Origin: Candidatus Woesearchaeota archaeon
Lineage (GTDB): Archaea; Nanobdellota; Nanobdellia; Woesearchaeales; JAGVXP01
Assembly (NCBI GenBank): GCA_018303725.1
Contig: JAGVXP010000052.1
Coordinates: 1-35,226 of the forward strand
DNA length: 35,226 nucleotides
Direction: 5' to 3'
Shown piece by piece: positions 1 through 35,226 of the stretch. Made by a program: the position numbers and the translations under genes. Numbering within the stretch: position 1 is the stretch's first letter; each line of letters starts with the position of its first letter. Under the pieces are notes generated by a model. The model worked only from the letters and a program-made list of their open reading frames with translations. It searched no databases and was not told the origin of the DNA.

Positions 1-301
1 CTTCAGTAAAGATTTTAGGATGTGATTTTGCCTTGATGGCTGCATTTTCTGCTGGCAACCCAAAAGAATCATAACCCATTGGATAAAGAATATTAAGGCC
101 TTGCATTCTTTTGTAGCGAGCAAAGGCATCTCCTATGCAGTAATTCCTAGCATGGCCCATATGCAATCCTGAACCAGAAGGATAAGGGTACATTTCCAGA
201 ACATAATATTTTTTCTTTTTAGGATCTTCTTTAACCTCAAATACCTTTGAAGATTCCCATTTCTTCTGCCATTTAGCAGCTATTTTGTTAAAGTCTGTCA
301 T
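1..301 (-). CDS. leuS: Leucyl-tRNA synthetase, N-terminal part (runs off window)
   Basis: Hand translation from ATG at 301: [92 protein letters not shown]-type HMGH motif, bacterial-like LeuRS signature. Confidence 0.9.
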
Positions 302-356
302 AAAAAGAAAGAAAGGTAGGATTAATATTAAAATATTTGTGTTTTTGTATGGTTGT

Positions 357-593
357 CTATCCTTCTGTAACTGGTGCAACAACTTTGTAATTCGCTTTGT
401 GGTTTAAAATCAATTTTATTTCCAAAACACCGAAAGGTAAGTTTTTAACTGCCCTAACAGAACCGCTATCTGACATGCTAACTAAAGGTAAAAAGTGAGG
501 CAAAAGTTTTTCTTCTATATATTGTTTTAGGCTATCATCATTAACAGTTACCCTATCTGAAACTGGCCTAAAACTATATTCATAAAACATCAT
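357..593 (-). CDS. Hypothetical protein, 78 aa
   Basis: ORF between leuS and rpoN; no recognised domain. Confidence 0.45.
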
Positions 594-606
594 TTTGGTA
601 CCTCAT

Positions 607-804
607 TCAAAACTTCTTAAACTGAGCTGCTGTATCAATCAAGTCAACATGACCTAAAAACATGGCTCTGCAGCAATATCTTGTTAAACCCAATTCATCC
701 ATTGCCTTTTTCTTATCTTCCCCTTTCTCGGTTTTCTCCTTATATTCTTCCCATAAATGGCCTATTGGTTTCCCGCATGAAAAACACCTTATTGGTATAA
801 TCAT
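607..804 (-). CDS. rpoN: DNA-directed RNA polymerase subunit N (Rpo10)
   Basis: MIIPIRCFSCGKPIGHLWEEY...LGLTRYCCRAMFLGHVDLID, CxxC/CC zinc motif typical of RpoN. Confidence 0.95.
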   Translation of the reverse strand: MIIPIRCFSCGKPIGHLWEEYKEKTEKGEDKKKAMDELGLTRYCCRAMFLGHVDLIDTAAQFKKF

Positions 805-819
805 TTTATATTCACCTTC

Positions 820-1224
820 TTATCTGTACGATTTTTGCACTTTAGCTCTTGCCTGGCCATGCCTGTTTGGCTTGGCTGGCTCTTTTCTTCTGACATCGGC
901 AACTAACAAATTCCTGTCATATTTCAAAAAAGTATTTTTTAGTTTTTCACTTTTTGTGTATTCGACCAAGGCTTTAGCAATTGCAAGTCTTGAAGCATCT
1001 GCCTGGCTTGCAATGCCTCCTCCAAAAACATTTACATCCATATCAACACTGTTGACAACATCCCCTGCTAATAATAACGGCTCCCTTAACCTCATTCTTG
1101 ATAGTTTAGGAGTATAAAAATCCAGTAACTTATGGTTGATTCTTATATTGCCTGTACCGGGCTTTAAACTAACCCTGGCTATTGCCCTCTTTCTTTTGCC
1201 GTATGTATGCACAACTTTTGTCAT
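820..1224 (-). CDS. rps9: Ribosomal protein S9
   Basis: HTYGKRKRAIARVSLKPGTGNIRIN ... GQARAKVQKSYR C-terminus. Confidence 0.95.
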   Translation of the reverse strand: MTKVVHTYGKRKRAIARVSLKPGTGNIRINHKLLDFYTPKLSRMRLREPLLLAGDVVNSVDMDVNVFGGGIASQADASRLAIAKALVEYTKSEKLKNTFLKYDRNLLVADVRRKEPAKPNRHGQARAKVQKSYR

Positions 1225-1640
1225 TTTACTCCCATCCTCTTAGAGATTTCTTTTAAAGTCATATACCTAAGATTAGGAACCTTGGATATGTCTGCACTAG
1301 GCAGGGTTTCAATTTTTTTATCTTTAAACTCATCAGGAATGCCCATGTAACATTTTATTTTCTTAAAGGCAGTCTTGCCCTTTTCCTTTTTATAGGGAAT
1401 CATCCCCCTGATTGCTCTTTTAACAATCATATGCGGCGATGTAGGGATAAATGGGCCTTTGCTATGAATCCCTCTTTCCTTTTTTATTTTATATCTTAAT
1501 AAGATATTCTTTTTGTTGCCGGTTAAAACAGCATTCTCGCAATTAACAACGTCTACTTGTTCCCCTAACAATGCACTTTTGGCTACTGTTGTTGCCAACC
1601 TGCCTAAAATCAAATTTTTAGCATCAATTATCATTTTCAA
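1221..1640 (-). CDS. rpl13: Ribosomal protein L13
   Basis: IDAKNLILGRLATTVAK ... family signature; operon position. Confidence 0.95.
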   Translation of the reverse strand: MKMIIDAKNLILGRLATTVAKSALLGEQVDVVNCENAVLTGNKKNILLRYKIKKERGIHSKGPFIPTSPHMIVKRAIRGMIPYKKEKGKTAFKKIKCYMGIPDEFKDKKIETLPSADISKVPNLRYMTLKEISKRMGVK

Positions 1641-2002
1641 CCAATTATCCTTATCCTCTTCCCGTTTGGGCTTTCTTTTGACAGCTCGCTTAAAGGTATG
1701 ACCTTGGAGCCGCTCATCTTTATCTTCTCTTCAGCCCCTTCTGAAAATTGAAAGGCGCTTATTACCAATTTATGATCCAACATACCAGAACCTAAAACCT
1801 TTCCCGGAACAACAATTGTCTCATTTTCTTCAGTATACCTATTGATCCTAGAAAGATTAACAACCCTTCTCTTTCTTGTTGGCTTCTCCAAATCCTCAGC
1901 AACCCTTTTCCATAGTTTAACATTCTGCTCACTACTTCTTTTCTTCAATTCATTAATCAGGTTCCTTAATATTGGATTTGTTGGTCCAGTTCGTTTTGCC
2001 AT
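1637..2002 (-). CDS. rpl18e: Ribosomal protein L18e
   Basis: RTGPTNPILRNLINELKKRS...VVPGKVLGSGMLDHKLVISAFQFS; operon position. Confidence 0.95.
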   Translation of the reverse strand: MAKRTGPTNPILRNLINELKKRSSEQNVKLWKRVAEDLEKPTRKRRVVNLSRINRYTEENETIVVPGKVLGSGMLDHKLVISAFQFSEGAEEKIKMSGSKVIPLSELSKESPNGKRIRIIG

Positions 2003-2016
2003 TTTTCACAATAATT

Positions 2017-2910
2017 TTAAAATATTTTATTAGGTTTTATTATTGATTCTAATGCGGAGGAAGGGATTTGAACCCTTGCACCCACTAAGGGACAAGGCTT
2101 CTGATTAATATCCTCAACCTTGCGCATTTGACCAGGCTCTGCCACCTCCGCATATTCTTTTTTATTGTAAAACAAAGCAGGATTAATCTCCTTGTTTAAT
2201 ATAATTCTTCTTTGTTTTATAGTTGTATGCGGAGGACAAAAACCAAATCGTTTCCAAACTTCAAATTTAGTAATGTGTTTAGAATTATTAGATCCGATGA
2301 TATTAAACCATCTTTCCACATCTTTATTACTTTCTATTCTCAAAATATGCAATGTTTTCCAATTCTTTTCTTCGTGCAATAAAGGATTCTTAATAACACC
2401 TTTAATTTCAACTTTATTAAGTAACGTGTGAATATCACAAATCAATTTTTTCGATGAAGATCCAAAACTAATTTTTATTAGTCTGTGTAAACTATTTTGG
2501 ACATTATAACTCTTTTGACAAAAAATACTCCCATCAGTATCAAAAAAACCTCTTAAAAACCCCTTCATATAATTTCTGTCTTGTAAAATCCATTCTGGAA
2601 TAATTAATTCATTTTTTATACCTACCGGAATGCCAAGAGAAACGAGGTAGTTACAAATTTTGCCGCTTTCTGTGCTAATACCATAATAAGGTTTTTTACC
2701 GTTATAAATTGTTGTAGGAATTGCACCTATAACCCTATCAAACAAGGGTTTAACATAATCATCATAATGTTCTCTATCCTCTGTTATACTGCCCCTCATT
2801 TGGAATCTTAGTTTCCCTTTATTTTTACCAGAGTGTCTTTTTGTTAGACTTCCATCTCCAAAACACAAACCTACAATTTCTGCTGTTTTTTCGTTTTTTA
2901 TTACTTCCAT
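2017..2910 (-). CDS. LAGLIDADG homing endonuclease; the ORF reads through the tRNA-Leu gene
   Basis: Two LAGLIDADG-like motifs, IVGLCFGDGSL and LRGFFDTDGSI. Start taken at ATG 2910 after GGAGG; the ORF track opens at 3000. Confidence 0.8.
   Translation of the reverse strand: MEVIKNEKTAEIVGLCFGDGSLTKRHSGKNKGKLRFQMRGSITEDREHYDDYVKPLFDRVIGAIPTTIYNGKKPYYGISTESGKICNYLVSLGIPVGIKNELIIPEWILQDRNYMKGFLRGFFDTDGSIFCQKSYNVQNSLHRLIKISFGSSSKKLICDIHTLLNKVEIKGVIKNPLLHEEKNWKTLHILRIESNKDVERWFNIIGSNNSKHITKFEVWKRFGFCPPHTTIKQRRIILNKEINPALFYNKKEYAEVAEPGQMRKVEDINQKPCPLVGARVQIPSSALESIIKPNKIF
2053..2151 (-). tRNA. tRNA-Leu(GAG) with a 13-nt BHB-type intron (2099..2111) at position 37/38
   Basis: Acceptor GCGGAGG/CCTCCGC, variable arm CCC-TTAGT-GGG, T-arm AAGGG-TTCAAAT-CCCTT, anticodon stem CAAGG/CCTTG; central helix TTGA:TCAG with bulges GG^A and AA^G. 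Confidence 0.9.
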
Positions 2911-3114
2911 ATTTACCAACCTCCACGACCTTAAGTCGCAGAGTTGACTTATGATTTTTGAGCCATATGTTTTTAGGCTTACCATAGCCAACCTTTGCAA
3001 ATCAAAGGGAAAAACATAATGAGCGAAAAAATCGCTTTTTTATCTGCCACTCCGACACCCTCGCGTACGACATTAACCCCGTACGGGGTTTTATGGCGTT
3101 TCCAGCAAGAGTGT

Positions 3115-3909
3115 CTACTTGTTCTCCTTGAGGAGCTCCTTAAAATTATCTAATTTTCTTTCAAATATTTTTAAAGCTTCTACTACAATTTTTTTAGGCT
3201 CCAGTTGCCCCCAGGACTCTATATAAAACACGAAATCATTTGCTGATTTCACATCTATAATTTCTTTTGGACAAATGTCCTTGCAAGCCTCACACAAATG
3301 GCAATCCAATAAGTGGTCTTTTGAAACTGATGCTTTGCTATCTTTTAACTCAAGAGTTTTTGTAGGGCATACTTCAACGCATTTGCCGCAGCCATCACAT
3401 TTAGAATCAATTTCAATTATTGGCCTCTGTTTGTAATAAACCAGCCCGGGACACCATTTTGAATGCACGCTTCCTTTGCCTAAAACAGCTGTTGCTTCAA
3501 GCTCAAGTGCCTGGTTTTTCAAAAGCTTGACTATTATTGTTTTCGGGTAAACCGGCTTTATAGCAGCATCCCTTGTCTTTATATCTGAAGCATATACCAT
3601 AGCTGGCCCCTTTGTTTTTAGTGTCATTTTCAACTGGCATCTGGCGCATCCTTTGCCATCACACTTGCATTCATCAGGTATATTATATGATTTTAGGTCA
3701 GTTGTTAAAGTTATCAAACCAAGCCTATGCGCAATAACCTCATCATATAATATAGAGCTGTTTTTTCTAAATTCTACATCCTCAATAGCCATTGTAGGAA
3801 CATCCTCTATCATAATCCTACGCAGCGCATTTGCAAATGAATGGGTACTATCTTTTAAAATAAAAGAAAGTTTTTCTTTATCTTTTTCCAAAGATCTTAT
3901 TTCAATCAT
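3115..3909 (-). CDS. rpoD: DNA-directed RNA polymerase subunit D (Rpo3) with ferredoxin-like domain
   Basis: [56 protein letters not shown] and [12 protein letters not shown] 4Fe-4S motifs. Confidence 0.95.
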
Positions 3910-4307
3910 ACTCTCCTACCTCTTCTACCGCCTTTTTTCCTGCACCCATCATGCGGGACAGGTGTGACATCTTCTATAATGCCTATCCTTAACCCAACCC
4001 TAGACAGGGCCCTTACAGCAGCTTGCGCCCCTGGCCCTGGATTGGATGGGCCGTTATGTCCGCCAGGCGCTTTTATTTTAACATGAATCCCATTAATGCC
4101 TTTTTCTATAGCTGTTTCTGCTGCTTTTTTTGCTGCAACCATAGCAGCTGTTGGGGAACTTTCCATCCTGTCTGATTTAACAACCTGGCCGCCGGATGTT
4201 AAAGCAATTGTCTCTGTACCTGTTATATCTGTGATATGGATTATTGTATTGTTATAACTAGCATAAATATGCGCAATTCCCCACCTGATAGTATATTGGC
4301 TTGGCAT
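3906..4307 (-). CDS. rps11: Ribosomal protein S11
   Basis: [21 protein letters not shown]...[18 protein letters not shown]. Confidence 0.97.
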
Positions 4308-4315
4308 TTTTCCTC

Positions 4316-4975
4316 TTATTTTGTTTTAGTCCCTTCTTTTGGTCTCTCTTCCCTCTTTTTATTGGCTTTTTTTTCTCCCCTATACATTTTGTTCCTGCCT
4401 CTTCTTGCCCTTTCATCCGGCCTTTCTAATCTCTTTTTCTTTTCTTCTTTCGCTTTTTCTTTCAAAATAGTCCTCTCAGGGTGTTCAGCATTGGATAAAG
4501 ATGAGGTTGAAGAAAAATTGATTGAAGACTCCTCCCCAACCTTCACAAGGTAAGAGGGAATCGTCATTTTTTTATCGCCAACAAATATATGCCCGTGTGT
4601 TATAAACTGGCGGGCTTGTTTTACTGACCTAGCTAATTTTTTTTTGTATACCATGGTCTGCAGCCTTCTTTCCAAAATACCCCTTATTGTTAAGTTCAGG
4701 ATATCCTCTAATTTGGATGTTTCCTTTACCAATCCCAAGGAGGCCAATTTTTTAAACAGCTGATTTTTTTCCCTTTCTGACTGCTTTGTTGATAGAGTAA
4801 TTAATTTTTTTGCTTGGTGAAAAAAATTCCTTAATAATGAGCTCATTTTCCATATTTCCTTCTTATTTTTGAGGCCGTAATCTTTCAAGAGCACCCTCTC
4901 CTCTTCAATCCTTACTGCCTGCCAGGGATGCATTGGCCCGGAATATTTTTTTCTTTGTTTTTTTGGATCTCCCAT
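4316..4975 (-). CDS. rps4: Ribosomal protein S4 with basic C-terminal extension
   Basis: S4 RNA-binding segment [33 protein letters not shown]; operon position. Confidence 0.95.
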
Positions 4976-4977
4976 TT

Positions 4978-5463
4978 TTATACCCTGCCTGCTTTTGCCC
5001 CTTCCCTTGACTTGACTCCTAGTGAAACTTTTCCTTTATTTTTCCTGAAATTGGATTTGGTTCTTTGGCCCCTGACAGTTAAGCCAAGAGCATGCCTCAC
5101 TCCCTTATAAGATCTCATCTTTTTCATCATTTTGATGTCATTATCCTGGATAAAAAATATGTCGCTTGTAAGCAAATGCTTATCTTCGCCAGTTTCTACA
5201 TCCCTTCTTCTGTTCAGCATCCAGGATGGCGCTTTAAATTTTAAGGGATCCTTGATTATCCCCTCTATTTTTTTAATTTCCTCTTCAGTTAAATAACCTG
5301 TCTTTTTTCTTCCATCAATGTTTGCAATAGAGCAAACCATATTAGAAAACATAAATCCAACTCCTTTGATTTTTTTCAAAGCAATAGAGATGTGTTTATT
5401 CCCATCCAAATCAGTATTCACAATTCTTACTAAATGCTTAAACTCTTCTTTAGCTTCTTCCAT
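4978..5463 (-). CDS. rps13: Ribosomal protein S13
   Basis: HLVRIVNTDLDGNKHISIALKKIKGVGFMF...YKGVRHALGLTVRGQRTKSNFRK. Confidence 0.95.
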   Translation of the reverse strand: MEEAKEEFKHLVRIVNTDLDGNKHISIALKKIKGVGFMFSNMVCSIANIDGRKKTGYLTEEEIKKIEGIIKDPLKFKAPSWMLNRRRDVETGEDKHLLTSDIFFIQDNDIKMMKKMRSYKGVRHALGLTVRGQRTKSNFRKNKGKVSLGVKSREGAKAGRV

Positions 5464-5596
5464 TTCATAGTATAGCCGAGAAATTGCACTTATTTATAAC
5501 CCTATAAGCGCTTATTAAGATAAACTCGGGCTAATAAGCTTGTGAAATGGGGGGTTGTTTATAAAGGTTACGGTGGAATTTTATATGCTTCACAAA

Positions 5597-5917
5597 TCAA
5601 ATACCCAGCTTCCTTCTTTCATTCTCATAATATTTATGCTTATCCAGAAACAAAGCGATAAAATACTCATTTTTCTTTTTTGTGAGTATTGCCCTAAAAT
5701 TATTGTCCCTGAACCTTAAAATAAAACCCAACAAATCTTTTATCCTGTCAGAGCTTAAAGCAATATGTTTTCCGTCCTTGCATTTTTTTACCCATGTTAT
5801 AATCTGTTTCTGCCTGCTCTCTTTTAGGCTGCCAAAAACCATATCAAAATGACCTTCAAAACTGATATGATCTCCTAAAATTGCCCTTATAGCTTTTTTT
5901 GCTTTATCATGCAACAA
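5597..5917 (-). CDS. Small protein, possible partner of the upstream nucleotidyltransferase
   Basis: 106 aa, overlaps the upstream ORF by 11 nt; basic C-terminus ...FIALFLDKHKYYENERRKLGI vaguely RelE/HigB-like. Confidence 0.6.
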   Translation of the reverse strand: MLHDKAKKAIRAILGDHISFEGHFDMVFGSLKESRQKQIITWVKKCKDGKHIALSSDRIKDLLGFILRFRDNNFRAILTKKKNEYFIALFLDKHKYYENERRKLGI

Positions 5918-6779
5918 CTTCTAACGCCTCTTTGTAGGTTTGATTATAAATTTTCCAGTTTTCATATATTTTTTGTCCTTTCTCTGCTGTGCTATTCTTA
6001 TCTATAAATTGCTTCAATGCCCTTTTTAGTACTGAGACATTATAAGAGTTTATAATCTTTATGATTACATATCTATTAATTATTTTTATTGGATTTTTGC
6101 TTTTGATTATATCATCTGTTATTTTTTTTAACTGCATTGAATTAAGTATAACTTTATTTGAAACATATTCTGCTCTTGTTACTAAGTCCCTTAGCTCAGG
6201 AAGATAATAGCTTTTTTGCATTATAAGAAGGATAACAAGCTCATAATAATGAAGGATATCCCCTATTTTAAATTCTTCTTCTATTTCTTTATCTGATTTG
6301 AAGTTAGCAATGCTTATTGCAGATATCAAGCTAAAGAAAAGCGTTTTTTCAACATCTGCAGGAAGATAATTTATATGTATTTTTCCGTCTCTGTAATCTT
6401 CTTTGCTGTATTTTGAGATTATAAATATATCTATATCATTGTATTTATTGCTGTATAAAAAAGAGCCTGATATCAGCATTTTCATGCTTTTATGCTTTCT
6501 TGAATAGTTATTTAATAAGCTGCTTGCTTTCTTAATCCTGTCTTTTTTTATAAACTCTTTCCCGTTTATTTCATAAGTTATATCAAACAATTCTATCATT
6601 CCCTGCAGCTTTTTCTTAATAAAATGGTTGTAATAGTATCTTTCATTTTCTGATAATTTTTTTTCCCTAAGCTTTGCCTTTAGTATATTAAAGTAGTTCT
6701 GGCTGAATATATGCGGAACCAGGTAAGGCTTTGCATTGTCCAAATTTTCTAAAGTCAGATAATTTTCTAAATTTCTCAT
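5907..6779 (-). CDS. Nucleotidyltransferase-domain protein (pol-beta/MNT-like fold)
   Basis: GSFLYSNKYNDIDIFII matches the GS...DxD nucleotidyltransferase motif. Confidence 0.65.
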   Translation of the reverse strand: MRNLENYLTLENLDNAKPYLVPHIFSQNYFNILKAKLREKKLSENERYYYNHFIKKKLQGMIELFDITYEINGKEFIKKDRIKKASSLLNNYSRKHKSMKMLISGSFLYSNKYNDIDIFIISKYSKEDYRDGKIHINYLPADVEKTLFFSLISAISIANFKSDKEIEEEFKIGDILHYYELVILLIMQKSYYLPELRDLVTRAEYVSNKVILNSMQLKKITDDIIKSKNPIKIINRYVIIKIINSYNVSVLKRALKQFIDKNSTAEKGQKIYENWKIYNQTYKEALEVVA

Positions 6780-6975
6780 TTGGTATATTAGAATATACTT
6801 ATTATATATAAACTTTTTGATTTTTAATCCAACATTAACAAATAGTATATCATCCTGATTATCATAGTTAATTTTAACTAGTTTTTGAATAAAACTTTTT
6901 AAAGATTATAAGTTTCTTGTAATTTAAAATTTTTAAGGAAAATTTAAATACCATCCTTCATTAACAGTAATTAAA

Positions 6976-9180
6976 ATGGGGAACATTAGATATAAAAAAT
7001 ATCTTATTTGTGTTCTATTTTTGTTATTAATCCCCATAAATGTTTATGCTTATGATTGGGATGGAGTTATAGCAGATGGAAGCACTATGACTCTTTTAGG
7101 ACCTAATGATCAACAATATGATATTATGGTTGTATCATCAGATGGCCATTCGCTTTCAGTAGAAGTAGAGGTAAATGGCGAAACTAAACGAATTGCTCAA
7201 GGTGAAACGGCCCAATTTGGTAATATGGTTCTAGGCCTTTTTGATTGGGGAAGTGGTGAATCACTATATACAATAAGTTTTAGTAGTTCTGTGGAAGTAA
7301 CCTCAACAGATGATGGATCATCAAAAGTTTGTAATCTTTATGACCATAAAGAATGTTACAATGGCTATCCATATTGGTATGATTCTTGTGGTTACAGGCA
7401 GGATAGAGCAGGAGATTGTGGTTATGGTTATGAATGTGTTAATGGGGAATGCATTGTGGAAGGACCAGCTTGTGAGGATAAATGCAATTTTATAGGGCAA
7501 AGTTGCATTAACAATAATATATTCAAATGTGTAAAAAACCATCAAGGTTGTAAAGAGCCTGATTTGGTACAAAATTGTGCTTCAAATGAAGAATGTGTGC
7601 AATCAGGCTCTACAGTTTATTGTAAAACAAAATTTGTGTGTAGCGAAGGTGATAAAAAAGATTTAAAGTGTATTTCTGAAACAATGTATGCTTATTATGT
7701 TTGTAAAAACAATAATTGGGAATGGGTTAAAGAGAATTGTCCAACAAGTGATATATGTAAAGATGGGAAATGTGTTGAAGTTGTGGAAGAAGAAAGCACA
7801 TATGATGAAAAGGTAGAAGAGGTAAGGGATACAACAGAAAACGTAAAAGAAACAAAAAGAGAGGAACAAGTACCAACAAAAAAGTGTAGTTGGTTTGAGA
7901 GAATATTTTTGGGATGTAAAGTTGTTGCAGTAAAAATAGAACTAAAAAAAAGTGATGAGTGTGATCGGGAGGGAAAGATAAAATGTATTGATAATGGAAT
8001 TTTTCAATGCATAAATAGAAATGGTGTATTAGGTATAAACAGAGTTGAAACTTGTTCTGAAAATGAAGTATGTGATGATTCAAGTGGTAAACCTGAATGT
8101 AAGATTAGATTTGTTTGTAAAGAAGATGAAATAAAAGAGAAATATTGTTCTCGTGATAAAGACAATAAAGGAGGCATTATATGTTCAAATAACACATGGA
8201 AAAATTTTGAAGAAAGGTGCCCTAAAGGAACAATATGTATGGATGGTGAATGTGGGAAATGTGACCCTAAATGGGTATGTGAAGATATATGGTCTGAGTG
8301 TATAGATAACCTTAAAAAGAAAAAATGCGTAGATAATTGTGGGAATATAAAGTATGAGTCTAAAGTATGTTTAACTTCAGAACAAACAAACACCAAAAAA
8401 GGTCTTGATAAATCAAAAATTGTTGTAGACGATTATCCTTTAATATTGGTTCATGGTTGGCACTCTGATGATTCTGCTTTATGGGAACTCCTAAGAAAAT
8501 TAATAGAAGATGGATTTTATGAATTTCACGATTATACAAAAGCAAATGAACCTAAAACAAAACCATGGGTTGCTAATCCTGTAACATATGCACATGGTTC
8601 TAGTGGTCGTATAGATACCAATATTAGTAAACATGCTGAATGGTTAAAGTATAGAATTGAACAAACAAAAGAATTCACAAAAAGAGATAAAGTTAATATT
8701 ATAGCACATAGCATGGGCGGTCTAATTTCAAGGTATTACATAAAATATTTAGGGGGTGATAAATCAGTTAATAAATTAATAATACTTGATACACCAAACC
8801 ATGGAGCATATTTGGCGGATATTAAAGAAGTAGTAGATGAAGCATTTAGCATAAATGATCCCGCTTTGAAAGAATTATCGCCAACTAGCAAATTTATTAA
8901 ATCGTTAAACGAGCCAGATGAGACCCCTGGACAAGTAAAATATTATACAATTGCATGTGAGGACACATTTGGGCTAAGTACAGTTCCTTCTAATAGTGTG
9001 TTTCTCGAAGGAGCAACTAATTTTGGTGATATAAAGTGTAGACATACAACTATCATTAACCCCCATCTAACACCTAAAGCCTATGAACTTATATTGAAAG
9101 CTTTAGACAAACAAGGATATTATGAAATTGAAGAAAAGAAATCAAAAAATTGTCTATTCGGTTTTATATGCTTTGGGTGA
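6976..9180 (+). CDS. Secreted Cys-rich protein with C-terminal lipase/alpha-beta hydrolase domain
   Basis: Signal peptide MGNIRYKKYLICVLFLLLIPINVYA; two Cys-rich modules; LVHGWHSDDSALW, IIAHSMGGLISRYY (GxSxG) and LDTPNHGA lipase motifs. Confidence 0.85.
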   Translation: MGNIRYKKYLICVLFLLLIPINVYAYDWDGVIADGSTMTLLGPNDQQYDIMVVSSDGHSLSVEVEVNGETKRIAQGETAQFGNMVLGLFDWGSGESLYTISFSSSVEVTSTDDGSSKVCNLYDHKECYNGYPYWYDSCGYRQDRAGDCGYGYECVNGECIVEGPACEDKCNFIGQSCINNNIFKCVKNHQGCKEPDLVQNCASNEECVQSGSTVYCKTKFVCSEGDKKDLKCISETMYAYYVCKNNNWEWVKENCPTSDICKDGKCVEVVEEESTYDEKVEEVRDTTENVKETKREEQVPTKKCSWFERIFLGCKVVAVKIELKKSDECDREGKIKCIDNGIFQCINRNGVLGINRVETCSENEVCDDSSGKPECKIRFVCKEDEIKEKYCSRDKDNKGGIICSNNTWKNFEERCPKGTICMDGECGKCDPKWVCEDIWSECIDNLKKKKCVDNCGNIKYESKVCLTSEQTNTKKGLDKSKIVVDDYPLILVHGWHSDDSALWELLRKLIEDGFYEFHDYTKANEPKTKPWVANPVTYAHGSSGRIDTNISKHAEWLKYRIEQTKEFTKRDKVNIIAHSMGGLISRYYIKYLGGDKSVNKLIILDTPNHGAYLADIKEVVDEAFSINDPALKELSPTSKFIKSLNEPDETPGQVKYYTIACEDTFGLSTVPSNSVFLEGATNFGDIKCRHTTIINPHLTPKAYELILKALDKQGYYEIEEKKSKNCLFGFICFG

Positions 9181-9184
9181 TTAA

Positions 9185-9517
9185 ATGATAAAAAAAATTA
9201 AAGAAAACTCAGTATTAATAATAATCGCAGCTACAGTCGGAGCAATATTATCTCACCAATTAAGTAATCCTGATATCATAAACCTTATAAGAAACATTAA
9301 CCGCTTTGGTAGTATAATCAACATTACTCCATCAATTAACTATATTTTACATTGGTTAGGTTATTTTATTATAGTAGGAATCTTTGCAACTGTAATATTT
9401 TTAGTTGTGTTTTCTCTTTTATGTATCTTTTATAAAATTGGAGATTTATTTTATCTATTTTCAAAAAAAATAAGAAGGTTGTTAATTCCTAAAAAGAAGT
9501 ATAGAACTAAACCTTAA
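9185..9517 (+). CDS. Small membrane protein
   Basis: 110 aa with hydrophobic segments; 4 nt after the lipase stop codon. Confidence 0.65.
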   Translation: MIKKIKENSVLIIIAATVGAILSHQLSNPDIINLIRNINRFGSIINITPSINYILHWLGYFIIVGIFATVIFLVVFSLLCIFYKIGDLFYLFSKKIRRLLIPKKKYRTKP

Positions 9518-9589
9518 ACCAATTCTTCCCAAAACCAACACTTTTATATAAACCCTATTCACTCTCATCCTGTTTAAAGGGGGTGTGTT

Positions 9590-11467
9590 ATGAAAAGATT
9601 TATCTTTTTATTGTTCCTAATTTATTTCTCCCAATTTACATTAGCAGACATAACAATAAACGAACTAATGTACAACCCGGCCGATTCTGACAACAATAAG
9701 GAATTCATTGAATTATACCATGATGAATGGACTAATCTTTCTAATTACACAATAGGAGATGAAAGCTCTAATGACAGCTTACAATTAATTTATTTTTACA
9801 ATTCCTCTTATTCTTTAATTGTGGAAGAAGATTTCAACTATAGCGAGATAAATGCTTCTGTATATTCTGCTGGCAAAACCATTGGAAACAATCTAAATGA
9901 TGATGACAATATAACAGTTTATTATCCAAATGGAACTGTAATTGATTATTTGTCCTATTCCAGCTCTTGGGGAGGGGAGAATAATGGTTATTCTTTAGAA
10001 AAAAAATATCCATATAATAATAACATGGAAGAGAATTGGGCTGAAAGTATTTATGTTAATGGAACTCCCGGAAGGATAAACAGCAGATACATTAATGAAA
10101 GCGAAGAAATAGAAATTGATTACAGTGCCTTAACTATTAATGAATTCTTGGCTGATCCGGAAGGGGATGATGATGCAGCTATGCCTTATGGCGAGTGGGT
10201 TGAAATCTACAATCAAGAAAATTATAGCATTGACTTGGAAGGTTTGATGTTAACCGATTCTGCAGATTCACATGAACTTTATGTCACAGACACCAACACA
10301 GAAGGAACAACAATAAAACCAAATGGCTATTTGGTTGTTTACAGAAACGGGGAAGGAGACTTTAGTTTAAATAATGAAGGTTTGGAAGAAGTTAAATTAT
10401 ACGACAAGGAAGGCAATTTGATTGAGGCTATCAGCTACAGTGATTCAAAAGAAGGCTCTTCCTGGGCTATAGTAAATGATAATTGGCAGCAAACCATGCC
10501 TACCCCTAATGAAGATAATATAGACAGCTCAGAAGTGAATTCTTCAAATTTTACCATATCGGAGGTGTATGATTTGGGCTCTGACGACAAAGCAAAATTT
10601 GGGCAGATAATAAGGGTAAAAACAGAAATCTACAAAGGAGACAGCGCAAAAAACAGCATACAATTATGGGTTGAAGATGAAAAAGGCAATAGGATTAGCA
10701 AAGAATCAAAAACAAATATTTATACAAGATATGCAGATTACAGCTTAACCTTGCCAATACAGTTAATACCCAATTGCGATTATAATTTTGAGGATGACAA
10801 TTATACAATAGTTATGGAAGGCTTGGATAAAACAGACACAAAAGCAATTAGGATAGACGGCATTACAAGCTCTCTATGTGAATTTGTTGAGGTAGAAAAA
10901 GACATTGAAGGAAAAATATTTGAATATGAGCTGATAGAAGCCCCAAGCCAGATTTCTGCAGGGGAGGAATTCAAAATAAAACTAAAATTGATTAACAATG
11001 ATAAGGAGATACACAAAATAGATGTCTGGAGCTATGTTTATAGGGGCAGCATCTCTTATAGCGGCGAAAGGGAGGAAAATAAAAAGAATATTGTATTACC
11101 AAAAACGGATTCTGTTGTTGTTGAGCTGGAGAATCTTGTTAAAGACGCTCAGCCTGGCGATTATAAACTGAAAGTAAGGATAAGAAAAGACAGCCAAAAG
11201 ACAGTGAAAGAGCTAACAACCGATATAAAAATAGCAGAAAAGGCAAATGAAACAATAAAATTAATGTCGTGCAATGAAATTTTATTATCAGAAGGCATAA
11301 ACTCCTCTTTAGAAAAAAGCGTTATCAGCGGGGATATGCTCTTAAAATCCATTAAAGAGCCAAAAATAGTTTATGAATCAGCCAATATTAAGGTTGAAAA
11401 GTTAATTCCTTTGTTTATAATAGCCCTATTGACTATTTTTTGCGTTGTTTTAATTCAGAGAAGATAA
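9590..11467 (+). CDS. Lamin-tail-domain surface protein with C-terminal membrane anchor
   Basis: Signal peptide; two LTD-like repeats (ITINELMYNPAD..EFIELYH and LTINEFLADPEGDDD..EWVEIYN); C-terminal LIPLFIIALLTIFCVVLIQRR. Confidence 0.8.
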   Translation: MKRFIFLLFLIYFSQFTLADITINELMYNPADSDNNKEFIELYHDEWTNLSNYTIGDESSNDSLQLIYFYNSSYSLIVEEDFNYSEINASVYSAGKTIGNNLNDDDNITVYYPNGTVIDYLSYSSSWGGENNGYSLEKKYPYNNNMEENWAESIYVNGTPGRINSRYINESEEIEIDYSALTINEFLADPEGDDDAAMPYGEWVEIYNQENYSIDLEGLMLTDSADSHELYVTDTNTEGTTIKPNGYLVVYRNGEGDFSLNNEGLEEVKLYDKEGNLIEAISYSDSKEGSSWAIVNDNWQQTMPTPNEDNIDSSEVNSSNFTISEVYDLGSDDKAKFGQIIRVKTEIYKGDSAKNSIQLWVEDEKGNRISKESKTNIYTRYADYSLTLPIQLIPNCDYNFEDDNYTIVMEGLDKTDTKAIRIDGITSSLCEFVEVEKDIEGKIFEYELIEAPSQISAGEEFKIKLKLINNDKEIHKIDVWSYVYRGSISYSGEREENKKNIVLPKTDSVVVELENLVKDAQPGDYKLKVRIRKDSQKTVKELTTDIKIAEKANETIKLMSCNEILLSEGINSSLEKSVISGDMLLKSIKEPKIVYESANIKVEKLIPLFIIALLTIFCVVLIQRR

Positions 11468-11514
11468 TCATTTAAGAAAACTTTTTAAAGAGCATAAGTT
11501 TCTTATAATCCAAA

Positions 11515-12120
11515 ATGACTGAAGAAGGAAAAACAAGCCAAATAAGATTTAGAACCATAATAGAGATGCTAGGAAAACCAAAAGAGCATGTAGAGAAAAC
11601 ACTAAGCTTATACATAGACAAGATAAAAGAGGACGGCAATATAATAGTTCTAAATGAGGATTATGCTGAATTAAAGCAGCAAGAAAACATGTGGAGCACT
11701 TTTGTTGAATTGGAGATTGTTGTCAAGGATATTTCAATTTTAATTGGTTTTTGCATTGACTACATGCCTTCTTCTGTAGAGATTGTAAAGCCGGAGCAGC
11801 TGGCTTTTAATAACAGGGAATTGTCAAATTTTTTAAATGATTTGCAGGCTAAACTGCATAATCTGGATATGATAGTCAAACAGCTAAAAGCGCAAAATGA
11901 TTTTTTAAAACGAAATATGAATGTTTCATTAAAAAACACAGTGTCCATAATGCTTAGCATAAAAGGGGCATTATCATTGAAAGAATTAGCTAAATTAAGC
12001 GGGATTAATGAAAAAGAAGCAGGAGCGCTGTTGAATGGAATGATCAAAGAAGAAAGGATTAAAAAAGAGGAGGATAAGTATATTTTGATATTAAAGAAAA
12101 ATGTTAAAGAACAAAATTGA
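11515..12120 (+). CDS. Conserved-looking protein upstream of ScpB
   Basis: 201 aa with predicted coiled-coil centre and winged-helix-like C-terminus (SLKELAKLSGINEKEAGALLNGMIKEERI); overlaps scpB by 20 nt. Confidence 0.6.
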   Translation: MTEEGKTSQIRFRTIIEMLGKPKEHVEKTLSLYIDKIKEDGNIIVLNEDYAELKQQENMWSTFVELEIVVKDISILIGFCIDYMPSSVEIVKPEQLAFNNRELSNFLNDLQAKLHNLDMIVKQLKAQNDFLKRNMNVSLKNTVSIMLSIKGALSLKELAKLSGINEKEAGALLNGMIKEERIKKEEDKYILILKKNVKEQN

Positions 12121-13141
12121 AGCTCTGTTGTTTTCTTCTGGTAAAAGGATGAGTGTAGATGAAATTGCAAAACTCTGCAATAGCAATATTGATGATGTAA
12201 AAGAAGCCTTGCAGCAGCTTAAATGGGATTATGAGGAGAAAAAGTCCAGCTTGATGATAATTGAAGAGGGGAATTACTGGAAGATAACTGTTAAAGAAGA
12301 GCATCTGCCCTTGGTTAAAAGCATTGTCACAGAAACCGAATTGACTAAAACCCTGATGGAAACACTGGCTGTTATTGCATTCAAATACCCTATAAAGCAA
12401 AGCAATCTGATAAAAATCAGGACAAATAAAGCCTATGAGCACTTGATGGAACTGGAAGAAATGGGCTATATAACAAGGCAAAAATACGGGAGAACAAAGC
12501 TGATAAGGCTTTCCCAAAAATTTTTTGACTATTTCTCATTGCCTGAAGAAAAATTGAAAGAGCAGTTTAAAGACTTTGAGGGAATAGCAAAAGCTATTGA
12601 ATCAAAAGAAGATGAGATTAAAAAAATAAAAGAAGATCAAAAGAAAATGGCTGAGGAAGCAAAAAAAGAGAAAGAGAAAAGGGAAAAATTGGGTGGCTTG
12701 GACATTTTTGAGGAAAGCCCTGAAGAAATTGAGGAGGAAGAGGCAAAAGAAGTAGAAGTTGTCAAGGAAAAACTAGATGGCTTGGAGGTTGTTGATGAGC
12801 CTGAAGTTGAAAAAGAAGAATCAACTGAAGAAAATGGAGAACCGATAATTTCTGAAGAAGAACAAACAGAGGAAAGCGAACCTGAAGAGCCAGAAGTTGA
12901 AAAGAAAGTAAAAGAGATATTACAACCTGAAGAGGAAGAAACCTCTCCTGAAGTTGAAAAAAGAGTTCGAGAGATATTCAATCCGCCTAAAGAAGAGGGT
13001 GATGAAGAAGAAATTGAAGCAAGGAGATTAAAGAAAAAACAAAAAGAAGAAAAGGAAGGAGAACAAAAAGAAGAAGGAAGTGAAGACCTTTTAGAAGCTT
13101 CAATGAAAGATGGCAATAACAACAACAATAACCAAGAGTAA
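12101..13141 (+). CDS. scpB: Segregation and condensation protein B with acidic C-terminal tail
   Basis: KIEALLFSSGKRMSVDEIAKLC...TLMETLAVIAFKYPIKQSNLIKIRTNKAYEHLMELEEMGYI. Confidence 0.88.
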   Translation: MLKNKIEALLFSSGKRMSVDEIAKLCNSNIDDVKEALQQLKWDYEEKKSSLMIIEEGNYWKITVKEEHLPLVKSIVTETELTKTLMETLAVIAFKYPIKQSNLIKIRTNKAYEHLMELEEMGYITRQKYGRTKLIRLSQKFFDYFSLPEEKLKEQFKDFEGIAKAIESKEDEIKKIKEDQKKMAEEAKKEKEKREKLGGLDIFEESPEEIEEEEAKEVEVVKEKLDGLEVVDEPEVEKEESTEENGEPIISEEEQTEESEPEEPEVEKKVKEILQPEEEETSPEVEKRVREIFNPPKEEGDEEEIEARRLKKKQKEEKEGEQKEEGSEDLLEASMKDGNNNNNNQE

Positions 13142-13144
13142 AAA

Positions 13145-13291
13145 ATGATGTTTCTTTTAAAATGCCCAAAATGCGGTAATAATATGAAGTATGACAGCAG
13201 AGGAGCAATTCTTACTGGCAAAAGAAAAAGGTGCGTTTACTGTGGCCATGGCTATAAAGTTAAAGAGCATATTATCGAAAAGATAAGATAA
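13145..13291 (+). CDS. 48-aa zinc-ribbon protein (not in supplied ORF track)
   Basis: Hand translation MMFLLKCPKCGNNMKYDSRGAILTGKRKRCVYCGHGYKVKEHIIEKIR*; paired CPKCG/CVYCG. Confidence 0.75.
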   Translation: MMFLLKCPKCGNNMKYDSRGAILTGKRKRCVYCGHGYKVKEHIIEKIR

Positions 13292-13443
13292 AAACAGCTC
13301 TTTTTACTATGCTTATTATCAACCAGCTAAAACCCCAAAATTCTGCCTCTACAGCCCCTATAAAGCCATTTTATAATCGCAAGATTTATAAAGAAAAACG
13401 CATTCTAATTTGCTAAGGAAATAACCTAATTTCTGACTAAAAA

Positions 13444-16110
13444 ATGGAAGAAGATAACCAAAAAAATCAACCCGAAATTAGCCAACAAACTAGTGAGAAG
13501 ATAGTTCCAAGGCTGATAGAAGATGAGATGAAGCAGAGCTATGTAGATTATGCTATGTCTGTTATTGTTGGAAGGGCCTTGCCTGATGCCAGGGACGGTT
13601 TAAAGCCAGTCCACAGAAGGATATTGTTCGCTATGCATGACATGGGAATGTTCCATAATAAGCCCTTTAAGAAGTCTGCTAGGATTGTAGGAGAAGTCCT
13701 TGGTAAATATCATCCGCATGGTGACATGGCTGTCTATGATGCTCTAGTAAGGATGGCTCAGAATTTTTCGCTGCGTTATCCATTGATTAATGGTCAAGGC
13801 AATTGGGGTTCTGTTGATGGGGATTCTGCTGCTGCCATGAGATATACTGAAGCAAGGCTTAACAGATTGGCAGAAGAAATGCTGCAGGATATTGATAAAA
13901 AAACAGTTAAGTTTGTTCCTAATTTTGACGAGTCTTTAGAAGAGCCTTCTTTGCTGCCCTCCAAAGTGCCAAACCTATTGATCAATGGCTCTTCCGGTAT
14001 AGCAGTCGGCATGGCAACTAATATCCCTCCGCATAATATGGGAGAGGTTGTAGACGGCACTATAGCCCAGATCAATAACCCTGATTTAACAATAAAGGAA
14101 TTGATGCAATACATAAACGGGCCTGATTTTCCAACAGGCGCTCTAATCTGCGGCAAGAATGGCATAATAAACGCTTACAGCACAGGAAAGGGCCACATTA
14201 CAGTAAGAGCTAAAACAAGCATAGAAGAAGTCAAAGACCACAAAAACATAATAATCAGCGAAATTCCATACATGGTGAATAAATCTGAGTTAGTAACCGA
14301 AATTGCTAATTTAGTAAGAGATAAAAAAGTTTATGGAATAGCAGATATAAGAGATGAGTCTGACAGGGAAGGCATGCGTATAGTGATAGAGCTAAGAAAA
14401 GATGCAAACTACAAATTTATTCTAAACCATTTGTACAAACATACCCGTGCTCAAAATACCTTTGGGGTTATAATGCTCGCTCTAGTTGATAATGAGCCAA
14501 AGGTTTTGAATTTAAAAGAATTAATAAAATGTTATATTGACCATAGGAGGGATGTTGTCAGAAAAAGAACAGAGTTTGACTTGCAAAGGGCCCAGCAAAG
14601 AGCTCATATTTTGGAAGGCATAATAATTGCTTTAGACAACATAGATTTGGCAATTAAATTAATAAAGGAAAGCAAATCAGCTGAAGAAGCAAAAACAGCT
14701 TTAATCAACAACTTCAAATTAACCGATGAGCAGGCTTTGGCAACCTTAGATTTGAAACTGCAAAAATTAGCCTCATTGGAGCAGGAAAAGATAAGGCAGG
14801 AGCATTCTGATTTGTTGAAACTAATTGAAGAGTTAAAATCCATACTGGCTTCTGAACAAAAAATCTTGGAAATAATAAAAAAGGAACTTTTAGAGCTAAA
14901 AGAAAGATATGGCAATGCAAGAAAAAGCGAAATAACATCCATTGAAACAACAGAATTGGCAATGGAAGATCTGGTTAAGCCTGGCGATATGGTGATAACA
15001 ATTTCTCATTCAGGCTATATAAAAAGGCTGCCAGTTGAAACCTATAAGCAACAAAGAAGGGGCGGAAAAGGGGTTATAGCAGCAGGAACAAAAGAAGAAG
15101 ATTTCATAGAGGATTTATTCATTGCAAACACACACTCTTACATTTTATTCTTTACAAACAAAGGCAGAGTTTATTGGCTGAAGGTTTTCTATATCCCAGA
15201 AGCCGGAAGGCAGGCCAGAGGCAAGGCAATCATTAATTTATTAAATCTGCAAAATGATGAAAAAGTGACAGCATTTGTTCCTGTTGACAAATTTGATGAG
15301 CAGCATTACCTGATTATGGCCACTAAAAAAGGCACTGTTAAAAAAACAGACCTGATGGCTTACTCAAACCCTAGAAAAACAGGGATTATAGCAATAACTT
15401 TGGATCCGGATGATGAGTTGATAGGTGTCATGCTCACAGACGGCAACCAGCAGATTATCTTGGCAACTAAAAATGGAATGGCATCGAGGTTTGAGGAAAG
15501 CAAGGTAAGGCCAACCGGAAGAAGCGCAATGGGTGTGAAAGGCATTACCTTAAGGGAAGATGATGTGATGGGCATTGTTGTAGCTTCTGATGAAAAAACA
15601 TTGCTTACATTAACTGAAAACGGGTATGGAAAAAGGACAAGTGTTTCTGATTATAGGCTGACAAACAGGGGAGGCATAGGAGTTAGAAACATCATCTGCT
15701 CCGAAAGAAACGGAAAAGCCATAGCCATAAAATCAACAACGGATGAAGATGATGTGATGTTTATTTCCCAAAAAGGCAACATAATAAGGATTCCAGCCAA
15801 AGGCGTATCTGTCATTGGAAGAAACACGCAGGGTGTAAGACTGATAAGGCTTGAAGAAGGCGACAAAGCTGTTAGTATAGCTAAGATCGTAAAGGAAGAG
15901 GGAAATGAGGATGAGGAGGAACCAACTGAAAAGCCAGAAGAAGAGCTAGAAAATGAGCATCAAGAAGAAAGGCTGGAAGAGATTGAGGACAAAACAGAAG
16001 AAGAGCCAAAAGAAATTGAAAACAAAGAAGAACCCACACCAGAGATTGAAGATAAAACAGCACAAGAGTTAATTGATGAATCAGAGAATTTAAATAATGA
16101 TAAAGAATAG
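13444..16110 (+). CDS. gyrA: DNA gyrase subunit A
   Basis: [35 protein letters not shown]...[21 protein letters not shown]; beta-pinwheel repeats; acidic tail. Confidence 0.97.
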
Positions 16111-16118
16111 CTGGTTCT

Positions 16119-17222
16119 ATGAAAGGTTTAGCAATCTGCTCAAGAGGTATAGAAGACATAACAGCTCTAGAAATAAAAGAATTAATTAACTCCAAATCTG
16201 AAATTAAAGACAGCTGTGTTATTTTTGATGTAAAAAAACTAGAAGAGCTGGCCTTGCTCTGCTACAAGGCCCAGTCAGTTGATAAAATTTTATATTTATT
16301 TGATAGTTTTAAATTTAAAGATATTGAAGAAATAAAAGAGAAAATTGGCAAGATTGATATTAAGAGCTGGCTGGGAAAGAAAACCTTCAGGGTTAGCTGC
16401 GGGATAATAAACAATGATATTTCTTCTACTGAATTGAATGAAACTGCTGGAGAGGTTATCTTTGAAAAATTCAAGAATAAGGTTGATTTAGAAAACCCTG
16501 ATTTAATCTTCTTTGTTTTTATTGACAAAAATGATTGTTATTTTGGAATTGACTTTGCTGGTTTTGAGCTGCAAAAAAGGCAATACAAAATTTCCAGCCA
16601 TCCTGCTGCATTGCGCTCTACAGTAGCTTATTCTTTGGTTAGAATAGCTGATTGCAAGGAAAATGAGCTAATGTTGGATGCCTTTAGCGGCTCTGGCACA
16701 ATACCAATAGAAGCTGCTTTATTTATTAGCAGATTCCCTGTAAATTTCTACAATAAAGAAAAATTTGCTTTCTTAAAATTTATAAAATTTAATTTTAAAG
16801 ATAAAAAATTGCAAAAGCCGGCAAAATCGGAAATATATGGCTATGATTCTTTTTTAGGCTATATAACCAATGCAAAGAAAAACGCAAAAATCGCAGGCAT
16901 TGAAAAATTCATCAACTTTGCCAGAGTGGATGTTGAATGGCTGGAAACAAAATTTGGCAAAGGCAAGGTTGACAGGATAGCCAGCAACCCGCCAATGCTC
17001 TCCAAGAATAAAAATGAGAAAGACATTGAAAAGCTTTATAATGAGTTCTTTTACCAGGCAGAGTTTATACTGAATGATAAAGGCAGCATTGTTTTGATAA
17101 CTAACGAGAATTCTTCAGAGCTGTTAAAGAAGGCTGCTGAAAAAAATAAATTCAAGATAAAAGAGAAAAGGAAGGTTATGCATGGTAAGGAAGAGAAGGT
17201 TGTGGTAGTTTTTGGGAAATAA
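16119..17222 (+). CDS. THUMP-domain RNA (guanine-N2)-methyltransferase-like
   Basis: THUMP-like N-terminus; LDAFSGSGTIPIEAALF SAM motif; SNPPML catalytic motif. Confidence 0.82.
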   Translation: MKGLAICSRGIEDITALEIKELINSKSEIKDSCVIFDVKKLEELALLCYKAQSVDKILYLFDSFKFKDIEEIKEKIGKIDIKSWLGKKTFRVSCGIINNDISSTELNETAGEVIFEKFKNKVDLENPDLIFFVFIDKNDCYFGIDFAGFELQKRQYKISSHPAALRSTVAYSLVRIADCKENELMLDAFSGSGTIPIEAALFISRFPVNFYNKEKFAFLKFIKFNFKDKKLQKPAKSEIYGYDSFLGYITNAKKNAKIAGIEKFINFARVDVEWLETKFGKGKVDRIASNPPMLSKNKNEKDIEKLYNEFFYQAEFILNDKGSIVLITNENSSELLKKAAEKNKFKIKEKRKVMHGKEEKVVVVFGK

Positions 17223-17332
17223 TTCTTGTGGGGTGCGTTTAACCCGTGTTAAACACAATCCATAAAACCCCAACTTGATAAGTACCAAAACACCATTAAA
17301 TTTATAAACAAAAACCCATTTTCTAAGCCATA

Positions 17333-17726
17333 GCAGGGTTGATAGTTAGCTAACGGTTCCCTTAAGCAATTAAGGTTTGAACTGAGGAAAGTCCACCCAC
17401 TGAAGATGTTAAATCTTGCTTAAACGCTTGATTTGGCATTGGAGCAACAACTCCACTAAAGGAGACGCAGTAATGTGTGGCAACGCCACAGAAACGAGAC
17501 CGCTCTTTAAGAGGATGAAGATTGTGAAGCATCTGGTGACAGGTGTTAGTTAACCAACAGACGTTTTAAAGAGAAAGGGTGAAACGGGCAGACCTTGTTT
17601 GTGCAAGTCCAGTGACGTTAAATGTTCGAAGAACATTTATGGCGTCACCAAGACGCTTAGTTGAATGCTAACACAGTTTAAAGCCAAAAGCTTAGACTGA
17701 CAGAAGGTGGCTTATTTCAGCCCTGC
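17333..17726 (+). ncRNA. rnpB: RNase P RNA
   Basis: P1 GCAGGG...CCCTGC; CR-I GAACTGAGGAAAGTCC; internal ACAGAAACGAGACC; CR-V-type GACTGACAGAAGGTGGCTTA near the 3' end. Confidence 0.92.
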
Positions 17727-17826
17727 ATTTATTTTTTGGTTCTTTTTAAAAAGAACGAATTGAGCGAAGCGAAATTCCATATTTTCGTTAACGTTTTGCT
17801 CCGAACGAAGTGAGGAGGAAAAGGTT

Positions 17827-18003
17827 ATGGCACAAGACAGAATACAAATGCCCTCTGGAATGGGCGGACTGGTAAGATATTTTGATGAATACAAGAGCAA
17901 GATAGAGTTCAAGCCAGGCCATATAATCATATTGTGCATTGCAGTTGTTATAATTATGATTGTTCTTTATACTTTGGGCGGCACATTATTGGGCATAGCA
18001 TAG
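17827..18003 (+). CDS. secG: Preprotein translocase subunit SecG (Sec61-beta homolog)
   Basis: Hand translation MAQDRIQMPSGMGGLVRYFDEYKSKIEFKPGHIIILCIAVVIIMIVLYTLGGTLLGIA*; missed by ORF track (58 aa). Confidence 0.88.
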   Translation: MAQDRIQMPSGMGGLVRYFDEYKSKIEFKPGHIIILCIAVVIIMIVLYTLGGTLLGIA

Positions 18004-18012
18004 GTGTTTCTA

Positions 18013-18351
18013 ATGTTTCCTGGAATGAACCCAAGAAAGATGCAGCAGATGATGAAAAAGATGGGTATTGCACAAGTAGATATCCCTGCAACAGAGGTTA
18101 TAATAAAAACAGAAGACAAGGAAATTGTCATCAGCAACCCCCAGGTAAGCAAGGTCAATATGATGGGCCAGCAAACATTTCAGATTGTTGGGGATATTGA
18201 AGAAAGATCGATATCAACAGAGCCGGAAATAAGCGAAGATGACATAAAAACAGTGATGGAGCAGGCTGATTGCTCTGAGGAAGAAGCAAAAAAAGCCATT
18301 GAAGAGAATAAAGGCGATTTAGCTGCTGCTATTCTTGCTTTGAAGGAATGA
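18013..18351 (+). CDS. nac: Nascent polypeptide-associated complex protein (NAC-alpha-like)
   Basis: MFPGMNPRKMQQMMKKMGI...NAC core plus UBA-like C-terminus (CSEEEAKKAIEENKGDLAAAILAL). Confidence 0.92.
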   Translation: MFPGMNPRKMQQMMKKMGIAQVDIPATEVIIKTEDKEIVISNPQVSKVNMMGQQTFQIVGDIEERSISTEPEISEDDIKTVMEQADCSEEEAKKAIEENKGDLAAAILALKE

Positions 18352-18360
18352 TTTCTTTTT

Positions 18361-18560
18361 GTCAAAAACCACCAACAGAAAATGCCATGCATTTTCTTAG
18401 TGCAGTAAATTACTCTGTAATTTATGCACAGTCAGAGACTGGTGGAATGTATCTGCGAATTACAGCATATGGTGGTTTTTGAGCATGCTCAGAAATTTTC
18501 CATAATCTAAAATGAATTGGCTTTCAGCCACCAGTTAGAAACTGGTGGAAAATTTCTGAC
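18361..18560. repeat. Multi-hairpin intergenic element (possible MITE or structured RNA)
   Basis: 13-bp arms 18362-18374/18470-18482; 13-bp arms 18489-18501/18547-18559; internal perfect hairpins 18377-18397 and 18528-18548; near-perfect hairpin 18400-18429. Confidence 0.75.
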
Positions 18561-18604
18561 ATTTACAAAAAGTTTAAAAACTTACTCTCTATACTATATT
18601 AGGG

Positions 18605-19090
18605 ATGGAGAAGTTTCAAGAACTTAGAGATGTCGCTAAAAAGAAGATATATCTAGCAGACTATATGTTAACGCAAACATACCCTTTAATACAAGATACA
18701 AGGCTGCTATTGGCAGTATTGGAAAATATCTTCCTGGCACTAACAAATGCAATGGGCTCTGTTTTATATTATGAAAGGTTGTTTAAGAGGATTCCGCCAT
18801 TTCATGATAATTTTGACAGTAAATTCAATATGTTCAGAGCAAATGTAGTGGATAAGTATAAGGTAAAGGGGGAGCATATTAATCTCATACAGCACATCAA
18901 GGATGTTATTGTTGAACACAAGAAAAGCCCGGTTGAATTCACAAGAAAAGACATGTTTGTAATATGTTCCGATGATTACAGAATGAAGACAGTGTCTGTC
19001 GAAGACATAAAAAAATATGTGATCCGGGCAAAATCATTTATAGAAGAAACATCAAATATTGTCAGTAAAAATGAGGGAATCTTTAGATAA
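18605..19090 (+). CDS. Uncharacterised alpha-helical protein, likely paralog of the next ORF
   Basis: First gene of a tight MinD operon; 161 aa. Confidence 0.6.
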   Translation: MEKFQELRDVAKKKIYLADYMLTQTYPLIQDTRLLLAVLENIFLALTNAMGSVLYYERLFKRIPPFHDNFDSKFNMFRANVVDKYKVKGEHINLIQHIKDVIVEHKKSPVEFTRKDMFVICSDDYRMKTVSVEDIKKYVIRAKSFIEETSNIVSKNEGIFR

Positions 19091-19532
19091 TTCAAATGAT
19101 GAATTGAAAAGGGTAGACCACCTTATATTTGTTAGTCTAAAGTACACCAGGACAGTTGATGTTATCAGAAATACAATAGATAGGATGATAAATGCCCTTG
19201 ATTTCTCTATGGAAGCTTTGCTGAAATACGCTAAAGAAAAGAAAAAAATAGACAGCTATCCGAATATACCCGGACAAAAGGCCGCTATTCTAGAAAGGGT
19301 ATACTCCAATGAAGCCGAGATTGTTGATGCTGTGAGGTTTTATCTCAACTTAAGAAAAGTGATAAGAGCAAGATATACAAAAAGAGAGGAATACAGGAGG
19401 CATGTCACTATGATTGCCACAACAGAAAGTGAGGAGGTAGAGATAGACATAGACAGGTTAAGGGAATATTATGAAAAAACAAAAAATTTTTTTAAATTTT
19501 GTGAAAATCTGATTGAAGGTGTAAAAGAATGA
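19071..19532 (+). CDS. Uncharacterised alpha-helical protein
   Basis: ATG at 19071; overlaps both neighbours; similar layout to the upstream ORF. Confidence 0.6.
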   Translation: MRESLDNSNDELKRVDHLIFVSLKYTRTVDVIRNTIDRMINALDFSMEALLKYAKEKKKIDSYPNIPGQKAAILERVYSNEAEIVDAVRFYLNLRKVIRARYTKREEYRRHVTMIATTESEEVEIDIDRLREYYEKTKNFFKFCENLIEGVKE

Positions 19533-20230
19533 CAAAGTTTATAGCAGTTGTTTCGGGAAAGGGTGGGACAGGCAAAACAACAACTGCTGTCAACCTGGCT
19601 GCATCATTGAATAATTTAGGGAGGGATGTTATCCTCCTTGATGGCAATTTAACAACGCCCAACATTGGTATCCATCTTGGAATGGACGCCCCGGTTGGTT
19701 TGTATGATATTTTGAAGGGCAAGAATAACCTGTCAGAAGCTATTTACCTGCATCCATCTGGCTTAATGATAATCCCCTCTAATGTTAATTTGGAGCCGGC
19801 AAGCAACTATAACAAAAAGCTGAGTTCCATTTTATTGGATCTTGTAGGGAAAAGTGAAATAGTTATTGCAGATTCTGCTACTAATCTTGGTGAAGATACC
19901 CTTTCCATTTTAAAATCCTCTGATGAAGCAATAGTTGTTACAAATCCCAATTTGCCTGCTATAACTGATGCCTTAAAAACAATAAAGATAGCAGAAGACT
20001 GTGGCTCTGTAGTGATTGGGGTTGTTTTGAATAGGATAACAAATAATAGGCTGGATATACCGGTAAAAGATGTTAAGAACATGTTGGATAAACCGATTAT
20101 TGCAGAAATACCTGAAGACAAGAAGGTACAAGAATCCATACTGATAAGGCACCCCTTAGTTTACTCCCATCCAAATTCTGCTGCCTCAATCAAATTTAAA
20201 AGATTAGCAGACTTGTTAAATAACGGATAA
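19529..20230 (+). CDS. MinD/ParA family ATPase
   Basis: VVSGKGGTGKTTTAVNLAASL deviant Walker A; DGNLTTPNIGIHLGM. Confidence 0.92.
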   Translation: MTKFIAVVSGKGGTGKTTTAVNLAASLNNLGRDVILLDGNLTTPNIGIHLGMDAPVGLYDILKGKNNLSEAIYLHPSGLMIIPSNVNLEPASNYNKKLSSILLDLVGKSEIVIADSATNLGEDTLSILKSSDEAIVVTNPNLPAITDALKTIKIAEDCGSVVIGVVLNRITNNRLDIPVKDVKNMLDKPIIAEIPEDKKVQESILIRHPLVYSHPNSAASIKFKRLADLLNNG

Positions 20231-20231
20231 G

Positions 20232-20720
20232 ATGAAAAAGCCAGATGACAGTATTTGGAATAAAAAGGAGATTGACAAAGCTGCTAGAATCATTTCCAGG
20301 GCAAAAGAAAAAAAAACAAAAACCATAAAATTTCTTGATAGCATAGTTTATTGGATTGTTTTGGTAATTGGGGTTATAGGCAATTTAATCATATCAATAA
20401 CCCTGATACCCATATTATTAACATTAAACAGCATAGCTCTTTATTTTATAATAATCATAATTGGATTGTCTTTTGGCTTATTGTTTGAGATACTGGTGAG
20501 GGATATAGAAAATATAGAAAAAAAACATCATTTGATAATCAGCACAATAATACCCTTATTTGCTATAATAAATTTTGTTGTTGTAACCATAATTGCCGGT
20601 AAATTAGAGATTAATTTTATGATAAATAATGTCAAACATATGCCCTTTCTTGTGGCTTTGGTTTACTCTTTATCATTTATTGTTCCATATATAGTTTATC
20701 ACTTCATTAAAAAGGAGTAA
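20232..20720 (+). CDS. Polytopic membrane protein in the MinD operon
   Basis: Starts 1 nt after the MinD-like ORF; several hydrophobic helices. Confidence 0.65.
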   Translation: MKKPDDSIWNKKEIDKAARIISRAKEKKTKTIKFLDSIVYWIVLVIGVIGNLIISITLIPILLTLNSIALYFIIIIIGLSFGLLFEILVRDIENIEKKHHLIISTIIPLFAIINFVVVTIIAGKLEINFMINNVKHMPFLVALVYSLSFIVPYIVYHFIKKE

Positions 20721-20765
20721 TTTAGAATAAACTTTATAAAGGGGCCTCGCTTATTTATTTTTTAT

Positions 20766-20858
20766 GGTGGCCGTGGTGTAGTCTGGCTAGCATAAAAGAC
20801 TGTGGATCTTTTGGCCCGAGAGGCATTTGGCCCGGGAGTTCAAATCTCGGCGGCCACC
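20766..20858 (+). tRNA. tRNA-His(GTG) with an 18-nt BHB intron (20821..20838) in the T-arm, position 53/54
   Basis: G-1:C73, acceptor GTGGCCG/CGGCCAC, anticodon loop CTGTGGA, T-stem CCGAG/CTCGG only after intron removal; BHB: CCCG:CGGG flanked by bulges AG^A and AG^T, outer TTGG:TCAA, inner GGC:GCC. Confidence 0.9.
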
Positions 20859-20908
20859 CCTTTTCTAAAAGCGCAATATTTATATAGAATTAAAAGCTAG
20901 TTGGATAT

Positions 20909-21142
20909 ATGAACAGGATAAAAACGTTTTTTGGAAAGGCTGTTTTATTAGCTCCTTTCTTTTTGTTGTTTCTGTGGTTCGGTTCGCTTGTAATAACCAG
21001 AAAAAATGTGACAAGCGGTGTTGAGCTTTCTCCTGGAAGGCTTAATACCTTAGTAACTTTCTTGTTTATATTTATAATTATTTATGGGGCTTTTTTATTC
21101 TTTGAGCTGAGAAAAATTAGAAAAAGCAAAAAGAAAAAATAA
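20909..21142 (+). CDS. Small two-helix membrane protein
   Basis: 77 aa; two hydrophobic helices; basic C-terminus. Confidence 0.6.
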   Translation: MNRIKTFFGKAVLLAPFFLLFLWFGSLVITRKNVTSGVELSPGRLNTLVTFLFIFIIIYGAFLFFELRKIRKSKKKK

Positions 21143-22030
21143 TCACTTTATCTCAAGCTTTTTTGCAACAGCAACTATAGATTCATCATTCAATTGGTTT
21201 ACCAGTTCTAATCTAATCGTTTTGTCTGTTCCTGAGAAGTATATATTTGATGGCTGGCTTTCTATTATCCAGTCATCTTTGTCCAGAACATTAGTCAGTT
21301 TAATTGTTTTTTGAGGCGGTTCAGCCAATAGGGCATAACTAAAGGTTGTATAAACCCTAACGTCTATTTTTGGGATTATCTGGGAATCTCTTTGGTTTAT
21401 GATAGTATAATTAATCCGTTTAATATAGGCCGTATCGTTGCCAGCAATCTCGTAATCAATCCCGTCTATTGATAATGTTACATCATCTACAGTAGCAACA
21501 GCATCCGAAGTTATTGTAGGCAATGTCACTTTACAATCAGAGCTTTTGTTTACTATCATCCCATTAGAGCACCTGTAATATATCACATTTTGTTTTTCAA
21601 CCTGTGATGGGCATGTTGAGCAATTAAGCTCAGGGCAAACCTTTTCCTCGCAAACTGGGCAAGCTACACTTATTGTGTCTTTAGCCCAATCAATTGTTTT
21701 GCAGTTTTCATTTAAGAGATTCAAGAATTCTTCTTCTGTTACATTTGATTCATTAACCTTTTCTGTAAAAACAACATTGGCTGTTATTGTTGGTTTTTTA
21801 AGGTAAAGCGTTCCAAAAGAAGCAAGCCCGATTATTATCAAAAGAAATAATACATTCATTGGGATTTTTTTAAGCAGTATATGCCTTAATCCACTCACTA
21901 TATGAAAAGTACCTTTGCCAAGTTGCTTTGCTCCTTCTTTTAGAGACCCTTCTTGTTTTGGTTGCGGCTGAGGCTCACTAAATCTAGCATCTCCGCCAAA
22001 AATATCCCTCTTTCCCTCTTTATTATCCAT
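21143..22030 (-). CDS. Single-pass membrane protein with exported Cys-rich segment
   Basis: TM NVLFLLIIIGLASFGTLYL; CPVCEEKVCPELNCSTCP. Confidence 0.6.
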   Translation of the reverse strand: MDNKEGKRDIFGGDARFSEPQPQPKQEGSLKEGAKQLGKGTFHIVSGLRHILLKKIPMNVLFLLIIIGLASFGTLYLKKPTITANVVFTEKVNESNVTEEEFLNLLNENCKTIDWAKDTISVACPVCEEKVCPELNCSTCPSQVEKQNVIYYRCSNGMIVNKSSDCKVTLPTITSDAVATVDDVTLSIDGIDYEIAGNDTAYIKRINYTIINQRDSQIIPKIDVRVYTTFSYALLAEPPQKTIKLTNVLDKDDWIIESQPSNIYFSGTDKTIRLELVNQLNDESIVAVAKKLEIK

Positions 22031-22075
22031 TCTGAAGTACTCAATAAATAAAGTTGTATTTAAATGTTATTATTT

Positions 22076-23077
22076 TTACCAAACGCCTGCTATTTTATAG
22101 CCACAAGAACATTTATTTTGTCTTATCTTATTTTGCAGCACATCAAACCCCTGCCTTTTTATCAGCAATTCCTTGCATTTAGGGCAGAATGTGTTCTCGC
22201 CATCTTCAGTCAGCATATTGCCAATATAAACATAGTTCAAACCGGCATTTTCAGCAATTTCCCTTGCCTTAACTAATGTTTCTGGCGGGGTTAGCCCTGT
22301 ATTTTGTAGTTTGTATTGCGGAAAAAACCTTGAGAAATGCAAAGGAACATCTTTGCCAAGGTTGTTTTTTATCCAGAGGCACATCTCTTTTATTTTTTTA
22401 GGATTGCCATTTAATCCGGGGATTATCAAATTTGTTATTTCCAGCCAGATATTATTTTTTACTGACAGCTTTAGGGAGTTTAATACCGGCTCAAGCCATG
22501 CAGTTGTTATTTTTCTATAAAAGCTGTCATCAAATGCCTTTAGGTCTATATTCGCTGCGTCTATATATTTGGATAATTTTTTTAATGGCTCTTCGTTAAT
22601 AAATCCATTGCTGACAAGGACATTTTTTAAACCGCTTTTTTTTGCCAGCCTTGCTGTTTCCAAAACATACTCATAGAAAATAACCGGCTCATTATAGGTA
22701 TAGGCAATGCTTTTGCAGCCATTAGCCAATGCCTCTTCAACTGCTTTTTCCGGAGGCAGGTCATGAACAGCAAATGAGCCGGGCGCTGCCTGTGATGTTG
22801 TCCAGTTTTGGCAGAATTTGCAGTGCAAGTTACAGCCAACTGTTCCTATTGAGAAAGAGCTATGCCCTGGAAGAAAATGGAATAAAGGCTTTTTTTCAAT
22901 CGGGTCAATAGCTATTGAGCAAGGTTTTGCATAAACTAAGCTGTATAGTTTGCCTTTTTGGTTTTCCCTTACCTTACAAACGCCACTTTTGCCATCTGCT
23001 ATAACACAGTTCCATGGGCAGAGATGGCACTGCACTATGCCTTTCTCCCTTTTCTCGTAATACATTGCCTCTTTCAT
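22076..23077 (-). CDS. amrS: AmmeMemoRadiSam-type radical SAM enzyme
   Basis: CHLCPWNCVIADGKSGVCKVREN...GTVGCNLHCKFCQNW (CxxxCxxC). Confidence 0.9.
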   Translation of the reverse strand: MKEAMYYEKREKGIVQCHLCPWNCVIADGKSGVCKVRENQKGKLYSLVYAKPCSIAIDPIEKKPLFHFLPGHSSFSIGTVGCNLHCKFCQNWTTSQAAPGSFAVHDLPPEKAVEEALANGCKSIAYTYNEPVIFYEYVLETARLAKKSGLKNVLVSNGFINEEPLKKLSKYIDAANIDLKAFDDSFYRKITTAWLEPVLNSLKLSVKNNIWLEITNLIIPGLNGNPKKIKEMCLWIKNNLGKDVPLHFSRFFPQYKLQNTGLTPPETLVKAREIAENAGLNYVYIGNMLTEDGENTFCPKCKELLIKRQGFDVLQNKIRQNKCSCGYKIAGVW

Positions 23078-23200
23078 AATATAAATGTGATAACCAGATG
23101 ATTTTAATAAAGCTTTCTATCCAGCTTCACCATTTTATAATACTCATAAAAGTTTATATAAAGAATAGGTTAATTTAGGATTAGATTAGAGGGTGGTATA

Positions 23201-23722
23201 ATGGCTTTTTTGAAGTTTTTAAAAAAGAAAGAAAAACCAATGGAAGCTGATTTGGATGTCCCACCTATGCCCCCCCCTATGGAAGGAGATGAGGAGATGG
23301 GCCCTTTAAGTGACATTCCGCCTCCGCCGCCAGATTTCGAAGAATTGCCTCCTTTCCCTAGTCCTTTAGAAAAAGAAGAAACTTTTTCTAAAGTTGAACT
23401 CACCTTGCCTGAAATTCCAGAAGAAGAAGCCTTGGGGGAAGTTGAAGAGTTTGAGGGGGAAGCTATAGTGGAAAAGAGGCCGCTGCCCAAAGAGGAACCA
23501 ATTGAAGTTACAAAACCAATCTTTGTAAGGGCTGATAAATTTAAGGATATACTAAAGGAGATGGGCCACATAAGGGGCAATATAAAGGAAAATGAAGCAG
23601 CTTTGATTAGGGTGGAAGACCTAAAAGAAGACAAAGAAAAAGAATTTGAAAAGTGGCGTTCAAATTTAGAGGACATACAAAGAAAATTAACATATGCAGA
23701 CCAAGCTTTATTTAAGAGGTGA
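23201..23722 (+). CDS. Acidic/Pro-rich N-terminus plus coiled-coil domain, uncharacterised
   Basis: C-terminal PIFVRADKFKDILKEMGHIRGNI...ADQALF is shared with the next ORF. Confidence 0.65.
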   Translation: MAFLKFLKKKEKPMEADLDVPPMPPPMEGDEEMGPLSDIPPPPPDFEELPPFPSPLEKEETFSKVELTLPEIPEEEALGEVEEFEGEAIVEKRPLPKEEPIEVTKPIFVRADKFKDILKEMGHIRGNIKENEAALIRVEDLKEDKEKEFEKWRSNLEDIQRKLTYADQALFKR

Positions 23723-23727
23723 TTATT

Positions 23728-23961
23728 ATGGCAGAACCAGGCGCGCCTGTTTTTGTAAGAATTGATGAATATAAGGATGTTTTGGATGTGATGGGGCTTA
23801 TCAAAGATAAGCTAAACGAGGCAAGGGAGACTTTAGGCAGAATAAATGAGCTTAAAAATGAAGAAGACTCAGAACTCGAGCTCTGGGATACAACACTGGA
23901 AGAAATAGAAAAAAAGGTAGAGGCAATAGATAAAAATTTGTTCGAACCTCAAATCCCCTAG
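23728..23961 (+). CDS. Coiled-coil protein paralogous to the upstream C-terminal domain
   Basis: PVFVRIDEYKDVLDVMGLIKDKL...IDKNLF; start taken at ATG 23728. Confidence 0.65.
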   Translation: MAEPGAPVFVRIDEYKDVLDVMGLIKDKLNEARETLGRINELKNEEDSELELWDTTLEEIEKKVEAIDKNLFEPQIP

Positions 23962-23969
23962 GTGGCATA

Positions 23970-24362
23970 ATGGCTAAAGAAGAAGAGCTTTTGTTTGTCG
24001 GCGTTAAAGAGCCGCTTGAATTAAGAAGGACCATATTGGAATCCTCCAAAGATGTTATAGAAAGCCTGCAAAGGTATGAGAAATTCAGGGCCATTAGGGA
24101 GGAAACCACCAAAAACATTGAGAAATTAAAAGTTGATGTTAAAGAGATATCTAAACTTATTTCTAAATTGAAGTCTGAATTGCCAACAACAAGCCTAAGA
24201 GCAGAAGAGATGAAAGAGGAAATCCCAGAAAGGGGTAAGGCAGTTAAGGCTAAAAAAGCTAAGAAAAAAGAAGAAAAACCGCAGCAAAGGGTTTTAACTG
24301 AATTAGAAAAGCTAGAAGCCGAGCTTAGCGATATTGAAAGCAAGCTAGGCAGGATAAAATAG
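23970..24362 (+). CDS. Coiled-coil protein, third gene of the trio
   Basis: 130 aa, heptad-rich, 8 nt after the preceding stop. Confidence 0.6.
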   Translation: MAKEEELLFVGVKEPLELRRTILESSKDVIESLQRYEKFRAIREETTKNIEKLKVDVKEISKLISKLKSELPTTSLRAEEMKEEIPERGKAVKAKKAKKKEEKPQQRVLTELEKLEAELSDIESKLGRIK

Positions 24363-24424
24363 ATAACTTTTTTAAAGATACACCAATTCTATTGTCTCCT
24401 ATGACCAACTGGCCAAATATATAT

Positions 24425-24588
24425 GCGAGGATGCCGGAGTGGCCAAACGGGATAGTTTTTGGCAGCAAGGTGCTAAAAATCCAAACTCAAGTTATTGAGT
24501 GATGAGGTCTCCTCAAGAGATCAATGATATGCTCTATGGGCCATCTATTGGCTTAGTGCCTACGGGGGTTCAAGTCCTCCTCCTCGCA
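24425..24588 (+). tRNA. tRNA-Leu(CAA) with two BHB introns: 24456..24484 (position 30/31, 29 nt) and 24492..24542 (position 37/38, 51 nt)
   Basis: Acceptor GCGAGGA/TCCTCGC; T-arm GGGGG-TTCAAGT-CCTCC; variable arm GGC-TTAGT-GCC; removing both introns gives a perfect anticodon arm ATAGA-CTCAAGA-TCTAT and an 84-nt mature tRNA. Confidence 0.87.
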
Positions 24589-24681
24589 TTTTTTTATTGT
24601 AAACAACTCCCAATCAGAGATTGGGGACATTTCTGCTTAGGCTGCGAAGCTGCTTAGTGTTTTCTGTCCGTTACCTATCCC

Positions 24682-24910
24682 TCAACTGCCATACTTCTGT
24701 CTCCGTATGTAATTGACAGTATTCTCAAAATTTTTAGGAGAGCCTATGCAATAGCTTGGATTCCACAAGCCAGAGCCCCAGAAGTACTTTTTCTTAGCTT
24801 CAGGGAAATATTCAAAGAATTTCTTTGCTGTATAGCCCTTTAGCAGTTTAGCAACCTCGTCCTTGCTGTACAGGCAAATGTCTGCCATGAAGTGGATATG
24901 GTTGCTATCA
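24682..24910 (-). pseudogene. IS200/IS605-family TnpA (Y1/HUH transposase) C-terminal remnant
   Basis: NHIHFMADI (HUH) continuing into KKYFWGSGLWNPSYCIGSPKNFENTVNYI; N-terminal portion missing. Confidence 0.8.
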
Positions 24911-24984
24911 TTATTGTGGTTTTGTTTGGGTTTATAGGATACAAATTATTTAAAAAGAAGTAAAAATTGGTTTTCTCGCCTATT

Positions 24985-25088
24985 CTCAAAGAATGGAATT
25001 CCCATCCAGATTCAACAATTATTTTTCTTACTGTAGAATTTTTGATAAGTCCAGCAAGAAGAATGTTTGTGTCAATAACAAGAATCAT
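24985..25088 (-). pseudogene. Truncated PIN-domain (VapC-like) toxin
   Basis: MILVIDTNILLAGLIKNSTVRKIIVESGWEFHS then non-homologous sequence; ATGA overlap with the antitoxin ORF. Confidence 0.75.
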
Positions 25089-25312
25089 CTTTTTAAACCA
25101 AGTTTTCTTGCAACTGAACTATCTACCTTACTAGCAATTTCATCAACATCTTTTTGTGTTAGTTTGCTTTTAGCAGTTAGTTTATCCATAATATCTAAAT
25201 CTTCTATCTTTTGAGTTATGGTTTTTCTAACTACTTCACTCCATCTAATTTCAGAGTGTTCTTTCATCTTTGCATGCAAATCCTCCGGTATTGCTAAAGT
25301 TATGTTTGGCAT
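25085..25312 (-). CDS. VapB-like antitoxin
   Basis: MPNITLAIPEDLHAKMKEHSEIRWSEVVRKTI; overlaps the PIN ORF. Confidence 0.75.
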   Translation of the reverse strand: MPNITLAIPEDLHAKMKEHSEIRWSEVVRKTITQKIEDLDIMDKLTAKSKLTQKDVDEIASKVDSSVARKLGLKR

Positions 25313-25585
25313 ATTTTATCACCTTCTGAGTTCAGAAAATCAATTTTCTGCACTTTATGTGAATAGATGTGATTACACATATATAAATCTTTCTCTTTTT
25401 TTTCGTAAAAACGCCCTAAACAATTTATTAAAATAGCCATGAAACTCTCCGCATTCCATTTCATTCCATAATGTCGAAAGTTAAGTTTTTCGGTTTTTGC
25501 TCATGAGGTAGTCACATCCGCTCATTCAGCTCTGAAACCTTTTACACAAACATTTTTATACTTATTCTAAACTTATTTAACCAAC

Positions 25586-26923
25586 ATGGTAGAAATCAGG
25601 GCAATTGGCGGTTATGATTATATTGGAAAGAATATGACTGCTATAAAAATAAATGAAGATGTTGTTATATTGGACATGGGGCTCCATCTTGATTCTTATA
25701 TTAAGTATACTGAGCAGGAAGAGGAGGACATTATCAAGATAAGCGCAGCAGATCTTTTGAGAGTTGGCGCTATTCCGGATGATTCTGTTATCAATGAATG
25801 GAGGCATAAAGTAAAAGCCATCATACCGACCCACGCTCATTTGGACCACGTTGGGGCATTGATTTTCCTGGCGCATAAATATGATGCCCCTATCCTATGC
25901 ACCCCTTTTACAAAGGAGGTTATTAAGGCTATAGCCAGCGACGAAAAAATTAAGATTAAGAATGATATCAAAACTTTAAATGTTAATTCTATTTACCACA
26001 TTTCAGATGACCTTAAGATTGAATTTATAAATATGACACATAGCACACCCCAGACAGTAATGGTTGCTTTGCACACAAAAGATGGCATAATCCTATACGC
26101 AAATGATTTTAAATTTGACAACCACCCTACTATCGGCAAAAAACCGGATTATGTCAAGCTGAAGCATATTGGGGATAAGGGTGTTTTGGCCTTGATATGC
26201 GACAGCACTGGGGCCAAAAGGGACATCAAAACGCCTTCTGAATTGGTTGCTAAGGAAATGCTTAAGGATGTTATGCTTGGCACAGGAAATAAAGGCAAAG
26301 CAGTTATTGTAACGACCTTTGCTTCCCATCTTGCAAGATTAAAATCCATTGTTGAATTTGGCAAAAAAATGAACAGGAAAATTGTTTTTTTAGGGAGAAG
26401 CTTGGCAAAATATGTAAAAGCGGGCGAAAACATTGGCATAATAAATTTCAGCAAAGATGTTGAGATAGTTAGTTTTGGAAGCAAAATTAAAAAGAGGTTA
26501 GGGAAGATTGAAAAAGATGGAAGAAGCGGTTATTTGCTTGTTGTTACAGGGCATCAAGGAGAGCCAAAGGCGACCTTGTCTAGAATGGTTGACAAGCAAA
26601 TGCCTTTTAAGTTCTTCCCGGAAGATCATGTTATCTTTTCATGCACTGTAATACCCTCAAAAATTAACATAGAGAACAGGGAAAGGATCGAAATGAAATT
26701 AAAAAACCACCATGTAAGGATATTCAAAGATATACATGCCAGCGGCCATGCATCAAGGGAGGATTTGAGGGATTTGATAAACTTAGTAAAGCCAAAACAC
26801 ATAATACCTGCCCATGGCGAGGAGGACATGAAAAAAGCCTTGGCCGATTTGGCAATTGAGAAAGGCTATGAGCTAGGAAAAACTGTCCACATACTGCATG
26901 ATGGGCAGAAAGTAAGGTTATGA
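25586..26923 (+). CDS. RNase J-like metallo-beta-lactamase ribonuclease
   Basis: THAHLDHVGAL; ICDSTGAKR; VTGHQGEPKATLSRM; beta-CASP features. Confidence 0.9.
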   Translation: MVEIRAIGGYDYIGKNMTAIKINEDVVILDMGLHLDSYIKYTEQEEEDIIKISAADLLRVGAIPDDSVINEWRHKVKAIIPTHAHLDHVGALIFLAHKYDAPILCTPFTKEVIKAIASDEKIKIKNDIKTLNVNSIYHISDDLKIEFINMTHSTPQTVMVALHTKDGIILYANDFKFDNHPTIGKKPDYVKLKHIGDKGVLALICDSTGAKRDIKTPSELVAKEMLKDVMLGTGNKGKAVIVTTFASHLARLKSIVEFGKKMNRKIVFLGRSLAKYVKAGENIGIINFSKDVEIVSFGSKIKKRLGKIEKDGRSGYLLVVTGHQGEPKATLSRMVDKQMPFKFFPEDHVIFSCTVIPSKINIENRERIEMKLKNHHVRIFKDIHASGHASREDLRDLINLVKPKHIIPAHGEEDMKKALADLAIEKGYELGKTVHILHDGQKVRL

Positions 26924-26990
26924 ATATTAAAAACGGAAATTATATAAATAGGTACTAATTTACCTTAATAAGCCTTAGGGGGTGCATTAT

Positions 26991-27737
26991 ATGAAACTTA
27001 GTTTAGCTGAACCGACTTATTTGAAAGAAAGCGTTTCTATTATTTCTGAGTTAGTTAATGAAGCAAGGTTTAAGATAACAAAGGATGCAATAGAGTTGGT
27101 AGCAATGGACCCAGCGAATGTTGCTATGGTCATATTCAAGTTACTAAGCTCGTCTTTTACAGAATATAATGTTAAAGAGGATGTTGAGATAGCAATCAAC
27201 CTCAGCAATTTAAAACAGATCCTCAGAAGGGCCGGTTCTAACGATACCTTAAGCTTGGAGTTAAGCGAAAATAACAAATTGAAGGTGCAATTAAGAGGAG
27301 ACTCTATAAGGACGTTTAATTTGCCGATTATAGAATTAGAAGAAAAAGAGCAAAAAGTGCCCGAATTAAAGTTTCCAGTTACAATAAAAACATCTACAAA
27401 AATTTTGAATGATGCTATAGCGGATGTTGACATAGTTGCAGAAAGCGTTACATTTGAAGCTGAGCCAAAGAAATTTGTGATATCTGCTGAAGGCGATTTA
27501 AGCCAGGCTAATATTGACATTAAAGATGGCGGTGACACAAAAATAAGCATGGATGGTTCATCTAAAGTGAGGTCCAAATATAGCATTGAATACCTAAAAA
27601 AGATGATAGGAGCTTCTAAACTGACTGATAGCGTTAACATACAATTCAATAAGGATTACCCGCTTAAGCTGGAATATACAACAGTAGATAAGGTAATGCT
27701 AAGCTTCATTCTTGCTCCAAGGGTAGAGAACGACTAA
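26991..27737 (+). CDS. pcn: DNA polymerase sliding clamp (PCNA)
   Basis: ITKDAIELVAMDPANVAMVIFKLLSSSF...YPLKLEYTTVDKVMLSFILAPRVE. Confidence 0.95.
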   Translation: MKLSLAEPTYLKESVSIISELVNEARFKITKDAIELVAMDPANVAMVIFKLLSSSFTEYNVKEDVEIAINLSNLKQILRRAGSNDTLSLELSENNKLKVQLRGDSIRTFNLPIIELEEKEQKVPELKFPVTIKTSTKILNDAIADVDIVAESVTFEAEPKKFVISAEGDLSQANIDIKDGGDTKISMDGSSKVRSKYSIEYLKKMIGASKLTDSVNIQFNKDYPLKLEYTTVDKVMLSFILAPRVEND

Positions 27738-27770
27738 TCCGTAAAATATATAAATAATTCTTTTAATGGT

Positions 27771-27953
27771 TTGGATATGGATAAGCTACACTCTTTTTTG
27801 GTGGAATGGACGATAAACTATGTGAAAAACAGGGATGTTATTGATAGGAAGATAGAGAATATAGAGGAAGGCAAAGAGGGATTCGATATTGTTGTTAGAT
27901 TTAAAGACAAAACACAATTCTTTATAGTAATGCCCTTCATAAAGGATATTTAG
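27771..27953 (+). CDS. Hypothetical protein, 60 aa
   Basis: ORF downstream of pcn. Confidence 0.5.
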   Translation: MDMDKLHSFLVEWTINYVKNRDVIDRKIENIEEGKEGFDIVVRFKDKTQFFIVMPFIKDI

Positions 27954-27968
27954 GAGGTAATTAAAAAG

Positions 27969-28244
27969 TTGGATGTTGAGAAACACATCAGCTTGGTTAT
28001 ATTTAACTCAAAAAATAATTTTAATGCCGTAGTTGATAACTGGAAGAAATTCATAAACTTCAAATATTTTAATATATACTTTGTTAATCCGTTCTCGCAA
28101 TTAGACAAAAAGTGGATAATATACCCGCACACACACAATAGAATCTGTGAGGAATCTTCTTTAAAACTTGGGCTAAAATCAATGTTTGAAATGGTTGAGC
28201 CAATTGGCGAGGAACTGGCCAGCGCAAGGGTAAATCTACAATAA
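27969..28244 (+). CDS. Hypothetical protein, 91 aa
   Basis: TTG-start ORF in tandem with the previous one. Confidence 0.5.
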   Translation: MDVEKHISLVIFNSKNNFNAVVDNWKKFINFKYFNIYFVNPFSQLDKKWIIYPHTHNRICEESSLKLGLKSMFEMVEPIGEELASARVNLQ

Positions 28245-28814
28245 AAGAAGAAGTTGGCCGATAAAACCAGAAAATAAAGGCACTAGTAAATTATCATCCA
28301 GCTCATCTACAAGGGTTTCCACTGCTGTTGCTGTAAAAGCCATTGCCAAGACAATATAAACGTTGTTCAACACAATAAAACCAACTATCAAATCAATTAT
28401 AAGCTCTGATAAACAGCCTATTACTGTCTTGCTTCTAAATAGTAATGTTGTGCCATACCTCTTCCCAATTAATGCAGCAATCATATCGCCAAATGTTGTC
28501 ATCAATAAAGCTGCTAAAGCTATTTTAAAATCAAAAACGGCCAAGCTGATGATAGTGCCTGAAAGAAAGTATATAACGCCAATCACCCTGTTCTGCTCTT
28601 TTGCCCTTATATACTGGGAAAAAAAAGGGATTTTCCAGTTTAGTTCAAGCCTGAAATACTCCACAATAAGGAAGAACATAAGCAAAGCAATCAGGCTCAT
28701 AAGGGCAGCTTGTTTTGAGAAAGATTTTTCAATTATAACATAGCCTATCAGAACTAGAAGTATCATCAGATGAATTATTTTCCTTCCAACTTCCTGAAAA
28801 AACAGCCATACCAT
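28236..28814 (-). CDS. Dolichol/phytol kinase-like CTP-dependent lipid kinase family
   Basis: Polytopic; EVGRKIIHL start and TTFGDMIAALIGKRYGTTLL motif typical of the family. Confidence 0.75.
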   Translation of the reverse strand: MVWLFFQEVGRKIIHLMILLVLIGYVIIEKSFSKQAALMSLIALLMFFLIVEYFRLELNWKIPFFSQYIRAKEQNRVIGVIYFLSGTIISLAVFDFKIALAALLMTTFGDMIAALIGKRYGTTLLFRSKTVIGCLSELIIDLIVGFIVLNNVYIVLAMAFTATAVETLVDELDDNLLVPLFSGFIGQLLLLL

Positions 28815-28857
28815 GTTTGAGGGGGTTATCTTCAGTTAGTTTATATAGTTTTCGAAA

Positions 28858-28953
28858 AAATAGTAAGCGACAGTAATTATAGGATAAATGAATAGGTCGC
28901 TTACTATTTAGAAGACGACACAAAATGCCCAATAACTAATGTCGTCTTCTAAA
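28858..28953. repeat. Two adjacent long-stem hairpins in a divergent intergenic region
   Basis: 14-bp stem 28858-28871/28896-28909 and 11- to 14-bp stem 28907(10)-28920/28940-28950(53). Confidence 0.8.
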
Positions 28954-29002
28954 ACCTTATCCAAAACAAAACTTTAAATAATCGCAATATTACCGCTATA
29001 CC

Positions 29003-30460
29003 ATGGACAAGGATGCCAGTATTTTTAAGGGTTTGTTGGTGGTTTTCTTTTTGTTTGTTGTCATACTATCTTTCATACAGTTTAGTGTTAAGGATATAAT
29101 AGGTTTTGATGGCTACTTGCATATAAAGGCAGCTGATCTGATAAAAGAAAATGGATTTTTTAAGGAGTTCCCTTGGACTGTAAACTCAATTTTAAATACA
29201 AAATATGCGGATATACAGCTGTTATTCAGACTTGCTTTAATCCCTTTTACCTTTTTTGGGTTAATCAATGGAGCAAAGATAGCAGCCATTGTATTTGGTG
29301 CTTCGTGCTTCACTGTTTTTTATTGGTATTTAAAGAAAAATGGTATAACTTTCCCATTAATATGGACTTTTATCTATCTTTTAGCTTCAGTTGAATTGAT
29401 GTACAGGTTCCTCTTGCCAAGGGCAATGCCTTTGTCTGTTTTATTCCTAATTTTAACATTTTATTTTGTTGAGGAAAAAAAGCTCAAATCGCTTTTTGCC
29501 CTGTCCTTTTTGTATGTCTGGCTTTATAGCGCCTTTTTGTTTTCATTTATGGTTGTTTTATTATCTTTTGTTTTAGATTGGGCAATGCATAAGAAAATAG
29601 ACCATAGTCTATTGGTATATTCAATTGGCGGAATAATGGCTGGTTTGATAATCAACCCCTATTTCCCTAATAATCTCACTCTTTTATATTTACAGTTGTT
29701 TAAAGTTAATCTTTTAGGCAATCTTTTTAATGTAGAATGGCAACCATGGAGTTTTGGGCAATTGTTGTTTCATAATATTGTACCGTTTATATGCTTTTTT
29801 GCAGCCATATTTTTTAATGCAAAAAACAAGAAAATAAGTAAAAAGAATTTGTTATTATTCCTTATCTCCTTAATCTTCCTGATCTTTACAATAAAATCCA
29901 AAAGGATGCAGGAATATTTTGTCCCTTTTGCTGTTTTATTTTTAGCATTTTCAATTAATGATTTTATTATTAAGTTAAAGGAAAAAAAAGCGGATTATTT
30001 CAAATATTTGAAATATTCATTTATTTTTATAATAATAGTTTTAGCACCTATTAATTATATAAATTTGGAAAAAACAATAGATGAGGGCAATTTTTTATAT
30101 AAATATGAAAAAGGAGCATTATGGTTAAAAAACAATGCTCCTAAAGGTTCTTTAGTTTTTATTAATGCATATGCCTTTAATTATCTGTTTTTTTATAATT
30201 CTGATGTTAAGTATACGCATGGAATAGATTTAACTTATTCTTATTTATATGACGCTGATAAATTTGAGAGGTATATGGATTTATTGCAAGGCAAAGATTT
30301 TGATTATAATGTTATCAAGACAGATTATAACCCAGATTATGTTTTTATTGGCAAGATTAAGCCAGATAAACAAATAGCCGAATTTATTTTGAAGTTTAAG
30401 AAGGATTTTGAATTAGAGTATGAGGATGATTTTACTGCTATATTTAAGGTTAAAAAATAA
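29003..30460 (+). CDS. Polytopic membrane protein, GT-C glycosyltransferase-like
   Basis: N-terminal TM, then GFDGYLHIKAADLIKENG loop, many TM helices, soluble C-terminal domain. Confidence 0.6.
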   Translation: MDKDASIFKGLLVVFFLFVVILSFIQFSVKDIIGFDGYLHIKAADLIKENGFFKEFPWTVNSILNTKYADIQLLFRLALIPFTFFGLINGAKIAAIVFGASCFTVFYWYLKKNGITFPLIWTFIYLLASVELMYRFLLPRAMPLSVLFLILTFYFVEEKKLKSLFALSFLYVWLYSAFLFSFMVVLLSFVLDWAMHKKIDHSLLVYSIGGIMAGLIINPYFPNNLTLLYLQLFKVNLLGNLFNVEWQPWSFGQLLFHNIVPFICFFAAIFFNAKNKKISKKNLLLFLISLIFLIFTIKSKRMQEYFVPFAVLFLAFSINDFIIKLKEKKADYFKYLKYSFIFIIIVLAPINYINLEKTIDEGNFLYKYEKGALWLKNNAPKGSLVFINAYAFNYLFFYNSDVKYTHGIDLTYSYLYDADKFERYMDLLQGKDFDYNVIKTDYNPDYVFIGKIKPDKQIAEFILKFKKDFELEYEDDFTAIFKVKK

Positions 30461-30461
30461 A

Positions 30462-30602
30462 TACGGTAGCCGGGACTTTCGACAGTGAATATACAACGTA
30501 CATTCGGCTTGGGACTTCTTGCGAAATCTGTGGGCTTTGGACTGTTTCGAACCCGGACTCTGAGCTTGGGAAGCTCATATCCTGCCATTAGATAACTACC
30601 GT
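30462..30602 (-). tRNA. tRNA-Gly(CCC) with a 70-nt BHB intron (30476..30545) in the T-loop, position 59/60
   Basis: Acceptor ACGGTAG/CTACCGT, anticodon arm TGAGC-TTCCCAA-GCTCA; T-stem CCGGG/CCCGG; removing the intron gives T-loop TTCGAAT; central helix TTCG:CGAA with bulges AA^A and AG^T. Confidence 0.9.
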
Positions 30603-30707
30603 ATAAAAGGAAGAAATCTGTACATGTATAAATTATTTTCTTAATTTAAATTTATCACTCAAAAATGAGAAAAGTTTAAAAGTTCGTGAATATTCCTTCT
30701 ATGGAAA

Positions 30708-32015
30708 ATGAGATCAAAAGATTATGCGGACATTAAAAAAAGCTTTAAGCCATTATCGCCAGTAGAGATGGTTAGGGTCGCTTTAGTTAATGGGATAAAC
30801 CCTGAGGTTGAGCATAATTCAGATGAAAGAAAAAAGTATCTTGGGCTTTTAAAGGAGTTTATAGAGTCTAGTAACGCAAATTTAGATAGATTATTTGAAT
30901 TTCTGCAGGAAAGCAATGCTGATAAAAGAAACACAAAAGCTATAGGTGGTATAAGGACAACTGTCCATTACGACAGTAAAAGGTGGAAGGAATTAAATTA
31001 TAAAACATTAGAAGAAAACGGAGTTATAATGCCTCTTAAGCTAAACAGATCAGATTTAAAAGGATTGGCCCAAAAGTTAGTTGATCTGCCAAGGCATAAA
31101 GTAATTGGATTGTCCCAGCCAATAGAAAGGGAGGGAATAGACTATCTAAAGCACATCCCTCCAAGACAAAAATTTGTTCTGAATGGAAAGGATGTTGTTG
31201 TTGCCTTTGCTAAAGAGCACGGAATTGAATTACCTGGTGGGTATCTAAAAAGAGGCGGACCGCCGCCAGTTAGCATATATAAAGCTCTTGCTGATGCTGG
31301 TTTTACTATTAAAGCAGCTATGGAAACTGGAACAGGGGTAATAAGAACTGATGATTATTTGCCAAGGGACATATCTGCGCTTGTTGTTAAGCATTTGAAT
31401 GGCGATGAGCTGAGAATGCATCATCATGATTATGTTGAGTCAGCTGAATTCTGGTTATATGCAAGAGCCCATGAATTAGAAATTGCAGAAACACTTGGGG
31501 ACAGATTAAAAGCAGATGGAGACAAATATGTGCTTAGCGTATATGATACCCCTTCAAAATCCAGAATGAACTTAACCCATAGGGTTGAAATTTGTTACCT
31601 GCCTGATTTCAAAGACCCAAAAAATAAAACGCTAGAATGGATGAAGACAAGGGTTTCTTGTGATTGTGAATGGGCATTAAACCTTAGAAATTTCTCTTTT
31701 GGCCTTAAAGAAACAAAACATACAGCCTACACCTTGGAAACTCATGGAGGCATGGTCATTTTGCAGCTACAGACCGGAGAGGATGGCATCCTGATAGAAA
31801 GCCCAAAAAATATGAATCCTATCCCCACCATTAATTTTTCAAGATTTGTGGATGTTATAAGATATCAGCTGATGCAAGGGCATAAAAATGACGATTATGT
31901 TAAAGAGACAGGAATAGAAATTCTTGCAAATGAGTTCTGGAAGATTTTTGGGCTGGAAAAAATGTACTGGCCAAAAGAGAAAGTAGCAAATAAAATTTTA
32001 GATGGTTTTTATTAG
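30708..32015 (+). CDS. Uncharacterised 435-aa protein
   Basis: Long ORF; no family recognised. Confidence 0.75.
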   Translation: MRSKDYADIKKSFKPLSPVEMVRVALVNGINPEVEHNSDERKKYLGLLKEFIESSNANLDRLFEFLQESNADKRNTKAIGGIRTTVHYDSKRWKELNYKTLEENGVIMPLKLNRSDLKGLAQKLVDLPRHKVIGLSQPIEREGIDYLKHIPPRQKFVLNGKDVVVAFAKEHGIELPGGYLKRGGPPPVSIYKALADAGFTIKAAMETGTGVIRTDDYLPRDISALVVKHLNGDELRMHHHDYVESAEFWLYARAHELEIAETLGDRLKADGDKYVLSVYDTPSKSRMNLTHRVEICYLPDFKDPKNKTLEWMKTRVSCDCEWALNLRNFSFGLKETKHTAYTLETHGGMVILQLQTGEDGILIESPKNMNPIPTINFSRFVDVIRYQLMQGHKNDDYVKETGIEILANEFWKIFGLEKMYWPKEKVANKILDGFY

Positions 32016-32021
32016 TTTAAC

Positions 32022-32309
32022 CTATTCCTCCTTCTCATCTTCTTCGCCTGAATAAGAAGGAACAGCAGCTTTGCTGATTATCATTATATCCCCAATGTTT
32101 TTGACCAGCTGGTGTGGCACAATAACGCCCTTTGCGCTGCCAAGAACCTTGCTTAGGAAGGAGTTTTTTGTTGCTCTTACTCTCCAACCAAATATCTTGT
32201 TTTGTGTCAGAATTGACTCCTCAACATCGCCAAAATAATCCCCCGTATCGGTAAAAACCCTCATATCATACGTTTCGGATATTGCTTTCATCTTTAACAT
32301 TAAAATCAC
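32022..32309 (-). CDS. PRC-barrel domain protein
   Basis: MRVFTDTGDYFGDVEESILTQNKIFGWRV...GVIVPHQLVKNIGDIMII. Confidence 0.75.
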   Translation of the reverse strand: MILMLKMKAISETYDMRVFTDTGDYFGDVEESILTQNKIFGWRVRATKNSFLSKVLGSAKGVIVPHQLVKNIGDIMIISKAAVPSYSGEEDEKEE

Positions 32310-32408
32310 CCGTTTACAGCTTAAAATAATATGACAGTATAAACAATAGGAACTATATAAACTTTTTGGAAAGAATTAAATAAAGCTGTAGATAACTACT
32401 AGGATAAG

Positions 32409-33104
32409 ATGAATTATAAAAATCTGCAAATAATTGGAACTTCCCATATAGCAAAACAAAGCCTCGAAGAGGTTAAAACTGCTATAGAAAAGGACAAACC
32501 GGACATAATAGCCTTAGAGCTGGACAAAAAAAGGATTTACGCTTTAATGAATAGCAAAAAAGACAAGATAAGGTTGTATGATATCAGGAGGATTGGTATA
32601 AAGGGTTTTGTGTTTTCTTTGATTGGCGCATGGGCTGAAAAAAAGCTTGGTGAATATGTTGGTGTAAAGCCTGGCTCTGAGATGAAACAGGCAGTTGTAT
32701 CAGCCAAAAAGAACAGGATAGCTATAGCGCTAGTTGACCAGGATATTGAGGTGACATTAAAAAGGTTCTCTAAAAGCCTTACATGGAGAGAAAAATGGAA
32801 TTTTTTGGTGGATATAATAAAAGCTATTATATTCAGAAAAAAAGAGATTGATTTTGATTTAAAAACAGTTCCAGATAAAAAAACAATTGCCAAGATGGTT
32901 GGTAAGGTAAAAAAAAGATATCCAAATATATACAGGGTACTGGTTGAAGAAAGGAACAAAGTGATGGGTAGGAATTTGAGGAGGTTAATGGATAGCCACC
33001 CAGACAAAAAAATATTAGCTATAGTGGGAGCAGGCCATGAGGAAGAGATCATAAGGTTAGTCAAGAAAATGGAAAGCATTAGCTATTCTTTTAGTGTTGG
33101 GTAA
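32409..33104 (+). CDS. TraB/PrgY family protein
   Basis: IIGTSHIAKQSLEEVKTAIEKDKPDIIALELDKKR...IVGAGHEEEI. Confidence 0.88.
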   Translation: MNYKNLQIIGTSHIAKQSLEEVKTAIEKDKPDIIALELDKKRIYALMNSKKDKIRLYDIRRIGIKGFVFSLIGAWAEKKLGEYVGVKPGSEMKQAVVSAKKNRIAIALVDQDIEVTLKRFSKSLTWREKWNFLVDIIKAIIFRKKEIDFDLKTVPDKKTIAKMVGKVKKRYPNIYRVLVEERNKVMGRNLRRLMDSHPDKKILAIVGAGHEEEIIRLVKKMESISYSFSVG

Positions 33105-33146
33105 AAACAATAATTTTATATATAAAAAAAATAATGTTGGAATAAA

Positions 33147-33917
33147 ATGGGAGAATTTGTTGATCTTATAGACAAAATAGGGAAATATTATAAGTTTACG
33201 CCTTCAGAATTAAAGGGCTTTATTATAACCATTCTTATTTTAGGTTTTATAGTTGGTTTTAATGATGGAAGGGCTACTACAAATATAGATTGGTTCTGGA
33301 TTAAAAATTTGATAAATTCCATTTTGATAGTCACCTTTACACTTTTGATTAGAGAATCTGCCCACAAAATAGCGGCATTAAGTGTAGGGTATAGGGCTGA
33401 GTACAAAATGTGGACATTTGGTTTATTAATTGGTGTGGTAATTGCTTTTATATCTGGGGGGAAAGTATGGGTATTATTGCCTGCTGGTATAATACTTCAC
33501 CATATGGCAGGCCATCGTTTAGGCTTTTTTAGGTATGGCCTAGATTATTTTGGCACTGGCCTTGTATCAGCAACAGGGCCTATAGCCAATATGCTAATGG
33601 CTGTTTTTTTAAAGGCCCTGATGTATTTCAACCCACTTAACCAGCTATTACAGAAAGCTATACTTTTTAATATAGTCTTTGCTGTTTACACCATACTCCC
33701 CATTCCTCCCATGGATGGCAGCAGAATGCTTTTTGGCAGCAGAATGGTGTATGCTTTTATATTCTGCTCAATAATAGGCGGCGCTATATTTTTATTGATT
33801 GACATACCAGTACTACTGTCTGTTTTAGGCGCTCTGGTTGTTGGCTTTTTAGGTTGGATACTTTACTATGTCTTCTGGGAAAAAGGCCTCTGGGGAGGGC
33901 CATACCCTAAGTGGTAA
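33147..33917 (+). CDS. M50/site-2-protease-like membrane protein, apparently degenerate active site
   Basis: RESAH at the HExxH position; TILPIPPMDGSRM second motif retained. Confidence 0.75.
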   Translation: MGEFVDLIDKIGKYYKFTPSELKGFIITILILGFIVGFNDGRATTNIDWFWIKNLINSILIVTFTLLIRESAHKIAALSVGYRAEYKMWTFGLLIGVVIAFISGGKVWVLLPAGIILHHMAGHRLGFFRYGLDYFGTGLVSATGPIANMLMAVFLKALMYFNPLNQLLQKAILFNIVFAVYTILPIPPMDGSRMLFGSRMVYAFIFCSIIGGAIFLLIDIPVLLSVLGALVVGFLGWILYYVFWEKGLWGGPYPKW

Positions 33918-33919
33918 GC

Positions 33920-34249
33920 ATGTCAAGCGAGTGGTATTTCAGAAATTGGGCAGAGTTGTTCTTTTTTATACTTTTGATTGTTGGTTTCCTCATATCATTG
34001 GCAGCCCCATCAGCTGTCATAAGCTATATTGTAATTTTTGTTGCTGGGATGATGGCAGGCAGGTTGATATACGAGAAAAAAAAGAAATTCCAATTCCCTT
34101 ATTATTTGATAGTTGTTGGCTTTTTTATTGGGTTCTTGATAGGAGCTAGGTATGGCAACAAGAAAGTTATATTGACCCTTTTTGTTTTAGGAACTCTAAT
34201 CAGCTATTTTGTTCATGAAAAGGGGATAGTGAAGGACATAAGATTTTGA
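33920..34249 (+). CDS. Small polytopic membrane protein
   Basis: About 109 aa, hydrophobic; start ATG 33920. Confidence 0.6.
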   Translation: MSSEWYFRNWAELFFFILLIVGFLISLAAPSAVISYIVIFVAGMMAGRLIYEKKKKFQFPYYLIVVGFFIGFLIGARYGNKKVILTLFVLGTLISYFVHEKGIVKDIRF

Positions 34250-34291
34250 TTATGGGGAATGTTTATATACCAAATAATAAATTTCTTGCTT

Positions 34292-34852
34292 ATGATAAAA
34301 AAAATTGCTGAATGTGTCTGGAAGCTGAGTGTTGATTCAAACATCTATTTTTTAGAGAAAGAAAAAACAGTAATTGATACAGGACCAAGAGCTTATAGGC
34401 AGGAAGTCGAGCTGTGGCTCAGCAAAGTTGTTGATTTTTCTAAAGTTGAAAGAGTTATTTTTAGTCACCTGCATATGGATCATATTGGAAATTTTGATTT
34501 ATTTGAAAATGCAAGGTTTTTTGCTTCTAAGGAAGAGATAGAAGACTTTAAAGCTAAGCCACTAAGAACAACTTTAGACCCGTTTATTTCCGGAAAATTA
34601 AAAAAGATAAAATTGGAAGAGCTTAAGGATTTTGATGGTATTGAAGTTATCAAAACACCGGGCCACACAAAAGGCTCTGTTTGCCTGTTTTATAAGCTAA
34701 AAAAAATCCTTTTTAGCGGCGATACCTTATTTTTCAATAAACAAATTGGCAGGCTGGATTTGCCTACATCTGTTGAAAGTGAAATGCAGAATTCCTTGAA
34801 TAAATTAGCTGAATTAAATTTTAAGATATTGGCACCGGGGCATGATTATTAG
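34292..34852 (+). CDS. MBL-fold metallohydrolase
   Basis: FSHLHMDHIGN (HxHxDH); TPGHTKGSV; FSGDTLF; APGHDY. Start moved to ATG 34292 because an apparent TATA box lies before it. Confidence 0.88.
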   Translation: MIKKIAECVWKLSVDSNIYFLEKEKTVIDTGPRAYRQEVELWLSKVVDFSKVERVIFSHLHMDHIGNFDLFENARFFASKEEIEDFKAKPLRTTLDPFISGKLKKIKLEELKDFDGIEVIKTPGHTKGSVCLFYKLKKILFSGDTLFFNKQIGRLDLPTSVESEMQNSLNKLAELNFKILAPGHDY

Positions 34853-34853
34853 C

Positions 34854-35081
34854 TTACTTTCTCTTAGAAATTTTTTTCTCTGTGTTAGCCAATATAGTGA
34901 GAGTAGACTTTTCAACCAAATAATAACCAGTAAGGGATAATATCATTATGATAACACCTAAAACAAAAACAGCCCATTTGATGTTTATATTTGTCAAGGT
35001 GTAATCTATTAAAGAGACTATAGCTAACAAAAGACTTGATATAAATATTAAAGTGTATATTATTTTAAGTTTTTTTATCAT
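34854..35081 (-). CDS. Small two-TM membrane protein
   Basis: 75 aa with two hydrophobic helices. Confidence 0.5.
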   Translation of the reverse strand: MIKKLKIIYTLIFISSLLLAIVSLIDYTLTNINIKWAVFVLGVIIMILSLTGYYLVEKSTLTILANTEKKISKRK

Positions 35082-35189
35082 CCTATCTTGATTTAAAAGT
35101 GGATATATAAAAAGTTATCGATTTTAAGTAATACTTTAGCTTCTTGAAGCAATTTATATCCTAGAGTATAGAAATTCTTATATATTAGA

Positions 35190-35210
35190 TGTAGTTACAA
35201 TGTAACTACA
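35190..35210 (+). promoter_or_regulatory. Perfect palindrome (operator candidate) abutting an ATG at 35211
   Basis: TGTAGTTAC-AAT-GTAACTACA; TATA-like CTTATATATTAG just upstream; ATGAAAAAGCCAATCC runs off window. Confidence 0.65.
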
Positions 35211-35226
35211 ATGAAAAAGCCAATCC

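Follow-up and report, generated by a model that had tools for sequence, protein, structure and literature searches.

Does a tRNA-His gene whose T-stem fails to pair when read contiguously still encode a working tRNA, and if an intron interrupts it, which enzyme could remove that intron? The question is raised by the locus at 20766-20858 (+) of the window, i.e. the whole stretch of 35,226 nt that we analysed, which is contig C11 of the source assembly (1.30 Mb in 62 contigs, 81% complete). Our analysis suggests that the locus is very probably a functional, single-copy tRNA-His(GTG) gene with an 18-nt bulge-helix-bulge (BHB) intron between positions 53 and 54, which would be cut by an alpha-type splicing endonuclease and joined by the ligase RtcB. 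Transcription, cleavage, ligation and the alpha4 form of the enzyme are what we infer in this reading.

The tRNA-His(GTG) gene and its splice site

The Rfam tRNA model (RF00005) matched 20767-20858 at 40.7 bits, handling the extra bases as an insertion, and ARAGORN also called tRNA-His(gtg) on the unspliced locus, but with a long variable arm and two tolerated mismatches in the T-stem. The two programs agree with the identity proposed in an earlier sequence-only reading, and the tRNA-His hallmark G-1:C73 is present, with 20766 as G-1. That reading had also held that the T-stem is unpaired in the contiguous gene and is restored by excising 20821-20838, and this was borne out: removal of the 18 nt gives a perfect tRNA with a TTCAAAT loop and a 4-nt variable loop, which ARAGORN draws as a standard tRNA with 5/5 T-stem pairs. 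Every possible excision of 8 nt or more was scored for the cloverleaf and the BHB that it would give. The best solution of this unbiased enumeration was the 18 nt at 53/54, the same boundaries as proposed before, with the tRNA score rising from 17.2 unspliced to 25.7 spliced. The upstream element around TTTATAAA is found at a similar distance from many other tRNA genes of the source genome. The features are collected in Table 1.

Table 1. Coordinates in the window of the tRNA-His locus and of further intron-bearing tRNA genes
Feature	Position	Strand	Basis
TATA-box-like promoter element (around TTTATAAA)	20731-20741	+	about 26-33 nt upstream of G-1
tRNA-His 5' exon: G-1, acceptor 5' strand, D-arm, anticodon arm (GTG), variable loop TGGC, T-stem 5' strand CCGAG to position 53	20766-20820	+	sequence, Rfam, ARAGORN, excision enumeration
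BHB motif TTGG-CCCG-AG^A-GGC-atttg-GCC-CGGG-AG^T-TCAA	20811-20843	+	sequence and excision enumeration; helices covary with G302 and G142
18-nt BHB intron AGGCATTTGGCCCGGGAG at 53/54	20821-20838	+	best excision; rare under permutation
tRNA-His 3' exon: T-loop TTCAAAT, T-stem CTCGG, acceptor 3' strand, C73	20839-20858	+	sequence, ARAGORN, excision enumeration
T-run (CCTTTT) directly after C73, likely terminator	20859-20864	+	sequence
tRNA-Leu(GAG), 13-nt intron at 37/38	2053-2151	-	Rfam, BHB finder
Probable tRNA-Leu(CAA), introns at 30/31 (29 nt) and 37/38 (51 nt), missed by Rfam and ARAGORN	24425-24588	+	BHB finder, between ORFs; weakest score of the set (23.9)
tRNA-Gly(CCC), 70-nt intron at 59/60, missed by Rfam and ARAGORN	30462-30602	-	BHB finder, 0 decoy matches, intergenic gap

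The junctions form a complete strict BHB, in which two 3-nt bulges on opposite strands flank a 4-bp central helix. The outer (TTGG:TCAA, 4/4), central (CCCG:CGGG, 4/4) and inner (GGC:GCC, 3/3) helices are those named in the sequence-only reading, as are the bulges, and the outer helix is supplied by the exons, namely by tRNA positions 43-46 (UUGG) with 55-58 (UCAA). When the 18 intron bases were permuted, the central and inner pairing arose in 405 of 200,000 trials (0.2%), and in 80 of 200,000 if only Watson-Crick pairs were counted, as observed here; random 18-mers of genome-like composition gave it in 35 of 200,000. The cut would separate T-stem base 53 from T-loop base 54, a non-canonical position, as had been claimed, and one already published for archaeal tRNA introns (PMC4090602). 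A scan of the source genome with RF00005 gave 21 tRNA genes, among which this locus is the one tRNA-His, and the covariance model and BLAST with the precursor found no second tRNA-His, contiguous or otherwise, in the 81%-complete assembly. Judged from its bases, the only tRNA-His found in the source genome carries a predicted splice site that is a strict and well-formed BHB. The same contig encodes an archaeal RNase P RNA (17334-17725, +, 128.7 bits) and an 888-aa protein resembling DNA gyrase subunit A (13444-16110, +), here in an archaeon.

Introns in related tRNA genes and across the order

The tRNA-His gene is contiguous in many relatives, e.g. G006, and these genes align to the spliced form including the junction of CGAG with TTCAAAT. 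When 359 genomes of the order were scanned by pattern, a 37/38 case and one further gene with an insertion between the anticodon arm and the T-loop came up. The latter is in G302, whose tRNA-His has a 32-nt intron at exactly 53/54 with a complete BHB. In the same genus, the tRNA-His of G142 has a 31-nt intron at 53/54, with a weak outer helix (2/4), plus another at 37/38; G105 and G037 have 37/38 introns only and the gene of G300 is contiguous. Counted by pattern, 53/54 is occupied in tRNA-His in at least 2 of the 359 genomes of the order and at least 1 of the 380 in a sample of the phylum, with strict patterns having missed G142 (GATTGTGG). A pattern scan of a named genome collection gave three matches: the G302 record JAHJQO010000020.1, a G112 record with a 37/38 intron, and a chance match to a contiguous tRNA-His of Micrarchaeota.

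The central helices of the three 53/54 introns (source genome, G302 and G142) are CCCG:CGGG, TCCG:CGGA and TCTG:CAGG, and the inner helices GGC:GCC, CGT:ACG and AGG:CCT. The BHB is kept by compensatory changes across these genes of differing intron sequence, although in three genes only. Position 53/54 has thus either been occupied repeatedly or been retained in two lineages while the intron sequences diverged completely. Elsewhere, in G004 and G038, tRNA-His is interrupted at 59/60 instead of 53/54, and inspection by eye found a similar T-loop insertion in G352. Since intron sites and intron presence vary in this way among relatives, the tRNA-His gene undergoes rapid intron turnover. The T-loop insertions of G004 and G352, which belong to two families, share similar stretches (ATTGSCGCYCG and TTCGAACGC), and a common or mobile origin of these two insertions is possible.

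Interrupted T-arms are common in this group. We used a BHB-aware finder that requires the acceptor stem, the arms and a BHB-defined excision and allows up to two introns; it returned no matches in decoys consisting of the reversed genome and three triplet-shuffled genomes. In the source genome, where the census covered about 920 kb plus the Rfam loci, 12 introns were at 37/38, 6 at 59/60, 2 at 21/22, and one each at 53/54 and 30/31. In the complete, one-contig relative G010, Rfam reports 14 tRNAs and ARAGORN 15 with anticodon-loop introns allowed. The finder solved 21 there, with introns at 59/60 in 11, at 37/38 in 8, and one each at 53/54, 30/31 and in the D-loop; Arg(TCT) at 59/60 and Tyr(GTA) at 53/54 were added by eye, and ARAGORN's Pro(agg) was rejected, being better read as Leu(TAG). 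T-arm introns are found in at least 7 tRNAs of the source genome and 12 of G010, mostly at 59/60. Several of these genes were overlooked by both Rfam and ARAGORN; the low Rfam count in G010 is largely because many T-arms are interrupted, and therefore automated annotation and estimates of completeness will be wrong for this group where they depend on uninterrupted tRNAs.

Most introns of the source genome, including that of tRNA-His, are strict BHBs. Two D-arm introns at 21/22, in Gln(TTG) and Glu(TTC), are relaxed, with central helix 4/4, inner 3/3 and outer 1/4. In the 59/60 introns the outer helix is the T-stem and the central one is provided by T-loop bases 54-57, a geometry that matches 37/38, where the anticodon stem is the outer helix and bases 32-35 are central. 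The T-stem can serve as outer helix like the anticodon stem, and the 59/60 sites are therefore explained by geometry.

Several other loci deserve mention. On contig C62 (locus L016, about 640-1625) Val(TAC), Gly(GCC), Ile(TAT) and Glu(TTC) form a cluster in which all four are interrupted, three of them at 59/60. Two loci of the source genome lie beyond a two-intron finder: an intron-bearing tRNA at L018 1501-1637, possibly with a CAT anticodon and two introns, and an Arg(TCT) with an anticodon-stem intron at L020 1501-1600. The tRNA-Gln(TTG) at L015 1390-1600 (contig C23, about 29912-30122, -) seemed to have a 111-nt intron at 59/60, which we rejected as a repeat of the tRNA 3' end. Its last 16-17 bases recur about 110 bp downstream, an arrangement that resembles the attachment site of an integrated element. 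In the window, a 327-aa LAGLIDADG_3 ORF (PF14528; 2017-3000, -) overlaps with its 3' end the tRNA-Leu(GAG) gene, and it is possibly a homing endonuclease beside a tRNA gene.

The probable splicing enzyme and alternative readings of the locus

The sequence-only reading had expected a heterodimeric or epsilon-type endonuclease of broad specificity. We found instead a single alpha-type gene with neither the crenarchaeal nor the ARMAN loop. A PF01974 search of the source genome gave one endonuclease gene, a 186-aa ORF (L022 1474-2034, -) that has both domains. Against the crenarchaeal chain 2cv8, a 10-residue insert is absent near residues 45-46, the expected place of the crenarchaeal loop, and this single-unit ORF is not the ARMAN-type epsilon enzyme, a fused three-unit protein of about 390 aa with its own loop (ASL). 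In this respect 38 homologues of the order agree, and they keep the FRVY, DHAxW and STKK motifs. PF01974 matched in 138 of 147 genomes of the order, nearly always once; among the rare second matches are fragments at contig ends and a handful of genes that look duplicated, and the alpha-type enzymes are mostly about 175-210 aa. The closest solved chains are the N. equitans alpha subunit (3iey_A, 1.2e-36), the M. kandleri enzyme (5x89_A) and the M. jannaschii alpha4 enzyme (1a79, 6e-31). RtcB is encoded elsewhere in the source genome. By gene content, the enzyme is most likely an alpha4 homotetramer.

In the mechanism that we propose, variable-region bases 43-46 of the precursor would pair with T-loop bases 55-58, and bases 48-51 (CCCG) with the 3' part of the intron (CGGG), which on the sequence gives a strict h-B-H-B-h' substrate. 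The sole alpha-type endonuclease would cut after the second bulge base on each side (AG^A and AG^T), RtcB would join the exons, and the T-arm would refold into a normal tRNA-His with G-1. An enzyme that is blind to position and strict on motif would accept both 59/60 and 37/38 as well. We count as evidence the anatomy of the gene, its being the only tRNA-His found, the covarying introns of G302 and G142, the TATA box and T-run, the presence of the endonuclease and RtcB, and the census.

According to reviews, alpha4 and alpha'2 enzymes cut canonical BHBs only, and non-canonical introns are tied to enzymes with special loops (PMC4033280, PMC6379350, PMC12397907). Most introns described here do not conflict with a narrow alpha4, because the motif keeps its strict form and is unusual in location only, but the 21/22 introns of Gln and Glu do conflict with the enzyme if it is a narrow alpha4. 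Their relaxed form suggests some breadth of specificity and so favours an alternative that accepts the intron but assigns its cleavage to a heterotetrameric or epsilon enzyme of broad specificity, the second gene of which the assembly lacks. The closest solved structure also counts for it and against alpha4, being the Nanoarchaeum alpha subunit, which works with a beta subunit in an (alpha-beta)2 enzyme; and a beta-subunit gene, or a second tRNA-His, could lie in the missing 19% of the genome. However, profile and protein searches give one endonuclease gene in almost every genome of the order, and the protein search found no second copy in nine genomes, including the one-contig G010 and G119. 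No beta subunit was found in the 81%-complete source genome, and the complete relatives agree. The same query reaches the N. equitans beta subunit in PDB at 4e-16, and therefore a comparable beta gene should have been seen. We consider this alternative unlikely.

The locus might also be a decayed copy, broken by an imperfect tandem duplication (TTTGGCCCGAGAG / TTTGGCCCGGGAG, offset 16), with another tRNA-His doing the work in this incomplete genome. The repeat is real: the preceding exon and the 3' part of the intron share TTTGGCCCGRGAG (12/13), and none of 5,000 random introns forced into this BHB had a self-match above 11, in a test framed after the repeat was noticed. But deleting exactly one 16-nt unit fails to restore the T-stem, while deleting the BHB-defined 18 nt does; the gene also keeps intact acceptor, anticodon and T arms together with a promoter and a terminator, and the searches gave no other tRNA-His. 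Decay is thus very improbable. The intron may instead have originated from such a short imperfect duplication, which we offer as a lead only; the introns of G302 and G142 have no obvious counterpart of the offset-16 repeat.

ARAGORN's drawing would make the gene an uninterrupted tRNA-His whose variable arm is long and class II-like, with a GGCC:GGCC stem in that arm. We give this model hardly any credence: it leaves two T-stem mismatches, variable loops are short in the contiguous tRNA-His genes of relatives, and two relatives have inserts of different length at the same point, with BHBs. An assembly artefact was rejected in view of the exact Watson-Crick BHB and the introns of relatives.

Comparison with known splicing systems

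Both 53/54 and 59/60 are in a published list of non-canonical archaeal tRNA intron sites (PMC4090602), and T-arm introns have been reported in Caldiarchaeum (PMC3293823). The 53/54 position is hence not new, while the host group differs from the known cases. A literature search that covered few subscription journals, and is thus weak evidence of absence, found no report of T-arm introns in this order. We tentatively suggest that the order may have gathered T-arm introns (59/60 and 53/54) and some relaxed D-arm introns with a loop-less alpha-type endonuclease only, and that some of them, e.g. that of tRNA-His, may stem from short local tandem duplications. If so, broad intron diversity would not depend on a beta subunit, CSL or ASL, contrary to the current model of co-evolution. 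The tRNA-His intron itself lies at a hard-to-find place in an essential single-copy tRNA gene. Whether non-canonical introns co-evolved with endonucleases of broad specificity can be tested in this group, as most of its non-canonical introns are strict BHBs that only reuse another stem as the outer helix.

Compared with canonical 37/38 archaeal introns, the tRNA-His intron shares the strict h-B-H-B-h' form, the 4-bp central helix and the 3-nt bulges, but its outer helix comes from the variable region and the T-loop, not from the anticodon stem, and the mature T-arm is unable to form before splicing. The non-canonical BHB introns of Thermoproteales, other Crenarchaeota, Caldiarchaeum and N. equitans (PMC4090602, PMC3293823) are alike in being small, in including 53/54 and 59/60 among their listed sites and in occurring several to a tRNA. 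In contrast, the host here is an order of small-genome Nanoarchaeota-like (DPANN) archaea, the introns stand alongside an alpha-only endonuclease without the crenarchaeal loop, and in the complete relative introns occur at 59/60 no less often than at 37/38. The ultra-small ARMAN-1 and ARMAN-2 also have tRNA introns at many positions, with an epsilon2 enzyme (PMC12397907, PMC6379350), whereas the order studied here has neither the three-unit fused enzyme nor the ARMAN-specific loop. The M. jannaschii alpha4 enzyme (PDB 1a79) is likewise encoded by a single gene of about 180 aa with both domains, the catalytic motifs and no CSL or ASL. The enzyme described here is nevertheless nearer in sequence to the N. 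equitans alpha subunit (3iey_A), and its genomes are rich in the non-canonical introns that reviews associate with CSL and ASL enzymes.
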